From: Clostridia bacterium
Lineage (GTDB): Bacteria; Bacillota; Clostridia; Oscillospirales; CAG-272
Assembly: GCA_017621415.1 (NCBI GenBank)
Contig: JAGATD010000049.1
Span: 1 to 64,000, forward strand
Direction of reading: 5' to 3'
DNA: 64,000 nucleotides
Shown: positions 1 to 64,000 of the stretch, piece by piece
Layout: each line of letters starts with the position of its first letter
Numbering within the stretch: position 1 is the stretch's first letter
Notes under the pieces: generated by a model
Database searches by the model: none
Told to the model about the DNA's origin: nothing
The model's input: the letters and a program-made list of their open reading frames with translations, nothing else
Made by a program: the position numbers and the translations under genes

Positions 1-626
1 GGAACGGAGTCAGAGCCGTAGCACTTAACCTTTGCACGGTCGCCGGTGGAGTATGCGGTCTCCTTGATAACCTTAACCTCTTCGGTGAAGGGGTCAAACT
101 CGGTCTGAACATAGGTGAAGCCATTGATTCTGGAAATGATCATAGCGGCATCCTTGCCGAGACCGTTAAGGATAACGCGGAGGGGCTTTGTTCTTACCTT
201 GTTTGCGTTAAGAGCGATCTTTATAGCGCCCTCAGCAGCCGCGAAGGACTCGTGACCTGCAAGGAAGCAGAAGCACTCGGTAGACTCGGAGAGAAGCATT
301 GAACCAAGGTTACCGTGGCCGAGACCAACCTGGCGGTTCTCAGCAACAGAGCCGGGGATACAGAAGCTTTGAAGTCCGATACCGATTGCGGCAGCTGCGT
401 CAGCAGCCTTGGTGCAGCCTTTCTTGATTGCGATTGCCGCGCCAACTGTGTATGCCCACTTTGCATTCTCGAACGCGATGGGCTGAGTTTCTTCAACTAT
501 TTTATAGGGGTCGATGCCCTTTGCATCGCATATAGCCTTACACTCGTCGATAGAGGAAATGCCATATTCTTTAAGCGCTGCGAGGATCTTCGCCTCGCGT
601 CTTTCATAACCTTCAAATTTAGCCAT
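1..626 (-). CDS. GGGtGRT family protein (partial, C-terminus off the edge)
   Basis: The first 208 codons are present; the frame is still open at base 1, so the C-terminal part is missing. The start is ATG at 626, preceded by a GGAGG-like site. The N-terminus (MAKFEGYERREAKILAALKE) and a Cys-rich middle containing SESTECFCFLAGHE resemble the GGGtGRT family, a conserved anaerobe protein of unknown function that usually sits beside a NifU-like scaffold, as it does here 16 bases downstream of one. The glycine-rich motif that names the family is not in the visible part, so the call rests on recalled N-terminal resemblance and on context. It is the last visible gene of the pduL operon. A role with iron-sulfur clusters or redox chemistry is inference only. 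Confidence 0.65.
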   Translation of the reverse strand, partial: MAKFEGYERREAKILAALKEYGISSIDECKAICDAKGIDPYKIVEETQPIAFENAKWAYTVGAAIAIKKGCTKAADAAAAIGIGLQSFCIPGSVAENRQVGLGHGNLGSMLLSESTECFCFLAGHESFAAAEGAIKIALNANKVRTKPLRVILNGLGKDAAMIISRINGFTYVQTEFDPFTEEVKVIKETAYSTGDRAKVKCYGSDSV

Positions 627-642
627 TTATATTTCCTCCTTA

Positions 643-1344
643 TCACTCTTTACGAGGGTCGATGTACTTAATGGCGTCTGCAAATCTGCCGTATGTACCC
701 TTAGACTTCTCGTATGCTTCGTTAGGCTCCATGCCCTTCTTGATGAAGTCGGTCATCTTGCCAAGAGAAACGAACTCATAACCGATAACCTGGTTATCAG
801 CATCAAGAGCCATTCTTGTGCAATAGCCCTCGGTCATCTCAAGGTAACGAACACCCTTTGCCTTAGTACCGTACATAGTACCAACCATTGAACGCTCACC
901 CTTACCGAGGTCCTCCATACCTGCTCCGATAACGAGACCGCCCTCAGAGAACGCGGACTGAGAACGTCCGTAAACGATCTGGAGGAAGAGCTCGCGCATA
1001 GCGGTATTAATTGCGTCACAAACAAGGTCGGTGTTAAGGGCCTCGAGAAGAGTCTTGCCGGGGAGGATTTCTGCTGCCATAGCTGCAGAGTGGGTCATAC
1101 CCGAGCAACCGATAGTCTCAACGAGTGCTTCCTCGATGATACCGTCCTTTACGTTAAGCGAAAGCTTACAAGCGCCCTGCTGAGGTGCGCACCAGCCCAC
1201 ACCGTGAGTGTAAGCTGAGATGTCTGCGATGTCCTTTGCCTTAACCCATTTGCCCTCTTCGGGAATGGGAGCGGGACCGTGATGAGGGCCCTTGGCAACA
1301 ACGCACATGTTTTCCACTTCTTTGGAATAAACAAGTTCTGCCAT
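643..1344 (-). CDS. NifU-like iron-sulfur cluster assembly scaffold
   Basis: This 233-residue cytoplasmic protein resembles the N-terminal (NifU/IscU) scaffold domain, on which Fe-S clusters are built before transfer to client proteins. Cysteines are visible at residues 52 and 59 (GWCAPQQGAC) and 80 (ETIGCSGMTHSAAMA), in the order expected for scaffold ligands, with another near 108. It is longer than IscU (about 130 residues), with an extra C-terminal domain ending in KYIDPRKE. No cysteine desulfurase or SUF gene is nearby. It lies 16 bases upstream of the GGGtGRT gene and 19 downstream of an SGNH hydrolase gene, so it is probably co-transcribed. The start ATG at 1344 follows an AAGGAG-type site. 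The pairing with GGGtGRT is a known recurrent neighbourhood; the client proteins are unknown. Confidence 0.75.
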   Translation of the reverse strand: MAELVYSKEVENMCVVAKGPHHGPAPIPEEGKWVKAKDIADISAYTHGVGWCAPQQGACKLSLNVKDGIIEEALVETIGCSGMTHSAAMAAEILPGKTLLEALNTDLVCDAINTAMRELFLQIVYGRSQSAFSEGGLVIGAGMEDLGKGERSMVGTMYGTKAKGVRYLEMTEGYCTRMALDADNQVIGYEFVSLGKMTDFIKKGMEPNEAYEKSKGTYGRFADAIKYIDPRKE

Positions 1345-1363
1345 GATTTATTTTCTCCTTTAA

Positions 1364-2002
1364 TTAAATTAACTCTTTTATAATAGGCTCAATTGCCTCT
1401 GCATAAGCCTTACCGATAAACTCTGCGCCGTTTGCATTAGGATGCACTCCGTCTGCGGAATAGTAAAGGGGCTCGGGCTGAGTTTTAACCGCTTCCTCAA
1501 AAAGATCATCAAGAGGAATGAATACGTCAGCAAACTCATCAGCAAGGGCTCTTACTATCGGAGTGACGGTCTTAAGATCCTCGCGCAGATAGTCCTTTGT
1601 GGGATGGTCGAGAACATAGGGCGCAATCAATACGATTTTCGCATTGGTCTCTGCCTTAAGGCGCTCAAGAATCGCACGGTAGTTGGTTTCAATCTGCTTA
1701 TCGGTAGTAAGTATTTTTGCACCGAAATCGTGTCTGTGCCAGATATCGTTAATACCGATTAGGATAGAAACAACGTCGGGGTCAAAGGCAATACCGTCGG
1801 TATAGAGGCGGTCGAAGAGCTGCGATGTTCTGTTACCGCTTATTCCGAAATTGATAAACTCGAAATCACAGTCCGGGTGTTTCTCCTTGATAAGCTCAGA
1901 CGCATATTTAGGATATCCCTGCCCCATATCGTGGTAATTGCGGTGATCTCTTCCTGCATCTGTGATGCTATCACCCTGGAAAAGAATTTTTATATTTTTC
2001 AT
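1364..2002 (-). CDS. SGNH/GDSL-family hydrolase (esterase)
   Basis: This 212-residue protein is a small SGNH hydrolase that probably removes acyl or acetyl groups from carbohydrates or lipids. Block I is FQGDSITDAGRD with the nucleophile Ser at residue 12. Block III is the GNRTSQLFDR stretch supplying the oxyanion Asn, and block V is DGVHPNANG near the C-terminus, supplying the Asp-His pair. There is no signal peptide, so it should act in the cytoplasm, for example on imported oligosaccharides. It is the second gene of the pduL operon, 17 bases after pduL and 19 before the scaffold gene. GAGG precedes the ATG at 2002. The substrate cannot be read from sequence, and its link to the Fe-S genes is unclear. 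Confidence 0.8.
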   Translation of the reverse strand: MKNIKILFQGDSITDAGRDHRNYHDMGQGYPKYASELIKEKHPDCDFEFINFGISGNRTSQLFDRLYTDGIAFDPDVVSILIGINDIWHRHDFGAKILTTDKQIETNYRAILERLKAETNAKIVLIAPYVLDHPTKDYLREDLKTVTPIVRALADEFADVFIPLDDLFEEAVKTQPEPLYYSADGVHPNANGAEFIGKAYAEAIEPIIKELI

Positions 2003-2019
2003 AGGTTTTACCTCGAAAA

Positions 2020-2601
2020 TTACTTAACGATTTCTCCCCATACCTCACGGGATGCGTTAAATACAGCGTTAGCCTCGTCGGTATCGATGTGCATCGCGGG
2101 AGCAAACTTCTCGGATACTCTGACTACAACGTCGCCGAGGATTGCGGATCTGCCGGAATCGGAATCGATCTTAACAGAAACGATCTCCTTATCAGCAACA
2201 CCCATATCACTAGCTACCTCGGGAGTGAGGTGGATGTGACGCTTAGCAGCGATTACACCTTCCTTAAGCTCAACCTCAGCGCCTGTCTCGGGGTTAACAA
2301 GCTTGCAAGCGCCACTGCCTGCAACGTCGCCGGACTCACGGATAGGAGCTGCAACACCTATAGAACGAGCGTCTGTAAGAGAAATCTCAACCTGGCTTGC
2401 GGGTCTTGTGGGGCCAAGGATAGATGCCTTGAGAGTGCCCTTGGGGCCAACTATTGTAAGCTTTTCCTCGCAAGCATACTGACCGGGCTGGCTAAGGTCC
2501 TTTTTCTTAGTAAGCTCGTAGCCCTTGCCAAAGAGGATATCAAGGTCCTCACGGGATACGTGAATGTGTCTTGCAGAGGTTTCGATAATTACCTTTTTCA
2601 T
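2020..2601 (-). CDS. pduL: Phosphate propanoyltransferase (PduL-type phosphotransacylase)
   Basis: PduL interconverts acyl-CoA and acyl-phosphate (propionyl or acetyl), supplying substrate to an acetate/propionate kinase. At 193 residues it has the normal family length. Its two related beta-barrel halves each carry the zinc-binding His pair: SARHIHVSRE (His12, His14) and AAKRHIHLTPE (His122, His124). The short N-terminus lacks the extension that targets PduL to bacterial microcompartments, and no shell protein is nearby, so this looks like the cytosolic form that replaces Pta in some clostridia. It is the first gene of a four-gene leftward operon with a TTGATT-17-TATAAT promoter. The 5' leader can form a small TGCGG/CCGCA hairpin. 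Confidence 0.9.
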   Translation of the reverse strand: MKKVIIETSARHIHVSREDLDILFGKGYELTKKKDLSQPGQYACEEKLTIVGPKGTLKASILGPTRPASQVEISLTDARSIGVAAPIRESGDVAGSGACKLVNPETGAEVELKEGVIAAKRHIHLTPEVASDMGVADKEIVSVKIDSDSGRSAILGDVVVRVSEKFAPAMHIDTDEANAVFNASREVWGEIVK

Positions 2602-2666
2602 TTTAAAAACTCCTTAGGTTTTATTATTTGCGGTCACTTTGCTATGTCCGCACATTTCCACCTTGC

Positions 2667-2695
2667 ATTATAGCATAAAATAAAGAGAAAATCAA
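2667..2695 (-). promoter_or_regulatory. Sigma-A promoter of the pduL operon
   Basis: On the minus strand there is a -35 TTGATT (2690-2695), a 17-base spacer and a -10 TATAAT (2667-2672), about 65 bases upstream of the pduL ATG. It should drive pduL, the SGNH hydrolase, the scaffold and the GGGtGRT gene. Confidence 0.7.
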
Positions 2696-2754
2696 TGCAT
2701 AAAAGAAAAGATTATCGAAAAAAATAACAAAAACCATTCTTCGGAGGCAAAAAA

Positions 2755-3429
2755 ATGGCAGAAGATGAAAGAGACGGCAAAAGCGACGTCGAAAACGGAA
2801 AAATGATTAAAGAGGGGGGAGCTGTTATTGAGAACTCAGGCGGCTCCTTTTACTGCCTTACGATTATCGGGCAGATTGAGGGACATTATGTTCTCGACAA
2901 CACTCAAAAAACCACAAAATACGACCATGTTATCCCTACCCTTGTAGCTCTTGAGGAAAGTGACAATATTGACGGTATAATTATTTTGCTTAACACTCTT
3001 GGCGGAGATGTTGAGGCAGGACTTGCTATTTCGGAGGTTATTGCATCCTTAAGCAAGCCCACGGCATCGGTTGTGTTAGGCGGCGGACATTCTATCGGTG
3101 TTCCCTTAGCGGTAAGCGCTGACCGTTCGTTTATTGTACCGAGCGCCACTATGACTATACACCCAGTGAGAACAAACGGACTTGTTCTCGGTGTTCCTCA
3201 GGCATTTGACTACCTTGAAAAAATGCAAAACCGTATAATCGATTTTATTGTTAAGCACTCCGGAGTTTCGGAGGAGCACTTCAGAGAGCTGATAAACCGC
3301 ACAGATACCCTGGTTAACGACATAGGCTCTATTCTTGACGGATATGAGGCTACAAAATGCGGTCTCATTGATGAAATCGGAGGAATAAAAGAGGCTCTCG
3401 CTTACCTTAAAGAGAAAACAGACAAATAG
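2755..3429 (+). CDS. ClpP-like serine protease of the TepA type
   Basis: This 224-residue protein has the ClpP/crotonase fold and resembles Bacillus TepA (translocation-enhancing protein), a ClpP relative that degrades signal peptides or short peptides. The catalytic Ser is in GGGHSIGVP (Ser113) and the His in TIHPVRT (His136); the third triad position lies in the C-terminal helix region before KCGLIDEIGG. The oxyanion-forming NTLGGDVEAG at about 80-89 matches ClpP. The N-terminal 30 residues are charged and probably disordered. The start ATG has GGAGG 8 bases upstream. It is divergent from the pduL operon and followed 76 bases later by the DUF1508 gene. No Clp ATPase is nearby, so it probably works without one. 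Confidence 0.85.
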   Translation: MAEDERDGKSDVENGKMIKEGGAVIENSGGSFYCLTIIGQIEGHYVLDNTQKTTKYDHVIPTLVALEESDNIDGIIILLNTLGGDVEAGLAISEVIASLSKPTASVVLGGGHSIGVPLAVSADRSFIVPSATMTIHPVRTNGLVLGVPQAFDYLEKMQNRIIDFIVKHSGVSEEHFRELINRTDTLVNDIGSILDGYEATKCGLIDEIGGIKEALAYLKEKTDK

Positions 3430-3505
3430 TTTTTTGCAAATCGGGCTTGTTTTTGCTCATTGTTTATGGTAAAATATACTCAACAAAGCAAATACGGAGG
3501 ACATT

Positions 3506-4291
3506 ATGGGATTTTTAGACAAGCTCTTTGGAAAAACAAAGAGTAATAAGATACGAATAAAATTCTTTTCAAAAAAGGATACTCCTGACGAGCAGGAGAG
3601 ATTTCTTGTATCCGACGAGGATGTTTTTTTAAACAAGCCCGCAGCAAAGTCCAAGCCTGAGAATACTCCAAAGCAAAAAAACAGTCTACCAAAAAAGACT
3701 GATGAAAAAATGATAATTTCGGTCTCTGCCGATGAGCCTGCTGTTGCTATAAAAAGCAAAAAAACTTCTGCTGAGACAAAAAGAGCGGATAACCTGTCGC
3801 AAACCGCACCTATTAACAGAAAAAAGACAATTCCTATAAGTGATGCAGACAAGGACCCCGACGAGGCAGGAGCTGTGACTGTTACCGAGGGAAAGGCTAC
3901 AAGAAACGGCAAATTTGACATAAAAAAGGCTAAAGACGGCAGATATTTCTTCAGCCTTTATGCATCAAACTATGCGGTTATCGCCTACTCGCAGATCTAC
4001 TCCTCGTCAAGCGCCGCAATGAACGGCATTAAGAGCATTATTGCAAATGCGGGTAAAACTCCCATAGAGGACACCACCTTAAAGGCTCCCAAAACCCACC
4101 CCTTCCCCAAGTGGGAAATTTACATAGACCGCGCGGGCGAATATCGCTTCAGACTATATGCGCAAAACGGTCTTTGTATCTGCCATTCGGCTCACGGTTA
4201 TTCTACCAAGTCCGGCTGCAAGGGCGGAATTGAGAGCATTGGCAGATTTGCCTCGGATGCGGCAAAGATTGATAAAAAGTATTTGAAATAA
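3506..4291 (+). CDS. DUF1508 (YegP-type) tandem-repeat protein
   Basis: This 261-residue cytoplasmic protein has two parts. Residues 1-135 are a Lys- and Ser-rich low-complexity tail that starts MGFLDKLFGK and resembles a membrane- or partner-binding peptide followed by linker. Residues about 138-180 (GRYFFSLYASNYAVIAYSQ) and 205-250 (GEYRFRLYAQNGLCICHS) are two DUF1508 repeats, small beta-beta-alpha units of unknown function seen in E. coli YegP. The start ATG follows a GGAGG 5 bases upstream. Two hairpins follow the stop, and the second is a terminator. The function is unknown. Confidence 0.8.
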   Translation: MGFLDKLFGKTKSNKIRIKFFSKKDTPDEQERFLVSDEDVFLNKPAAKSKPENTPKQKNSLPKKTDEKMIISVSADEPAVAIKSKKTSAETKRADNLSQTAPINRKKTIPISDADKDPDEAGAVTVTEGKATRNGKFDIKKAKDGRYFFSLYASNYAVIAYSQIYSSSSAAMNGIKSIIANAGKTPIEDTTLKAPKTHPFPKWEIYIDRAGEYRFRLYAQNGLCICHSAHGYSTKSGCKGGIESIGRFASDAAKIDKKYLK

Positions 4292-4299
4292 AACTAAAG

Positions 4300-4380
4300 A
4301 GGCGAGCTGTTTTTATGCGGCTCGCCTTAGAAATATTTGATTTAACATAGCTCGGACCGCCGTTTTGGCGGTCCGTTTTA
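4300..4380 (+). terminator. Double hairpin terminator after the DUF1508 gene
   Basis: The first hairpin pairs AGGCGAGC (4300-4307) with GCTCGCCT (4320-4327). The second pairs CGGACCGCC (4353-4361) with GGCGGTCCG (4367-4375) around a 5-base loop and is followed by TTTTAATTT. The second is a convincing rho-independent terminator. Confidence 0.75.
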
Positions 4381-4420
4381 ATTTCGAATTTCAAATTTTG
4401 AATTTTGGATTCCTCATGGA

Positions 4421-4654
4421 CTAGTTCCCGAGAGCAATCCAGGCCTCAGCGGTTTTCTTAGACATTCTCTTTATGTCCTCTTTAGGATACTTAGACTCCT
4501 CGCCTCCGTTTGTATAGAGGAAATAGCTGCCGTCAGCGGTTTTGTAGAGTGTTTCCTCGTAACCGTCGGCATCGCCAAAGCTGCCAAATGTTCTCTTCTC
4601 AACCACTTCAGACGCAGCGGTATCATACTCTTTTTTGCAAATTATTTTTTTCAT
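4421..4654 (-). CDS. Small conserved hypothetical protein (77 aa)
   Basis: A 77-residue acidic/basic cytoplasmic protein beginning MKKIICKKEYDT and ending in AEAWIALGN. Its middle (EETLYKTADGSYFLYTNGG) recalls a widespread clostridial family of short orphan proteins with a YKT..G.YFLY..GG core and no known function. I chose the ATG at 4654 over an in-frame GTG nine bases upstream because GAAAGGTG lies at the right distance from it. It starts 17 bases after the GH28 stop on the same strand, so the two are probably co-transcribed. No catalytic motif is visible. Confidence 0.7.
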   Translation of the reverse strand: MKKIICKKEYDTAASEVVEKRTFGSFGDADGYEETLYKTADGSYFLYTNGGEESKYPKEDIKRMSKKTAEAWIALGN

Positions 4655-4671
4655 AACAAGCACCTTTCTTT

Positions 4672-6024
4672 TTACATTATTATTTCTCTTTTTTTACCTT
4701 TATATCCCTTATATTCCGGGGCTATGTATATTTTTGCTTTCTCGGAATCGCGCGGCGACTGTCCGGCTCCCTTTACTTCCTTAATTCTCACATTTTCAAA
4801 ATTAAGTCCGTTTACTGTATCAGCGGTAATGCAGTTTGACGCATTCATCCGAATATCCTTGAAATAGAAGTTATCCATAGCACCGTTCGGAACATTGGCA
4901 ATCAGTATGCCGTTTTCAACATCGTCACAGGTGATATTTTCAAAATAAAGGTTACGCACGGTAGGCATATTAAGACCCGGAATTTCAGGGTCGTCGTTTG
5001 CTTCACAGCTATAACGGTAGGTTATGCGAACACCGTTTGTACCTTTATGCATATGGATGTTACGGTATTCTATATTTTCTACTATACCGCCTCTTCCGTC
5101 CTTGCTCTTAATGCTTAAGCAATTGATATTCTGATTAAAATCGCAGTTTTCGGCAAGTACGTTTCTGACACCGGCAGACATCTCGCTGCCGATAGTGACA
5201 CCGCCGCTCATAGACGGACCAAGGGAGCGGCAATTTCTTATCACAACGTTCTCGCAAGGGATACCAACGTCCCATGCATCCTCGTTTCTGCCCGCCTTAA
5301 GGCAGAACATATCGTCGCCTGTCATATTTACAGTGCAGTTTTCAACCAAGGCTCTGTTGCAGGACTCGATATTAACAGCATCGGTGTTAGGAGAAACGGT
5401 TGGGTTTTCTACCGTGACACCTCTTACAATTACATCCTCGCACCATACGGGGTGAACTGTCCAGCAAGGCGAATTTACGAGAGTTATTCCCTCGATAAGC
5501 ACGTTTTTGCTCTCAAGAATCTGCAAAAACATGGGGCGCAGACCGAGCTCTTCTGTTCCGTAAACACGCTCCTCTACAGGTCGGCGGTCGAAATAGAGAA
5601 TATCACGGCCTGTGAGATTCTTTGCCCACTTCCACCACTCGGGGCCGTTTCCGTCAAGGACTCCTTTGCCCGTTATGGCAACATTCTCAAGGCCTCTGCC
5701 GTATATGAGGGGAGAATAGTTCATACATCTGATGCCCTCATACATTGTAAGAACCACGGGATAATCCTCTGGGTTATAAGAGAATGTAATTTTTGCTCCA
5801 TCCTCAAAATGAAGATTAACATTACTCTTTAAATGAATTGCTCCTGATATCCAATTACCCTTAGGTACAACTACTGTACCTCCGCCCTGCTCCGCCATAG
5901 CATTTATAGCATTATTAAAAGCGAATGTGGAAAGGCAGTCCTCTTTTGCTCCAAAATCAAGAACAGAAAGCTGTCTTTCGGGGAATACCGGGTCTTCGGG
6001 AAGCTTAAATGGCTTAAAAAACAT
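4672..6024 (-). CDS. Glycoside hydrolase family 28 (polygalacturonase-like)
   Basis: This 450-residue right-handed beta-helix enzyme should hydrolyse pectin-derived galacturonides. The four GH28 landmarks are present in order: SPNTDAVNIES (Asn213-Asp215), TGDDMFCLKAG (Asp237 and Asp238), IGSEMSAG at about 278-285 in place of the GHG motif, and SIKSKDGRGG with Lys306 in place of RIK. The Ser-Glu variant at the third motif is common in intracellular bacterial GH28 proteins. No signal peptide is seen, so it probably acts on imported oligogalacturonides. The first gene of a two-gene operon with the 77-residue protein; promoter TTGTAT-17-TAAAAT lies just upstream. Confidence 0.88.
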   Translation of the reverse strand: MFFKPFKLPEDPVFPERQLSVLDFGAKEDCLSTFAFNNAINAMAEQGGGTVVVPKGNWISGAIHLKSNVNLHFEDGAKITFSYNPEDYPVVLTMYEGIRCMNYSPLIYGRGLENVAITGKGVLDGNGPEWWKWAKNLTGRDILYFDRRPVEERVYGTEELGLRPMFLQILESKNVLIEGITLVNSPCWTVHPVWCEDVIVRGVTVENPTVSPNTDAVNIESCNRALVENCTVNMTGDDMFCLKAGRNEDAWDVGIPCENVVIRNCRSLGPSMSGGVTIGSEMSAGVRNVLAENCDFNQNINCLSIKSKDGRGGIVENIEYRNIHMHKGTNGVRITYRYSCEANDDPEIPGLNMPTVRNLYFENITCDDVENGILIANVPNGAMDNFYFKDIRMNASNCITADTVNGLNFENVRIKEVKGAGQSPRDSEKAKIYIAPEYKGYKGKKREIIM

Positions 6025-6057
6025 TTCGGTGTCCTCTGTAAAACTATTTCGTCATTT

Positions 6058-6086
6058 ATTTTATCATATTCCGAGAAAGAATACAA
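6058..6086 (-). promoter_or_regulatory. Promoter of the GH28 gene
   Basis: Minus strand -35 TTGTAT (6081-6086), 17-base spacer, -10 TAAAAT (6058-6063), about 35 bases upstream of the ATG at 6024. Confidence 0.6.
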
Positions 6087-6262
6087 GTAACTTTTTTATC
6101 TTTTTTTCAAAAAATGGGTGTTCTTTTTATCCTTGTGCGTAATTCGACAGTATAATTGCGTCCTTGGTGATATTATTTTTATGCCCTTGTTTTAGTGTTA
6201 AGGAGCGAACGCGAGAGATTGCTATATCATAGAATGAAATAAAAAACTCTGACGAGGTAAAG

Positions 6263-7450
6263 ATGAAAATACATACTTTTAAATCAGGCGAAACTCTTGA
6301 GGGAATTGCAAAGCAATACGGAATAACAAAGGAGTGTTTACTTTCTTCCAATATAAACGGTGCCGAGCATGCCGCCCTTGGAGAAGAGCTATTGATACTG
6401 ACCCCGACAAGAACACACGTTATTAAACCTGGCGACACACCCGAGAGGCTTGCTGTAAGATACGGTGTTTGGAAATCGGATATTTTAGCGCAAAATCCAT
6501 GGATATGCACCGAGGGAATGACTCCGGGTAAAACGGTTATTTTGAAATATGATGACAGAATGTACGGCACGGCGCCTACAAACGGCTATCTATATCCAGG
6601 GTTTGATAAAAAGCGGCTTGAGTGCGCGATGCCGTATTTGACCTATGTTACCGTATGCTCTGCTGTGGCTGACGCGGCTGGAATAAATTTTGTTTTCAAT
6701 GACGGAGAAATTGTAGAAAGACTTTTATTCGAAAACAAGATTCCCCTGCTGCGTATTTTTGAAAAGGCTGAAGGGAAAAAGCTTTGCGCATGTAAAAGCA
6801 GAGCGGCTTATATAAATAAAATAGTTGATGCCGCAGTCTCGAAAAAATACATGGGAATTGTTCTTTCGGCAGCCAACGGAGATGAAGATTTCTGCAATTA
6901 CGGTGAGTTTATTGTTGAATTAAGAAGAGCTATGATAGGCTGCGAGCTTATTCTTATACTTGAGGTTGATGAAAGTGTTCCGCCTGAAATTTGCGAGCTG
7001 GCAGACGGCAACATTCTTTTTTATCCAAAATATGTGACAAACCCCAAGATAAGCTTTGATGACGGAGAGAGACGCTTCTACTCAGATTTCGCAGTCTCTG
7101 CCGAGTCGGCAAAGGCATTTATCGATATTCCAGCGCTGGCACGGCTCGAAAACAGCTTTTTAACCCTAGATGAAGCCACAAATACAGCCAGAAAAAAAGG
7201 ACTTTGTATTAATACGAACACGGAGACATTAATTTCAGAATTTTATGATAATGAAAAAGGAAGCTGCGCATTTTCGTCTTTAGGAAACGTAAAAAGCATT
7301 TACGACATTATTGAGGAATACGGATTTATGGGCGCAAGCTTTGATATATCGAGGACTCCTATTACCCACCTGCTTATGTACAATGCTCTTTTCAAAACGG
7401 CATCACACACAAATGTAAGAGCTCCCGAGGGGTGCAGCAAGGAGCGCTGA
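6263..7450 (+). CDS. Two-LysM protein with degenerate GH18 (SleL/YaaH-like) domain
   Basis: This 395-residue protein has the architecture of the spore cortex-lytic enzyme SleL (YaaH): LysM 1 at residues 1-47, LysM 2 at about 50-94, then a GH18-type barrel from about 105 to 385. It has no signal peptide, as in spore coat or cortex proteins made in the mother cell. The GH18 active-site strand, normally D..D.D.E, reads MGIVLSAANGDEDF, so the catalytic Glu and its Asp partners are not recognisable. It may bind peptidoglycan without cutting it. The start ATG follows GACGAGG 4 bases upstream. Spore function is inference from architecture; no other spore gene is adjacent. Confidence 0.72.
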   Translation: MKIHTFKSGETLEGIAKQYGITKECLLSSNINGAEHAALGEELLILTPTRTHVIKPGDTPERLAVRYGVWKSDILAQNPWICTEGMTPGKTVILKYDDRMYGTAPTNGYLYPGFDKKRLECAMPYLTYVTVCSAVADAAGINFVFNDGEIVERLLFENKIPLLRIFEKAEGKKLCACKSRAAYINKIVDAAVSKKYMGIVLSAANGDEDFCNYGEFIVELRRAMIGCELILILEVDESVPPEICELADGNILFYPKYVTNPKISFDDGERRFYSDFAVSAESAKAFIDIPALARLENSFLTLDEATNTARKKGLCINTNTETLISEFYDNEKGSCAFSSLGNVKSIYDIIEEYGFMGASFDISRTPITHLLMYNALFKTASHTNVRAPEGCSKER

Positions 7451-7458
7451 AAACGAAG

Positions 7459-7500
7459 AGGCTGTCTCAAACGCTATAAAAAATGCATTTAAGACAGCCT
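7459..7500. terminator. Hairpin between convergent genes
   Basis: AGGCTGTCT (7459-7467) pairs with AGACAGCCT (7492-7500) between the LysM gene and the leftward MFS gene. The T-tracts are poor on both strands, so it is a weak bidirectional terminator candidate. Confidence 0.5.
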
Positions 7501-7526
7501 ATAATATGTTTATTGGGAGGTTGATT

Positions 7527-8816
7527 TTATGCCTTTGTTTCGTCAAGGGCCGATTCGGCTTCCTTTTTCTTAAACCTGTTGTTCATAGGAATAAGAATTA
7601 GCGCGACAATTACCGAGACAAGAAGCGATGCGCACCACACGCCCTGTGTTACTCCCCAACCGAAGTTATCGGCAATAACGGCGATAACATAACCCGAGGC
7701 GCAAACACCAAGGCTGCCTGCGGTATTGTATATACCTGTGGCTGTGGCATTTTTTCCGTATTTCGAAAATCCGGAATTGAAATACGACATAAAGAGTGTC
7801 GGAGCCGTTGAAGTGGTGGACATAAGACAAAGAATTATCATTGTTGTGATAAGGTTGTCCGAGAAAAGGAGCGCTACTGACAGACCGAGAGTAAGAATCA
7901 GAAATACTGCAATTCCCGTCATATCACTCATTTTGTCCTTTAGCAAAAATCTTACCATCATTGTTCCCGCAATGCCCGCTATAATAATAAAGATGTTTAG
8001 CAGGTTGGAAATTTGGGGAGACATACCGTATGTTTCCATTATCATTGTAGGAGAGAGACTCTTTATTCCCTGACCTATAACGCTTCTTACAAACACAGGA
8101 ATAAGGAGCAGGAACATTCCGCTGAACCAGAAGAGTTTAATAGAGCTTCCGCTATAAGATACAGAAGCTGTTGCCTTAACCTCTACGGCTTCTACCCTAT
8201 CGGGTATCATACATTTGTTAATATGTCTGTCATAGAAGTGAATTCCTACCGCAAGACCCAGAAGAAGAGCCGCCGAGACAGCAAAGTTATACTCCCAGCT
8301 GGGAAGAAACGCGGCAAGCAGATAGTTTCCGAGAAGTCCCGCGGTCGAAGAAAGCGACATATAAAATATCATTTGCTTTCTATCGCTTCGGCAAAGCTCG
8401 CTCGTCATAATCTTGAACACTGAGGGCCAAACGGCAAACTGAACAACAGCGTTTAACACCCATGTTATAAGCATTACGTAATAATTCTGATTAAAAAATA
8501 TAATCGAGTTTGCCACAGCGCCGCCGATAAGTCCGATCTTAATGAGTAAATGGGGACTGAAGCGGTCTGCCGCCATACCTCCGACTATCTGAAGCGGGGC
8601 GTAAACTATATAGAAAGCGGCGGTTATTGAGCCTGTCTGGGATTTTGTAAGTATTCCCTCGTTCACTATATCCGCAAGAGCTGCGTTAAAGCAGTTTTTT
8701 GTCATATAGACGATGGCATAAAGTACAAAAAGGAATATAAAGAAATGCCATGACACAGGCTTGTTTTCAAAGTGGAGATGTGTGTCTCGCTCAACATTAT
8801 ATTTAGATTTTACCAT
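7527..8816 (-). CDS. MFS transporter
   Basis: This 429-residue integral membrane protein has about 12 hydrophobic segments in two six-helix halves separated by a charged loop near residue 205. The N-terminal half resembles the GlpT/hexuronate branch (CFNAALADIVNEG, GGMAADRFSPHLLIKIG, which fits the MFS loop 2-3 signature). It probably imports the sugar derivative processed by the two upstream enzymes. Its ATG overlaps the stop region of the ceramidase-like gene by 7 bases, a sign of translational coupling. It is the last gene of the 11716-to-7527 operon. The substrate is not readable from sequence. Confidence 0.85.
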   Translation of the reverse strand: MVKSKYNVERDTHLHFENKPVSWHFFIFLFVLYAIVYMTKNCFNAALADIVNEGILTKSQTGSITAAFYIVYAPLQIVGGMAADRFSPHLLIKIGLIGGAVANSIIFFNQNYYVMLITWVLNAVVQFAVWPSVFKIMTSELCRSDRKQMIFYMSLSSTAGLLGNYLLAAFLPSWEYNFAVSAALLLGLAVGIHFYDRHINKCMIPDRVEAVEVKATASVSYSGSSIKLFWFSGMFLLLIPVFVRSVIGQGIKSLSPTMIMETYGMSPQISNLLNIFIIIAGIAGTMMVRFLLKDKMSDMTGIAVFLILTLGLSVALLFSDNLITTMIILCLMSTTSTAPTLFMSYFNSGFSKYGKNATATGIYNTAGSLGVCASGYVIAVIADNFGWGVTQGVWCASLLVSVIVALILIPMNNRFKKKEAESALDETKA

Positions 8817-10351
8817 TTTTTATCGTAAATTTCTTCGCCCTCAAACATATCGGCAATATCACGAAGCTGCTCTCTTACAAGCAAGTCGCCGCCCTCGTGG
8901 CCTACGTTACCCGAGGTGATGTACGCGGAGTAGTGACCCGCCTTTTCTGCCTTTTCGGTAGGAAGATAACCGCCCTGACCGCAGCAAAGCTGAACGATAA
9001 AGGTCTGCTCGGCGTAGCTTCTCGCCTTAATTCTGTTACCATAATCAAGGAAGAGCTCAAAGGGATTGGTAACAAAGGCAACAGGACCGAATCTTACAGC
9101 ATGATACTCAATGTTGTAGATTTCCTGTGTCTGCTGCATGCGGTAGCGGAGAATCGTGCCCGAATGAACGTACATTTTCGCATTATCCGCATATGTAAAC
9201 ACATCGTTATTCGCATTCTTCTGTACGTAATACTCTATTTCACGAACTGCATTGTTATACTCTTCCTTCGTTGCCTTACGGAGAGGCAGGTCAAGACTCT
9301 TTACCTTATGGCAGAACTTCATTTCATCCATAAGAGCGTCCTTATCAATATCCTCGTAAACCGAGATTATCTCGTTTGCAACCCTCTTACCTGCCTTGTT
9401 GCAGCCGGAAATATCGAACATTGAGGGGTCTGCCTTATGCTTTAAGGGGAGAGGTCTTATAACGTGGGGGTCGTCGATAGGAGTTTCGGGCTGAACCCAA
9501 CGAACAAGGTCACGGGGACACTGGTCGCCGCCGGCACCTCCAAGGCCGAGAAGATAAATATCCTTGCCCAGCTTTTCGCGGATTATAGCCTTTGCTCTGC
9601 CCCAATAGTCGGCAGAAATAAAGCTTCTCTGCTCAAGAATCTGGGAGGGACAAGCGATATTCGCAACAACGCCCGTTAGATTTTTATCTGTATCGAATAT
9701 GTAAAGAAGCTCGATTCCCGAGTCGTTTCCGCCCTCAAGTGCAACAAAGTTTGCGGAGTTTGTGTCGCCCCACATCTCGGAGGTTCCGTCATCGTAATGA
9801 ACTCTTCTGCACATACCGACGGCGGCTCTGCCGAACTCGTTTGAGAACATTGCACCTTTACGGTTTTTCCAAGCCTTTACCGCCGCCTTTGCTATTCTGT
9901 CGCTGACAAAAAGAGAGGCTTCCTTGGGGTCGATAACAGAATCATCGGCGGTAACAAGTGCCTTGTACTCCTTTTCGGGAGGCATAAACTCGGCAAGAAT
10001 ATCTCTTGTTGTAGTGATAGGATTTCTTCCATCTGTTTCAAACTCGTCAGGAGGCGCAAGTGTATGTGACGTATGGGTGTGGGTTGCTGCTATCATCAGC
10101 TTCATCGGGTCAAAACCAGGGCACTCTTCGCCAACCTTACGGCGTACAAGAGCCGTAACATAGTCTGGAATGCTGGTCATATCGGCAGAGATCATTATCA
10201 TCTGATCGCCCTGAGCCTCGACCGCCATAGCGGTTGCGGTTATTTCCGACTCAACATACTGTGAAATTCTCTCGTAAAACTGTCCCGCAAGACGAACCTT
10301 TTTTGTGGGAACGAGGCTCTCCTCGCCCCAGCCTATAAGTAGTTTTGACAT
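8810..10351 (-). CDS. Neutral/alkaline ceramidase-fold hydrolase
   Basis: This 513-residue protein resembles the N-terminal domain of neutral/alkaline ceramidases, zinc-dependent amidases. Visible landmarks are the start LLIGWGEESLVP, the zinc-ligand-like AATHTHTSH at about residue 88, a glycine-rich LGLGGAGGDQCPRD near 270, and GYLPTEKAEKAGHYSAY near the C-terminus, which matches the GY.PT..A...G.Y motif of the family. There is no signal peptide or C-terminal immunoglobulin-like domain, so it is probably cytoplasmic. Its neighbours (isomerase, MFS carrier, LacI) suggest a carbohydrate-derived amide or ester rather than ceramide. The function remains a guess. Confidence 0.7.
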   Translation of the reverse strand: MSKLLIGWGEESLVPTKKVRLAGQFYERISQYVESEITATAMAVEAQGDQMIMISADMTSIPDYVTALVRRKVGEECPGFDPMKLMIAATHTHTSHTLAPPDEFETDGRNPITTTRDILAEFMPPEKEYKALVTADDSVIDPKEASLFVSDRIAKAAVKAWKNRKGAMFSNEFGRAAVGMCRRVHYDDGTSEMWGDTNSANFVALEGGNDSGIELLYIFDTDKNLTGVVANIACPSQILEQRSFISADYWGRAKAIIREKLGKDIYLLGLGGAGGDQCPRDLVRWVQPETPIDDPHVIRPLPLKHKADPSMFDISGCNKAGKRVANEIISVYEDIDKDALMDEMKFCHKVKSLDLPLRKATKEEYNNAVREIEYYVQKNANNDVFTYADNAKMYVHSGTILRYRMQQTQEIYNIEYHAVRFGPVAFVTNPFELFLDYGNRIKARSYAEQTFIVQLCCGQGGYLPTEKAEKAGHYSAYITSGNVGHEGGDLLVREQLRDIADMFEGEEIYDKKW

Positions 10352-10366
10352 TTTATTTTCTCCTTA

Positions 10367-11716
10367 TTAAATTACTTCAATACCAAGCATATCGCAAAGG
10401 TTTGTTATAACCTCGCTATTATCGCCGTATGAGATGATATAATGCTGACACATAACCTTATCGGTGAAGTCCTCGACATCCTCAAGAAGAATCTCAAGTC
10501 CGGGGAGCTGAGGCGCAGGCTGAGTCCAGCCTGCCTCCTCCCACTTACGGGGTGCGACAGCGTCTCCTACAACCATATGCATATAATACTCACCGTCAAT
10601 AGATGTAAGACGGCACATTGTAACCTTTCCGGGCTTTACCTTACTTACATTAAGGATACCCTCGGATAGCTCACCGAATACCGCAGGCATAACGGTTACC
10701 CTGCCGTCAACAACCTCGGCCGGAACATAGTCGGGAACACCCGCAAGCACTCTGTCCTCGAAGAACTCATAAAACTCGAGATAGAATGCGCACTGTCCTG
10801 TAAGATATTTAACCATAAGCTGAGTTATAGAGCCAAGAGAGTCATTCTCGGGAACTGTGCAAAGTCCCGCCTCGTCAGAGAGGAGCATAAATATAGGTGC
10901 TGGTGGGAAGCCCAGCAGCTTCTTCATTCCGTCAACGTCTTTAAGAGAAACAGCATCATATCCTCTCTCATCGCAGATAGCCTTGGTAGCGAGGTAGTAC
11001 TTTGCTGCCTTTTTCATCGACTCGGGATTTGCGGGCTTCAAGAAATTCCATTTTGACATACAGTTATCGATCACCGCCTGAATTTCTTCAGCGGTAACCT
11101 TAGCTGCTCTCTGCTCTATCTCAAGCATCTCAAAGGTTTCGATCTCGGGACCTATCTCGCGCTTAAGAGATGCGCCGTCATAAAGTGTACCGTAAAGGTT
11201 CATATCACGGTATCCCGCCATACCTGCCTTTGCGTGACGGAGCTTTTCGCGTACAGCTGCCGCAAGCGCCCAGTTGTAAACTCTCTTTGTTCTTGAAGGG
11301 AGTCCTATTATATCGTATATGTATTTAAAGTTGTAGCCGAGGTCGAAGAAGGTCTTGCGGAGTGCGCTTGTGCCTGCCTGGTCAGCGGTGGTAACAAGTC
11401 TGTCACCCTCGGTCCAGCCGCAAAGTCCCCAAAGAACCATGGGCTTCTCACGGAAGTATTCGGCAACCTTAACCACCGCATGGGTAGGAATCCAGCCCGC
11501 TATACAGATAACAAGAACGTCAAAATCCAAGCCACGAAGAGATTCTACCGCCCATTTTATATCCTTTTCCTCATAATCATCTGTTACGGGATAGATGCTT
11601 TTTACAAGCTCCATTCCCTCTTTCATGAGCCCTGACTCGGCTGCCTTACATTTATCAACAATAATTTCTCTCGGAGTATTAACCTCTCCAAAGCCTACAA
11701 AAGCTGCTTTTACCAT
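10367..11716 (-). CDS. L-fucose/L-arabinose isomerase-fold protein
   Basis: This 449-residue protein matches the sugar-isomerase family that includes FucI-like proteins. It has a Rossmann-like N-terminal region (FDVLVICIAGWIPTHAVV at about 84-101) and a C-terminal FucI/AraA barrel (PAEVVDGRVTVMPAVFG, then VTMCRLTSIDGEYYMHMVVG). Family members interconvert aldoses and ketoses with Mn2+, but the exact sugar is not assignable. It is the first gene of the operon, transcribed from TTGATT-17-TATAAT, divergent from the LacI gene that probably controls it. The ceramidase-fold gene starts 15 bases after its stop. Confidence 0.75.
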   Translation of the reverse strand: MVKAAFVGFGEVNTPREIIVDKCKAAESGLMKEGMELVKSIYPVTDDYEEKDIKWAVESLRGLDFDVLVICIAGWIPTHAVVKVAEYFREKPMVLWGLCGWTEGDRLVTTADQAGTSALRKTFFDLGYNFKYIYDIIGLPSRTKRVYNWALAAAVREKLRHAKAGMAGYRDMNLYGTLYDGASLKREIGPEIETFEMLEIEQRAAKVTAEEIQAVIDNCMSKWNFLKPANPESMKKAAKYYLATKAICDERGYDAVSLKDVDGMKKLLGFPPAPIFMLLSDEAGLCTVPENDSLGSITQLMVKYLTGQCAFYLEFYEFFEDRVLAGVPDYVPAEVVDGRVTVMPAVFGELSEGILNVSKVKPGKVTMCRLTSIDGEYYMHMVVGDAVAPRKWEEAGWTQPAPQLPGLEILLEDVEDFTDKVMCQHYIISYGDNSEVITNLCDMLGIEVI

Positions 11717-11757
11717 ACTTTAATAATCCTTTCGGTTTGTATTTTCTTTCATTCTCA

Positions 11758-11786
11758 ATTATACAGATGTGGGACTCTAAAATCAA
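11758..11786 (-). promoter_or_regulatory. Promoter of the isomerase-hydrolase-MFS operon
   Basis: Minus strand -35 TTGATT (11781-11786), 17-base spacer, consensus -10 TATAAT (11758-11763), ending about 40 bases from the isomerase ATG. Confidence 0.7.
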
Positions 11787-11795
11787 TAGTTTGAC

Positions 11796-11815
11796 TTTCG
11801 AAAAATTTTTCGAAA
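11796..11815. promoter_or_regulatory. Candidate LacI-family operator (20-bp perfect palindrome)
   Basis: TTTCGAAAAATTTTTCGAAA is a perfect 20-base palindrome lying between the two divergent promoters, 10 bases upstream of the leftward -35 and 19 bases upstream of the rightward -35. Its size and symmetry suit a dimeric LacI-type repressor, the product of the adjacent gene, but no binding evidence is available. Confidence 0.5.
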
Positions 11816-11834
11816 TTTATTCTGCTTTTTTCTA

Positions 11835-11863
11835 TTGCGAATTTTTGCTGTTTAGTGTATAAT
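11835..11863 (+). promoter_or_regulatory. Promoter of the LacI-family gene
   Basis: The -35 is TTGCGA (11835-11840) and the -10 TATAAT (11858-11863), with a 17-base spacer, 31 bases before the ATG. Confidence 0.7.
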
Positions 11864-11894
11864 AGCCTTACCAAATATTTCGGGGGGGCAAAAA

Positions 11895-12860
11895 ATGACA
11901 CTGACCGAGCTTGCAAGACTTGCTCACGTTTCAACCTCAACCGCATCAAAGGCATTTGCCTTAAGCCCTGAGGTAAACGAGCAGACAAGAGATATGATTT
12001 TTGATGTGGCAAAGACACACGGCTGCTTTAAAAAATTCTACCGTTCCGAATACCCAGGACTTGTTTTTGCGGTTATTTGTCCCGAGTTTGACAGCACATA
12101 TTACTCTGCCTTTATTTCCGAAATGCAAAAGTATCTTGCAAGATACAACTCCGAAACCACCGTTGCATCAACAGGCTTTTCAAGAGAGACCGAGCGCCGT
12201 CTTCTTGAATATTATCAGCGCTACCACACGGTCGACGGAATTGTTCTTATAAACGGAATCACCGATATAGTACAGAGAAACGAAATTCCGATAGCAACCG
12301 TTAACTGCTTTACAAAAAGCCGCGGTGTTATAAATGTAAAAAAAGACCTTTTAACACCCATTAAGGAAACCGTAAGGGAGTGGGCAGAGGCAGGAATTAC
12401 CGAAATAGGATTTATCGGAGACCCATGTACAAACGGTAGACGAAGAATGATGGGAGAGGCTGTCACTGAAATTTTAGGCGAGGTTAATACCGACTATTTT
12501 GTACGCTCGACAGAAAGGTTTGAGCGCGGAGGATATCTTGGAGCGCTTGAGCTTATGGACAGAGAAAAAATGCCAAGAGCCATAATCTGCGCCTATGACA
12601 GGCTTGCAACAGGGGCTATGCGAGCCTTTGCGGACAGAGGATTAAAAGTGCCTGAGGACATTGCCGTTGTCGGAATTGATGACGCACCTGCTTCCGGCTA
12701 CTCTACCCCCTCCCTTTCCTCTATAAGCCACGAGATAGAAAGCACCTGCAGGGCTGTTGCCGACGCCTTATTTAAAAAAATCAAAGGTGAGGATTTTGAA
12801 TCTGACATAAATATAGTCTGCAAGCTTAACAGAAGAGAGTCGTCTGTCATAAAAAAGTAA
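11895..12860 (+). CDS. LacI-family transcriptional regulator
   Basis: This 321-residue repressor has the LacI helix-turn-helix at residues 2-22 (LTELARLAHVSTSTASKAF, the typical A..A.VS.sT.S.. pattern). A hinge region follows, then a periplasmic-binding-protein-like effector domain from about 58 to 320, ending in the usual VAVVGIDDAPASGYSTPSLS core. It is divergently transcribed from the isomerase-hydrolase-MFS operon and most likely represses it until a sugar or sugar derivative binds. A G-rich ribosome site (GGGGGG) lies 6 bases before the ATG. The effector is unknown. Confidence 0.9.
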   Translation: MTLTELARLAHVSTSTASKAFALSPEVNEQTRDMIFDVAKTHGCFKKFYRSEYPGLVFAVICPEFDSTYYSAFISEMQKYLARYNSETTVASTGFSRETERRLLEYYQRYHTVDGIVLINGITDIVQRNEIPIATVNCFTKSRGVINVKKDLLTPIKETVREWAEAGITEIGFIGDPCTNGRRRMMGEAVTEILGEVNTDYFVRSTERFERGGYLGALELMDREKMPRAIICAYDRLATGAMRAFADRGLKVPEDIAVVGIDDAPASGYSTPSLSSISHEIESTCRAVADALFKKIKGEDFESDINIVCKLNRRESSVIKK

Positions 12861-12893
12861 ACTGAATTTGATTTTCCAAGAAAAAAACTTCTC

Positions 12894-12922
12894 TTGACAA
12901 ACAGGCAATATGATAGTATAAT
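12894..12922 (+). promoter_or_regulatory. Consensus promoter of mscL
   Basis: TTGACA (12894-12899), 17 bases, TATAAT (12917-12922). This perfect sigma-A consensus predicts strong constitutive transcription of mscL. Confidence 0.85.
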
Positions 12923-12972
12923 AGTTTCGGCAAAATAATTTATATTTCGACCCGAAACAAAAAGGAGACGTT

Positions 12973-13575
12973 ATGAAAAAATTCTTTGGCGAATTCAAAA
13001 AATTTATAACCCGCGGCAATGTTATAGATATGGCTGTCGGTGTTATCGTCGGTAGCTCGTTTACCGCTGTTGTAAACGGTCTTTGCAACTACATTTTAAA
13101 GCCGCTGACAAACTGGCTTTTAGCTCTTGTTCTTTCCAAGGACACGCTCTCTGAGCTTTACACCGTGCTTCACCCCGCATATAAGCTTGACGACGGTGGT
13201 GTTGAAATTCTTGACCTTGCAAACTCTATTTACATAGACTGGGGTGCATTTATTAACGCAATTATCAATTTCCTGCTTATCGCCTTTGTTCTCTTTACTA
13301 TCGTTAAGATAATTAACAAGGTGCGCGAAAGCCAGGAGGCTATATCCGACAAGTTCGATGAGGGCAAGCCCACAAAGGAAGAGCGCAAGGAAATGAAAAA
13401 GCGCGGTATTAAGTTCTCTAACAAGGCTGCAGTTGCTGAGTTCTATGCCGAGAAGGCAAAGAAGATTGCTGACGAAAAGGCTGCAGCAGAGGAAAAAGCA
13501 AGACTTGACCGCCTTGCTAATCCCACAACAGAGGATCTTCTCAAGGAGATTCGCGACCTTCTTAAAAAAGACTGA
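12973..13575 (+). CDS. mscL: Large-conductance mechanosensitive channel MscL
   Basis: MscL opens a wide pore in the inner membrane when turgor rises and protects against osmotic downshock. The N-terminal amphipathic helix (MKKFFGEFKKFITRGNVIDM) and TM1 with VGVIVGSSFTAVVNGL at about 22-38 are typical; TM2 (INAIINFLLIAFVLFTIVKI) lies near residues 93-112. At 200 residues it is longer than the usual 130-150. After residue 130 it adds a Lys/Glu-rich, probably coiled-coil tail that still ends in the usual LLKEIRDLLKKD helix. The start ATG has AAGGAG 6 bases upstream. It stands alone with a consensus promoter and a following hairpin. Confidence 0.95.
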   Translation: MKKFFGEFKKFITRGNVIDMAVGVIVGSSFTAVVNGLCNYILKPLTNWLLALVLSKDTLSELYTVLHPAYKLDDGGVEILDLANSIYIDWGAFINAIINFLLIAFVLFTIVKIINKVRESQEAISDKFDEGKPTKEERKEMKKRGIKFSNKAAVAEFYAEKAKKIADEKAAAEEKARLDRLANPTTEDLLKEIRDLLKKD

Positions 13576-13583
13576 TTTTTCTA

Positions 13584-13624
13584 AAATGCGGAGCGCAGTA
13601 TTAACTTTTTTGTGCTCCGCATTT
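13584..13624 (+). terminator. Hairpin after mscL
   Basis: AAATGCGGAGC (13584-13594) pairs with GCTCCGCATTT (13614-13624), eight bases after the stop. The T-run lies in the loop and a short T-rich tail follows, so the terminator call is moderate. Confidence 0.55.
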
Positions 13625-13687
13625 ACATTTTGTACAATATGATAATAAAATTCGACATTTTTTCTTAACATTTATCGAAAATGTCTA

Positions 13688-13716
13688 TTGCTTTTTTTGA
13701 CACTTAGTGCTATAAT
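13688..13716 (+). promoter_or_regulatory. Promoter of the glycine riboswitch leader
   Basis: TTGCTT (13688-13693), 17 bases, TATAAT (13711-13716). Transcription would start about 45 bases upstream of the aptamer. Confidence 0.65.
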
Positions 13717-13766
13717 GTTTACATAGTTTCCGGTGAGGCGTGCGGAATTGTAAGAAACCGTTCGCT

Positions 13767-13856
13767 GAGGAGCTCTGGAGAATCCCTTAAGTGGGTGCCG
13801 AAGGTGCAAGGCAGAAACACATCTGCCGAATCTCTCAGGCAAAAGGACAGAGGCGC
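13767..13856 (+). ncRNA. Glycine riboswitch aptamer (single)
   Basis: The conserved glycine-aptamer blocks are all present in order: GCTCTGGAGA (from 13772), GGGTGCCGAAGGTGCAAG (13793-13810), then ATCTCTCAGGCAAAAGGAC followed by AGAGG (13830-13854). The closing P1 stem pairs CTCTG with CAGAG. Only one full aptamer is seen, where many glycine riboswitches have two in tandem. A terminator hairpin lies 47 bases downstream and the gene after it is an alanine/glycine symporter, so the switch probably tunes amino-acid export or uptake to glycine level. Confidence 0.92.
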
Positions 13857-13902
13857 AGATATCCATTTTGTTTTTTCTGTGCGTCATACTTTTTCACAGG
13901 GC

Positions 13903-13927
13903 CACCGATTCTGTCGGTGACTTTTTT
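13903..13927 (+). terminator. Riboswitch-controlled terminator
   Basis: CACCGA (13903-13908) pairs with TCGGTG (13914-13919) around TTCTG, followed by ACTTTTTT. It sits between the glycine aptamer and the symporter gene and is the likely expression platform. An upstream GCGCAGA/TCTGTGC pairing (13853-13859 with 13876-13882) could take part in the switch. Confidence 0.7.
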
Positions 13928-13959
13928 GTTTAAAAAATTTTTGAAAGGAACAAAAAACA

Positions 13960-15441
13960 ATGGAAGAAATTCTTCTTAAGATCGCTCAAACGATCAACAC
14001 CTACCTCTCCGACTACATACTTATTTTCCTTCTTGTCGGTGTAGGTCTCTACTACTCTATCAGAACAAAGTTCGTTCAGGTTCGCTGCTTTGGCGAGGGA
14101 ATGAAAAACGTGTTCGGAAATCTGAAATTAAAGGGCGGAAAGCAAAAGGGAGGTATATCCTCGTTCCAGGCTTTGGCAACAGCTATCGCCGCTCAGGTTG
14201 GTACCGGTAACATTGTCGGCGCATCCGGCGCTATTCTTGTAGGCGGTCCCGGCGCTATCTTCTGGATGTGGATTATCGCATTCCTCGGTATGGCTACAAT
14301 TTATGCCGAGGCAACCCTAGCGCAGAAAACCAAGGTTACAAACGATGACGGAACCGTAGAGGGCGGTCCTATCTACTACATTAAGCACGCATTTAAGGGC
14401 GGATTTGGCAAATTCCTTGCCGTATTCTTCTCGATTGCGGCAGTCATTGCTCTCGGATTTGTAGGAGCTATGGTTCAGTCCAACTCTATCGCCGAAAACT
14501 TTGCTTCTGTATTCAATCAGGTAGGCATTGACGGAAGCATTGCAAAAATCGTTGTAGGCGTTATTATCGCCGCTATTGCCGGATTTGTTCTTATCGGCGG
14601 TGTTCAGAGACTTGCGTCTGTTACAGAAAAGATAGTTCCCGTTATGGCTTGTCTCTACCTTATCGGAGGACTTATAGTTCTTGGTGTTAATATTACAAAT
14701 GTTCCCGATGCGTTCGCTATGATATTCAAGTATGCGTTTGCTCCTCAGGCTATCATCGGCGGCGGTATTGGCGCTGCTCTTAAGGCTGCAATCAGCCAGG
14801 GCGCAAAGCGCGGTCTCTTCTCTAACGAGGCAGGTATGGGTTCAACTCCTCATGCTCATGCTCTCGCTAATGTAAAGGATCCTCACACTCAGGGTACATC
14901 CGCTATGATAGGCGTGTTTATCGACACCTTTGTTGTTCTTACAATGACAGCTCTTATCGTTATTTCCACTCTCTACTGTGACGGCACCATCAACCCTGCT
15001 CTTCCCGGTACTGAGGGCTCGTTTGTTGTCGGTAATGTTTCTAAGGCTAATATGGTTCAGCTTGCATTCCAGAAAACCTTTGCTGTTATTTTCGGCGCTG
15101 AGGCAGGAAACCTTATCGGTTCTATATTTGTAGCGCTGTGCCTCTTCTTCTTTGCTTTCTCTACAATTCTTTCTTGGAACTACTTCGGCAAGGTAAACTT
15201 TACTCACCTCTTCGGTAAAAAGTCTGCTCTCGTTTACTCTGTAATCGCTATTGTTTTCGTATTCCTTGGCTCTGTATTCCAGAACGACCTTGTTTGGGAG
15301 CTTACCGACATGTTTAACAACCTTATGGTTATCCCCAACGTTATCGCCCTGTTCGCTCTCGGAGGACTTGTTGTTTCCGTGACCAAGTTTAAAAAGAGCA
15401 ATGAGCTTCCCGAAATCAAGGAAGAATCCACCGATAAGTAA
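13960..15441 (+). CDS. Alanine/glycine:cation symporter (AGCS family)
   Basis: This 493-residue inner-membrane carrier co-transports alanine or glycine with Na+ or H+. It shows about ten to eleven hydrophobic segments and the AGCS signatures VGTGNIVGASGAILVGGPGA near residues 85-104, FWMWIIAFLGMATIYAEATL, and GAKRGLFSNEAGMGSTPHAH near 285-304. The start ATG follows GAAAGGA. It lies behind a glycine riboswitch and its terminator, which supports glycine as a substrate. A long bidirectional terminator follows. The direction of transport cannot be told from sequence. Confidence 0.93.
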   Translation: MEEILLKIAQTINTYLSDYILIFLLVGVGLYYSIRTKFVQVRCFGEGMKNVFGNLKLKGGKQKGGISSFQALATAIAAQVGTGNIVGASGAILVGGPGAIFWMWIIAFLGMATIYAEATLAQKTKVTNDDGTVEGGPIYYIKHAFKGGFGKFLAVFFSIAAVIALGFVGAMVQSNSIAENFASVFNQVGIDGSIAKIVVGVIIAAIAGFVLIGGVQRLASVTEKIVPVMACLYLIGGLIVLGVNITNVPDAFAMIFKYAFAPQAIIGGGIGAALKAAISQGAKRGLFSNEAGMGSTPHAHALANVKDPHTQGTSAMIGVFIDTFVVLTMTALIVISTLYCDGTINPALPGTEGSFVVGNVSKANMVQLAFQKTFAVIFGAEAGNLIGSIFVALCLFFFAFSTILSWNYFGKVNFTHLFGKKSALVYSVIAIVFVFLGSVFQNDLVWELTDMFNNLMVIPNVIALFALGGLVVSVTKFKKSNELPEIKEESTDK

Positions 15442-15454
15442 TTAATGTTTATAG

Positions 15455-15486
15455 AAAAATCGGATGCTTTTTCGCATCCGATTTTT
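15455..15486. terminator. Bidirectional terminator after the symporter gene
   Basis: AAAAATCGGATGC (15455-15467) pairs with GCATCCGATTTTT (15474-15486) around a short loop. The A- and T-rich ends serve both the symporter gene and the convergent DUF4097 gene. Confidence 0.9.
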
Positions 15487-15493
15487 CCTTTTA

Positions 15494-16300
15494 TTATTCT
15501 CCGACAGTCACATTAAGCTTACCGATACCACCGTCAATATCAACGCGGCAAGCACCGTTTCCTACCGTTTCATTATTAACCTCTCTGCCATTATAGCTCG
15601 CTCCGCCAAGACCTGCTGAAAGACTTATTTTATAGTCAGACTCAGTGCCTATAAGAATCACATTAGCTTCGCCAACACCCATATCAAGGTCGCATTCTCC
15701 AACCATACGGGTGCGAAGCGTGCACTTTCCTACACCCATTTCAAAAATTAGGGAGCAAAGGCTGCCGCCTCCTATATCAAGCTCACCTGCCCCGCCCTCA
15801 ATATCCGCATTGCCTGAAGCATAGAGCTCGTTTATTGTTACTTTTCCCGCTCCTAAAGACATCTCGAGATTTACCGCTGACAGTCTTTCTATATTGACAT
15901 TTCCCGCACCTGCCTCTAATTTAGCATTTACAAAGCTGAAGCCCTCTGGCAGAGTTATTTCAAGAACTGCCCCGTTATAATTCTTAAAAAGCTTGTTTTT
16001 TTCTTCTATATTAAGTGTTCCGTGAGAGACACCGACATAAAGGTCTTTAATATTGCTTTTTACCGAAAATTGATCGCCGTTAAAAATTTTAATTTCCGCC
16101 GCCGATATTTCCAAATCAATGTCAGAAAAGCTTTCGCTTATTTCATAGTCACGCATATCGGAGACTCCTGTCTCCACACCGAAAATACCGAATATAATAC
16201 TGGCAATACCGCCGATTATGGATACAATAAGCATTACGGCAAGGGCGATAGCGCCCCACTTAACTACCTTTTGAAAGGCTTTTAGATTTTCTTCTTTCAT
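15494..16300 (-). CDS. DUF4097 beta-strand repeat membrane protein
   Basis: This 268-residue protein has a short cytoplasmic N-terminus, one transmembrane segment at about residues 15-42 (GAIALAVMLIVSIIGGIASI), and an extracellular part made of repeating beta-helix rungs with alternating AGAGNVNIE-like and GVGEANVIL-like units, typical of DUF4097. Such proteins often sit with LiaF- or PspC-type envelope-stress genes, as here. It overlaps the upstream LiaF-like gene by 4 bases (ATGA) and ends the three-gene operon. A role in sensing cell-envelope stress is inference from family context. Confidence 0.82.
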   Translation of the reverse strand: MKEENLKAFQKVVKWGAIALAVMLIVSIIGGIASIIFGIFGVETGVSDMRDYEISESFSDIDLEISAAEIKIFNGDQFSVKSNIKDLYVGVSHGTLNIEEKNKLFKNYNGAVLEITLPEGFSFVNAKLEAGAGNVNIERLSAVNLEMSLGAGKVTINELYASGNADIEGGAGELDIGGGSLCSLIFEMGVGKCTLRTRMVGECDLDMGVGEANVILIGTESDYKISLSAGLGGASYNGREVNNETVGNGACRVDIDGGIGKLNVTVGE

Positions 16301-16980
16301 TTGATCTCACATCCTCCGAACAGGCATAACCCATTGATGTAAAGAGTTGGAGCGGCAAGGTCAGAAGACGGCTTTGATTTATTCGAGACACCGCCGAAAA
16401 CCGAGGTTGAGGATACTTTAACATTTATTCCCTCGGGAACAATAATATCAACACCTCCGAACACCGCTGTAACCTTGATTGCGGCATCCTTTTCAATCAC
16501 AGCGCCTCTCAGGTCACACTTAACACCGCCAAAGGCCGCGCAAAGCTCGCATCCAAGAAATTCTTCACCGTCAAAATTCATATTGCAGCCCGAGAAGGTC
16601 GCATATCCCTCGGGAAGCTTTTCTCCCCTGTCGCGCGCACTGTCAATAATTTCCTCGGCAGCCTTACCCTTAATCGAATTATATATCAGCTTTGCACCTA
16701 TACCGATAATTACAGCAGGAACTATCAGCTTTCCGAGAAGCTGAAAATCAATAATTCCCCTGCAAGCAAGAAGCAGTAAAACCCCAATACTCAAACAAAT
16801 GACGTTCCCTATTATATCACGTCGAGTGATAAGCCCGACAATACCCGGGATAATAAGGAACAAGGTCCACCATCCGTCAAAGAAAATATCAAACTCAAAC
16901 AGACCGAAAATTTTAAGCCCAAAAGCTATTCCGGCGACAATAAGGATAATTCCCCAAATAATTCCGCTTGATTTTTTCAT
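16297..16980 (-). CDS. LiaF/LiaI-like envelope-stress membrane protein
   Basis: This 227-residue protein has four predicted transmembrane segments in its first 105 residues, beginning MKKSSGIIWGIILIVAGIAF, as in LiaI/DUF5668. A C-terminal soluble beta domain (SGCNMNFDGEEFLGCELCAAFGG, then TAVFGGVDIIVPEG and SVFGGVSNK) matches the LiaF C-terminal domain. In Bacillus LiaF restrains the LiaRS two-component system that answers cell-wall antibiotics; no LiaRS is in this window. It overlaps its neighbours by 4 bases on both sides, so the HAD, LiaF-like and DUF4097 genes are translationally coupled. Confidence 0.8.
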   Translation of the reverse strand: MKKSSGIIWGIILIVAGIAFGLKIFGLFEFDIFFDGWWTLFLIIPGIVGLITRRDIIGNVICLSIGVLLLLACRGIIDFQLLGKLIVPAVIIGIGAKLIYNSIKGKAAEEIIDSARDRGEKLPEGYATFSGCNMNFDGEEFLGCELCAAFGGVKCDLRGAVIEKDAAIKVTAVFGGVDIIVPEGINVKVSSTSVFGGVSNKSKPSSDLAAPTLYINGLCLFGGCEIK

Positions 16981-17654
16981 TTTTTCTCTCCTTTATTAAA
17001 ATTGTCTATAAGCGTACAAATCTCATCAACCGATGAAACCATATGTTCAGCCCCTGACAAATTGAGCTCTTCTTTTGTCCTAAATCCCCAACAAACAGAA
17101 ACTGTAAGAGCTGCATTCATATTTTTGCCTGTCATTACATCAACATCGGAATCTCCGATATATACGCACTCGGATGGCAAAGCAGAAAGCTCAGAAAGAA
17201 TTTCAAGACAGCCCTCAGGCGAGGGCTTAAGCGGTATGCCGTCTCTGCCGCCGTGTACCACGGTGAAGCTGTTGCCAAAGAAATGTTTGGCAGCGCTTCT
17301 AGTGGCAAAATCCGGCTTATTTGAAAGAACGGCAAGCTTAATCTTCCTTTTCTTTAATTCATCGATAAGCTCGTCTATTCCTTTATATTTTTCGGTCAGA
17401 TGATAAGGGTCACGGTCGTAGTCAGCCATATATTCAGAGAGTGCGGCTTCAAATTCCTTTTCATCTATTCCGCCCCTTGAATTAAAGGCTTTAGTTAAAA
17501 GCACTCTTGCGCCGGCGCCCACAAAGAGACGGCATTCCTCCTCGCTTATTGGAGCTCTGCCGTATTTTGTCATTGTACGGTTTACGTAATAACGTATTGT
17601 TTCAAGGGTATTTAAAATGGTTCCGTCAAGGTCAAATATGCAGCATTTTATCAT
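16977..17654 (-). CDS. HAD-superfamily phosphatase (Gph-like)
   Basis: This 225-residue cytoplasmic phosphatase belongs to HAD subfamily I and resembles phosphoglycolate phosphatase. Motif 1 is IFDLDGTILNT (Asp8 nucleophile, Asp10 acid), motif 2 is LAVLSNKP (Ser), motif 3 is LKPSPEG (Lys), and motif 4 is YIGDSDVDV. An alpha-helical cap lies at about 16-85. Likely substrates are small sugar or glycolate phosphates. It is the first gene of the LiaF-like operon, 36 bases after the M16 peptidase gene on the same strand. Confidence 0.88.
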   Translation of the reverse strand: MIKCCIFDLDGTILNTLETIRYYVNRTMTKYGRAPISEEECRLFVGAGARVLLTKAFNSRGGIDEKEFEAALSEYMADYDRDPYHLTEKYKGIDELIDELKKRKIKLAVLSNKPDFATRSAAKHFFGNSFTVVHGGRDGIPLKPSPEGCLEILSELSALPSECVYIGDSDVDVMTGKNMNAALTVSVCWGFRTKEELNLSGAEHMVSSVDEICTLIDNFNKGEKK

Positions 17655-17690
17655 GTTTCTACCTCAATATTGTAAGCCACAATTGACAAT

Positions 17691-18977
17691 TCAGTCGTAA
17701 AATCGCTTTTTGTAATTTAAAATCAGATTGTCAATTTCGGACTTATTAATACGTTTTTTGTTTCCCTTTACAGCAAGAGTCATATTATCCGGAGCAAAGA
17801 GGCGCTTGGCGGCGCTCCTTATATCATCGGGAGTTACTCTTTCATACCTTGCGGCACGCTCCTCAAGCGTTGAATACCCCTCATCCATAATATGATTATC
17901 ATAAGCAAAGGTAAAATTAAACTCTCTTTGGTCATCGGCTAAAAGGCTGCCGTTTTTGACATATCCCGCTTTCATACACATTGAGTCATCAAGTGTCTCA
18001 CGTGTAATACCGTAAAGCAAATCAAGTGCCAGCTCTATCGCCCCGAGAAGCAGGTCTGAGCGTATCTCGAATGAAAAGGCAAAGCTGCCGATGTTCTTGT
18101 ATCTTTCTACATTTCCCGAAATATCATAAACCAAGCCTCTCTTCTCGCTCATTTCGACGAAGAAACGCGAGCTGTACCCACCGAAAAGTATATCGTAAAG
18201 AAGGTCTGTTTCAGCCATAGACAAAAGGGACATATCCATATCAAAGTTAAAGCGGACCATAGTGAAGTCTCCGCCCTTTATGTGAGATGTCAAAGCCCTA
18301 TTGCCAAAGGTACGGCAAACGGGAGCTATGTTATCATGAATCTCTCCGCCCGAAAGCTCCCAAGAGCCAACAAGCTCTGAAAGCCGGGACAAAGACTCAT
18401 CTGTAAAGTTGCCTGTTACGTAAAGAAATAGGTTTTCGGGGGTAAAGACACGCTTACGGTACTCTTCCAGTCTTGTACGGTTTATTCCCGAAACAGAGCT
18501 GAGAGTGCCTGTTATTGAGCCAGAAAGAGGTGTACCCTCGTTTACTATAACGTTTGTAAAGCCGAGAAGCGAATTTTTTTCATCATTTTCTCTTATCTCC
18601 GCTTTTATCCTGCCTCGCTCGGTAGAAATCTCGGCTGTGGTTAGGGTTATTGGAGATGCGATTTTTGAAATTATATCTGCTCCGATATCAAAGTTAGAAG
18701 AGGCGCCCGCTACATAAAATTGCACCATTTCGCTAAAGGTTGATGCGTTAAACTCTATGCCGTTTTTATCAAGAAGCGGATAAAGTCCGCCTCTCATAGT
18801 AGCATTTATGTTTCTTATAGTTATGTGCTCGAGAAAGTGGGTAATTCCAGCCTCGTCAGGACGCTCATACATCGCTCCTGCCTTTAGAAACAAGGATATA
18901 AAGAAGCCGTGAGACGAGGGATTTCTTAGGCTGTACATAGGTATTTTGTTTTTTAATATTCTTTTTTCTTCCTTCAA
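17691..18977 (-). CDS. M16-family zinc metallopeptidase
   Basis: This 428-residue pitrilysin-type peptidase carries the inverted zinc motif HFLEH (His47, Glu50, His51), and the distal Glu ligand is probably in STERGRIKAEIREND at about 115-130. It has the two-lobe M16 layout with no signal peptide, so it likely degrades peptides in the cytoplasm. In many Firmicutes M16 genes come in pairs, one active and one not; here only the active type is seen. The start codon is TTG at 18977, chosen because AAAGGAG lies 7 bases before it. The region upstream holds interspersed repeats. Confidence 0.85.
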   Translation of the reverse strand: MKEEKRILKNKIPMYSLRNPSSHGFFISLFLKAGAMYERPDEAGITHFLEHITIRNINATMRGGLYPLLDKNGIEFNASTFSEMVQFYVAGASSNFDIGADIISKIASPITLTTAEISTERGRIKAEIRENDEKNSLLGFTNVIVNEGTPLSGSITGTLSSVSGINRTRLEEYRKRVFTPENLFLYVTGNFTDESLSRLSELVGSWELSGGEIHDNIAPVCRTFGNRALTSHIKGGDFTMVRFNFDMDMSLLSMAETDLLYDILFGGYSSRFFVEMSEKRGLVYDISGNVERYKNIGSFAFSFEIRSDLLLGAIELALDLLYGITRETLDDSMCMKAGYVKNGSLLADDQREFNFTFAYDNHIMDEGYSTLEERAARYERVTPDDIRSAAKRLFAPDNMTLAVKGNKKRINKSEIDNLILNYKKRFYD

Positions 18978-19009
18978 ATCTAAGCTCCTTTCTTAATTAT
19001 AGAGACGGG

Positions 19010-19023
19010 CGTAGTTACCTACG
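19010..19023. repeat. TAGTTACCTA hairpin repeat, copy 1
   Basis: CGTAG (19010-19014), loop TTAC, CTACG (19019-19023), followed by TCAAGC. It is the same motif as the copies at 46536-46550 and 46605-46618, with stem bases that change in pairs. Confidence 0.6.
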
Positions 19024-19035
19024 TCAAGCTCTTTT

Positions 19036-19126
19036 CACCTCATCCACCGCAATCGCATACCCCAAAGCTCGCTTCGCTCGTTTCGAGGCCCCTGCTGCGG
19101 TCCCCCTTCCCCAAGGGGAAGGCTAT
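19036..19126. repeat. Short interspersed CCTCATCCACC repeat, copy 1
   Basis: It starts CACCTCATCCACC and ends with a GGTCCCCCTTCCCC/AAGGGGAAGGCTAT block. A hairpin of variable sequence lies between (CCGCA at about 19047-19051 pairing with TGCGG at 19096-19100). The flanks match the element at 46182-46236 almost exactly, while the middle does not. It lies in the 275-base gap between the M16 and pcrA genes and contains no gene. Confidence 0.75.
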
Positions 19127-19155
19127 CTGAAGTAATTCGCAAAAGCATTATGTAA

Positions 19156-19260
19156 GGATTTGATTTTTTTGATGAAGCGCAAGGATTTTTGCGTCGCCAG
19201 CCGTAGAAAAACTACGGCAAGAACAAAAACTCTGAAGCGATTCGCAAAAAAATCAAATCC
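19156..19260. repeat. Inverted-repeat element at the pcrA 3' end
   Basis: GGATTTGATTTTTTTG (19156-19171) and CAAAAAAATCAAATCC (19245-19260) are a perfect 16-base inverted repeat. Inside is a hairpin CCGTAG-aaaaa-CTACGG near 19201-19217 and another, CGCAA/TTGCG, near 19179-19192. The right arm overlaps the pcrA stop codon (19253-19255). It may serve as the pcrA terminator and looks like a small MITE-type insertion. Confidence 0.6.
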
Positions 19261-21658
19261 GTCTCATTTTTGCGAAGGTTGCCATCAACTTCTTTATCTG
19301 CCCGTTGTCAAACTTAACCTCGTAAAGAACATCTCCGCCCATATCGCGGGAGGAAAGCACTGTTCCATCACCAAAAACTGCGTGGGTGACACGTGTGCCG
19401 GGGGAGAATTTTTCTATTCCGTATTCGGCAGCGCCCTGTGCTGAGCGCTTTTTTTGTTCATTGATTCGCGGAGTGCGGTTAAGCTCGGAGAACACAGGTC
19501 TTTCCTGTACTGCAGGTCTTGCGCCATATGGAGAGTATGCAGGTCTTCTCGGGCTTTCGTTTTCTATTAAATTCTTTGGCACCTCGTCACGGATAAATCC
19601 GGAGAGGCGGTTATACATTGTTTTTCCGTACATAAGACGGCATTTTGTATGTGTTACATAGAGCTTTTCCTTAGCTCTGGTTATGGCAACGTAGGCAAGA
19701 CGTCGCTCCTCGCTCATTTCTTCCCTCTCGCCTATGTTTTGTCCCGAGGGGAAAATTCCGTCTTCCATTCCCGCAAGGAAAACAACGGGAAATTCAAGGC
19801 CCTTTGCCGCATGAATTGTCATAAGTACAACGGCATCAGCTGTCTCATCGTATTTATCCACATCGGCAACAAGAGCTATTTCCTCAAGAAAGCCGCTTGT
19901 TGTAGCTTCGATGCCTGACTCAGCGCACCTTGCCTCATACTCTACGGCGGCACCTATAAACTCTTTTACGTTTTCTATTTTGCTCTCGCCCTCAAAGCCC
20001 TCAGAGAGGAGCATTGTGTGATAGCCTGAGCGCATAAAAAGCTCCTCGATAATCTCGGAGGTGCGGGTCTTTTCTGCCTTCACACTTTCAATAAGACTAA
20101 CAAATGATATAAGCTTTTCTGCCGATTTTGCAAGAGCTGTATGGCTTTTGGCATCTGCCATTACACTGTACATGCTCTGCCCCAGGGCTGCCGCGATTTC
20201 TTCCACCGCACTAACGGTGGCATCGCCTATTTTACGCTTAGGCTCGTTGATAATTCGCTTAAGCCTCAGGTTGTCGGAGGGGGATATGAGCACCGAAAGG
20301 TAGGCAAGCATATCCTTAACCTCCTTGCGGTCATAGAAGCCCATGTCACCAACGACCTTATAAGGAATACCGCTTTTTGCAAAGGATGTCTGCAGCGAAC
20401 GTCCAAGAGCATTTATGCGGTAAAGCACGGCAAAATCAGAATATCTTCTGCCCGACTTTATGCCGCTTGTTATCTTATCAATAATGTATCTGCCCTCTGC
20501 GTTTTGGTCATCGGTCTCACGCAGGGTGATTTTTTCGCCCTCGCCCTTATCGCACCACAAGCGCTTTTCGTGCCTGTCTTCATTATTCTTTATAATAGCA
20601 TTTGCGGCGCTTAATATATTTGAGGTCGAACGGTAATTCTGCTCAAGCTTTATTACAGTTGCGTCGGTATATGTTTTATCAAAATTAAGAATATTTTCGA
20701 TGGTTGCTCCGCGGAACTTATATATACTTTGGTCATCATCACCGACAACCATGATATTGCGGTATCCGTCGGAAAGAAGCTTTGTTAATACGAACTGAGC
20801 ATAGTTTGTATCCTGGTACTCATCAACCAGAACATACTTAAACTTCCTTTGATAATACTCACGCACGTCGCTTTCAGACAAAAGAAGCTCAACCGTCTTC
20901 ATTATTATATCATCAAAGTCGACGGCATTATACTCCATAAGCCTCTTCTGATACAACTTATATATATTACTTATATCCCTGCCTCTTGGGTCTGATGATA
21001 TATCAAATTTTTCGGAGGTTACAAGCGAGTCCTTTGCCCTGCTGATAGCAGAAGCCACAGCCCTTGGCGCAAGGCGCTTTTCGTCTATATCAAGCTCCTT
21101 CATACAAAGGGTGATAAGCCGCTTTTGGTCGTCTGTATCATATATAGAAAATCCGTCGCGGTATCCGAGCCTGTCTCCGAACTTGCGAAGAATACGTAAG
21201 CATACCGAGTGGAACGTGCCTGACCATATATCATCGGCAATCCTGTCTCCGCCAAACGCTACAGCAAGCCTCTCCTTAATCTCTCTTGCAGCCTTGTTGG
21301 TAAAGGTTATGGCAAGAACCGACCAGGGGGATGCGGGAAAGTAGGCAAACTCCGAAAGAGCGGGCATAATTTCATCAGGAGAATTATCAAGAAGAACCTC
21401 CATTTCTCCGATAAGAGCAGGAGAAAGCTCCCGAGGAGCATTATCAGAAAAATATGCATTACCGTACTGTATTATATATGCTATTCTATTGACAAGAACT
21501 GTAGTTTTTCCACTGCCCGCGCCTGCAAGAACAAGTAAAGGCCCCTCTGTTGTAAAGACCGCACGGCACTGCTCGGGGTTAAGAGCCTTGCCAAAGGCTT
21601 TTTCAAACAATTTTCGCTTTAATTTTTGGTATTTATCTAGAATTTCCTGCATTTTCAA
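19253..21658 (-). CDS. pcrA: ATP-dependent DNA helicase PcrA/UvrD
   Basis: This 801-residue superfamily 1A 3'-5' helicase acts in nucleotide-excision repair and in clearing replication and recombination intermediates. Motif I is AGAGSGKTTVL at about 41-51, motif Ia/Q region AITFTNKAA at about 116, motif II YVLVDEYQDTN near 275, motif III VVGDDDQSIYKFRGA near 305, motif IV/V YRINALGR and MTIHAAKGLEF near 610, and motif VI VAITRAKEKL. The C-terminal ~60 residues (GTRVTHAVFGDGTVLS) form the Tudor-like PcrA tail that binds RNA polymerase. Full length. Upstream lies a 461-base gap with DnaA-box-like sites. Confidence 0.96.
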   Translation of the reverse strand: MKMQEILDKYQKLKRKLFEKAFGKALNPEQCRAVFTTEGPLLVLAGAGSGKTTVLVNRIAYIIQYGNAYFSDNAPRELSPALIGEMEVLLDNSPDEIMPALSEFAYFPASPWSVLAITFTNKAAREIKERLAVAFGGDRIADDIWSGTFHSVCLRILRKFGDRLGYRDGFSIYDTDDQKRLITLCMKELDIDEKRLAPRAVASAISRAKDSLVTSEKFDISSDPRGRDISNIYKLYQKRLMEYNAVDFDDIIMKTVELLLSESDVREYYQRKFKYVLVDEYQDTNYAQFVLTKLLSDGYRNIMVVGDDDQSIYKFRGATIENILNFDKTYTDATVIKLEQNYRSTSNILSAANAIIKNNEDRHEKRLWCDKGEGEKITLRETDDQNAEGRYIIDKITSGIKSGRRYSDFAVLYRINALGRSLQTSFAKSGIPYKVVGDMGFYDRKEVKDMLAYLSVLISPSDNLRLKRIINEPKRKIGDATVSAVEEIAAALGQSMYSVMADAKSHTALAKSAEKLISFVSLIESVKAEKTRTSEIIEELFMRSGYHTMLLSEGFEGESKIENVKEFIGAAVEYEARCAESGIEATTSGFLEEIALVADVDKYDETADAVVLMTIHAAKGLEFPVVFLAGMEDGIFPSGQNIGEREEMSEERRLAYVAITRAKEKLYVTHTKCRLMYGKTMYNRLSGFIRDEVPKNLIENESPRRPAYSPYGARPAVQERPVFSELNRTPRINEQKKRSAQGAAEYGIEKFSPGTRVTHAVFGDGTVLSSRDMGGDVLYEVKFDNGQIKKLMATFAKMRRI

Positions 21659-22119
21659 ACCGTACTTTCGTTATTTTTGCACAAGCCGACAAATAGTTCG
21701 TATTTTTTACCACAAAAATTGTGAGACGTTTCATTAGACTGAAATTTTCCCCCTCTGAATCATGAGCATTTCTTTTTTGAACAAAGTCTAACTTTCCTGT
21801 TTTAACAGGTGTAAAAAAGCCTAAAAACGGGGGAAAAAACCCTGTTATCCACACTGCCGGATGTGGAAACTGTGGAAAACTTTTTGTCGAAAAAAACCTG
21901 ATTTTACCAAATTTTCGGTAAATAATTTTCTTAGAGACTAAAGTTATCCACATTTTCCATCTGTTTTGTGTTGAAAACAACTCCGTTAAGGGTAAATTAT
22001 ATTTTTCCGTTATTTTGCTTTGAAAGCTTTCTTTTACGGTTGTTTTGTTTTTTTGTTCGAAAAAATTTCTGCCCTCTTTTTTCAGAGGTTATGTATTCGT
22101 TAAACTTACGAACTTTTTA
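21659..22119. other. 461-base AT-rich gap with DnaA-box cluster
   Basis: No convincing gene is seen between pcrA and the YgiQ gene. Two perfect DnaA boxes TTATCCACA occur at 21845-21853 and 21944-21952, and two near-boxes on the other strand at 21862-21870 (TGTGGAAAC) and 21871-21879 (TGTGGAAAA). An AT-rich stretch lies between them. There is no dnaA, dnaN or rpmH gene in the window, so I do not call it oriC; it may be a DnaA-binding regulatory or titration site. Confidence 0.55.
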
Positions 22120-24192
22120 TCACTTTTTTCTATTTGGAGCTCTCTTTGCCCCTGTATTCGATTTTTTCGCTTTTGGTTTTGTGCTTTTTGCGCTCTTGTC
22201 TGAAAGCCTTGCGGCTTCGCGCATTATTCTGCCTGCATCTTCACCGAATATTTTGTCAATTTTTGTTTTTTTATGCCCTGAGGCAGAGGTTCTGGAGCCG
22301 GATTTTGATTTTACATATGGGCCTGACGGGCGAAGAGCACCTCTTTGACCTCTTTTTTCGGGGGTGTAGCGGTTTTGCCTGCCCTCACCGAATGCATGAC
22401 GGACAAGGCACTCGGGAGAATTGCCTATAAGGTCCTCTCTGCCGGCTATTTTCAGCGCCTCTCTTACAAGATTTGCATTTTCAGGCTTTGAATACTGAAG
22501 AAGAGCTCTTTGGAGCTGCTTTTCGTGATAGTCGGTTGTTACCGCCACCTTTTTTCCTGTCATTGGATGTATTCCCGTATAATACATCACCGTCGAAATA
22601 GTTCCGGGGGTTGGGTAAAAATCCTGAACCTGCTCGGGCATATATCCCCATTTTTTCAGCCATAGCGCCATTTCAACAGCATCATTCATTGTTGTTCCCG
22701 GGTGGCTTGACATAAGGTAAGGCACAAGGTATTGCTCAAGACCCGCCTTATCACACAGGGCAAAATACTTTTTCTTAAAGCCCTCAAAAACCTCGATAGG
22801 CGGCTTTCCCATCATGGAAAGGGCATTGTTTGAGCAATGCTCCGGCGCAACCTTAAGCTGTCCCGACACGTGATTTGTGACAAGGCGACGGAAAAATGTA
22901 TCATCCTCATCATACATAAGGTAATCAAAGCGGATGCCAGAACGGATAAACACTTTTTTTACTCCCTCAAGCTTCTCGATTTCAGCGAGCATATGTGTAT
23001 ATTCGCTATGGTCGACCTTTAAATTCTTACAGGGCTTTGGGGACAGGCATTTTCTGTTAGGGCAGACTCCCGATGTCTTTTGCTTTTCGCAAGAGGGGTA
23101 GCGGAAGTTTGCGGTAGGGCCTCCAACGTCGTTAATATAGCCCTTAAAATCATCAAGCTTTGTTATTTTGCACGCCTCTTCTATTACGCTTGCTTCGCTT
23201 CTTGAGCGTACCTCACGTCCCTGGTGAAAGGCAATCGCGCAGAAGTTGCAGGCTCCAAAGCAGCCGCGGTTATGGGTTATGGAATGCTTGACCTCTGTTA
23301 TGGCAGGCACTCCGCCAAGAGAATCATAATCCGGGTGATAATCTCTCGCGTAGGGGAGTGAATAGACCTTATCAAGCTCTTCCCTTTCAAGCGGGGGCAT
23401 TGGCGGATTTTGCACCAGCATTTTGTCCCCGTAATATTCAACAATCGCCTTACCGTTTACCGAATCTGTATTTTTATACTGCGTGGCAAAGGCTTTTGCA
23501 TATGCTTCCTTATCGGTTTTGAGAACATCGTAGTCCCCAACCTCGATAAAGTCGTAGTGCACAGGCTCACCCGCCTTACAAAGATAAACGCAACCGCGAA
23601 CGTCACGTATTTTCTTTATGGGAACGCCCTTATCAAGCAGTTTTGCAAGACGTCTTATAATATTCTCACCCATTCCGTAAGTGAGTATATCCGCCCTTGA
23701 GTCAACAAGGACCGAGCGCCTTACCTTATTATCCCAATAGTCATAATGAGCAAAGCGGCGAAGCGATGCTTCAAGACCGCCTATTATTATCGGCACATCA
23801 CCGTAGGCCTCACGAATTCTGTTGCAGTAAACTATAACCGCTCTGTCCGGGCGAGCGCCCATTTTGCCTCCGGGAGAATAGTAGTCATAGGTACGGCGCT
23901 TTTTTGAAACGGTGTAATGAGCCACCATGGAGTCAATGTTTCCCGATGAAACAAGGAACCCTAAGCGGGGCTTGCCAAACCTGCAAAAATCCTTAGTAGT
24001 TTTATAATCCGGCTGAGCAAGAACAGCCACTCTGAAGCCCTCGTCCTCAAGCACTCTTGTAATTATAGACGCACCGAATGACGGGTGATCTACATATGCA
24101 TCACCCGTCACATAAACAAAGTCTACCTCCGACCAATTCTTGAGCTTTATGTCCTCTGCCGTGGTAGGCAGAAAATCAAGTCTGTTTTTCAT
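22120..24192 (-). CDS. YgiQ-family radical SAM protein
   Basis: This 690-residue iron-sulfur protein belongs to the YgiQ family of radical SAM enzymes, whose reaction is unknown. The SAM-cluster motif is CFGACNFC (Cys311, Cys315, Cys318). The N-terminal 300 residues hold the family-specific region (DFVYVTGDAYVDHPSFG, GGKMGARPDRAVIVY). A second Cys group near 370-395 (SCEKQKTSGVCPNRKC) may bind another metal centre. The C-terminal 90 residues are a basic, Lys/Arg-rich tail that may bind nucleic acid. It follows hisS by 3 bases and is the end of the mrnC-hisS operon. Confidence 0.9.
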   Translation of the reverse strand: MKNRLDFLPTTAEDIKLKNWSEVDFVYVTGDAYVDHPSFGASIITRVLEDEGFRVAVLAQPDYKTTKDFCRFGKPRLGFLVSSGNIDSMVAHYTVSKKRRTYDYYSPGGKMGARPDRAVIVYCNRIREAYGDVPIIIGGLEASLRRFAHYDYWDNKVRRSVLVDSRADILTYGMGENIIRRLAKLLDKGVPIKKIRDVRGCVYLCKAGEPVHYDFIEVGDYDVLKTDKEAYAKAFATQYKNTDSVNGKAIVEYYGDKMLVQNPPMPPLEREELDKVYSLPYARDYHPDYDSLGGVPAITEVKHSITHNRGCFGACNFCAIAFHQGREVRSRSEASVIEEACKITKLDDFKGYINDVGGPTANFRYPSCEKQKTSGVCPNRKCLSPKPCKNLKVDHSEYTHMLAEIEKLEGVKKVFIRSGIRFDYLMYDEDDTFFRRLVTNHVSGQLKVAPEHCSNNALSMMGKPPIEVFEGFKKKYFALCDKAGLEQYLVPYLMSSHPGTTMNDAVEMALWLKKWGYMPEQVQDFYPTPGTISTVMYYTGIHPMTGKKVAVTTDYHEKQLQRALLQYSKPENANLVREALKIAGREDLIGNSPECLVRHAFGEGRQNRYTPEKRGQRGALRPSGPYVKSKSGSRTSASGHKKTKIDKIFGEDAGRIMREAARLSDKSAKSTKPKAKKSNTGAKRAPNRKK

Positions 24193-24195
24193 GTC

Positions 24196-25437
24196 TTAAA
24201 TAATGAAGCTGTCGAGAGATACCTCTGTCTGCTCGCCCGACTGCATATTACGAAGCTGAGCCTTACCCGCATCAACCTCTGAGTCACCGATTATAAGAGT
24301 GTACTCTGCGCCAATCTTATTTGCATACTTCATCTGAGCCTTAAGGCTTCTGCCAACAACGTCACACTCAGCAAATTTGCCTGCGGCTCTTAATCTCTCT
24401 GTAATTTCAAGCCCCTTTACCATAGCGCGCTCGCCAAGAGACGCAATGTAAACGGTAGGTCTTGCTGCCTCTACATTATCAAGTCCAAGCTCACGCAGAG
24501 CGAGAATAAGACGGGTTATACCCATACCGAAGCCGATACCCGAAAGCTCGGGACCGCCAAGAGAAGAAACAAGTCCGTCATAGCGTCCGCCACCGCAAAC
24601 GGTAGACTGAGCACCGATGCCCTCGGCAATAAATTCAAACACAGTACCTGTATAGTAGTCAAGTCCTCGAACTATATTTGTATCTACCTCATAGTCGATA
24701 TTCATAGCCGAAAGCGCCTTGCCGAGAGTGTCAAAATTAGAGTTGCATTTCTCACAGAGGTGCTCTATTGTTTTAGGTGCGCCCTCGGCAATCTTCTTAC
24801 ACTCGGGGCTCTTACAGTCAAGAAGCCTTAAGGGATTCTTTTCAAGTCTTGTTTTACAGGTGTCGCAAAGCCCATCCTTATGCGCTGTAAAATACTTAAC
24901 AAGAGCCTCACGGTAGGCAGGACGGCACTCCTTACAGCCAATTGAGTTTATATGCAGCTTTACATTAGTAAGACCAAGTCTTTTAAGCACCGAGTTACCG
25001 AGAGCGATAATAGTTGCATCTGCCGCAGGGCTCTGAGAGCCGAACATCTCGGTTCCGAACTGATAAAACTCACGGCTTCTGCCGGCCTGAGGCTTTTCAT
25101 GACGGAAGCAGGAGATTATGTAATAGTACTTAAGGGGCATCGGGTCGGAATATTTACCGTTTTCGATTATAGCTCTGGCAACAGATGCCGTACCCTCGGG
25201 GCGAAGAGAGATAGAACGGTCCTCTTCTCTGTCGGCGAAGGTGTACATTTCCTTTTGCACAACATCGGTGGTATCTCCTACACCGCGGACAAACAGCTCG
25301 GTATTCTCAAAGGTAGGGGTACGGATCTCACCAAAACCGTATTTCTCCGCCTCCTCACGCATAATGCCCTCAATATGTCTCCAAAGGGGAGTTTCATTAG
25401 GTAATATATCCATTGTTCCTTTAATTCTCTGTATCAT
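24196..25437 (-). CDS. hisS: Histidine--tRNA ligase
   Basis: This 413-residue class II aminoacyl-tRNA synthetase charges tRNA-His. Motif 1 region IRTPTFENTELFVRGVG (about 40-56), motif 2 FRHEKPQAGRSREFYQFG (112-129) and the histidine-specific RGLDYYTGTVFEF near 259-271 are present. Motif 3 (GFGMGITRLILAL) lies near 301-313, and the anticodon-binding domain covers the last ~90 residues. A Cys-rich insertion (IGCKECRPAYREALV, then CDTCKTRLEKNPLRLLDCKSPEC) matches the extended form found in many clostridia. It follows mrnC by 18 bases. No T-box leader is seen. Confidence 0.96.
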   Translation of the reverse strand: MIQRIKGTMDILPNETPLWRHIEGIMREEAEKYGFGEIRTPTFENTELFVRGVGDTTDVVQKEMYTFADREEDRSISLRPEGTASVARAIIENGKYSDPMPLKYYYIISCFRHEKPQAGRSREFYQFGTEMFGSQSPAADATIIALGNSVLKRLGLTNVKLHINSIGCKECRPAYREALVKYFTAHKDGLCDTCKTRLEKNPLRLLDCKSPECKKIAEGAPKTIEHLCEKCNSNFDTLGKALSAMNIDYEVDTNIVRGLDYYTGTVFEFIAEGIGAQSTVCGGGRYDGLVSSLGGPELSGIGFGMGITRLILALRELGLDNVEAARPTVYIASLGERAMVKGLEITERLRAAGKFAECDVVGRSLKAQMKYANKIGAEYTLIIGDSEVDAGKAQLRNMQSGEQTEVSLDSFII

Positions 25438-25455
25438 TTTTTAATCCTCCGTCTT

Positions 25456-25854
25456 TTAGTTTTTTTCTTCAATAGCTCTGTGCGCACGCTCAAGTAAAAA
25501 ATCAAGTCTTTCGACGTCGCCTATCCATTCAAGCATTCCCACAACAGCCTCAAAGCCTGTGGCAATTCTGTAATCAGATGCCTGAGCTCTCTTTGGCCTG
25601 TTAAGATGCGAGGAATTTGCCGCGCGACGAAATGTATCAAGCTCGTCCTCAAGAAGGAGCGGCTCGATAGCCCTAAACATCTCGGCCTGCGCCTCGCAGG
25701 TTACATAGCCCTTGGCAGCCTCGTTAAGCTCGCCTGATTTTGCTATTCCCCTCTCAACCAGTCTTCGTCTTACATACAGCGAATGTCTTGCATCTCCAAG
25801 ATAAGCAAGCGCCATTACCGTTGGCAGGCTTGCGCCGAGAATTTTATCGTGCAT
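25456..25854 (-). CDS. mrnC: Mini-ribonuclease 3
   Basis: This 132-residue enzyme is the stand-alone RNase III catalytic domain without a double-strand-binding domain, which matures 23S rRNA in Firmicutes. The motif ALAYLGDARHSLYVRRRLVE near the N-terminus holds the catalytic acidic residues, and ATGFEAVVGMLEWIGD holds the second acidic group. I chose ATG at 25854 (MHDKILG) because the GGAGG lies 8 bases upstream; an in-frame GTG five codons earlier overlaps that ribosome site. It is the first gene of mrnC-hisS-ygiQ, with promoter TTGATT-17-TACAAT. Confidence 0.92.
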   Translation of the reverse strand: MHDKILGASLPTVMALAYLGDARHSLYVRRRLVERGIAKSGELNEAAKGYVTCEAQAEMFRAIEPLLLEDELDTFRRAANSSHLNRPKRAQASDYRIATGFEAVVGMLEWIGDVERLDFLLERAHRAIEEKN

Positions 25855-25899
25855 TTTTGTTTCCTCCACTTAACACGCGGACATTTTTGTCATCATATC

Positions 25900-25928
25900 A
25901 TTGTACCATAAAAACAATATAAAATCAA
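25900..25928 (-). promoter_or_regulatory. Promoter of mrnC-hisS-ygiQ
   Basis: Minus strand -35 TTGATT (25923-25928), 17-base spacer, -10 TACAAT (25900-25905). Confidence 0.7.
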
Positions 25929-25996
25929 TACATAAAAATAATTAAAATAATAATTTATTTTTCCGAGAATATTTTTTTAAAAAATTTTAAAAAGCC

Positions 25997-26026
25997 TTGC
26001 ATTTCGCATATTCGTTATGGTATAAT
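25997..26026 (+). promoter_or_regulatory. Promoter of the yggS-sepF cluster
   Basis: TTGCAT (25997-26002), 18-base spacer, TATAAT (26021-26026), 50 bases before the yggS start. Confidence 0.65.
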
Positions 26027-26075
26027 TAATTGAATAGAATAGGCTCTGCCATTTTTTTATTAAGGAATTTCTGCT

Positions 26076-26768
26076 TTGAACGGTTTTGAATATATTAAAA
26101 ACAATCTTGCTGATTTAAATAAAGAGATTTCGGAGCTTGCCGAAAAGGTTGGTCACAAGGTCACTCTTGTTGCCGTAACCAAAAGCGGAAGCGACGATGA
26201 GCTTCTTGCGCTTGCGGGCTTTGGCGCTGCCGACATTGGCGAAAACCGCCCACAGGAGCTTCGGCGCCGAGGCGACCTGCTAAAAGAGGCAGGATACACT
26301 CCCTCCCTTCACGAAATCGGAAACCTGCAGCGAAACAAGGTTAAAATGATAGCCGAGTCTGTCACCCTTATCCACTCGCTTGATTCATACGAGCTGGCAA
26401 AAGAGATAGACCGTCAGGCCGGCAAATACGGCAGGATTATTCCTGTACTTATAGAGATAAACTCCGCGGAGGAGGCTCAAAAGGGCGGCATTATGCCAAC
26501 AGATGCAATACATTTTTGCAAATCTCTGTCTGAATTTAAAAACATTGCCGTATCAGGTCTTATGACTATGGGTCCTGTTTGCGAGGAGCCCGAAGAGATA
26601 CGTCCCTACTTCCGCCGTACTAAGGAGCTTTTTGACAAAATGAAGTCTATGGGGCTCTTTGAGGGCGAGGCTGTTCTCTCTATGGGAATGAGCGACAGCT
26701 ACCGTGTCGCTATTGAGGAGGGGTCAACGCTTGTGCGTGTTGGCCGCCGCCTCTTTATTAAGGATTAA
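26076..26768 (+). CDS. YggS-family PLP homeostasis protein
   Basis: This 230-residue single-domain alanine-racemase-fold protein binds pyridoxal phosphate and keeps free PLP and amino-acid pools in balance; it is YlmE in Bacillus. The PLP lysine is Lys36 in VTLVAVTKSGSD. IGENRPQELRRR and HEIGNLQRNKVK follow as in the family, and SMGMSDSY with IEEGSTLVRVGRRLF forms the phosphate-binding end. The start codon is TTG at 26076, with AAGGA about 9 bases before it; no better ATG exists. It leads the ylm-like cluster with sepF 35 bases downstream. Confidence 0.93.
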   Translation: MNGFEYIKNNLADLNKEISELAEKVGHKVTLVAVTKSGSDDELLALAGFGAADIGENRPQELRRRGDLLKEAGYTPSLHEIGNLQRNKVKMIAESVTLIHSLDSYELAKEIDRQAGKYGRIIPVLIEINSAEEAQKGGIMPTDAIHFCKSLSEFKNIAVSGLMTMGPVCEEPEEIRPYFRRTKELFDKMKSMGLFEGEAVLSMGMSDSYRVAIEEGSTLVRVGRRLFIKD

Positions 26769-26803
26769 AATGAAAATTATGTAAAAATAAAGGAGACAAT
26801 AAA

Positions 26804-27211
26804 ATGTTTGAATCACTCAGCGAAAAACTTAAAAAAATGAGAGATGAGCGCGACGAGTCTGCCGACATCAGCTTCAAGCCCTACGAGGAGCGTGAGCCTG
26901 CTATCGATGCGGCATACGAGAAGGTTGAGCGTTCCGCTCCCATAGTTGCAAATACCGGCGACGATGCCAGCAACATTGAGCTTAAGGTAGTACGTCCCTC
27001 TTCATTCGAGGAGGTTGGCACTATTGCAGACTATCTTCTTGATGGATGCACGGTTGTACTTAACCTTGAGGTTCTTGACACTGCTTCTACCGTCAGAATG
27101 CTTGACTTCCTTAACGGTGTTACCTACTCCACCGACGGAGATATCAAGAACGTTTCGAAGAGCACATATATTATCACTCCTCACAACGTTGATGTATCCG
27201 ACGATAAGTAA
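26804..27211 (+). CDS. sepF: Cell division protein SepF
   Basis: This 135-residue protein anchors FtsZ to the membrane and shapes the septum. The N-terminal amphipathic helix MFESLSEKLKKMRDE suits membrane binding, a flexible acidic linker follows to about residue 55, and the SepF core covers IELKVVRPSSFEEVGTIADY to YIITPHNVDVSDD. VVLNLEVLD and MLDFLNGVTYS are hallmark strands. It is normal length and has GGAG before the ATG. Its position between yggS and yggT is conserved in Gram-positive bacteria. Confidence 0.95.
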   Translation: MFESLSEKLKKMRDERDESADISFKPYEEREPAIDAAYEKVERSAPIVANTGDDASNIELKVVRPSSFEEVGTIADYLLDGCTVVLNLEVLDTASTVRMLDFLNGVTYSTDGDIKNVSKSTYIITPHNVDVSDDK

Positions 27212-27307
27212 TTCCGTATTTTCGGTAGGATAATATTTTATGTTCACTAGGGGGTGTCGTTTCTTCGGCATCCCCCTGAATTTTCTTGAATACAAAGGAT
27301 TGTTTTT

Positions 27308-27583
27308 GTGGAAACAGTATTTTATTTTGCGGCAAAGTTTGTTCAGGTCATACTTGAGGTAGTTTCTATCGCAATGATAGTACGAATGCTTGTGCCCATA
27401 TTTACAGGCTCGGAGGATAACAAGCTATGTATGTTGGCTACCGTTATTTCAGAGCCGTTTATCGCTCCTGTGCGCGCCCTTATGGTGAAATTCAACATCG
27501 GTCAAGGCACGCCTTTTGACTGGAGCTTTTTTGCCACCTACCTTATTATCTGGCTATTGCAAATGTTTTTACCTGCGATTTAA
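27308..27583 (+). CDS. YggT-family membrane protein
   Basis: This 91-residue protein has two hydrophobic segments (about 10-30 and 70-90) and the YggT signature SEPFIAPVRALMVKF. In Bacillus it is YlmG, linked to division and membrane organisation. The start codon is GTG at 27308, but the ribosome site (AAAGGA) is about 9 bases away. It precedes lspA by 9 bases. The gene usually next in this cluster (ylmH) is absent. Confidence 0.85.
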   Translation: METVFYFAAKFVQVILEVVSIAMIVRMLVPIFTGSEDNKLCMLATVISEPFIAPVRALMVKFNIGQGTPFDWSFFATYLIIWLLQMFLPAI

Positions 27584-27592
27584 GGAGAGCTT

Positions 27593-28156
27593 ATGAATTA
27601 TTCGGATTTAAAGAACAAGGCCTTCAAAAAAATGAAGCCCATGGAATATCTTATATACATTTCTATCATAGCCTTCGGAATAATTGTTGACCAGCTGACA
27701 AAGTTTATTGTTGCATCAAATATGGCTGTTCATCAATCCATTCCGCTTATTGAGGACTTTTTGCATATCACCTATACAACAAACGACGGCGCTGCGTTCG
27801 GTTCTATGGACAGCGACGTAGGCAGAATGATATTTATGGTCGTTTCTTCCGTTATGATAGTTGCTATGCTTCTTTATCTTTTCCTCGGTCATGCGGAGAA
27901 CCGCCTTTACGGAATTGCCTCAGCAATGATAATTTCGGGCGGTATCGGAAATATGATAGACCGCCTTGGCTTTGGATTTTATGTTAACAAAGACGGTATG
28001 GGAGAGGTTATCGACTTTATTGACTTCTGCGGTATCTGGAACGCAATATTCAACGGAGCGGATTCCTTTGTTTGCGTCGGGGCGGGGCTTCTTGTTTTGG
28101 CTCTTGTGCTTGATATTATCAGGGAATCTAAAGCGCAAAAGGAAAGCAAAAAATGA
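27593..28156 (+). CDS. lspA: Lipoprotein signal peptidase (signal peptidase II)
   Basis: This 187-residue inner-membrane aspartyl protease cleaves the signal peptide of lipid-modified prolipoproteins. Four transmembrane helices are visible. The catalytic aspartates are Asp123 in GNMIDRLGF and Asp157 in FNGADSFVCVG, and the conserved TTNDGAAFGS is at 62-71. The C-terminus is Lys-rich. AAGGAG lies just before the ATG. Its stop overlaps the RluA gene start in an ATGA. Several lipoproteins in this window (the amino-acid binding protein, the S41 protease, the Cys-rich protein) would be its substrates. Confidence 0.96.
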   Translation: MNYSDLKNKAFKKMKPMEYLIYISIIAFGIIVDQLTKFIVASNMAVHQSIPLIEDFLHITYTTNDGAAFGSMDSDVGRMIFMVVSSVMIVAMLLYLFLGHAENRLYGIASAMIISGGIGNMIDRLGFGFYVNKDGMGEVIDFIDFCGIWNAIFNGADSFVCVGAGLLVLALVLDIIRESKAQKESKK

Positions 28157-29085
28157 TTTATACTGTTAATGAGGGCGAAGTCGGGCTTCGCCTTGATGCT
28201 TATGTTGCCTCTGTTTCGGGGATATCACGCAGCGCTGCTGCAAGACTCATTGAAGACGGCGCAGTTCTTGTTTTTGGAAAGGCACAGGCGAAAAAATATG
28301 CCGTTAAGGCATCTGATGAAATTTCGCTTACCCTGCCCGAATGTGAGGAGTGCGAGGCTCTGCCCGAAAATATCCCCATTGATGTGGTTTATGAGGACGA
28401 TTACATAATAGTTATAAACAAGCCGTCGGGAATGGTTGTTCACCCGGCTCCCGGTAATTACACAGGCACTCTTGTTAATGCCCTGCTCTATCACTGCAAG
28501 AATTCTCTGTCAGGGATAGGCGGAGTTATCCGCCCGGGAATTGTACACCGAATAGACAAGGACACCTCAGGACTTCTTGTTTGCGCAAAATGCGACGAGG
28601 CTCACCTGTCTCTCTCTGAGGAGCTGTCTCACCACGGAATTATAAGAGAATACCAGGCTCTTGTTTCGGGCGGATTTTCTGCCGATGAAGGCACTGTTGA
28701 TTTGCCCATAGGCCGCCACCCTCTGGACCGCAAAAAAATGGCGGTTATAAGAGACGGCACCGCAAGAGAGGCGGTAACTCACTACAAGGTAGTGGGTCGT
28801 TACGGACAAGTTACCCACCTTGCCTTAGAGCTTGAAACCGGAAGAACTCATCAGATAAGAGTTCATATGTCACATATCGGACATCCCCTGCTCGGAGACC
28901 CTGTTTACTCAAAGACAAAAACACGGTTTGAGCAACTGCACCCTACACTCTTTAACGGTCAGGCGCTACACGCAGGCAGGCTGACTCTCACTCACCCAAA
29001 GACAGGCGAGCGAATGAGCTTTGAGGCTCCACTGCCCGAAAACTTTAAGCGCTGCCTTGAAATTCTTGAAGCAACCGCTAACTAA
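28153..29085 (+). CDS. RluA/RluD-family 23S rRNA pseudouridine synthase
   Basis: This 310-residue enzyme isomerises uridine to pseudouridine in rRNA. An S4 RNA-binding domain covers about residues 10-65 (LRLDAYVASVSGISRSAAARL), and the catalytic domain follows with the active-site Asp135 in VHRIDKDTSGLLV. ETGRTHQIRVHMSHIGHPLLGDPVY confirms the RluA/RluD subfamily. It is translationally coupled to lspA, the usual arrangement. Which uridines it modifies cannot be told from sequence, though RluD-type members act on helix 69. Confidence 0.93.
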   Translation: MIYTVNEGEVGLRLDAYVASVSGISRSAAARLIEDGAVLVFGKAQAKKYAVKASDEISLTLPECEECEALPENIPIDVVYEDDYIIVINKPSGMVVHPAPGNYTGTLVNALLYHCKNSLSGIGGVIRPGIVHRIDKDTSGLLVCAKCDEAHLSLSEELSHHGIIREYQALVSGGFSADEGTVDLPIGRHPLDRKKMAVIRDGTAREAVTHYKVVGRYGQVTHLALELETGRTHQIRVHMSHIGHPLLGDPVYSKTKTRFEQLHPTLFNGQALHAGRLTLTHPKTGERMSFEAPLPENFKRCLEILEATAN

Positions 29086-29109
29086 TATATATTAAGGAAA
29101 ACAGCTAAA

Positions 29110-30774
29110 ATGATAAAGACTAAAATTACCTCTTCTCTCGAAAACATCTTCCCCGACGAGGATTTGAACAAGTATCCCGAAATAACACATATCTCCGCAC
29201 TCAGGGGAGAAAAAATCTCTTTACAGCTAATTTACAGCTATATAAAAGATGATGACGAGATTTATATGCGAAAAGAGCTTGCGCCTAGGTTATCAGGAGG
29301 TCTTGCGGAATACGCAAAGCTTTACGACGTGCGATATGTTCCCGTGGAAAAGCCAACAAACTCCGAATATGATGACAATTATCTGCGCACAAGTCCCGGG
29401 CTTTTCCCCGACCTTCTAATCCCCCTAAAAAAAGGCGAAAGTGTTTATACAACTGCCAATGCACTTGACAGTATGTGGATCGAAATATTTATTCCCGAAG
29501 ACGGTATCGTAGGTGAACAGTCGCTGTCCATCAGCCTTACCGACCTGAGAAGCGGTGAACAAACAGAAAATTCGGTTATCATAGAGGTTATAGACGCTCT
29601 TATTCCCGAACAAAAGCTTATTTTCACCCAGTGGTTCTATACAGACTGTCTGGCAACCTATTATAATGTTCCGATATGGTCAAAAAAGCACTGGGAAATC
29701 ATAGAGAATTTTGCCAAAAAAGCAGTAGAGCTCGGTATCAATATGCTGCTTACTCCTGTTTTTACTCCCCCTCTTGATACAAAAATCGGAGGAGAAAGAC
29801 CCACAACACAGCTTGTTGGAGTAAGAAAATCAAATGATAAATATCACTTCTCCTGGAGACTTCTTGACAAGTGGATAGATATGTGCAACAGAGTGGGAAT
29901 AAAATATATTGAAATATCTCACTTATTTACACAGTGGGGAGCAACCCATGCGCCGAAAGTTATGGCAACTGTTGACGGTGAATACAAGCAGATATTCGGT
30001 TGGGACACAGATGCTCACGGTGATGAATACCGAATCTTTATACGCACATTCTTAAAGTCGCTTCTTAATCATATGAAAAAGCGCGGAGATGACAAACGTT
30101 GCTTCTTCCATATTTCAGACGAGCCACACATGGATCAGCTTGAGGACTACAAAAACTCGAAGAGCATAGTTGAAGATATCCTTTCGGATTATATCATAAT
30201 GGATGCCCTTTCTGACTATGAGTTTTACAAGATGGGCATTGTGAAAACTCCGATTCCCTCAAACGATCATATAGAGCCATTTATTGAAAACAATGTGCAA
30301 AACCTATGGGCATACTATTGCTGCGGTCAGTGCGTAGATGTCTCTAACAGACTTATTGCCATGCCCTCATGGCGTAACCGCTCTATCGGAATGCAGATGT
30401 TTAAATACAACATTGTAGGATTTTTGCACTGGGGATACAATTTCTACAATAGTCAGAACTCCCTTAAAGAAATAAATCCCTATCTTGAATTAAGCGGTGA
30501 AAAATGGGTTCCCGCCGGTGACACATTCTCGGTTTATCCCGCAAAAGACGCAACTCCGCACCCATCTCTGAGAGCGCTTGTATTCTATGAGGCTCTTGAG
30601 GATATGCGCGCTATGCAGCTATGCGAAAGCCTCTACTCTCACGAAGAGGTTGTTAAGGCTGTCGAGGATGCTCTCGGATTTGAGATTGCCTTTGACAAAT
30701 GCGCGACAAAATCAGAGCAAATTCTGAAAATGCGCGAAGCTGTAAATGCTATGATAAAGGCGAAATCACATTGA
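29110..30774 (+). CDS. DUF4091 glycoside-hydrolase-like protein
   Basis: This 554-residue protein has an N-terminal beta domain (1-165) and a TIM-barrel-like part with FTQWFYTDCLATYYNVP, GIKYIEISHLFTQWGATHAPK and CFFHISDEPHMDQLEDY. It ends in the DUF4091 region with FLHWGYNFYNSQ and ALVFYEALEDMRAMQLCESL. The HISDEPH stretch resembles a glycosidase acid/base site. There is no signal peptide. The family is common in gut bacteria next to glycan genes, but its substrate is unknown. It begins 24 bases after the pseudouridine synthase gene and could share its transcript. A terminator follows. Confidence 0.8.
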   Translation: MIKTKITSSLENIFPDEDLNKYPEITHISALRGEKISLQLIYSYIKDDDEIYMRKELAPRLSGGLAEYAKLYDVRYVPVEKPTNSEYDDNYLRTSPGLFPDLLIPLKKGESVYTTANALDSMWIEIFIPEDGIVGEQSLSISLTDLRSGEQTENSVIIEVIDALIPEQKLIFTQWFYTDCLATYYNVPIWSKKHWEIIENFAKKAVELGINMLLTPVFTPPLDTKIGGERPTTQLVGVRKSNDKYHFSWRLLDKWIDMCNRVGIKYIEISHLFTQWGATHAPKVMATVDGEYKQIFGWDTDAHGDEYRIFIRTFLKSLLNHMKKRGDDKRCFFHISDEPHMDQLEDYKNSKSIVEDILSDYIIMDALSDYEFYKMGIVKTPIPSNDHIEPFIENNVQNLWAYYCCGQCVDVSNRLIAMPSWRNRSIGMQMFKYNIVGFLHWGYNFYNSQNSLKEINPYLELSGEKWVPAGDTFSVYPAKDATPHPSLRALVFYEALEDMRAMQLCESLYSHEEVVKAVEDALGFEIAFDKCATKSEQILKMREAVNAMIKAKSH

Positions 30775-30803
30775 TTTAGCAAACATTCAGTTACTTTATA
30801 TTT

Positions 30804-30839
30804 AAAAAACGAGCATCACAGGGTGGATGCTCGTTTTTG
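30804..30839. terminator. Bidirectional terminator
   Basis: AAAAAACGAGCATC (30804-30817) pairs with GATGCTCGTTTTT (30826-30838), between the DUF4091 gene and the convergent DeoR gene. A- and T-tracts on both sides serve both strands. Confidence 0.88.
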
Positions 30840-30848
30840 TTTTAGCAA

Positions 30849-31601
30849 TTATGCAACAATAATTTTGCCTTTGAGAATATCCCGCATTTTCTCGGGCGGC
30901 TCCTTATCTGTTATAACAATGTCAACATCATCAAGAGGCATAAGATTAAACTGCGCTTGCTGACCGAACTTTGTATGAACGGCTAAAAAAACCTTTTTTG
31001 CTGAAAGGCGGCAAACCGCCTGCCTTAAGAAATTCTCCGCGGGAGAAGTTGTGTCTACAATCATGCCCGAGTCGTTTATACCGTGAGAGGAGAAAAACAT
31101 AAAGTCAAAATTGAATTTTGAAATCATTTCCTCGGCATAGGAGCCGGCAAATCCGTATGAATTGTTTTGAAGCTCTCCGCCTGTGGTATAACACTTTATA
31201 CCTCTGGTTGAAAGAGTGAGCGCAAGTTTTACGCTGTTTGTTACAACTGTTACCAGACTGCGCTCTGTCAGATACTCGGCAATGTTAAGCGCAGTGGTAG
31301 ATGCGTCAATAAATATAACACTTTTTTCGGTTATGAGCGATGCTGCTTTTTTGCATATTCTCCTTTTTTCGTTAGGCGAAATGCTTTTTCGATGGTTGGC
31401 AGGCATCAAAATATGTTCGGAATTAAGCCTCTTGGCGCCTCCATGGCTTCTTATCAAAAGTCCCCTTGAGTCAAGCTCAGCAAGATCGCGGCGTATTGTT
31501 GGCATACTGACATAAAGCCTATTTGCAAGATTTTGCGCCGATGTATACATCTCCTCGTCAAGAAGCTCTAATATCTTGTCGTATCTCTCTTCTTTTAGCA
31601 T
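30849..31601 (-). CDS. DeoR/GlpR-family transcriptional regulator
   Basis: This 250-residue regulator has a DeoR helix-turn-helix (MLKEERYDKILELLDEEMYT, then SAQNLANRLYVSMPTIRRDL) and a C-terminal sugar-phosphate sensor domain with IFIDASTTALNIAEYL and SSHGINDSGMIVDT. DeoR proteins usually respond to phosphorylated sugars or glycerol phosphates. I place the start at ATG 31601 rather than the in-frame GTG at 31619 because the GGAGGA lies between them. It is divergent from the glycerol-1-phosphate dehydrogenase gene, and two direct repeats of CTTTTGATTGTTT in the shared intergenic region are likely operators. Confidence 0.92.
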   Translation of the reverse strand: MLKEERYDKILELLDEEMYTSAQNLANRLYVSMPTIRRDLAELDSRGLLIRSHGGAKRLNSEHILMPANHRKSISPNEKRRICKKAASLITEKSVIFIDASTTALNIAEYLTERSLVTVVTNSVKLALTLSTRGIKCYTTGGELQNNSYGFAGSYAEEMISKFNFDFMFFSSHGINDSGMIVDTTSPAENFLRQAVCRLSAKKVFLAVHTKFGQQAQFNLMPLDDVDIVITDKEPPEKMRDILKGKIIVA

Positions 31602-31618
31602 ATTTCCTCCAATGAGCA

Positions 31619-31674
31619 CTTTTGATTGTTTATCTGATTTTTAAACAGCTATTGACAAGCGCTTTTGATTGTTT
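31619..31674. promoter_or_regulatory. Candidate DeoR operators (direct repeat)
   Basis: CTTTTGATTGTTT occurs at 31619-31631 and 31662-31674, 43 bases apart (about four helical turns). The second copy fills the spacer of the rightward promoter, and the first lies at the start of the regulator gene, so binding could block both genes. Confidence 0.55.
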
Positions 31675-31680
31675 TATTAT
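31652..31680 (+). promoter_or_regulatory. Promoter of the glycerol-1-phosphate dehydrogenase operon
   Basis: TTGACA (31652-31657), 17-base spacer, TATTAT (31675-31680). The spacer holds the second CTTTTGATTGTTT repeat. Confidence 0.72.
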
Positions 31681-31728
31681 TATTGTAGTATATTTTTATC
31701 GTAATGTCAATATAGGAGGCTCAAAAAA

Positions 31729-32994
31729 ATGAATATAAATAAGCTGCTTTCGGGTATTTCGGACTGCGTGTGCGGAAAAAAGCACACCTGCACCATAGAT
31801 TATGTTGAAATCGGAGAGGGCGCACTTAACATACTCCCCGAAATATGCAGGGATTATAAACACATTCTTCTGGTTGCTGACTGTAACACATACAAGGCAG
31901 CGGGAGAGGCGGCATATGCACATCTTACAGACAAAATAAATAAAAAGCTTATACTCGGTGACAAGGGTGAGCTTCTTATTCCTGATGAAAAGGCTCTTGA
32001 CACTATTCGCAGCTCTGTAAGTGACGAAACCGACCTTATTCTCGGTGTTGGCTCGGGGGTGATAAACGACCTTTGCAAGGAAGTAAGCTTTGAAAATAAT
32101 CTTCCTTATTATATTATAGCAACCGCACCGTCGATGGACGGATATGCATCAGTGGGCTCGGCTCTTATACTTGGGGGAATGAAAATCACAATGAATGCAA
32201 GACCGCCAAAGGCTATTATAGCAGATTCCGAGGTGATAAGAAATGCGCCTATGGATATGATAAGAGCCGGATACGGTGATATTATCGGCAAATTTTCCTG
32301 CCTTAGCGACTGGAAGCTGGCGGCGCTTTTGCGTAACGAGTACTTCTGCCCTACTGTTTACGAGCTTACATTGAATACTGCCAAAGAGGTGCGCTCACTT
32401 GCTAACAAAATTTCCGAACGTGACGGTGAAGCTATTTCGGCTCTCATGGAGGCTCTTGTTGCTGTTGGAATTGCTATGGCGTATGTTGGAAACTCCCGCC
32501 CTGCCTCGGGCTGTGAGCATCACCTGTCTCATTATTTTGAAATTACGGGTATTCTTAACAGTGAGGATTACTTCGCCCACGGTATAGACGTTGGATTCTC
32601 GGCTGTTAAATGCGCTCAAATACGTGAAAAAATGTTGTCCATAGCTCCTGTAAAAAGGGATTTTGATAAAGAAAAATGGCTTTCGGAAATCAAGAGAATT
32701 TATTCCACGTCTGCCGACGGAGTTATCGCATTACAGGAGCAGCTTGGCTGGTACGAGGAAGACGACAGTGATACTGTAGCCGCAAAATGGAACGAAATTT
32801 GTGAGATTTTGAAAGAAGTTCCTACTGCCTCCGAGTTTATCTCCATGCTTAGTGAGGTGGGCTTAAATTATTCCGACTTTGAGGAGCTTTACGGCAAGAA
32901 AAAGGTTGACGATGCTATCCTTTACGCAAAGGATTTAAAGGACAGATACACAATCCTCTGGCTTTACTACACCTATTTCAGAGAGGAACACTAA
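31729..32994 (+). CDS. sn-glycerol-1-phosphate dehydrogenase (AraM/EgsA family)
   Basis: This 421-residue NAD(P)H-dependent enzyme should reduce dihydroxyacetone phosphate to sn-glycerol-1-phosphate, the enantiomer used in archaeal lipids; Bacillus AraM is a bacterial example. The cofactor site is LILGVGSGVINDLCK at 103-117, with IATAPSMDGYAS at 130-141. Metal ligands expected are Asp184 (GYGDIIGK), a His in GCEHHLSHYFE (262-271) and His284 (YFAHGIDVG). It is longer than AraM (about 395 residues). GGAGG precedes the ATG. It forms an operon with a phosphatase gene one base downstream and is divergent from a DeoR regulator. Confidence 0.87.
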   Translation: MNINKLLSGISDCVCGKKHTCTIDYVEIGEGALNILPEICRDYKHILLVADCNTYKAAGEAAYAHLTDKINKKLILGDKGELLIPDEKALDTIRSSVSDETDLILGVGSGVINDLCKEVSFENNLPYYIIATAPSMDGYASVGSALILGGMKITMNARPPKAIIADSEVIRNAPMDMIRAGYGDIIGKFSCLSDWKLAALLRNEYFCPTVYELTLNTAKEVRSLANKISERDGEAISALMEALVAVGIAMAYVGNSRPASGCEHHLSHYFEITGILNSEDYFAHGIDVGFSAVKCAQIREKMLSIAPVKRDFDKEKWLSEIKRIYSTSADGVIALQEQLGWYEEDDSDTVAAKWNEICEILKEVPTASEFISMLSEVGLNYSDFEELYGKKKVDDAILYAKDLKDRYTILWLYYTYFREEH

Positions 32995-32995
32995 A

Positions 32996-33715
32996 ATGGG
33001 GTCCAAAATAAAGCTTTTGGCATTTGACCTTGACGGCACGGTTACTCAGCACAAATCTCAGATTGAAAAGGACAATTTAGAGCTTTTTACCGCTCTTTCA
33101 AAAAAATACAGGCTTCTTATGGTAGGCGCAGGCGGCTGCATGAGAATTTTTAATCAGCTTCAAAAATTTCCCATTGATATCATAGGCAACTACGGACTCC
33201 AGTTTGCCAAGTACAACGAACAAACAGGCGAGCTTGAAATAAAAAGAGATGTTGTTTTACCTATTGACAAGGAAAGCGTAGACAAGAGAGCTAGGGAGCT
33301 TAGATGCCTCTTCGGGTTTACCGAATTTACGGGCGAGAGCGTTGAATATCACCCCTCGGGATGCATAACTATCGCTATTCTCGGAACAAAGGCAAATCTG
33401 TCTGACAAGCTTGTTTTTGACCCTGACAGAAGCCGCCGCAGAGCTATACATGATGATGTTAAAGCGGCATTTCCCGAATACACCGTTTTCATCGGCGGAA
33501 CATCGTCCTTCGATATGGCTCCTGCCCCATACAACAAGGCATATTCCCTCTCAGAATACTGCAGGGAGCACGGCATCTCTCACGATGAGGTGGTATACTT
33601 TGGCGACGACTACGGAAAGGGCGGAAACGACGAGTCGATTTATCTCTCTGACTTTAATTTTATTAAGATAGACGATTACAGAACTCTGCCCCAAAAGGCC
33701 GCATTTTTGCTTTAA
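32996..33715 (+). CDS. HAD phosphatase of the phosphomannomutase-like IIB type
   Basis: This 239-residue HAD protein has motif 1 FDLDGTVTQH (Asp11, Asp13), GAGGCMRIFNQL, NYGLQFAKY, and motif 4 YFGDDYGKGGNDESIY, all of which recall eukaryotic phosphomannomutase (GDKT.PGGNDYEIF). It may be a sugar-phosphate phosphatase or mutase. It starts one base after the dehydrogenase stop, so the two enzymes are tightly coupled. A natural idea is that it dephosphorylates glycerol-1-phosphate or a product of it, but that is inference only. A terminator follows. Confidence 0.78.
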   Translation: MGSKIKLLAFDLDGTVTQHKSQIEKDNLELFTALSKKYRLLMVGAGGCMRIFNQLQKFPIDIIGNYGLQFAKYNEQTGELEIKRDVVLPIDKESVDKRARELRCLFGFTEFTGESVEYHPSGCITIAILGTKANLSDKLVFDPDRSRRRAIHDDVKAAFPEYTVFIGGTSSFDMAPAPYNKAYSLSEYCREHGISHDEVVYFGDDYGKGGNDESIYLSDFNFIKIDDYRTLPQKAAFLL

Positions 33716-33722
33716 TATATAG

Positions 33723-33755
33723 AAAACCACGAGCATTTTACTGTTCGTGGTTTTT
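33723..33755. terminator. Bidirectional terminator
   Basis: AAAACCACGA (33723-33732) pairs with TCGTGGTTTT (33745-33754), between the convergent phosphatase gene and ABC transporter operon. Confidence 0.88.
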
Positions 33756-33767
33756 GTTATGCAATTA

Positions 33768-34580
33768 TTACAGCACCTTAGAGAGGAATTCCTGAAGGCG
33801 TGGGTCCTTTGGGTGGTCGAAGACATCCTCGGGTGTTCCCTGCTCCTTGATTTTTCCTTCATCTATAAAGAGTATTCTGTCGGCTACCTCTCTGGCAAAG
33901 CCCATTTCGTGAGTTACAATAACCATTGTCATTCCCTCTTTTGCCAGTTCCTTCATAAGATCGAGAACCTCGCCGACCATTTCAGGGTCGAGAGCTGAGG
34001 TAGGCTCATCAAAGAGAATCACCTTGGGGTTCATAGCCAAAGCTCTGACAATAGCAACTCGCTGCTTTTGTCCGCCCGAAAGAGTTGAGGGATAAACATC
34101 AGCCTTATCCTCAAGACCTATTCTGCGAAGCAGAGCCATTGCGCGCTCGCGCTCCTCTTTCTTTATATCTGCCTTTGTAAGCTTAGGAGCATCACCGCTT
34201 TTGGAACTGCGACGAAGCTTTTTTGTCCTTACATAAACAGGAGCAAGCATAATGTTTTCAATCACGGTCTTGTTGTTAAACAGGTTAAACTGCTGGAACA
34301 CCATTCCGATATTCTCACGGTGAACATTGATATCTATACTTGTATCCGCAATATCAACTCCCTCAAATATTATTGAGCCGGATGTGGGATCCTCCATACA
34401 GTTTATACAGCGGAGAAATGTTGATTTTCCGCAGCCTGACGGACCGATTATTGCTATTTGATCGCCGTTATGAATATCAAGGTCTATTCCGCCAAGAACT
34501 TCGTGGTTGCCAAAGCTCTTATGCAGGTCCTTAATGGAAAAAAGCACCTCGGAGGTTGATTCTATTTTTTTACTTTCCAT
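33768..34580 (-). CDS. Amino-acid ABC transporter ATP-binding protein
   Basis: This 270-residue ATPase powers uptake of polar amino acids (GlnQ/HisP type). Walker [10 protein letters not shown] at about 43-51, Q-loop MVFQQFNLF, signature LSGGQKQR, Walker [13 protein letters not shown] and the H-loop IVTHEMGF are all intact. A 25-residue Lys/Arg-rich insertion ([19 protein letters not shown]) after the Q-loop is unusual for the family. It is the last gene of the leftward importer operon, 12 bases after the permease gene. Confidence 0.94.
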
Positions 34581-34592
34581 TTTACTACCTCC

Positions 34593-35285
34593 TTATCTTC
34601 TGTCGCCTGCGCGCAGACGCTTTTCAATTCCCTTAATTCCAAAGCTAAGGGTGTAAACTATCGCAAGATAGAAGCAGGCAGCCACCGACATAGGCACTAT
34701 GTAACTTGCCATATTATTACCTGCGCCGATTACCTTTGCCGCCTGAGTAAGGTCATACATTCCTATCATACTTACGATAGAAGTTTCCTTGATAAGGGCT
34801 ATAAGCTCGTTACCAATGGCGGGAATAACATTCTTTACAGCCTGAGGGATTACTATTTTCATAAGTGTTACGCCGTAAGGCAATCCAAGCGCACGGCCTG
34901 CCTCGGTCTGTCCGATATCAACCGAAAGAATACCGCCTCTTATACTCTCAGAAACATATGCGCCCGAATTTATACCAAATGCGATTATCGCGGTAATTTC
35001 CTGGGGGAAACCTCGAATAGCAAAAATAGCATACATCATTATGAAGAGCTGAAGCGCCATGGGTGTTCCTCTTATAACAGTTACATACACCTTGCAAATG
35101 ATTTTAGGCAGCTTCATCAAAGGAGAATCGGGACATATAGCAACAAGAGCTACAAGAGTTCCGAGAAAAAGACCCAGTATCGCAGAAAACAGCGACACAA
35201 CTAAAGTCGTTCCGAGTCCCGTAAAGAGCATACTCATATATTTGGCGGAACTGAGAAGCTCCCATATTTCAGCAAAAAAAGTCAT
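34593..35285 (-). CDS. Amino-acid ABC transporter permease
   Basis: This 230-residue inner-membrane protein is the HisM/GlnP type of permease. It has about five transmembrane segments, VIRGTPMALQLFIMM near the start of the core, and the EAA loop EAGRALGLPYGVTLMKIVIPQAV that docks the ATPase. It probably works as a homodimer, since only one permease gene is present. A hairpin with a T-tract in the 70-base gap before it may lower its expression relative to the binding protein. Confidence 0.94.
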   Translation of the reverse strand: MTFFAEIWELLSSAKYMSMLFTGLGTTLVVSLFSAILGLFLGTLVALVAICPDSPLMKLPKIICKVYVTVIRGTPMALQLFIMMYAIFAIRGFPQEITAIIAFGINSGAYVSESIRGGILSVDIGQTEAGRALGLPYGVTLMKIVIPQAVKNVIPAIGNELIALIKETSIVSMIGMYDLTQAAKVIGAGNNMASYIVPMSVAACFYLAIVYTLSFGIKGIEKRLRAGDRR

Positions 35286-35308
35286 TATATTTTTCCTCTA
35301 TAAGCACG

Positions 35309-35336
35309 GAAAAAGAACTGTGCCGCAGCACGGTTC
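35309..35336 (-). terminator. Intra-operon attenuator-like hairpin
   Basis: On the minus strand GAACCGTGC pairs with GCACAGTTC (35328-35336 with 35315-35323, one G-T pair) around CTGCG-like loop bases, followed by TTTTT. It sits between the binding-protein and permease genes. Such partial terminators commonly give extra binding protein per transporter. Confidence 0.65.
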
Positions 35337-35355
35337 TTTTCCCAAAATTCGTTTA

Positions 35356-36210
35356 TTACTTGTTAAGACCCATGTGGTTCATAACCATTTCCTGGATCTT
35401 TGCCTCACCAAGCTCAGCGAGAACTTCATTAATAGCAGTAAGAAGCTCATCGTTACCCTTGGTTACACAGATTGCATACTGCTCTTCAACAGGAGCGTCA
35501 GCCTCTCCGTCAGAACCGCTGTAATAAAGAGGATAGCACTTAAGAGACTTAGAAGAATTCTCAACAAGATACTTTGAGGGAAGCTCATCAATAATGATAA
35601 CATCTGCGGTAACACCAAGCGCATCTACAGCAGCCTGAGCATCGGGCATCTCAACGTGTGATGTGCCTGTGCCATAGAGAACACCGTTGTAACCGTAGTC
35701 TTCATCCTCCTCAGTTGCGTTTATTTCACCGTCAGTGTAGATCCAACCGGTTGTATCGATCTGAGTAGCGATCTTCTTACCGGCGAGAGCCTCCCAAACG
35801 ATGTACTCAACACCGCCCGCAGTCTTTGTAGCAACAGAAACACCGTCGGGAACGATAACGTACTGAATAGAAGTGTAATAGGGGTTAGAGAATGCAACCT
35901 TTTCCTTACGAGCCTCGGTAATTGTTATACCGGCAGCACCGCAGTCAGCCATGGTTCCGTCAGCAACATTGTCTATAATGGTGCCGAAGTCTCCGTCTTT
36001 CCAGGTAATCTTTTTACCAAGCTTCTTTCCCACAAGTTCCATGATGTCAACGTCAACACCAACAATCTCGGTACCGTCATAATACTCAAAGGGAGGGAAG
36101 TACGCATTGGTGCGAACGATAATTTCCTCTGTGTCAGCACAGGAGGAAAGCGCAAATGCTACGCCAAGCACCATTGTAAGTGCAAGAATAAGCGAAACTA
36201 TTTTTTTCAT
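35356..36210 (-). CDS. Amino-acid ABC transporter substrate-binding lipoprotein
   Basis: This 284-residue extracellular lipoprotein captures a polar amino acid for the adjacent importer. A lipoprotein signal peptide ends in the lipobox LSSC with the lipidated Cys at residue 24. The SBP family 3 signature appears in PPFEYYDGTEIVGVDVDIME near 38-57, with SNPYYTSIQYVIVPDG and a second lobe up to the C-terminus. It is the first gene of the operon, from a TTGACT-17-TATAAT promoter. The ligand cannot be read from the sequence, although the acidic/polar pocket type suggests cystine, glutamine or an acidic amino acid. Confidence 0.93.
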   Translation of the reverse strand: MKKIVSLILALTMVLGVAFALSSCADTEEIIVRTNAYFPPFEYYDGTEIVGVDVDIMELVGKKLGKKITWKDGDFGTIIDNVADGTMADCGAAGITITEARKEKVAFSNPYYTSIQYVIVPDGVSVATKTAGGVEYIVWEALAGKKIATQIDTTGWIYTDGEINATEEDEDYGYNGVLYGTGTSHVEMPDAQAAVDALGVTADVIIIDELPSKYLVENSSKSLKCYPLYYSGSDGEADAPVEEQYAICVTKGNDELLTAINEVLAELGEAKIQEMVMNHMGLNK

Positions 36211-36262
36211 TTTTTATATTCCTTTCTCTTCGGGACTTGCCCGTTTGTTTTTTGATGTCATA

Positions 36263-36291
36263 ATTATACAACAACCTCGTGCGGAAGTCAA
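36263..36291 (-). promoter_or_regulatory. Promoter of the amino-acid importer operon
   Basis: Minus strand -35 TTGACT (36286-36291), 17-base spacer, -10 TATAAT (36263-36268). Confidence 0.8.
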
Positions 36292-36472
36292 GGCTTTTTT
36301 GAAACAAAATTCGTTTTTGTTGCATTTTCATTCATTGCTTCGTTTTGATGTATCTGTTTTTGTGCAAATGTAATAAATTTTATAATAGAATTTTAATTGA
36401 TTTATTTTCATTAAATATAAAATATTAATTTCGCAAATTGGTATGCCGAATTATATGCACTCTATTCATTGT

Positions 36473-36504
36473 TTATGCATAACCATTTTGTGCATAATTA
36501 TGCA
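36473..36504. promoter_or_regulatory. ATGCAT palindrome cluster upstream of the ABC-F gene
   Basis: TTATGCATAA (36473-36482) and TGCATAATTATGCA (36491-36504) are perfect palindromes 9 bases apart, just upstream of the ABC-F promoter. A further ATATGCA lies at 36453-36459. They are candidate operator sites; the regulator is unknown. The rest of the 374-base gap (36211-36584) is AT-rich with no gene apparent. Confidence 0.45.
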
Positions 36505-36517
36505 TTTTAATTTGATA

Positions 36518-36546
36518 TTGATTTTTTTGCCGTTTTGTGGTACAAT
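36518..36546 (+). promoter_or_regulatory. Promoter of the ABC-F gene
   Basis: TTGATT (36518-36523), 17-base spacer, TACAAT (36541-36546). Confidence 0.65.
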
Positions 36547-36584
36547 ACTTGTGTTGTTTTATAAAAAATGGGAGGACTGCATTT

Positions 36585-38507
36585 ATGATTGCGCTTTCAA
36601 CTCAGGACATAAATCTGTCCTTCGGTACAGATGTTATATTAAAGGACATATCCTTTGCCGTAAATGACGGTGACAGACTTGGTATCATAGGTGTTAACGG
36701 CGCGGGAAAAACCTCGCTTTTCCGTATTCTCACAGGAAAATACACACCCGACTCGGGAGCTGTATACATTCAAAAGGGACACACTGTCGGAATTCTGGAG
36801 CAAAACCCCGACCTTTCGGCTTTGCCCGGTGAGACATCCTGCCTTGAATATATGTACACCGCCTTCCCTGACCTTCTTTTACTTGAAAAAGAAATTGAAA
36901 GATGTGAAAAAGAGCTTTCCGAGTCCACAGGAGACAAAACCATAGCACTTTCCAACACTTTGAACGACTTAAACACTCGATTTTCAAGAGAGGGCGGACT
37001 TGAATTTCGTTCGAGATGCAAGGGTATGCTTTTACGTCTCGGATTTGATGAAGAACTGATAAATCAGAAGATACGGACACTTTCCGGCGGTCAGTACACC
37101 CGTTTGGCTCTGGCAAGACTGCTTGCAACCGAGCCGGATATTCTTATGCTCGATGAGCCTACGAACCACCTGGATATTGATGCGCTCTCCTGGCTTGAGG
37201 GCTTTATCGCAAATTACAAAAAGACGGTGCTTATCGTCTCTCACGACCGTTACTTCCTTGACAGAACAACAAACAAGACTCTTTGGCTCAGATATTCAAA
37301 AGCCAGGCTTTATAACGGAAGCTATACAAAATGCAAGGCGGAAGCCGAGGCTGAGGCTGCATCTCTCGAAAAGAGATATAAGGAGCAGCAAAAGGAGATT
37401 GCCAAAATTCAGGCAAACATCGACTTTCAGCGCAGATGCAACAGAGAGCACAACTTTGTTACCATAAGGGCAAAGGAAAAGCAGCTTGCCAGAATGGAAA
37501 AGGTTGAGCTTGCGCCAAAGGAAGAAAAGAGCATCAGGCTCAGCTTCGCAACCGAGGAGGAGTCGGCAGGCGATGTTTTGGAAGCTAAGGAGCTGTCCTT
37601 CTCTTACGGCGGAAAGCCGCTTATTAATAATATTTCATTCCTTGTGAGAAGATACGAGCGTGTTTTGTTCCTTGGCCAAAACGGCTGCGGAAAATCAACT
37701 CTTATGAAGCTGATAAACTCTATGCTCACCCCAACTCACGGAAAAATCACCTTAGGCTATAACATTAAAATAGGCTACTACGATCAGGAAAACCGCGGTC
37801 TATGCGACTCGAATACTGTTTTCGAGGAACTGAGACATGAATATCCCACAAAAACCGACCTTGAGCTAAGGTCAACTCTTGCTCTATTCCTTTTCGATGC
37901 AGACGATATAACCCGAAAGGTTTCTACCCTTTCTGGAGGTGAACGAGCAAGGCTCACTCTTTCAAAGCTTATTCTTAAAAAGGTTAATCTGCTTGTCATG
38001 GACGAGCCTACAAACCATCTGGATATAAGCTCATCGGAGGCGCTTGAAAATGCGTTGCTCGCCTTTGACGGAACGATTATTGCCGTTTCTCACGACAGAT
38101 ACTTTATCAACAGGATAGCAACCAGGATAATTGAGCTTGCTCCAACCCACGAGCGCGGGATGTTTGATTACTCGCTTGAGGACTATGACGAGGCATATAC
38201 CGAATATATGCGCCTCAGAGAGTTAAAAAAGCAGTCGGCGGCAGAAAAGGAAGCAAAGAGCGCTCAGCCAACAGACTCAAAGCTCTCATACGAGGAGAGA
38301 AAAAGAGAAAACGCAGAGCGCAGAGCCAAGGAGAAAAAAAGAGAGCGGGCTGAGGCAAGAATCGAAGAGCTTGAAGCTGAAATCGAGGCTTTGGACAATG
38401 AGCTGTTCGGCGAGGCGGCAAGCGACTATGTAAGGGCTGCCGAGATTGACAAGCGAAAAGGCGAAATAGAGGAAGAGCTGCTGGAGCTTTATGGGCTTAT
38501 AATGTAA
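36585..38507 (+). CDS. ABC-F family ATPase
   Basis: This 640-residue soluble protein has two ABC ATPase domains and no membrane part, as in ABC-F translation factors that free stalled ribosomes or confer ribosome-antibiotic resistance. Domain 1 has GVNGAGKTSLF, LSGGQYTRLALARLL and LMLDEPTNHLDIDAL; domain 2 has GQNGCGKSTLM, LSGGERARLTL and LVMDEPTNHLDISSS. A charged inter-domain linker spans about 240-325. The C-terminal ~80 residues form a coiled coil rich in Glu/Arg. I chose ATG 36585 because GGAGG lies 9 bases before it; an earlier in-frame start lacks one. Which ABC-F subfamily it belongs to is not certain. Confidence 0.92.
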   Translation: MIALSTQDINLSFGTDVILKDISFAVNDGDRLGIIGVNGAGKTSLFRILTGKYTPDSGAVYIQKGHTVGILEQNPDLSALPGETSCLEYMYTAFPDLLLLEKEIERCEKELSESTGDKTIALSNTLNDLNTRFSREGGLEFRSRCKGMLLRLGFDEELINQKIRTLSGGQYTRLALARLLATEPDILMLDEPTNHLDIDALSWLEGFIANYKKTVLIVSHDRYFLDRTTNKTLWLRYSKARLYNGSYTKCKAEAEAEAASLEKRYKEQQKEIAKIQANIDFQRRCNREHNFVTIRAKEKQLARMEKVELAPKEEKSIRLSFATEEESAGDVLEAKELSFSYGGKPLINNISFLVRRYERVLFLGQNGCGKSTLMKLINSMLTPTHGKITLGYNIKIGYYDQENRGLCDSNTVFEELRHEYPTKTDLELRSTLALFLFDADDITRKVSTLSGGERARLTLSKLILKKVNLLVMDEPTNHLDISSSEALENALLAFDGTIIAVSHDRYFINRIATRIIELAPTHERGMFDYSLEDYDEAYTEYMRLRELKKQSAAEKEAKSAQPTDSKLSYEERKRENAERRAKEKKRERAEARIEELEAEIEALDNELFGEAASDYVRAAEIDKRKGEIEEELLELYGLIM

Positions 38508-38543
38508 CTTTTCAAACAAAAAAGCGAAAAAGGAGGGCTGATT

Positions 38544-39476
38544 ATGGAAACTATTAAATATGAATACGGCAAAAAGCCTAAGCTCTCCCCGTCGGTTTTA
38601 GCCCTTGGTTTTTTTGACGGTGTAACACTTGCCCACAGGGAGCTGTTGAAAGAAGCAAGAAAAATCGCAGACAAAAAAGGACTTTCTCTCGGGGTATTTA
38701 CCTTTTACTCAACCGACCCTATAAAGCCTCTTTCTGAGAGGATATACTCAACCGAGGACAAGCTTTTGCTCCTTGGCAGATGCGGTGTGGATTTTGTCAT
38801 TCTGTCAAGCTTTGATGAGCTTTCGGGGCTTTCTCCCGAGGAATTTGTTAGAATAATTTCCGAGGACCTTGGGGCATCTGTTGCTGTTTCGGGCTTTAAT
38901 TTCCGTTTTGGAAAGGGTGCGCGGGGTAATGTGGCAGATTTAAAGAGTCTTATGGAAAAAGGCGGCGGCAGTGCGGTCACCGTTAAGGAACAAACTCTTG
39001 ACGGAAAAAGCATTTCGGCAACTCTTATAAGAGAGTTGATTTCTCTTGATAAAATTGAAGAAGCAAACCACCTGCTTGGCGCTCCGTATATGCTCCGCGG
39101 CTTGGTCTCATCGGGAAAGGGGCTTGGACATTCCTTGGGATTTCCTACAGTTAACACCGATATTCCCTCGGGCAGAGCAACACCTTTAGGGGTTTATCGC
39201 TCGGCGGTTCCTATCGGCGACAGGATATATCACGCAGTTACAAATATCGGAAGCTGCCCTACCATGGGTGAAAGAAAGACCCATGCCGAAACACACATAA
39301 TTGATTACGATGGCGACCTTTACTCTAAGGATATTGAGGTTTATCTTCTCGGATACCTGAGAGATGAGATAAGATTTAACACACCGGAGGAGCTTATCGC
39401 ACAGGTCGAGGAAGATAAAAAAAGAGCAATTAAAGAAAACGGAGAACTGACATGTCAAAAACTTGGACTAAAATAA
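38544..39476 (+). CDS. ribF: Bifunctional riboflavin kinase/FAD synthetase
   Basis: This 310-residue enzyme makes FMN and then FAD from riboflavin. The N-terminal nucleotidyltransferase domain has LALGFFDGVTLAHRELL at 19-35, and GFNFRFGKGARGNVADL. The C-terminal kinase domain has GKGLGHSLGFPTVNTDIP with the nucleotide-binding PTVN, and NIGSCPTMGERKTHAETHII. It is full length. It overlaps prmA by 25 bases, so the two are coupled. It lies 37 bases after the ABC-F gene, with GGAGG before the ATG. Confidence 0.94.
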   Translation: METIKYEYGKKPKLSPSVLALGFFDGVTLAHRELLKEARKIADKKGLSLGVFTFYSTDPIKPLSERIYSTEDKLLLLGRCGVDFVILSSFDELSGLSPEEFVRIISEDLGASVAVSGFNFRFGKGARGNVADLKSLMEKGGGSAVTVKEQTLDGKSISATLIRELISLDKIEEANHLLGAPYMLRGLVSSGKGLGHSLGFPTVNTDIPSGRATPLGVYRSAVPIGDRIYHAVTNIGSCPTMGERKTHAETHIIDYDGDLYSKDIEVYLLGYLRDEIRFNTPEELIAQVEEDKKRAIKENGELTCQKLGLK

Positions 39477-40366
39477 CAGTTGTAGGCAAAACACAGGACC
39501 TTGACCGTATTACCGCGGTTATGAGTATGCTTGACAACGGACTTATGATAGAAGATTACAGCGATTTTTCTTTGAACGGTATGTACGGTGAGCTGGTTGA
39601 TGACGAGATTCTCAACGCAGACAAGGAAACTGTAAAGGTCTCGCTTTTTGTACCCGAGGAGCGCAGCTTTATTGAGTACAAAACCTTCCTTGAAACAAGA
39701 CTGCCCGCTATCGGAATTGAGGCGGTAATTGAAATTGACGGAATAGACGAGGACGACTGGGCTGAGAGCTGGAAGCAATATTACAAGCCTGTTCACCTTG
39801 ACAAAATTACCGTTGTTCCCGCATGGGAGGAGTACACTCCCGCCAAGGGGGAAATAATTGTAAGAATGGACCCGGGAATGGCATTCGGTACAGGAACCCA
39901 CGAGACAACAAGACTGGTTATTCGCCTTATGCAAAACGAAATTAAGGGCGGCGAAAGGCTTCTCGACGTTGGAACAGGATCCGGAATTCTGTCTATTTGC
40001 GCATCAAAGCTCGGTGCAGGCAGCTGTAACGCATATGACATAGACCCCACTGCTGTTAAGGTAGCGCAGGACAATGCCCTGTCCGACGGCTGCTACAATA
40101 TTACCGTCGGTGTATCCGACCTGCTAAGGGGGGTTGACCTTTCGGGCGGAAAATACGATATATGTGTTGCGAATATTGTAGCTGATATAATTATAAGAAT
40201 GCTTCCCGATGTCAGGGATTATCTGAAATGCGGCGCACCTCTCATTCTCTCCGGAATTATCGGTGAGAGAGCCGAGGAGGTAAGAGAGGCTGTTAAAGCT
40301 CAAGGATTCACGGTTGAAAAAGAGATAAGTGAAAACGACTGGGTCGGTATGCTGGTTCGAATTTAA
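39452..40366 (+). CDS. prmA: Ribosomal protein L11 methyltransferase
   Basis: This 304-residue SAM-dependent enzyme trimethylates L11. The SAM site is LLDVGTGSGILSICASKLGA at about 168-187, preceded by GMAFGTGTHETTRL, the family hallmark; NIVADIIIRMLP is motif IV. The N-terminal L11-recognition domain is at 1-100 (MSKTWTKITVVG onwards). The ATG lies inside the 3' end of ribF, 25 bases before its stop. prmA followed by rsmE is a conserved clostridial order. Confidence 0.94.
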   Translation: MSKTWTKITVVGKTQDLDRITAVMSMLDNGLMIEDYSDFSLNGMYGELVDDEILNADKETVKVSLFVPEERSFIEYKTFLETRLPAIGIEAVIEIDGIDEDDWAESWKQYYKPVHLDKITVVPAWEEYTPAKGEIIVRMDPGMAFGTGTHETTRLVIRLMQNEIKGGERLLDVGTGSGILSICASKLGAGSCNAYDIDPTAVKVAQDNALSDGCYNITVGVSDLLRGVDLSGGKYDICVANIVADIIIRMLPDVRDYLKCGAPLILSGIIGERAEEVREAVKAQGFTVEKEISENDWVGMLVRI

Positions 40367-40405
40367 AGCAGAATTGAAAATAATAATTTACATTTTGGAG
40401 CTTTT

Positions 40406-41140
40406 ATGCCTAGATTTTTTGTAAAAGAAGAAAATATTTCGGAATCAAAAGTAAATATTATCGGTGACGATGCTTTTCATATTGCCCGCTCGTTGCGTAT
40501 GGCAGTAGGAGATGAAATTACCGTATCTGACGGACAGGGTAGCGCTCTTCTGTGCAGACTTACGAGAATACGAGATGACGAATGCGAATGTGAAATACAA
40601 AAAAAGCTTGAATGCAAGACCGAGCCCCCCTTCCCTATAACATTATGTATGGCTTACCCAAAAGGAGACAAGCTTGAAACGGTTGTACAAAAGGCGGTGG
40701 AGCTTGGAGCGACAAGAATAATTCCTTTCGAGTCATCAAGATGCATAAAGCGCCCAAAGGCAGAAAAGCAGGAAAAGCAAACTCAGCGCTTAAACAGAAT
40801 TGCGGAAGAGGCGGCAAAGCAATGCGGCAGATGCACACTTCCGATAGTAACCCCTCCTATGTCTTACGCAGATATGCTTAAGGAAATATCCGAGACAGCA
40901 CTTCGCATTTTTTGTTATGAGGATGAAAATAAAAGCAGCATAAAGGACCTGCTTTCAGATACCGTGTTGCCAAAGGATGCCGCAGTTATAGTTGGAAGCG
41001 AGGGCGGTTTTTCTCATGATGAGGCAGAAGAGGCAAAAAGACAAGGCTGCTCGCTTGTAAGCCTTGGCGGCAGAATTTTAAGATGCGAGACTGCACCCGA
41101 CTTTGCCCTCTCAGCACTGATTTATCGTTTTGAGCTTTGA
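40406..41140 (+). CDS. rsmE: 16S rRNA (uracil-1498-N3)-methyltransferase
   Basis: This 244-residue SPOUT-class enzyme methylates U1498 in the decoding centre. The N-terminal PUA-like domain covers 1-75 (MPRFFVKEENI, FHIARSLRMAVGDEITVSDG). The knotted SAM-binding C-terminus has VVQKAVELGATRIIPFESSR, VIVGSEGGFSHDEAEEAK and VSLGGRILRCETAPDFALSA. It starts 39 bases after prmA. The 324-base gap downstream holds only promoter-like sequence. Confidence 0.95.
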   Translation: MPRFFVKEENISESKVNIIGDDAFHIARSLRMAVGDEITVSDGQGSALLCRLTRIRDDECECEIQKKLECKTEPPFPITLCMAYPKGDKLETVVQKAVELGATRIIPFESSRCIKRPKAEKQEKQTQRLNRIAEEAAKQCGRCTLPIVTPPMSYADMLKEISETALRIFCYEDENKSSIKDLLSDTVLPKDAAVIVGSEGGFSHDEAEEAKRQGCSLVSLGGRILRCETAPDFALSALIYRFEL

Positions 41141-41339
41141 TTTTTCTTCCTAAGTATTATATATACGCGCTGTCATATTCGGCTTTATGCAAACTGCATA
41201 ATTTGCAATCTGAACAAATTTCAGCAGTCAAAAAGCGAAAAAAAGCCAAAGATTGACACTTTTTTTGGCTCCTGTTGTTATATTTTACAAAGTTTTATCA
41301 CTTTTTTTGTGAGTTTTTAAAACTTTTTTTAAAAAACTA

Positions 41340-41368
41340 TTGAAAAATGTTAAAAAATGAGTTAAAAT
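41340..41368 (+). promoter_or_regulatory. Candidate promoter of the CdaR-like gene
   Basis: TTGAAA (41340-41345), 17-base spacer, TAAAAT (41363-41368), 96 bases before the ATG. A weaker TTGACA (41253-41258) with TGTTAT lies further up, overlapped by an AGCCAAA/TTTGGCT inverted repeat. The rest of the gap 41141-41464 is AT-rich and holds no gene I can support. Confidence 0.5.
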
Positions 41369-41464
41369 ATAGTACAGTATTTACAAATCCTCATTCAGCG
41401 CGTTCAAAAGGCACTTTATGAGCGATTTTATTTTTTGTTGACTTCAATTAAGGAAGGTTTTATT

Positions 41465-42550
41465 ATGTCAAATCGTATATTTCAAACAGTGATACATCAA
41501 ATGAAGGATATCATTGGCCGCACAATAGGCGTAATTGACGAAAACGGCATCGTTATTGCCTGCAGCGAGTTCTCCAAAATCGGCGAATCAAAGCAGAGAA
41601 TACGCGAGGAGCTTGCATTTTCCTCAGAGACTGTCGTTTATGAGGATTATACCTACCGCTTTATCACCGTCGGCGACAAGAACGAGTGTATAGCCTTTGT
41701 TGAGGGTAGCGACACACATGCTGCAAAAATGGCAGAGCTCCTCGCTATCTTTCTCGGCAACATCAAGAGCCTTTATGATGAAAAGTATGACAAGGGCTCC
41801 TTTATCAAGAGTATTATCCTTGATAACATTCTCCCAAGTGATATTTATATTAAATCTAACGAGCTCCACTTTACTAATGACGAAAACCGCGTTGTTATAG
41901 TTGTAAAGTTTATGCCCTCCCCCGAGCTTAAGCCCTACGAGATTGTAGAATCTCTTGTTGGCGGAGGCGAGTCCGACTATGTAATCAATATCAGCGAGCA
42001 GGACGTTGTTATCGTTCGCGAGATAGACCGCGCTGTTGAGATTGAAGAGATTGAAAATTATTCAAAAGACCTTCTTGTAAGAATATCCAATGATTACGGA
42101 ACTCATGCTCTTATCGGTATTTCCTCTATTGTCGAAAACCTTAAGGAGCTTGCAAGAGCTTACAAGGAAGCGAGAATCGCCCTTGAGGTTGGTAAGGTAT
42201 TTGATATTGAGAAGCCCATAATGAGCTACAAAAATCTAGGTATTGGCAGACTTATTTATCAGCTTCCCACCACTCTTTGCGAGATATTCCTCGGTGAGGT
42301 ATTTAAAAAGGGCTCGCTTGAGTCTCTTGACCGCGAAACTCTCATGACCGTTCAGAGCTTCTTTGAGAATAATCTTAATGTTTCCGAGACATCAAGAAAG
42401 CTTTTTGTTCACCGCAACACACTTGTTTACAGACTTGAGAAGATAAGAAAGCTCACCGGGCTTGACCTTCGTGAGTTTGACCATGCTGTTACCTTCAAGG
42501 TTGCTCTCATGGTTAAAAAGTATCTTTCCTCAAAGCCCACAAAGTTCTAA
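41465..42550 (+). CDS. CdaR/PucR-type transcriptional regulator
   Basis: This 361-residue protein resembles CdaR, the sugar-diacid regulator. The N-terminal sugar-diacid recognition domain (FQTVIHQMKDIIGRTIGVID, then GIVIACSEFSKIGE) covers 1-125, and a C-terminal PucR-type helix-turn-helix lies at about 300-355 (NVSETSRKLFVHRNTLVYRL). CdaR-like proteins activate genes for glycerate, glucarate or purine use. No such catabolic gene is adjacent, so the target is unknown. I chose ATG 41465, with AGGAAGG 8 bases before it, over an upstream TTG. It carries its own promoter. Confidence 0.87.
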   Translation: MSNRIFQTVIHQMKDIIGRTIGVIDENGIVIACSEFSKIGESKQRIREELAFSSETVVYEDYTYRFITVGDKNECIAFVEGSDTHAAKMAELLAIFLGNIKSLYDEKYDKGSFIKSIILDNILPSDIYIKSNELHFTNDENRVVIVVKFMPSPELKPYEIVESLVGGGESDYVINISEQDVVIVREIDRAVEIEEIENYSKDLLVRISNDYGTHALIGISSIVENLKELARAYKEARIALEVGKVFDIEKPIMSYKNLGIGRLIYQLPTTLCEIFLGEVFKKGSLESLDRETLMTVQSFFENNLNVSETSRKLFVHRNTLVYRLEKIRKLTGLDLREFDHAVTFKVALMVKKYLSSKPTKF

Positions 42551-42574
42551 GCTACATAGCCAAAATTAATACAA

Positions 42575-42602
42575 GAGGTTGTCGCCAATGCACGACAGCC
42601 TC
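42575..42602 (+). terminator. Weak hairpin after the CdaR-like gene
   Basis: GAGGTTGTCG (42575-42584) pairs with CGACAGCCTC (42593-42602), with one G-T pair. A TTTTTTT follows 18 bases later, so the terminator call is tentative. Confidence 0.45.
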
Positions 42603-42670
42603 AAAGTATGTAAAGGCATTTTTTTGATTTTTATTTCATATAATATTTGGGTATTTAAAGAAGGTAGAAA

Positions 42671-44068
42671 ATGAAAAAAAGACAATTTTCACGACTTCTT
42701 CGTATATCGGTTGCAATACTGCTGCTCGCTGTACTTCTTTCTTGTATTTGCTCTTGCAGAGTTGAGCTCTCAAAAGAGGAGATTGTTGACAACATAAGCT
42801 CGGCAGAAGACAAAAGCTACAACTATGTTTGGAACTATCTTGTTGATTTTGGTCTTCCCGAATTTGATAAAACAAAATTCACATGGGCAGAAAACGTTTT
42901 TGAGTACAACTTCAATTTAGAGGGTGGATTGCCTAAGACCCTCGACCATGCCAGATTAACCGCACTCACGTTTATCGAAAAGTATTATGATACTATTAAT
43001 CTGGAAGACAAGGGTGATGTTACAGATGCTCTTATCACCTGTTATGTAGATGCTATCGGTGACCCCTACTCTATCTACCGAACCCCTGTTGAGCAGGAGG
43101 ATTACAGCGGTGATATGAGCGGTAAATTCGGCGGCATAGGGGTTGTTATCGAGTATGACCACGAAGCCGAAACACTTATGGTTTCCTCTGTTTATATCGA
43201 TTCCCCTGCTGAAAAGGCTGGCATTTTGGTTGGCGACTATATTGTCGGTGTTGAGGGAAAATCCATTGAAGAGATAGGGTACCTTAACGTTGTTAACCTT
43301 GTGCGCGGAGAAATCGGAACAGATGTAAGAATTACCTTAAAGCGCGGTGAGTCAACACTCGAGGTTGTTGCAACACGAGCCGAAGTTGAAGAGAAAACGG
43401 TTTCGTATGAAATTCTAGAGGGTAATATAGGCTATGTTCAGCTAGCCAGCTTTAAAGAAAACACCTTTAAGCAGTTTGCAGAGGCTATTGACTCACTTGA
43501 AGCATCCGGAGTTAAGGGATATATCTTTGATTTGAGGAACAATCTCGGCGGATTTGTTTCATCGGTAAGAGATATTGTATCCTACCTGATTCCTAACGGA
43601 CATCCGATTATTTCTTATCAGTATAAAACAGGCGGTCTTACCGTTCTTGAGAGTACAGATGATATTCACCCCTCAAAAACCGATCCAACAGACTCATCAA
43701 AGCCCTTGACCAAGGATAATAAAATAACCGCACCTATGGTTGTTCTCTGCAACGAGTATACAGCCTCAGCAGGAGAGCTGTTCACCGCCGCAATGCGGGA
43801 CTATAACGAAAGCGGACTTATTAAGGCAACACTTGTAGGCGCTAAAACCTACGGTAAAGGTATAATGCAGTCTCAGGGCGCATATTTTGACGGCTCAACT
43901 ATCACATTGACCGTTGCTTACTACAATCCCCCAAGCGGTGAAAACTATCACATAGAGGGTATTACCCCAGACCATGTGATAGAAAATGAGCTTGACGGAA
44001 ACAAGCTAATTGACAAGCAGCTTCCCAAGGCTATCGAAGAGCTGAACAAGCTGATAAATGCTAATTAA
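42671..44068 (+). CDS. S41-family C-terminal processing peptidase (lipoprotein)
   Basis: This 465-residue serine protease of the CtpA/Prc type processes or degrades extracytoplasmic proteins. A lipoprotein signal peptide ends in ICSC (lipidated Cys at residue 29), so it is anchored outside the membrane. A PDZ domain spans about 150-240 (GKFGGIGVVIEYDHEAETLM, SPAEKAGILVGDYIVGVEG), and the protease domain has the catalytic Ser in YTASAGELFTAA and Lys in YGKGIMQSQGAYF. It lies between the CdaR-like gene and greA. Confidence 0.92.
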   Translation: MKKRQFSRLLRISVAILLLAVLLSCICSCRVELSKEEIVDNISSAEDKSYNYVWNYLVDFGLPEFDKTKFTWAENVFEYNFNLEGGLPKTLDHARLTALTFIEKYYDTINLEDKGDVTDALITCYVDAIGDPYSIYRTPVEQEDYSGDMSGKFGGIGVVIEYDHEAETLMVSSVYIDSPAEKAGILVGDYIVGVEGKSIEEIGYLNVVNLVRGEIGTDVRITLKRGESTLEVVATRAEVEEKTVSYEILEGNIGYVQLASFKENTFKQFAEAIDSLEASGVKGYIFDLRNNLGGFVSSVRDIVSYLIPNGHPIISYQYKTGGLTVLESTDDIHPSKTDPTDSSKPLTKDNKITAPMVVLCNEYTASAGELFTAAMRDYNESGLIKATLVGAKTYGKGIMQSQGAYFDGSTITLTVAYYNPPSGENYHIEGITPDHVIENELDGNKLIDKQLPKAIEELNKLINAN

Positions 44069-44119
44069 GATTTACAAAAAACACATAATAATAGATATAT
44101 AATCAGGAGAAATTTGAAA

Positions 44120-44599
44120 ATGGCAGAAAAGAAAATCTACACCCCTCAGGGCTTTAAGGCTCTCCAGGATGAGCTTGACTACCTCGTAAACGTAAGAGTT
44201 GAGGAAAATAAAAAGGAGATTTCTACCGCACGCGCATTCGGCGACCTTTCGGAGAACTCCGAGTATGATGAGGCTAAGCAGGAGCAGGGAAAAATTCATG
44301 CGAGAATTGATGAGCTTCGCGAGATGATTGCAAATGCTAAGGTTATTGATGAGTCTCAGATTGACGAAAGCAAGATAAGCGTTGGTTCTATCGTTGTTCT
44401 TTATAACGTAGAGCGCGGACGTGAATTCACATATCACATTGTCGGATCATACGAGACCGACCCCAAAAACGGAAAAATTTCCGACTCCTCGCCCGTAGGA
44501 CTTGCGCTTATCGGCGCGGGTGTCGGCGACGAGGTAGTTGTTGCGGGTGTTAAGGAGCAGCATCTTCAGATCAAGAGCGTTACCAGAGCAAAGGAATAA
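44120..44599 (+). CDS. greA: Transcription elongation factor GreA
   Basis: This 159-residue factor rescues backtracked RNA polymerase by stimulating transcript cleavage. The N-terminal coiled coil has the tip acidic residues in DLSENSEYDEAKQEQ (about 41-55), and the C-terminal FKBP-like domain has VGSIVVLYNVERG and SPVGLALIGAGVGDEV. I chose ATG 44120 because AGGAGA is 9 bases upstream; the TTG two codons earlier is too close. greA-lysS adjacency is common in clostridia. Confidence 0.96.
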   Translation: MAEKKIYTPQGFKALQDELDYLVNVRVEENKKEISTARAFGDLSENSEYDEAKQEQGKIHARIDELREMIANAKVIDESQIDESKISVGSIVVLYNVERGREFTYHIVGSYETDPKNGKISDSSPVGLALIGAGVGDEVVVAGVKEQHLQIKSVTRAKE

Positions 44600-44645
44600 T
44601 TTACTCTAAGACGTAGAAACCCATTGGCGGAAAGGACTAACAAAA

Positions 44646-46166
44646 ATGTCAAACCAGGAAAACACAAACCAGAATAATATAAATTCTACCAGCGAGCTTG
44701 CGGTACGCCGCGAAAAGCTGAATGCCCTTTACGAGTCGGGCAAGAATCCTTTTGAAATTACAAAGTACAATGTTACACATAAGAGCCTTGGCGCTATTGC
44801 GCTCTTTGAGGAAAAAGAGCCAACCCTTGCTGAGGGCGAAACGGTATCTGTCAGCATTGCGGGCAGAATGGTAAGCCGCAGAATTATGGGAAAGGCTTCT
44901 TTCGCGCATCTTCTTGACGGTGAGGGAAAAATTCAGCTCTATATCGCAAGAGACGGTATTGGCGAAGAGGATTATGCCGCATTTAAAAAGTGGGATATCG
45001 GTGATATAATTGGTATTGAGGGTCATCTTTTCAGAACGAGAACAGGCGAGGTTTCGGTTCACGCAACCAAGGCTACGCTGCTTTCCAAGTCGCTTCTTCC
45101 CCTCCCTGAGAAGTTCCACGGTCTTACCGACCTTGAGACAAGATACAGACAGAGATATGTTGACCTTATCGTTAACCCTGAGGTTAAGAAAAACTTTGTT
45201 ATCCGTTCTCAGTTCATAAAGTTTATGCGAAACTATCTTGACAACCGCGGATACATTGAGGTTGAAACTCCTGTTCTTAACACCATTGTTGGCGGAGCAT
45301 CTGCACGTCCCTTTGTAACCCACCACAACACTCTTGACATAGATATGTATATGCGTATCGCTACCGAGCTCCCCTTGAAGCGTCTTATCGTAGGCGGTAT
45401 GGAGAGAGTATACGAGATTGGAAGAATATTCCGCAATGAGGGTATGGACCCAAAGCACAATCCCGAGTTTACCTCTATTGAGCTTTATGAGGCTTATGCA
45501 GATTTCCACGATATGATGGACATCGCAGAGGGTATTATTTCGGGTGCGGCAAAGGCTATTCACGGCACATACGAGCTTGAATGGATGGGCGAGAAGATTG
45601 ACCTTACTCCCGGCTGGAGAAGACTCACTATGGTTGACGCAGTTAAGGAGTACGCAGGCGTTGACTTCGGCGCTATCACCGACAACGAGGAGGCTGTAAA
45701 GGCAGCAGAGGCTATTGGTGTTGAGCTTGCGGAGACAGCAGACAGAACCTGGGGCAACGCGCTTTATGCATGCTTTGACCAGAGAGTTGAAGAAAAGCTT
45801 ATCCAGCCTACATTTATTACAATGTACCCTGTTGAGGTTTCTCCTCTTACCAAGGCGAGCCCCGAGGATCCCAGAGTTACAGAGCGTTTTGAGCTCTTCG
45901 TTTGCCACAGTGAGCTTGCGAACGCATATTCCGAGCTTAACGACCCCATTGTTCAGCGTGAGCGCTTTATGAAGCAGCTTGAGCTTCGTGACAGAGGCGA
46001 CGACGAAGCAGAAATGCTCGACGAGGACTTCCTTACTGCTATGGAGTACGGCATGCCCCCCACAGGAGGTATGGGTATCGGTGTTGACAGAACGGTTATG
46101 ATGCTTACAGGCAACGACACTATTAGAGAAGTAATTCTCTTCCCCACTATGAAGCCCGAGGTTTAA
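44646..46166 (+). CDS. lysS: Lysine--tRNA ligase (class II)
   Basis: This 506-residue class IIb synthetase charges tRNA-Lys. An N-terminal OB-fold anticodon domain (residues 55-165) includes VSIAGRMVSRRIMGKASFAH. The catalytic core has motif 1 IEVETPVLNTIVGGASARPF, motif 2 GRIFRNEGMDPKHNPEFTSI and motif 3 [13 protein letters not shown]. It is full length and starts at ATG 44646. Its last 38 codons, including the stop, are repeated 189 bases downstream as a duplicate fragment, with a short repeat element between them. Confidence 0.96.
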   Translation: MSNQENTNQNNINSTSELAVRREKLNALYESGKNPFEITKYNVTHKSLGAIALFEEKEPTLAEGETVSVSIAGRMVSRRIMGKASFAHLLDGEGKIQLYIARDGIGEEDYAAFKKWDIGDIIGIEGHLFRTRTGEVSVHATKATLLSKSLLPLPEKFHGLTDLETRYRQRYVDLIVNPEVKKNFVIRSQFIKFMRNYLDNRGYIEVETPVLNTIVGGASARPFVTHHNTLDIDMYMRIATELPLKRLIVGGMERVYEIGRIFRNEGMDPKHNPEFTSIELYEAYADFHDMMDIAEGIISGAAKAIHGTYELEWMGEKIDLTPGWRRLTMVDAVKEYAGVDFGAITDNEEAVKAAEAIGVELAETADRTWGNALYACFDQRVEEKLIQPTFITMYPVEVSPLTKASPEDPRVTERFELFVCHSELANAYSELNDPIVQRERFMKQLELRDRGDDEAEMLDEDFLTAMEYGMPPTGGMGIGVDRTVMMLTGNDTIREVILFPTMKPEV

Positions 46167-46355
<189 letters not shown>

Positions 46356-46411
46356 GGTAGAAGAACGAAGTAGGTCGCTTTTTGAAAAAAGCTCAGCAAA
46401 AACTTTAATAT

Positions 46412-46461
46412 AAAAAGAACTATGAAAATGCATTTGCAGATTCATAGTTCTTTTTTGTTTG
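46412..46461. terminator. Bidirectional terminator downstream of lysS and purL
   Basis: AAAAAGAACTATGAA (46412-46426) pairs with TTCATAGTTCTTTTT (46441-46455), followed by T. The A- and T-tracts suit both strands. It lies past the duplicated lysS end, which suggests that the duplicate marks the original end of the gene. Confidence 0.9.
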
Positions 46462-46484
46462 TGAAAATAGTTTTTCAGTCGGCT

Positions 46485-46624
46485 TTACAAGGCGCGATTA
46501 TTTTTAGATAGAACACACGATCGGCCGCCGCCGGGAATAGTTATCCTATTACCATTGCAAGGTGCGAAATTTTTGAGATAGATTTGGTGATCGCGACCCG
46601 AAGGCATAGTTACCTATGTCGAGC
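46485..46624. repeat. Two diverged 70-base tandem repeats
   Basis: Unit 1 (46485-46554) begins TTACAAGGCGCGA and unit 2 (46555-46624) begins TTGCAAGGTGCGA; the period is 70 bases. Each carries GATAGA, GATCG and a hairpin TAGTTA..CTA near its end (AATAG/CTATT at 46536-46550; CATAG/CTATG at 46605-46618). The element is intergenic, between the lysS terminator and the end of purL, in a gap with no gene (46356-46668). Confidence 0.7.
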
Positions 46625-46668
46625 GGGAGGGAGCGCCGAATATATCCGAAAATTTTAGCCTTTACTGA

Positions 46669-49600
46669 TTAGCCCTTGAAGTACTTAACCATATTTGCGA
46701 ACATCTTTATATCATATTCGCCATATACATTGCGGTAAAGGTCCTTGCCGATACGCTCGGAGTGACCCATTTTACCGAATACACGTCCGTCAGGCGAGGT
46801 TATACCCTCAATTGCCCAGGATGAGCCGTTGGGGTTATACTGAATGTCGTAGGTTGCGTCTCCGTTTTCATCAACGTACTGGGTTGCAATCTGACCGTTC
46901 TTTTTAAGTCTCTCGAGAGTCTTCTCATCAGCTAAGAATTTACCCTCACCGTGAGAGATAGGAACATTAACGATATCTCCGACATTGCAAAGAGAGAGCC
47001 AGGGAGACTTGTTTGAAGCAATTCTTGTTCTTACAATCTTTGACTGGTGGCGGGCGATGTTGTTGAATGTAAGAGTAGGACAGGACTCGTCGGTGTCCAT
47101 AATCTTTCCGAAAGGCACAAGACCAAGCTTTACAAGAGCCTGGAAGCCGTTACAGATACCGCACATAAGACCGTCACGGCTATCAAGAAGATCTGTTACC
47201 GCTGCCTTTACTGCCGCACCTCTGAAGAATGCGGTAATAAATTTACCTGAGCCGTCTGGCTCGTCACCACCGGAGAATCCGCCGGGAACAAAGATAGCCT
47301 GTGACTCGGCAATCTTCTTAGCAAATGTCTCTGCCGATCTCTTTACACCGTCTGCGGTAAGGTTATTTATAACAAATATCTCGGGATCCGCGCCTGCGTC
47401 TCTTACTGCCTTTGCGGAGTCGTATTCACAGTTTGTACCGGGGAATACGGGAATAAGAACATGGGGCTTTGCGCACTTAACCAAAGGCGCTGCAACCTTT
47501 TTCGCGTTATAGGAAACGGTCTCGGGCTTTTCTTCTTTAAAAGCTATATTGCAGGAATAAATTCCCTCAAGCTTTTCTTCATAAATATTCTCAAGGGTAT
47601 TAAGGTCAATCTTTTCATCCTTGTAATTAAGGCTGTAATCCTCGGTTATCATACCGACAATATCGCCGGCTCTTTCATTCTCAGCAACCTCGAGGAGGAA
47701 TGCGCCGTAGTTATAACCGAAGATATCATCGCTTGAAACTGTTGAGTCAAAGGTAAATCCGAGCTTGTTACCAAGACACATTTTAAGTACAGCCTCTGCA
47801 ACACCGCCAAAGGTGGGAGTGTAAGCCGCATATACCTTTCCTGCTCTCATAAGCTCGTTTACTTTCTTATAAAGAGAGAGGAGAGAGTCTGCCTTGGGAA
47901 GACCGTTTTCGTCATAGTCGGGCTTAAGTATTACAAGCTTGTGTCCTGCTGCCTTAAACTCGGGAGAGATAGCATTTGCAGCCTTGTCGGTGGTTACCGC
48001 AAAGGAGATAAGTGTGGGAGGAACATCAAGCTTCTCAAAGGAGCCGGACATAGAGTCCTTACCTCCGATAGCCGCAATTCCAAGCTCCATTTGCGCCTTG
48101 TATGCACCGAGGAGTGCCAAGAGGGGCTTACCCCAACGCTTAGGATCCTTGCCGGGCTTTTCGAAATACTCCTGGAATGTGAGATATACATCCTTATACT
48201 CAGCGCCTGTCGCAACAAGCTTTGATGCAGACTCAACTACAGCAAGATATGCGCCGTGGTAGGGCGAAGCCGAGGAAATATCGGGGTTATATCCCCAAGA
48301 CATAAAGGAAGCAAGGTCGGTATGAGCCTTTTCAACAGAAATCTTCTGCACCATTGCCTGAATGGGAGTTCTCTGATACTTACCGCCAAAGGGCATAAGG
48401 ACAGTTCCCGCACCGATAGTGGAGTCAAATCTCTCAGACAGACCGCGCTTTGAGCAGATGTTAAGGTCGGATGCAACAGCCTTCATACCATCGCTAAAGC
48501 TTGCGGGCGCATTCTTTTTATAATCAACAATTTTGGGAGTCTCGATTGTAATATGCTTTTCAGCACCGTTAGAGTTGAGGAAGTCACGGCTGATATCAAC
48601 AATGGTTTTACCGTTCCAAGTCATTGTGAGTCTCGGATCAGCCTTTACTGTTGCAACAACGGTGGCTTCAAGGTTCTCGGAATCTGCAAGAGAAAGGAAT
48701 CTATCCTTGTTCTCTGCTTCGATAACAACCGCCATTCTCTCCTGAGACTCGGAAATTGCAAGCTCTGTTCCGTCAAGACCCTCATACTTCTTAGGTACTG
48801 CGTTAAGGTCGATGTCAAGACCGTCTGCAAGCTCACCGATAGCAACCGATACACCGCCTGCACCAAAGTCATTACATCTCTTTATCATAGCTGAAACTTC
48901 AGCATTTCTGAAGAGGCGCTGAATCTTTCTCTCCTCGGGCGCATTACCCTTTTGTACCTCTGCGCCGCAGTTTTCAAGAGACTTTAGGTTATGAGACTTG
49001 GATGAGCCTGTTGCGCCGCCGCAGCCGTCACGTCCTGTTCTGCCGCCAAGGAGGATTATAATATCTCCGGGAGCGGGAACCTCACGTCTTACATTTTTAG
49101 CGGGAGCTGCTGCGATAACCGCGCCAACCTCCATATGCTTTGCGGCATAGCCATCGTGGTAAATTTCATCTACGATACCTGTCGCGAGACCGATCTGGTT
49201 ACCGTATGAGGAATATCCAGCTGCCGCAGTTGTAACTATCTTACGCTGGGGAAGCTTGCCCGCAAGGGTCTCGGAAAGAGGCTTTGTGGGGTCTGCAGCG
49301 CCCGTAAGACGCATTGCGCCATAAACATAAGAACGTCCTGAGAGAGGGTCACGGATTGCACCGCCGATACAGGTTGCGGCACCGCCAAAGGGCTCAATCT
49401 CTGTGGGATGGTTGTGGGTCTCGTTCTTGAAGAGGAGAAGCCAGGGCTCCTTTTTTCCGTCAACATCTACTGTAATCTTTACAGTACAAGCGTTGATTTC
49501 CTCGGATTCGTCAAGTCCCTCAAGCTTGCCTGCCTTTTTTAGGCACTTTGCCGCAATTGTACCAATGTCCATAAGGTTTATTGGCTTTGTTCTGTTAAGG

Positions 49601-50361
49601 TACTCGCGGGAGGAGATGTAATCATTATACGCCTTCTCAAGCACCTCATCCTCAAACTTAACCGCATCAACGGTTGTAAGGAATGTGGTGTGACGGCAGT
49701 GGTCGGACCAGTATGTATCTATCATCTTGATTTCGGTGATAGTGGGACATCTGCCCTCTTTCTTAAAATACTGCTGACAGAACTTAATATCGTCAAGGTC
49801 CATAGCAAGGCCCTTTTCTGCAATGAAAGCAGCAAGTCCGTCAGAATCAAGGTCAAGGAAGCCGTCAAGTGTTGCAACAGTCGTGGGAACCGCATACTCG
49901 GTAGCAAGAGTTTCACGGGTTGCAAGAGATGCTTCTCTTGCTTCAACGGGATTGATAACGTGCTTTTTAATTCTCGAAACATCATCCTTTGTAAGTCTGC
50001 CGTAAAGCATATATACCTTTGCGGATGCGACAGTAGGCTTGTCACCCTGAGAAATAAGCTGAATACACTGAGCTGCAGAGTCTGCTCTCTGGTCAAACTG
50101 ACCGGGCAGGAATTCTGTTGCAAAAACTACCGCGCCGTCATTCTCAACATTCTTATAAACGTCATCAAGCTGAGGCTCGGAGAATACTGTGCCAACCGCG
50201 TAGTTAAACAACTCCTCTGTAATATTTTCAGCATCGTATCTGTTAATAATTCTCACACGCTCAACAGACTCAATACCGAGGAAGGTTTTTATTTCAGAAA
50301 GAAGAGCTCTTGCCTCATTGTCGAGGCCTGCCTTTTTCTCAACATAAATACGATATACCAT
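46669..50361 (-). CDS. purL: Phosphoribosylformylglycinamidine synthase (single-chain)
   Basis: This 1230-residue enzyme makes FGAM from FGAR, ATP and glutamine. It is the long clostridial form that fuses PurS-like, PurL and PurQ parts. An N-terminal PurS-like region (1-150) is followed by the FGAM synthetase domain with WSDHCRHTTF near 225 and KNETHNHPTEIEPFGGAAT near 310. The glutaminase domain begins at about 985 (VLIPVFPGTNCEYDSA); its nucleophile Cys is in MCGICNGFQAL near 1075 and its His-Glu pair in PISHGEGKF. It is the last gene of the ZTP-riboswitch operon, 2 bases after purD. Confidence 0.95.
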   Translation of the reverse strand: MVYRIYVEKKAGLDNEARALLSEIKTFLGIESVERVRIINRYDAENITEELFNYAVGTVFSEPQLDDVYKNVENDGAVVFATEFLPGQFDQRADSAAQCIQLISQGDKPTVASAKVYMLYGRLTKDDVSRIKKHVINPVEAREASLATRETLATEYAVPTTVATLDGFLDLDSDGLAAFIAEKGLAMDLDDIKFCQQYFKKEGRCPTITEIKMIDTYWSDHCRHTTFLTTVDAVKFEDEVLEKAYNDYISSREYLNRTKPINLMDIGTIAAKCLKKAGKLEGLDESEEINACTVKITVDVDGKKEPWLLLFKNETHNHPTEIEPFGGAATCIGGAIRDPLSGRSYVYGAMRLTGAADPTKPLSETLAGKLPQRKIVTTAAAGYSSYGNQIGLATGIVDEIYHDGYAAKHMEVGAVIAAAPAKNVRREVPAPGDIIILLGGRTGRDGCGGATGSSKSHNLKSLENCGAEVQKGNAPEERKIQRLFRNAEVSAMIKRCNDFGAGGVSVAIGELADGLDIDLNAVPKKYEGLDGTELAISESQERMAVVIEAENKDRFLSLADSENLEATVVATVKADPRLTMTWNGKTIVDISRDFLNSNGAEKHITIETPKIVDYKKNAPASFSDGMKAVASDLNICSKRGLSERFDSTIGAGTVLMPFGGKYQRTPIQAMVQKISVEKAHTDLASFMSWGYNPDISSASPYHGAYLAVVESASKLVATGAEYKDVYLTFQEYFEKPGKDPKRWGKPLLALLGAYKAQMELGIAAIGGKDSMSGSFEKLDVPPTLISFAVTTDKAANAISPEFKAAGHKLVILKPDYDENGLPKADSLLSLYKKVNELMRAGKVYAAYTPTFGGVAEAVLKMCLGNKLGFTFDSTVSSDDIFGYNYGAFLLEVAENERAGDIVGMITEDYSLNYKDEKIDLNTLENIYEEKLEGIYSCNIAFKEEKPETVSYNAKKVAAPLVKCAKPHVLIPVFPGTNCEYDSAKAVRDAGADPEIFVINNLTADGVKRSAETFAKKIAESQAIFVPGGFSGGDEPDGSGKFITAFFRGAAVKAAVTDLLDSRDGLMCGICNGFQALVKLGLVPFGKIMDTDESCPTLTFNNIARHQSKIVRTRIASNKSPWLSLCNVGDIVNVPISHGEGKFLADEKTLERLKKNGQIATQYVDENGDATYDIQYNPNGSSWAIEGITSPDGRVFGKMGHSERIGKDLYRNVYGEYDIKMFANMVKYFKG

Positions 50362-50363
50362 TT

Positions 50364-51635
50364 TTAGTTTTCCTCCAATGCCTTCATAGCTTTAGCTCCG
50401 ATGTCAGAGCGATAATATGCGTTTTCAAACTTTACCTTTTCGCATTTTTTATAAGCCGCCTTGATTGCAGAACCTAAGTCAGACGCAACAGCGGTAACTC
50501 CAAGTACACGTCCGCCTGCGTTAACAAGCTTTCCGTCAGAGAGCTTCGCACCGGCAACATACACAGAGTCAAACACCTCATCATCAATGGTGATTTCGTA
50601 TCCGCTCTCATACTTTTCGGGATAGCCGCGAGAAGCCATTACAACGCAGCAGGCAGCACCGTTTGCAAACCTTACTTCACATTTATCAAGAGTTTCGTTG
50701 GTTGTTGCCATCATTACATCAAGCAGGTCTGACTCAAGAAGAGGAAGAACAACCTGTGTCTCGGGGTCGCCGAAGCGGCAGTTATATTCAATAACCTTAG
50801 GTCCGTCGGGGGTAAGCATAAGTCCGAAGTAAAGGCATCCCTTAAAGGTTCTGCCCTCCTTGTTCATAGCCTCTATTGTGGGGAGGAATATTTTTTCCAT
50901 ACACTCTTTGGCTACAGCCTCGGTGTAATAGGGGTTGGGAGCTATTGTACCCATACCGCCTGTGTTAAGTCCCTCATCTCCGTCAAGAGCACGCTTATGG
51001 TCCATTGATGAAACCATAGGAATAACAACCTTTCCGTCAGTAAAGGAAAGCACCGAAACCTCGGGTCCTGTAAGGAACTCCTCGACAACAATGCGAGAGC
51101 CGCTTTCACCGAATTTTTTGTCCTCCATTATGGACTTAACGGCATCAACAGCCATTTCCCTCTCTGTTGCTATAATAACACCCTTACCGAGCGCCAAGCC
51201 GTCTGCCTTAACTACCGTGGGGATAGGACAGGTCTTAACATACTCAAGAGCCGCCTCGGCATTATCAAAAACCTCGTATCCCGCAGTGGGAATACCGTAC
51301 TTTTTCATCAGGTTCTTTGAAAACACCTTACTGCCCTCTATTATTGCCGCGTTTGCTCTTGGTCCAAAGCAAGGAACACCGATTGCCTCAAGGGCATCAA
51401 CACAACCAAGAACAAGAGGGTCATCGGGAGCAACGACCGCATAATCTATTTTCTCGTTTTTAGCAAACTCTACAATTGCGGGAATATCCTTAGCTCCGAT
51501 GGGCACAAGCGTTGCGTCTTTTGCCATACCGCCGTTACCGGGAACCGCAAAAATCTCGGTTACATTTTTATTTTCTTTTATTTTCTTGATGATGGCATGC
51601 TCTCTGCCGCCACCGCCTACTACCATTATTTTCAT
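50364..51635 (-). CDS. purD: Phosphoribosylamine--glycine ligase
   Basis: This 423-residue ATP-grasp enzyme joins phosphoribosylamine and glycine to GAR. The N-terminal MKIMVVGGGGREHAII and PDDPLVLGCVDALE are family hallmarks, and VKADGLALGKGVIIA with RIVVEEFLTGPEVSVLSF forms the ATP-grasp core; EYNCRFGDPETQVVLP holds metal ligands. GAGG lies about 9 bases before the ATG. The 277-base leader before it holds the hairpin array, while most other gaps in this operon are under 60 bases. Confidence 0.96.
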   Translation of the reverse strand: MKIMVVGGGGREHAIIKKIKENKNVTEIFAVPGNGGMAKDATLVPIGAKDIPAIVEFAKNEKIDYAVVAPDDPLVLGCVDALEAIGVPCFGPRANAAIIEGSKVFSKNLMKKYGIPTAGYEVFDNAEAALEYVKTCPIPTVVKADGLALGKGVIIATEREMAVDAVKSIMEDKKFGESGSRIVVEEFLTGPEVSVLSFTDGKVVIPMVSSMDHKRALDGDEGLNTGGMGTIAPNPYYTEAVAKECMEKIFLPTIEAMNKEGRTFKGCLYFGLMLTPDGPKVIEYNCRFGDPETQVVLPLLESDLLDVMMATTNETLDKCEVRFANGAACCVVMASRGYPEKYESGYEITIDDEVFDSVYVAGAKLSDGKLVNAGGRVLGVTAVASDLGSAIKAAYKKCEKVKFENAYYRSDIGAKAMKALEEN

Positions 51636-51660
51636 TCAGTTATACCTCATAAAATAATCT

Positions 51661-51912
51661 TGTCGCAAAGCGACATATCGAATCCGCATTACTAATGCGG
51701 ATATATCGAAATTACTAAAAGTAATTATATCGAGTGCCTCAAGGCACATATCGACAAAAAACGAACATCAATCACGAACAAAGCCTCGTCGATATACTCG
51801 GATTTGCCTCGTTAGATATGCCTCGCAAAGCTCGGCTCGATATATTCGCTCCCGCGAATTCGATATGTTTTCCGAGCCTCTCGGAAAACGTTCATTGATT
51901 GCCTGTCGGCAA
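51661..51912. repeat. Symmetric heptamer-hairpin array inside the pur operon
   Basis: ATATCGA occurs at 51675-51681, 51703-51709, 51727-51733 and 51748-51754. Its reverse complement TCGATAT occurs at 51789-51795, 51837-51843 and 51860-51866, with a one-base variant at 51813-51819. Between heptamers lie short hairpins of unrelated sequence that touch the heptamers exactly: GTCGC/GCGAC, ATCCGCATT/AATGCGGAT (loop ACT), AATTACT/AGTAATT (loop AAA), GTGCCT/AGGCAC, ATTCGC/GCGAAT, GTTTTCCGAG/CTCGGAAAAC (loop CCT), and two imperfect ones at 51796-51812 and 51820-51836. A final hairpin ATTGCC/GGCAAT (51898-51913) reaches the AICARFT stop codon. A 34-base centre (51755-51788) is unpaired apart from possible tertiary contacts. 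No ORF is apparent. Confidence 0.9.
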
Positions 51913-53097
51913 TTAATGGTGGAACAGGCGCATGCCCGTAAATGCCATAACCATGCCGTACTTATCGCAGCACTCAATAACCGCATCGTCACGGATAGAG
52001 CCGCCGGGCTCTGCTATATACTTAACGCCCGATTTCTTTGCTCTCTCGATATTATCAGAGAATGGGAAGAATGCATCCGATCCCAGGGCTACGCCGTCAA
52101 TTGTATCAAGGTATGCTCTCTGCTCTTCCTTAGTGAAGGGGGCGGGCTGCTCGGTGAAGTACTTCTGCCAATTACCGTCTGCGCAAACATCCTCTTCGTT
52201 CTGGTTTATGTAACCGTCTATAACATTGTCTCTGTCAGGGCGCTTGATATCCGCCTTGAAGGGAAGAGAGAGCACCTTGTCGGACTGACGGAGGAACCAG
52301 GTATCAGCCTTACCGCCTGCGAGTCTTGTACAGTGAACTCTCGACTGCTGACCTGCTCCAACACCTATAGCCTGTCCGTCTATTGCGAAGCAAACAGAGT
52401 TGGACTGTGTATACTTAAGAGTAATAAGAGCTACCACAAGATCGCGAACCGCACTCTCGGGCATATCCTTATTCTCTGTAACAATCTCCTTAAGAAGAGC
52501 GGGATTTATTTCAAAATTATTTCTTCCCTGCTCAAATGTAATACCGTACACCTGCTTTCTTTCAACCTCAGCGGGAACAAAGTCAGGATCTATCTTTACG
52601 ATATTGTAGCCGCCCTTTCTCTTTCCCTTAAGGATTTCAAGAGCCTCAGGCTCGTATCCGGGAGCTATGATTCCGTCAGAGACCTCTCTTGCTATCATCT
52701 TTGCGGTAGTAACGTCACAAACGTCGCTGAGCGCTACCCAGTCACCAAAGGAGCACATTCTGTCTGTACCTCTCGCTCTTGCATAAGCGCAAGCAAGAAG
52801 AGAGCCATCAAGTCCCTCTATATCATCAACAAAGCAAGCCTTCTTTAACTTGTCGGAGAGAGGAATACCAACTGCAGCGGATGTGGGAGACACGTGCTTA
52901 AAGGAGGTAACCGCAGGAAGTCCGAGAGCCGCTTTAAGCTCCTTTACAAGCTGCCAGGAATTGAATGCGTCAAGGAAGTTAATGTAGCCGGGTCTGCCGT
53001 TAAGAATCTCAATAGGAAGCTCTGAGCCGTCGTGCATAAAGATTTTAGCAGGCTTTTGGTTAGGGTTACAGCCGTATTTAAGTTCAAATTCTTTCAT
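51913..53097 (-). CDS. Stand-alone AICAR formyltransferase
   Basis: This 394-residue enzyme transfers a formyl group from 10-formyl-THF to AICAR, making FAICAR. It matches only the transformylase half of PurH, starting ELKYGCNPNQKPAKIF; the N-terminal IMP cyclohydrolase half is missing. Motifs include TSFKHVSPTSAAVG (substrate Lys-His), FGDWVALSDVCDVTTA and YTQSNSVCFAIDGQAIGVGAGQQSRVHCTRLA. The cyclohydrolase step is supplied by the PurO-type gene just upstream. AAGGAG lies before the ATG. Confidence 0.92.
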   Translation of the reverse strand: MKEFELKYGCNPNQKPAKIFMHDGSELPIEILNGRPGYINFLDAFNSWQLVKELKAALGLPAVTSFKHVSPTSAAVGIPLSDKLKKACFVDDIEGLDGSLLACAYARARGTDRMCSFGDWVALSDVCDVTTAKMIAREVSDGIIAPGYEPEALEILKGKRKGGYNIVKIDPDFVPAEVERKQVYGITFEQGRNNFEINPALLKEIVTENKDMPESAVRDLVVALITLKYTQSNSVCFAIDGQAIGVGAGQQSRVHCTRLAGGKADTWFLRQSDKVLSLPFKADIKRPDRDNVIDGYINQNEEDVCADGNWQKYFTEQPAPFTKEEQRAYLDTIDGVALGSDAFFPFSDNIERAKKSGVKYIAEPGGSIRDDAVIECCDKYGMVMAFTGMRLFHH

Positions 53098-53149
53098 TTT
53101 AATCTCCTTATGTTTATACTCACGGCGGGAGCAAGCCCCCGCACTACGA

Positions 53150-53866
53150 TTATACGTTTTTGTTTACTACTCTTGTATCGGTCTCGCCTGATGCGATGTT
53201 GATATATCTTACAAAGAGAGAGACCTTGTTGTCCTCGTTAAGATTTGTCCAGATAAGGTCTGTAAGAGTATCAATATCCACATCCGGAAGAATAAGAGTT
53301 TTAGGCTCGCCTTCGAATGAAGGAAGGGGATTTCCGTCACCGTTATATGTGTGGATAAACTTAGCAACACCTGCTTTGGGGTTAGAGTATGCGTATGTAA
53401 ATCTCTCACAGGAGGAATCGTCACCCTCAGCGCTCTTCAAAATAGACATAGCAAAGTTCATATCGCAGCACTCACGGCGGATAATACCCGAAATTCTGGG
53501 GGTAAAGTTAGGCTTATCGTCCTCAAACTCACGTGTTCTGAGAGCCTGCTCAAAGGTCATCTGCTTGTCCATAAGCTCATAAATCGTATCGGTCTGGTCG
53601 CCGTTTGTAACAATTGTTTTGTTGCCGAGAACTCTTACGGGATAGTAGATGATAAGGTGCGGGTCAACCATTTTTGACTCATCAAACGCCTTGGTACGCA
53701 TAGCATCACCCTCAAGAACAAAAACACGGTTACGGCTGTTCTCGCTTCTGCCCATAATAAAGTAAGCGGTAACTGCCTTTTTCCCGTCGGCAGACTTGCC
53801 TATTATAATTCCTCTGCCGTGGTAGGCAAGAGAGTTAAGCTCTTCCTTAATTGTGGATATTTTCAT
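53150..53866 (-). CDS. IMP cyclohydrolase of the archaeal PurO type
   Basis: This 238-residue enzyme closes FAICAR to IMP, the last step of the pathway. It has the PurO-type N-terminal NTN-hydrolase-like core: AYHGRGIIIGKSADGKKAVT, AYFIMGRSENSRNRVF, then HLIIYYPVRVLGN and PRISGIIRRECC. PurO is well known in archaea and occurs in some anaerobic bacteria in place of the PurH cyclohydrolase domain. It lies directly before the stand-alone AICAR transformylase gene, and the pair replaces PurH. It follows purN by 3 bases. Confidence 0.88.
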   Translation of the reverse strand: MKISTIKEELNSLAYHGRGIIIGKSADGKKAVTAYFIMGRSENSRNRVFVLEGDAMRTKAFDESKMVDPHLIIYYPVRVLGNKTIVTNGDQTDTIYELMDKQMTFEQALRTREFEDDKPNFTPRISGIIRRECCDMNFAMSILKSAEGDDSSCERFTYAYSNPKAGVAKFIHTYNGDGNPLPSFEGEPKTLILPDVDIDTLTDLIWTNLNEDNKVSLFVRYINIASGETDTRVVNKNV

Positions 53867-53869
53867 TTT

Positions 53870-54502
53870 TTATTCTCCAATATATACTTTATTGTTTTTA
53901 ACGGTTATTTTTCCGTCGCAGAACAGCTGCACTGCTCTTGGAAGTATTTTCCACTCTGCCTCTTCCATAATTCTTCGCTGAAGTGTTTCGGGAGTGTCAT
54001 CTTCCCTTACCTCAACAGCCTTTTGAAGAACTATTGGACCTGCGTCACACTCGGGAGTAACTATATGAACTGTTGCACCCGAAACCTTAACGCCCTTTTC
54101 AAGCGCTGCCTCGTGAACGTGGAGTCCGTAATAGCCCTTGCCGCAGAATGAGGGAATAAGAGCCGGATGAACATTAAGAATTCTGTTTGGGAATGCTTCA
54201 TATACCTGCTCGTCAATTATGGTAAGGAAGCCTGCAAGTACAACAAGGTCTATACCGGCTGCTACCATTTCATCGGCAAGCGCTCTTGAATAATCGGCAA
54301 TGCTTTCGTAATCACGGCGGGCAAGCACCTTTGCTTTGATCCCTGCCCGAGCCGCCCTCTCAAGAGCGAAAACACCGGGCTTCGACGCAATTACCAGAGT
54401 GATTTCGCCTGCTCCAAGCTCGCCCCTGCCCTGAGCGTCAATAAGCGCCTGCAGGTTTGTTCCGCCGCCCGAAACAAGAACGGCAATCTTTTTCTTTAAC
54501 AT
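53870..54502 (-). CDS. purN: Phosphoribosylglycinamide formyltransferase
   Basis: This 210-residue enzyme formylates GAR with 10-formyl-THF. It has the N-terminal [18 protein letters not shown], the folate and catalytic [20 protein letters not shown] (Asn-His) and [20 protein letters not shown] (Asp), as in E. coli PurN. It is full length and overlaps the purM stop by 7 bases. Confidence 0.96.
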
Positions 54503-55539
54503 AAGATTACACCCTCGTCAGTTTCAACAACCTCACCGAGAAGATATGCCTCATCGCCGTTAGCGCGAAGAGTTTCGATAGCCACGTCGGCATCAGCCTT
54601 ATCAACAACAACTATCATACCGACACCCATATTAAAGGTGTTGTACATATCTCTTTCGGGAATGTTTCCGGTCTTTGCGATAAGATCAAAGATAGGAAGA
54701 ACCTTAACGTCTGCCTTATTTATCTTAGCGCCAAGTCCGTCGGGGAAGCTACGGGGAATATTCTCATAGAAGCCGCCGCCTGTAATATGGGAAATACCCT
54801 TAACACCGACCTTTTCAAGGAGAGCGAGAATGCTCTTTACATATATTCTTGTGGGAGTGAGGAGTGCTTCACCAACACTCTTTCCGCCCAAAGACTCGCA
54901 AGGAGTGTAAAGCTCGGGGGGATTATTATCAATATTAAACACCTTACGGCAAAGAGAGAAGCCGTTTGAATGAATACCAGTTGAGGGGAGAGCGATAATA
55001 ACGTCGCCCGCCTTCATCTTTGTGTTATCAATGATCTTCTTTTTATCAACTATACCAACAGCAAAGCCGGCAAGGTCATAATCATGGGCAGGCATAAGCC
55101 CCGGATGCTCGGCGGTTTCGCCTCCGATAAGAGCGGCTCCGGACTGCACACAGCCCTCGGCAACGCCCGAAACAATAGACGCAATCTTTTCGGGATAGTT
55201 CTTTCCGCAAGCTATATAATCAAGGAAGAAAAGAGGCTTTGCGCCGCAGCAGATAATGTCGTTTACACACATTGCGACAGCGTCAATACCGATTGTATCA
55301 TGCTTGTCCATAAGCTGAGCAAGCTTAACCTTTGTTCCGCAGCCGTCAGTACCCGAAACAAGAACAGGCTCCTCCATACCTGTGGGGAGACCAAAGCAAC
55401 CGCCAAAGCCTCCGACATCGTCGAGGCAGCCCTCGTTACGAGTACGGGCAATATGCGCCTTCATAAGCTCAACGGCCTTGTATCCCGCGGTAATATCAAC
55501 GCCTGCGGCAGCGTAGCTTTCAGATCTTGAATTTTTCAC
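54496..55539 (-). CDS. purM: Phosphoribosylformylglycinamidine cyclo-ligase
   Basis: This 347-residue enzyme closes FGAM to AIR. It shows [20 protein letters not shown] near the start, then [50 protein letters not shown] and [20 protein letters not shown] chose the GTG at 55539, which gives normal length and begins 16 bases after the purF stop; the open frame continues upstream into purF but that part (Lys- and Thr-rich) is not PurM-like. The ribosome site before the GTG is weak, so coupling to purF translation is likely. Confidence 0.9.
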
Positions 55540-55555
55540 TTTAAACGTCTCACTT

Positions 55556-56965
55556 TCACTTTTTATTTTCGGAAATTTTGTTTTCGTATTTATTTTCGTA
55601 TTTCTTGGGGATCTCTGTTGGGTACTTACCGTCAAAGCATGCTGTGCAGTAGCCTGCGGATGTGCCGGTTTTACAAATTTCGGTAACGTCTTCAAGTCTC
55701 AGATATCCGAGAGAGTCGGCACCGGTAATCTTTGTTATCTCCTCAACCGTATGGTTGCAGGCGATAAGAGAATCCTTAGAATCAATATCTGTACCGTAAT
55801 AGCAGGGGTTGATAAATGCGGGTGCAGAGGACCTGAGATGTACCTCCTTTGCCCCTGCGCTCTTTAAAAGCTTTACAAGCTTTGCGCAGGTTGTACCTCT
55901 TACTATTGAGTCGTCAACAAGAACAACTCGCTTACCCCCAACGGTATCTCTGACCGGGTTAAGCTTTATTTTCACCTTATCCTCGCGTACATCTTGACCG
56001 GGAGCGATAAAGGTTCTGCCAATATATTTATTTTTTATAAGTCCTATACCGTAGGGTATACCTGACTCCTGCGCATAGCCTATTGCGGCATCAAGACCGG
56101 AATCGGGGACACCAACAACAATATCCGCTTCAACCGGATGAGCCTTAGCAAGCAGCTTTCCTGCCTTGCGGCGAGCCTTGTGAACCGCGCAGCCTGCAAT
56201 AGAGGAATCGGGTCTCGCTGTGTAAATATACTCAAAAATGCAAAGGCTTTCGTTACATTCACCGCATCTGTCTGTCAAGGACCTTACCGAACCGCCCTGG
56301 AATACAACTATCTCACCCGGGGCAAGCTCACGAATAAACGTAGCTCCTACAGAATCAAGAGCGCAGGTCTCGTCAGCGACAACATACTGACCGTCATCCC
56401 TCTGACCGTAGCACATTGGGTGAATACCGTATCTGTCTCTTGCGGCAATCATCTTCTGCGGAGACATGAGCAGCATGCAAAGACCGCCGGAAAACCTAGT
56501 CATAGCTTTAGAAACAGCCTCCTCAATAGAGGCGGATGTAAGTCTCTCTTTTGTAATAACGCAGGATACAATCTCCGCATCAATCGTTGTATGGAAAATA
56601 TGTCCCTCAAGCTCAAGCTCTCTTTTCAGCTCGGCAGCATTGGAAAGCTTGCCCGAGGTGGCGATAGCCATTCTTCCCTTAACATGGTTTACAACCACAG
56701 GCTCGGCATTTACCCTATCCTTGGTTCCCAGGGTACCGTACCTTACGTGACCGATAGCCATATTTCCAAGCCCGAGATTTTGCAATGCCTTATGGTCAAA
56801 GACATCATCGACAAGACCCGAATCCTTATGTGTTGAGAAAATTCCGTCATCATTAACAACAATTCCCGCGCTTTCCTGACCTCTGTGCTGGAGCGCAAAA
56901 AGACCGTAATACACACTTGATGCTACATTGCATCTCTCTTTACCTATAATACCGAATACAGCCAT
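55556..56965 (-). CDS. purF: Amidophosphoribosyltransferase with degenerate glutaminase site
   Basis: This 469-residue protein resembles PurF, which makes phosphoribosylamine from PRPP and glutamine. The phosphoribosyltransferase half is intact: [24 protein letters not shown] (PRPP loop), and Fe-S cysteines in [17 protein letters not shown] and [13 protein letters not shown]. The glutaminase half is altered. It starts MAVFGIIG, so the N-terminal Cys nucleophile of the usual CGVFGI is missing, and the oxyanion HNGNL reads TSGKL. The start follows AAAGGAG at proper spacing and no Cys-containing start is available. It may use free ammonia or another amidotransferase. Operon position after purE is normal. 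Confidence 0.9.
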
Positions 56966-56991
56966 AAAAATTTCTCCTTTAAAAACGCGGC

Positions 56992-57486
56992 TTAAACATT
57001 GTACTTTTCTTCAACAGCCCTGTTCTTCTCAAGTACAACAAGCGCCGCCTCCGAACGCTTTGCTTCAAGCTTTGCGGCGAGTGTATCATCAGAGAGTGCG
57101 AGTATCTCAGCAGCCAGGTGAGCCGCATTTGCAGCACCGTCTATCGCTACGGTTGCAACAGGAATGCCCGAGGGCATCTGAACCGTAGACCAAAGAGCAT
57201 CTACACCGCCGGTGTTCTTACAGGAAATGGGAATACCGATAACCGGGAGTGTTGTGTTTGCCGCAACAGCGCCTGCAAGGTGCGCTGCCATGCCCGCGGC
57301 AGCTATCATAACTCCAAAGCCACAAGCCTTCGCTCCCTTAACGAACTCAGCCGCTTCAAGGGGAGTTCGGTGTGCCGAATATACGTGAACCTCGAAGGGA
57401 ATGCCGTAATCCCTAAGAACCGCAATACCCTTTTCTACTATGGGAAGATCGCTGTCGCTTCCCATTAGAATTGCTACTTTTTTCAT
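56992..57486 (-). CDS. purE: N5-carboxyaminoimidazole ribonucleotide mutase
   Basis: This 164-residue class I PurE moves the carboxyl group of N5-CAIR to make CAIR. The hallmark MGSDSDLPIVEKGIAVLRDY opens the protein, VYSAHRTP and AAAGMAAHLAGAVAANTTLPVIGIP follow, and residues ALWSTVQMPSGIPVATVAI complete the core. Class I PurE normally needs PurK; no purK lies in the window. It is the first gene of the ZTP-riboswitch operon. Confidence 0.96.
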   Translation of the reverse strand: MKKVAILMGSDSDLPIVEKGIAVLRDYGIPFEVHVYSAHRTPLEAAEFVKGAKACGFGVMIAAAGMAAHLAGAVAANTTLPVIGIPISCKNTGGVDALWSTVQMPSGIPVATVAIDGAANAAHLAAEILALSDDTLAAKLEAKRSEAALVVLEKNRAVEEKYNV

Positions 57487-57510
57487 AAAATCTCGCCTCC
57501 TGGTAAATTA

Positions 57511-57554
57511 AAAAAATAAAAGGGCAGAACTACCCCATAAAGGTAGTGCTGCCC
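57511..57554 (-). terminator. ZTP-riboswitch expression-platform terminator
   Basis: On the minus strand GGGCAGCACTACC pairs with GGTAGTTCTGCCC (57522-57534 with 57542-57554), followed by TTTTATTTTTT. It overlaps the 3' end of the aptamer (TGGGCA), so ligand binding can prevent its formation. Confidence 0.92.
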
Positions 57555-57625
57555 AGACGGTCGACTTAATACGATTTTTGCTTCCTTGCAGTCAATTCTG
57601 CTTACCGTCGGTTACAAAAACCCTT
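57550..57625 (-). ncRNA. ZTP (pfl) riboswitch
   Basis: On the minus strand the conserved elements appear in order: a GTAACCGACGG segment near 57611-57601, the hairpin GCAG-aattga-CTGC, then AAGGAAGC, then CCGTCTGGGCA at the 3' end. The pseudoknot pairs GACGG with CCGTC. This matches the ZTP aptamer (GUGACUGGCG ... GGGAAGC ... CCGCCUGGGCA) with a few substitutions. It precedes purE and should turn the operon on when ZMP/ZTP accumulates, a sign of folate shortage at the AICARFT step encoded here. Confidence 0.85.
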
Positions 57626-57635
57626 ACCATTGTAT

Positions 57636-57665
57636 ATTCTACCATATTATAAATATAAAAGTCAA
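57636..57665 (-). promoter_or_regulatory. Promoter of the purine operon
   Basis: Minus strand -35 TTGACT (57660-57665), 18-base spacer, -10 TAGAAT (57636-57641), just upstream of the aptamer. Confidence 0.7.
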
Positions 57666-57762
57666 CACAATTGAATAGATTGATGACGAAAAAAGTTGAA
57701 AAAATAAACGCCCGCATTTTAGTCAACTTATACAAAACCGACTTCAAGGCAAAGCAAACCAG

Positions 57763-59106
57763 TCAAAAAAGCCTTACCAAATAAATCTCGTTTTCCTTTG
57801 TCTGGAGAATAATTTTCGAGCCCGATATAGCTACGTTTTCCGCCTTGAAAATATTGGGAGTGCCCCTATCGGAGGTTGGCTGAACCTTTGTTACCGAGCA
57901 GGTTTTATACGTCGAGCCTTTGAGAACTATTTCTGTTTTTCCGCTATATTTTCTTGTGGTAAGCATAATTGCAGCCTCATCATTTCCTTTAGCCGCAAGA
58001 GAATACAGCTCCTTGCCGTAATCCGCGGTGGTTTCTACCGCCGTTCCGAGGCGGTAAAGCTCGGCAAAGAAGCACATTACGTTATATGCGGAATAGTGGC
58101 GGTGCGACGTGTGGTCTTCAACCGAGAAAAGTCCGTTTTCCACAGAAGAGGCATCCGCCGACGAATAAAACATCATTTCCACACTGCTTTTTTGTGTCAA
58201 TATAAGCGATGCCGCAAGCTCGGATGGAAAGCTCTGCGAAAGGCAGGGCGGAATCTGTGATGGGGCAGTATTGTACTTTGAAATTATGCTCTTTACCCTT
58301 TTGTGCCCGGCTCCGTCAAGGTATGATCTTGCATACTTTGCGTGCATTGCCAACTCCTCGGGGTTAGCTGTCATACATGACCAGCTGAAAAAGTCGATAG
58401 GAGCTCCTGTTTCCTCTTTGTTTATGTAAGAAAGGAACTGCTGCATAAACGGAACATAGCTCTTCATCTCCTCGGTTGCGTCAATGCGGTTAAGCGAATA
58501 AAAGCCACCGGCGCCGTAGGCCCCAATTTTCAGCTTAGGAAACCTCTCTCTTAAATGATTTGCTGTTATTCTGTATAGCTCAAAATATTCCTCGGCAGAA
58601 CCGGCAAAGCCCTCGGGCGTGTCGGGAGAATTCCATATTTCTACATATTTAATATTCCATTTGAAGCCGTTCGCCCACCCCTCGTTGTAATGCATTAAAA
58701 TGTGCTCGCATATCCTCGCCCATTTTCCTTTATCCGAGGTTGGCGAAACAAAAAGCTTTTTAGAATAAGGCTCAGCAGCCTCGCCGAAGCAATAAAATAT
58801 CTCTGCTCCCACAGCCTTTACCGAGGAAAGGTACAGGTCAGTAGGAAGAAAATTATACGATTCCTCTAAATTCTCGTCAGCCGAGAAATCGGGAAAAATC
58901 GAATGTATATTTAAAAATTGATTGTAACCATAGTCTCCTGATGTGGCGCCAACTCTGACAAACGGCACTCTCATTCGGCAAAACTCATCTGTAAAGTCGT
59001 ACGAAAGCCCTGCCCCGCCCGAGCGAGGTCCGCAATTTACCGAGCACAGGGGCTTTATTCTGCCGCACTTTTTTTCAAAATCAACCGTTATGGATTTTCC
59101 CAGCAT
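57763..59106 (-). CDS. GH39-like protein lacking both catalytic glutamates
   Basis: This 447-residue protein has the GH39 (beta-xylosidase/alpha-iduronidase) fold: a TIM barrel at about 10-330 and a C-terminal beta domain (EIVLKGSTYKTCSV onward). The acid/base motif, normally WNEPN, reads VEIWNSPD, and the nucleophile motif, normally EFNT, reads SKYNTAPSQ, so both catalytic Glu appear replaced (Ser and Lys). It has no signal peptide. It may bind a glycan without cleaving it. It reads toward the pur operon but is separated from purE by the riboswitch promoter. Confidence 0.8.
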   Translation of the reverse strand: MLGKSITVDFEKKCGRIKPLCSVNCGPRSGGAGLSYDFTDEFCRMRVPFVRVGATSGDYGYNQFLNIHSIFPDFSADENLEESYNFLPTDLYLSSVKAVGAEIFYCFGEAAEPYSKKLFVSPTSDKGKWARICEHILMHYNEGWANGFKWNIKYVEIWNSPDTPEGFAGSAEEYFELYRITANHLRERFPKLKIGAYGAGGFYSLNRIDATEEMKSYVPFMQQFLSYINKEETGAPIDFFSWSCMTANPEELAMHAKYARSYLDGAGHKRVKSIISKYNTAPSQIPPCLSQSFPSELAASLILTQKSSVEMMFYSSADASSVENGLFSVEDHTSHRHYSAYNVMCFFAELYRLGTAVETTADYGKELYSLAAKGNDEAAIMLTTRKYSGKTEIVLKGSTYKTCSVTKVQPTSDRGTPNIFKAENVAISGSKIILQTKENEIYLVRLF

Positions 59107-59309
59107 TTTTACACCGTCCGCATATTTTTATACATACATTGTAGCAATTTTTTGCTTGAATGTCAAGTGTAACAGGTTGATATAGTACGCTCATATTCTT
59201 TCATATACGACATTTTTCTGCAAAAATTATATTTTTGAGTGTTGAGAACCCACTGATTTTGTGAAAAAGAGAGGATTTCAATTTTTTTTGAATTTTTTTC
59301 AAAAAAATC

Positions 59310-59338
59310 TGTACAAGTGAAAAAAAATGTGTTAAAAT
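59310..59338 (+). promoter_or_regulatory. Tentative promoter of purC
   Basis: TGTACA (59310-59315), 17-base spacer, TAAAAT (59333-59338). The -35 matches only 4 of 6 bases. The rest of the 278-base gap 59107-59384 is AT-rich with no gene and no riboswitch seen. Confidence 0.45.
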
Positions 59339-59384
59339 AGAAAAGTAATTTTATTCGCAATATGCGACAAAGGAGAATCTTCTT

Positions 59385-60083
59385 ATGAAACTTGTTTACA
59401 AAGGCAAAACAAAAGACGTTTACGCTCTTGAAAACGGCAATGTACTCCTTAAGTTTAAGGACGACTGTACCGGTAAAGACGGCGTGTTTGATCCCGGTGA
59501 AAACTCGGTTGGTCTTACTATCGACGGTATCGGAAAGGCTAATCTCCAATCCTCTGTTCACTACTTCGAGCTCTGCAAAAAGGCAGGCATCAAGACCCAC
59601 TATGTAAGCGCAGACATTGAAAATGCTACAATGGAGGTTCTTCCCGCAGAGTGCTTCGGTAAGGATCTTGGAGGCGGCGGTCTCGAGGTTATCTGCCGTC
59701 TTGTCGCAACAGGCAGCTTTATCCGCAGATACGGTGAGTACATAAAAGACGGAACTCCTCTTGAGGGCGGATATGTTGAGTGCACATTCAAGAATGATGA
59801 AAAGGGCGATCCCCTTGTAACCGGCGAGGGCCTTGTTGCTCTTAAGGTTATGACCAAGGAGATGTTTGAGAGCCTTAAAGAACAGACTCTTGCTATTACC
59901 AAGATTGTTGCTGATGACTTAAAGTCTATCGGCCTCGACCTTTGGGACATCAAGTTCGAGTTTGGCTACAATAACGGCGAGGTTATTCTTATCGACGAGA
60001 TTGCTTCTGGCAATATGAGAGTTTACAAAGACGGAGTTATTGTTGCTCCCACCGAGCTCACAAAGCTTATAAACAACAGATAA
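59385..60083 (+). CDS. purC: Phosphoribosylaminoimidazole-succinocarboxamide synthase
   Basis: This 232-residue SAICAR synthetase joins CAIR and aspartate. It starts [20 protein letters not shown], with [17 protein letters not shown] near 105, [20 protein letters not shown], and [21 protein letters not shown] near 190-210, all typical of the family. It is full length with GGAG before the ATG. It is transcribed divergently from the GH39-like gene and the purine operon with its own weak promoter, so it is not under the ZTP riboswitch. A strong terminator follows. Confidence 0.96.
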
Positions 60084-60090
60084 TTTTTTC

Positions 60091-60132
60091 AAAGCACCCG
60101 AGTGTTTTAAAAGAGCTTGGGTGCTTTTTTTT
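60091..60132 (+). terminator. Terminator after purC
   Basis: AAAGCACCC (60091-60099) pairs with GGGTGCTTT (60119-60127), followed by TTTTT. Confidence 0.9.
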
Positions 60133-60221
60133 GTTACATTTTTGCGAGATTATGCAAACAATTGTTGTCATGATTGGCAGTTTTGCTGATTTTTCAATCT
60201 TGTTTTACAATTTTCAGAAAG

Positions 60222-60257
60222 AACAAAAAGACGATTTTGAAAACAAAAAGACGATTT
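60222..60257. repeat. 16-base direct repeat, 20-base period
   Basis: AACAAAAAGACGATTT occurs at 60222-60237 and again at 60242-60257, a spacing of 20 bases, two helical turns. It lies 45 bases upstream of the -35 of the next gene and could be an activator site. Confidence 0.55.
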
Positions 60258-60301
60258 GTTTTTTATTCTTTCAAAAATCTTTCTAATAACGTCAATTTGT
60301 C

Positions 60302-60330
60302 TTGACAACCTTAGAAAATAGTGTTACAAT
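60302..60330 (+). promoter_or_regulatory. Promoter of the large glycoside-hydrolase-like gene
   Basis: TTGACA (60302-60307), 17-base spacer, TACAAT (60325-60330). Confidence 0.78.
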
Positions 60331-60364
60331 GTACTAAGAAAAAAACATTTTATGGAGTGACATT

Positions 60365-62395
60365 ATGGAACGCAAAATAATTAAAGGTATATCCACTCTT
60401 AACCCTGTTGATGTTGAGAGAGAGTATTATCTTTACACCGTTGATTATGCGATAAAGCACGGCTTTGACCACTACCAGCTTATCGGTCCCATTCACGACG
60501 GAACAAAGGGCAATATTGACGGAATGACCTTTTCTAAAAAATACGCTCAGTTCAACGATGAGAAAGATGCCGACTACGTAAACTACTGCCTCGAGGTAGT
60601 TAATGAGGGTCTTGAGAAGCTGGCTGCCGCAGGAATCAAAACCTATATGTGGCATCACGAATTAGAGCTGCCCTATGCATTTAATGCGGCATTTCCCGAG
60701 GCTCTTAACGACTACGGTGACATTGAGGTAACTCACCCTGTTGTTAAAGACTACCTTGAAAATAAAATCCGCGATTTCTTTGAGGCATATCCAAAAATGG
60801 ACGGCATTATTCTTACCCTCCACGAAACAAAGGTGCCTCTCCTCAAGTTGAAAAATCAAAAGCTCACGCCAACAGAGCGTGTAAAGTACGTAACAGAGAT
60901 TCTCTACAATACCTGCGCAGAGCTTGGAAAGGAGCTTATAGTACGTCCCTTTGCCAGTATCGAAGAGGATTACGAAATGATGACTAAGGCATATGAGGAA
61001 ATCTCTACCGACCTTATTATCATGGATAAATGGACACAGTTTGACTGGTCGCTTTGCCTGCCTGACAATCGCTTCTTTGCAAAAATCAAAAACAATCCTC
61101 TTTTTGTTGAGGGCGATATCTTTGGCGAATTCTTTGGCAAGGGCAGACTTCCTCTTATGCTCCGCTCACACATAGTTAACAAGTTTACTTATAGCGAAAA
61201 ATTCTCCCCTATCGGATATGTCGCGCGTATTGACAGAGCGGGGCTTGACCCGTTTGGTGAGGTTAATGAAGTAAACCTTGTTATTATGCACGCAGTGCTC
61301 TCGGGTGATAATGTTGACGAAAGAATAAACGAGTTCTTTAACAAAAAGTACGGCAAAGCCGGCGCCGGTGTTCGCGAAATAATGGAGCACACAGAGGATA
61401 TCCTAAAGAAGGTAATATACCTTAAGGGCTATTATTACAGTCAGCTCTCCCTCTTCCCCTGCCTCAACCACTGCAAAAATCACTTCTATTTCGAAATGAT
61501 GCGTGATGATTGGCGAATAGCTTCAAACGAGTGGTTTATTCCTATCGGTTGGGACAGAGGCTCGCTTGACAGTGTTATGGAGGAAAAGGCTTCCGCAGTA
61601 CGTGAGGCAGCCGAGGCTCTTACAAAGCTTGAGGCGCTCAAGGACGAAATTGAGCCTTCTGCTTACGAAAACCTTTATACCAAGTTCAAGAATCTTGAGC
61701 TCGTCGCAAAAATATGGAAGACCCTTACCGATGTATTCTACGACTACGCAAAATATTTTGAGTACGGTGACGAAAAGTACAAGGTGGCATTCTACAATGA
61801 CACAAACAAGCTTTCCGCCCTTAACGAGGAGGGTAAAAAGGCACTTGGCGACAGCTTCTACTGCATAAGCGGAGACAGCCTGGTGGGAGCCGGAAGATAT
61901 GAGCTTATTGCCATGTTCCTTGAAGAAATAAAGGAGAGCTTCTGGCTTGAAGCAAAGGCAAAAGCCGAGCTTGACTCAGAGGAGCTCTATGATTATATTA
62001 TCGCCGGAGGCGCATCCGAGGGTCACGCTCTAATGAAAGAGGTAAACTTCAGCGATACTCTTGTATTTGACGGAGCTCTTTGCCGAATACCCGGTCATAT
62101 GCGCAGAAAGGGCAATACTATAAAGAGCACTATTAACGCCCATGGCTGGTTCACCTATGAGATAAAGATAAGACCCTGTGAAGAAAACGAGATAGTAATA
62201 ACCGCAGGCGGATATGATGACACGGTTGATATGCGTGTTACTGTGGGAGATAAGGTTTACAACTTTAGCGGCAACGGTAATTTTAACGAGTATGTTATAA
62301 GATATGCCGCAGCTGCTGACGAAACCAAGGTTCGGGTACGTATTGACCGCATTTCTCCCAATGCCCCCTTGGTACGCTCTATAAAGATTAAATAA
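60365..62395 (+). CDS. Putative glycoside hydrolase (TIM barrel plus beta domain)
   Basis: This 676-residue cytoplasmic protein has a TIM-barrel-like region at about 30-330 (GIKTYMWHHELELPYAFNAAF, DGIILTLHETKVP, LIVRPFASIEEDY, LIIMDKWTQFDW), a helical part to about 560, and a C-terminal beta-sandwich from about 570 (INAHGWFTYEIKIRPCEENE). It resembles alpha-glucuronidase-type (GH67/GH115) enzymes in outline, but I cannot place it in a family with certainty. His-Glu pairs in WHHELE and LHETK may be catalytic. No signal peptide. It has its own consensus promoter and a direct-repeat element upstream. Confidence 0.65.
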   Translation: MERKIIKGISTLNPVDVEREYYLYTVDYAIKHGFDHYQLIGPIHDGTKGNIDGMTFSKKYAQFNDEKDADYVNYCLEVVNEGLEKLAAAGIKTYMWHHELELPYAFNAAFPEALNDYGDIEVTHPVVKDYLENKIRDFFEAYPKMDGIILTLHETKVPLLKLKNQKLTPTERVKYVTEILYNTCAELGKELIVRPFASIEEDYEMMTKAYEEISTDLIIMDKWTQFDWSLCLPDNRFFAKIKNNPLFVEGDIFGEFFGKGRLPLMLRSHIVNKFTYSEKFSPIGYVARIDRAGLDPFGEVNEVNLVIMHAVLSGDNVDERINEFFNKKYGKAGAGVREIMEHTEDILKKVIYLKGYYYSQLSLFPCLNHCKNHFYFEMMRDDWRIASNEWFIPIGWDRGSLDSVMEEKASAVREAAEALTKLEALKDEIEPSAYENLYTKFKNLELVAKIWKTLTDVFYDYAKYFEYGDEKYKVAFYNDTNKLSALNEEGKKALGDSFYCISGDSLVGAGRYELIAMFLEEIKESFWLEAKAKAELDSEELYDYIIAGGASEGHALMKEVNFSDTLVFDGALCRIPGHMRRKGNTIKSTINAHGWFTYEIKIRPCEENEIVITAGGYDDTVDMRVTVGDKVYNFSGNGNFNEYVIRYAAAADETKVRVRIDRISPNAPLVRSIKIK

Positions 62396-62446
62396 TTCAT
62401 TGACAATCGGTGATTGATAATTTTTTACAGTATTTTATTATTTTAA

Positions 62447-62475
62447 TTGACTTTTTTGGATATATATGATATAAT
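62447..62475 (+). promoter_or_regulatory. Promoter of the Cys-rich lipoprotein gene
   Basis: TTGACT (62447-62452), 17-base spacer, TATAAT (62470-62475). Confidence 0.78.
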
Positions 62476-62518
62476 TTCCCTTAGGATATAGTCCAAAAAA
62501 CAGAACGGAGCATTTTTT

Positions 62519-63448
62519 ATGAAAAAGAGTTTATACTTTTTGCTTTTGGCGCTCCTTATTGCTATTATGTCAATAGCATTTACAGGGTGCACCGAAGACG
62601 AAACAGAAAATGAAACAGACCCCGAAAACTGCCAACACATTTTTAACGAAGAGCTTGGTTACACCGGCGACGACGAAGCTCACTGGTATGCTTGTACCTT
62701 GGGCTGCGGCGCAAAATACAAGATTGAAAAGCACGTATGGGGCGACATTAACGAAGCGACTATAACAAAGCAGCCCACCTGCGAGGAAGAGGGACACGCT
62801 ACCTTAAAGTGTACTGTTTGCGATAAGGAAAAAATTGAACTTATCCCTAAAACAAAGCATACTGTAGGTGCGGGCTACTCATCAAACACGACTCACCACT
62901 GGCAGACATGCGGCGGTTGCAACGCAGAGATGAACAAGGAAGAGCACAGCCTCAAAATTGCTCACTATGACCAAAATCAGCACTGGCTTGAGTGCGTGTG
63001 CGGAGCTCAGGGAGAAAAAGCGAATCACTCTTGGGTAACCGTTAACGAAACAACGATGGAGTGCTCTGACGAAAACTGCCAGGCTACAAAAACAATCGTA
63101 GCAGAGGGTCATACATGTACATATGATAACGGCAGAGTAACACAGGAAGCGACCTGCTCTACCCCCGGTGTAATGACATACACCTGCACCGACCCGAATT
63201 GCGGCGCTACCTATACCGCATCTATTGAGACCACCGACCACGTATACAACGGCGCGTGGGACCACAACGATACCCACCACTGGAGAAACTGCAAGTGTGG
63301 TGCAAAGGCTCCCGAGTCCGAAAGAGAGCCTCACAAATATAGCGACAAGCCCACAACCGACGGTTACGATAAGGTTTATGAGTGCGAGTGCGGACTCTTT
63401 AAGACCGAGGGCTCAACAGGCTATATAGATCCCGACGGTTGGACCTAA
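62519..63448 (+). CDS. Cys-rich surface lipoprotein with HxW..C.CG repeats
   Basis: This 309-residue lipoprotein has a signal peptide ending in the lipobox FTGC (Cys near residue 25). It then shows repeated units with a His-Trp pair followed by CxCG-like motifs: HWYACTLGCGA, HHWQTCGGCNA, HWLECVCGAQ and HHWRNCKCGAK, alternating with GHATLKCTVCDKE and MTYTCTDPNCGATY. The spaced Cys pairs look like small zinc-ribbon-type folds. Such repeats occur in surface proteins of gut clostridia; their function is unknown. It has its own consensus promoter and a bidirectional terminator after it. Confidence 0.75.
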   Translation: MKKSLYFLLLALLIAIMSIAFTGCTEDETENETDPENCQHIFNEELGYTGDDEAHWYACTLGCGAKYKIEKHVWGDINEATITKQPTCEEEGHATLKCTVCDKEKIELIPKTKHTVGAGYSSNTTHHWQTCGGCNAEMNKEEHSLKIAHYDQNQHWLECVCGAQGEKANHSWVTVNETTMECSDENCQATKTIVAEGHTCTYDNGRVTQEATCSTPGVMTYTCTDPNCGATYTASIETTDHVYNGAWDHNDTHHWRNCKCGAKAPESEREPHKYSDKPTTDGYDKVYECECGLFKTEGSTGYIDPDGWT

Positions 63449-63584
63449 TAATAAACTATTATTGCCCTGCGGGCAAGCTATGAGTTATGAGGGGCTTTGC
63501 CGTGTTATGATGCGCCTCGCGCAGTTTTAGGGGCAATAACACCTTAACATTTGCGGCTGAGCCTTATTACTCTAAGCAAAATTT

Positions 63585-63634
63585 AAGAGAGAACATTGCG
63601 GAGTTAAATCCGTTTTGTTCTCTCTTCTTTTTTT
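63585..63634. terminator. Bidirectional terminator
   Basis: AAGAGAGAACA (63585-63595) pairs with TGTTCTCTCTT (63616-63626), with an inner CGGA/TCCG stem, followed by CTTTTTTT. It lies between the two convergent Cys-rich surface genes. A larger TTATTGCCC/GGGCAATAA inverted repeat (63459-63467 and 63531-63539) precedes it. Confidence 0.88.
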
Positions 63635-63643
63635 ATTTGTTAA

Positions 63644-64000
63644 TTATTCGCCTTTGTTTTCCTCTGCAGGCTCTGAGTCCAACGAGGATTTTTTCTTTTT
63701 TACAGCTCTTAAAGTCACGAAAACAACAGTTTCTATTACTCCTACCGCGCAAATGACAATTACAGAGGTTATTAAAGCAACTGTCAGATCATTTTCGGTT
63801 CTTATCTTGTCAAAATCAATAGTGACACCCTCGCCGTCATCGGCATCACCGCCAGGTCCTATCGGCAAAGAGATAACAGGAAGCTGTCGGCGGCAAATGC
63901 TGCATTTGTTATCCGAGCCGGCTGTATGAAGCTCGATATTCTGCTTTTCACCGCAGGAGCACTCCTGCCAATGGGCAGCGTCACTGCTCTTGTACTCTAC
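63644..64000 (-). CDS. Cys-rich membrane-anchored surface protein (partial, N-terminus off the edge)
   Basis: The frame is open to base 64000 and ends at 63644, giving at least the last 118 residues. It has AAHWQECSCGEKQ, the same HW..C.CG unit as the lipoprotein to its left, then CSICRRQLP, an acidic linker, a hydrophobic segment (VALITSVIVICAVGVIETVV) and a KKKK stop-transfer tail. So it is a membrane-anchored surface protein whose N-terminal repeats lie beyond the window. It is convergent with the lipoprotein gene across a shared terminator. Confidence 0.72.
   Translation of the reverse strand, partial: VEYKSSDAAHWQECSCGEKQNIELHTAGSDNKCSICRRQLPVISLPIGPGGDADDGEGVTIDFDKIRTENDLTVALITSVIVICAVGVIETVVFVTLRAVKKKKSSLDSEPAEENKGE

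Follow-up and report, generated by a model that had tools for sequence, protein, structure and literature searches.

A heptamer-hairpin array between purH and purD is probably an S23/IVP-type mobile DNA element in a copy without its gene

Within the purine operon of the Clostridia bacterium studied here, an array of repeated heptamers and hairpins separates purH from purD. The stretch that was analysed, called the window, is 64 kb long. The two neighbouring genes are given as context only and are both encoded on the minus strand: the upstream one (51913–53097) codes for an AICAR transformylase-type PurH of 394 aa (PF01808), and purD (GARS, 50364–51635) lies downstream of the insertion. The purH function is split (51913–53866, minus strand) between the 394-aa AICAR transformylase-type protein and a separate 238-aa IMP cyclohydrolase (PF07826). 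A ZMP/ZTP riboswitch was detected at 57544–57625 on the minus strand, ahead of purE and the other genes of the purine operon, with 54.5 bits (cut-off 39). The window also contains a glycine riboswitch aptamer at 13765–13860 on the plus strand (59.5 bits). The gap before purD measures 277 nt, as the first-pass annotation had stated.

The array extends from 51662 to 51889 and consists of two arms, each a series of four 7-bp rungs with variable hairpins in between. All eight heptamers were confirmed at the positions first proposed for them, and the hairpins were found to be flush with the heptamers in every gap. The first arm, on the plus strand, begins with an end hairpin (hp0, GTCGC-AAA-GCGAC, 51662–51674) of the kind with which the arms of relatives begin. 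It is followed by rung 1 (ATATCGA, 51675–51681), hairpin ATCCGCATTACTAATGCGGAT (51682–51702), rung 2 (ATATCGA, 51703–51709), hairpin AATTACTAAAAGTAATT (51710–51726), rung 3 (ATATCGA, 51727–51733), hairpin GTGCCTCAAGGCAC (51734–51747) and rung 4 (ATATCGA, 51748–51754), after which comes a CAAAA tail that comparison showed to be typical of arm ends. A spacer of 34 nt (51755–51788), the length originally given, separates the two tail-to-tail arms. The second arm lies on the minus strand and is given here in plus-strand order: rung 4 (TCGATAT on the plus strand, 51789–51795), a hairpin (51796–51812), the variant rung TAGATAT (51813–51819), a hairpin of the tandem G.A type (51820–51836), a further rung TCGATAT (51837–51843), hairpin ATTCGCTCCCGCGAAT with the minus-strand loop GGGA (51844–51859), rung 1 (TCGATAT, 51860–51866) and the end hairpin hp0, GTTTTCCGAGCCTCTCGGAAAAC (51867–51889). 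The two end hairpins are also part of the array pattern. The ACGAAC repeats and the ATCAAT/ATTGAT match, from which a pseudoknot had been suggested, are present in the sequence, but had no counterpart in the relatives compared. Folded as RNA, 51640–51915 reached -83.4 kcal/mol (z = -6.5), and none of 200 shuffled sequences was as good. ATATCGA occurs 16 times in the 64 kb, compared to 8.2 ± 2.8 expected. In a rung-blind scan, which looked for hairpins in alternation with any repeated 6-mer, the array was the sole site found in the window.

A regulatory RNA for purD had been one of the options of the first-pass annotation. This option failed: the orthologous purH-purD gap could be read in 24 other congeners, none of which had the array there, and it was 13–120 nt long in 22 of them. 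Given this lack of conservation at the junction, a leader or riboswitch of purD was rejected. In the nearest relatives (L339, L340, L341), the gap holds other, unrelated repeats with units like GGTAGAAATTGCGTGATGC. It looks as if the site were tolerant of insertions.

The search of related genomes, which had been proposed as a check, showed that the array belongs to a repeat family whose members adjoin unrelated genes and whose hairpins change in sequence and keep their shape. A mobile palindromic repeat is favoured among the options first considered. A two-rung pattern was found at four sites in the window's own genome and its reversed control at none. Across the order, 39 of 394 genomes, from many families, had the strict three-rung pattern, compared to 2 for the reversed pattern, and arrays also occurred in several genomes of other orders; the genomes surveyed are partly incomplete. 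The matches of the two-rung scan on wider genome contigs, and most of those of the three-rung scan on viral contigs, are chance matches. Elements of about 215 nt were 85–92% identical between orders, and the match stopped at the element ends, with unrelated flanks on either side, which means that the elements have spread horizontally. Copies in one genome (G017) have common ends and no duplication, the cross-order copies likewise have common ends, and an empty site with target duplication was not found, so that the insertion boundaries are putative. The neighbouring genes are mixed. In a survey of 136 neighbour proteins, which matched 158 Pfam families, a common function was not found. Single arms in tandem gene contexts ran 12:12 with and against the genes. 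In a cross-order subset (L217, L215, L491, L497, L205, L385, L206, L383, L485), a promoter-like TTGAAA..TATAAT lies directly before the array, and several of these members have an RBS directly after it. Named phages and plasmids gave no match with one element as query. Arrays are carried by three IMG/VR contigs, and phages may carry the element. In two of the viral contigs (L241, L248), ATATCGA arrays adjoin genes with near-identical N-termini (..LQLFADAG..) that appear capsid-like by eye.

The unit of the family is an arm composed of an end hairpin and then four rungs separated by three hairpins. Exactly four rungs were counted in 123 of the 158 ATATCGA arms with at least three rungs, and five in a single one. 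Rungs are identical within one arm and different between subfamilies, and the rung-blind scan added further ones (ATATCGC, ATATCAC, ACTTCAC and others). Two-armed elements are normally arranged head to head (left TCGATAT, right ATATCGA; 44 found), and single arms without a partner are common. The window copy is tail to tail; this was seen otherwise only in the IMG/VR contig L241 and, enclosing an S23/IVP gene, in L489 and L499. According to the first-pass annotation, the left and right heptamers could pair first with last. Not one of 24 variant left/right rung pairs was compensated and copies with a single arm exist, so this ladder pairing was rejected. Covariation was seen between a centre segment (GATATAAATCCC, GAGATAAATCCC, GATATTCGCC, GATATGAATTC etc.) and a stretch made up of the last rung and the 3' half of the last hairpin, the two being complementary at 11 or more of 12 positions in 27 of 33 elements. 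The window copy is without such a centre segment.

A second rung defines what Rfam lists as Gut-1 (RF01706). The Gut-1 model has three hairpins with a UGAAAU linker, while the linker in the window is ATATCGA/TCGATAT, and the window array did not match Gut-1 at the Rfam gathering cut-off. The only telling weak Rfam match was that of the nearest hybrid relative (L210) to Gut-1, with 24 bits against a cut-off of 50. Within the same genus, Gut-1 was found in 38 of 40 genomes, in 31 of them above the cut-off. The genome G017 holds a Gut-1 arm as well as ATATCGA arms, which have the end hairpin and the last hairpin in common and a similar outer hairpin; all rungs are different. As the architecture is equal and the linker differs, the Gut-1 RNA is one arm of a sister subfamily with a different rung.

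Some arrays are directly followed by an open reading frame (at a distance of 10–68 nt in 8 of 9) for a 23S-rRNA-intervening-sequence (S23) four-helix-bundle protein (PF05635/TIGR02436), here called IVP. At the ATATCGA-type PF05635 loci, both arms lay directly upstream of the gene and in one orientation in 12 of 12 cases, and a simple motif search recovered the complete 4+4 ladder at 8 of them. These 12 loci come from 12 genomes of six families (f1, f4, f17, f43, f53, f69) and several orders. The window array, with 4 + 4 rungs of which one is mutated, has the approximately four 7-nt units of an S23/IVP heptamer element. In L489 and L499, an extra arm stands just after the IVP gene, tail to tail with the arm before it; removal of the gene would give the look of the window copy. 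The window's own genome contains four PF05635 genes, each with its own heptamer array (ATATCGA, ACATCAC, TTTTCAC and GGAGTTA). The gene with the same rung as the window copy is located beside a 4+4 ladder at G000:C27:10017-10364. No PF05635 gene was found adjoining the window copy itself, which is why it is called gene-less. In G000:C44 and in L505/L536, the IVP gene is placed between inverted tandem GGAGTTA heptads without hairpins, an arrangement that resembles the heptanucleotide repeats of cyanobacteria. A third hairpin array, with the linker CAATTCATG, adjoins an ATATCGA arm in L450 (upstream of 490); AATTCAT is also the rung of other IVP loci.

Within the genus, 37 of 40 genomes carry PF05635 genes; none of 14 controls does. 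Inspected by eye, 28 of 30 PF05635 loci had arrays, 20 of the hairpin-heptamer type and 8 made of hairpin-free tandem heptads, and the other two were cut by contig ends. Some 6-mer was repeated at least five times in the upstream 230 nt of 32 of 43 IVP loci compared to 1 of 210 random windows (p = 3e-22); the same statistic gave 1 of 53 for the upstream regions of other genes. On the IVP tree, 18 rung classes, assigned by hand from the flanking sequence, needed 20 changes, compared to 38–47 with shuffled labels. Linkage of neighbours rather than binding could be behind this co-clustering, and sequence linkage alone would be enough for some agreement between rung and protein. When further genomes of the phylum were examined, 17 of 48 IVP flanks showed a lag-7 periodicity compared to 4 of 96 (p = 2e-6), a peak that neighbouring lags did not have, and PF05635 genes were often flanked by hairpin-free 7-nt repeats. 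PF05635 genes with 7-nt repeat flanks were also observed inside 23S rRNA genes (L584, L590, L593, L600) and inside an RNase P RNA gene (L587).

Arrays with and without the gene are close to each other in sequence. L497 (with IVP) and L205 (without) were 92.1% identical over 191 nt, and L496 (with) and L216 (without) 86.6% over 201 nt; the gene is thus often lost or left behind. It is not needed for persistence, since ATATCGA-type IVP is absent from some array-rich genomes (e.g. G025 and G007). The relatives of IVP in the PDB are the five-chain entries 2RLD (E = 3e-24) and 2GSC (weak), and S23p has been described as a homopentamer with no known function for proteins of this family (PMC4990558).

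Taken together, we consider the window array, with a probability of roughly 0.7, to be an S23/IVP-type mobile DNA element in a non-autonomous copy that lacks the gene; IVP most likely binds the rungs belonging to its subfamily, with the geometry set by the hairpins. A complete element would consist of a two-armed heptamer-hairpin array with four rungs per arm, directly followed by the gene for the PF05635 four-helix bundle. Genomes also contain dispersed copies with just the array or a single arm, and the one in the window consists of two tail-to-tail arms between purH and purD. Binding of the protein to the rung heptamers of its own subfamily is suggested by linkage and co-variation. The hairpins would fold out where the DNA is single-stranded, on the strand with the ATATCGA reading, and in this way determine spacing and geometry. 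IVP would presumably aid the movement of the array, and an effect on purD, if any, would be incidental. Among the points that count against this explanation, IVP proteins do not, to our knowledge, belong to any known type of transposase, and in the window copy itself GNA-type loops are few and one rung is mutated.

The loops bear on the question of DNA or RNA. On the strand reading ATATCGA, which for the two arms means opposite strands of the element, GNA and GNNA loops were counted 218 times and TNC and TNNC loops 4 times, and the closing pair of the former was C-G in 202 of 218. Loops of the type cGNAg and cGNNAg form very stable DNA hairpins. The third base of GNNA was a purine in 51 and a pyrimidine in 54 cases and thus does not follow the GNRA rule of RNA. 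One transcript cannot have the favourable loop in both arms; recognition of the array as DNA single strands rather than RNA is therefore the more likely reading of the loop pattern. Among the other explanations, the one that keeps most weight is that of a structured leader or small RNA, as which Rfam files Gut-1. IVP would then bind its own leader RNA, and solo arrays would lead other genes, possibly a trans-regulated set including purD. As an RNA family, Gut-1 is curated and shows covariation (PMC2864571), and the relatives of IVP that lie within genes for 23S rRNA or RNase P RNA would fit as well. The promoter before the array in the cross-order subset, with the RBS after it, means that the array is transcribed there, which counts against a reading as DNA only, and G.T exceeded A.C on the arm strand by 35:14. 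Against RNA stand the loop rule in both arms and its departure from GNRA, the even orientation of single arms relative to tandem genes, a promoter-like sequence between array and IVP in L506 and the missing conservation at purH-purD. We regard the RNA explanation as unlikely.

The S23/IVP explanation has also to be set against an ordinary repeat of the REP/BIME or MITE type, moved by a known transposase such as Y1 (RAYT) with the IVP gene as a passenger. Intergenic palindromes dispersed beside unrelated genes are what such repeats look like. Y1_Tnp was found in only 11 of 40 genomes of the genus, is absent from the array-rich genomes G014, G021, G024 and G029, and had arrays at 0 of 13 Y1 loci, so the Y1/RAYT transposase was rejected as the mover. 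A REP consists of one short motif and one hairpin as opposed to four rungs per arm, and a passenger gene would leave the match between rung and IVP unexplained, which makes this origin very improbable. Similarly improbable is a neutral replication product, made and kept as perfect hairpins by template switching (quasipalindrome correction), with rungs as inert spacers and no trans-acting protein: stems within one genome often differ by compensatory changes, which is what template switching would produce (e.g. AAATCCC/GGGATTT to AAACCCC/GGGGTTT in G017), but the fixed number of four rungs, their identity within arms and difference between subfamilies, the loop rule and the linkage to IVP all oppose it. 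Part of the hairpin drift may still be mutational, by template switching, rather than selected.

If the S23/IVP explanation holds, the arrays suggest a directly testable function for these proteins, with the heptamer beside the gene as candidate binding target. The Rfam RNA family Gut-1 would be reinterpreted as part of a DNA repeat, and IVP would become a candidate partner protein for heptamer repeats in other bacteria. A wider proposal, to which we give even chances, is that S23/IVP four-helix-bundle proteins are sequence-specific binders of 7 nt with an own heptamer in each lineage. Together with their arrays, they would form a widespread, unrecognised class of small mobile DNA elements, whose cis parts would include the Gut-1 "RNA" and, probably, numerous heptanucleotide repeats of bacteria.

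Among known systems, REP/BIME repeats with RAYT resemble the window family in being dispersed and intergenic and in having hairpins in inverted pairs. They differ in that the Y1 gene is absent from most host genomes of the family, which has heptamer arrays of fixed number and an IVP gene instead. The heptanucleotide tandem repeats of Beggiatoaceae and cyanobacteria (TAACTGA) have the same 7-nt period and are intergenic and often located just upstream of start codons (PMC4679880), but there are no hairpins between their units. Mention of S23/IVP was not found in that paper; a possible connection of TAACTGA-type repeats with S23/IVP arrays is offered as a lead. Gut-1 was originally described from human gut metagenomes only, as a non-coding RNA candidate (PMC2864571). 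Like the window family, it has variable hairpins separated by one conserved linker, and its copies in the genus have the two-armed architecture and the centre rule of the ATATCGA family, some of them also the outer hairpin. It is distinguished by its rung, ATTTCA(C/T) instead of ATATCGA, and in Rfam a single arm is modelled, as RNA. The S23/IVP intervening sequences of rRNA (PF05635; Coxiella, Leptospira) encode the same protein family. Immediately ahead of the S23p start codon, the IVS of Coxiella, which has been called a selfish genetic element, carries three heptamers in tandem and a fourth, degenerate one (PMC4990558), and in this respect it is like the window family. These intervening sequences sit inside 23S rRNA genes, whereas the element of the window family lies in intergenic DNA, has hairpins between its heptamers and occurs in gene-less copies.
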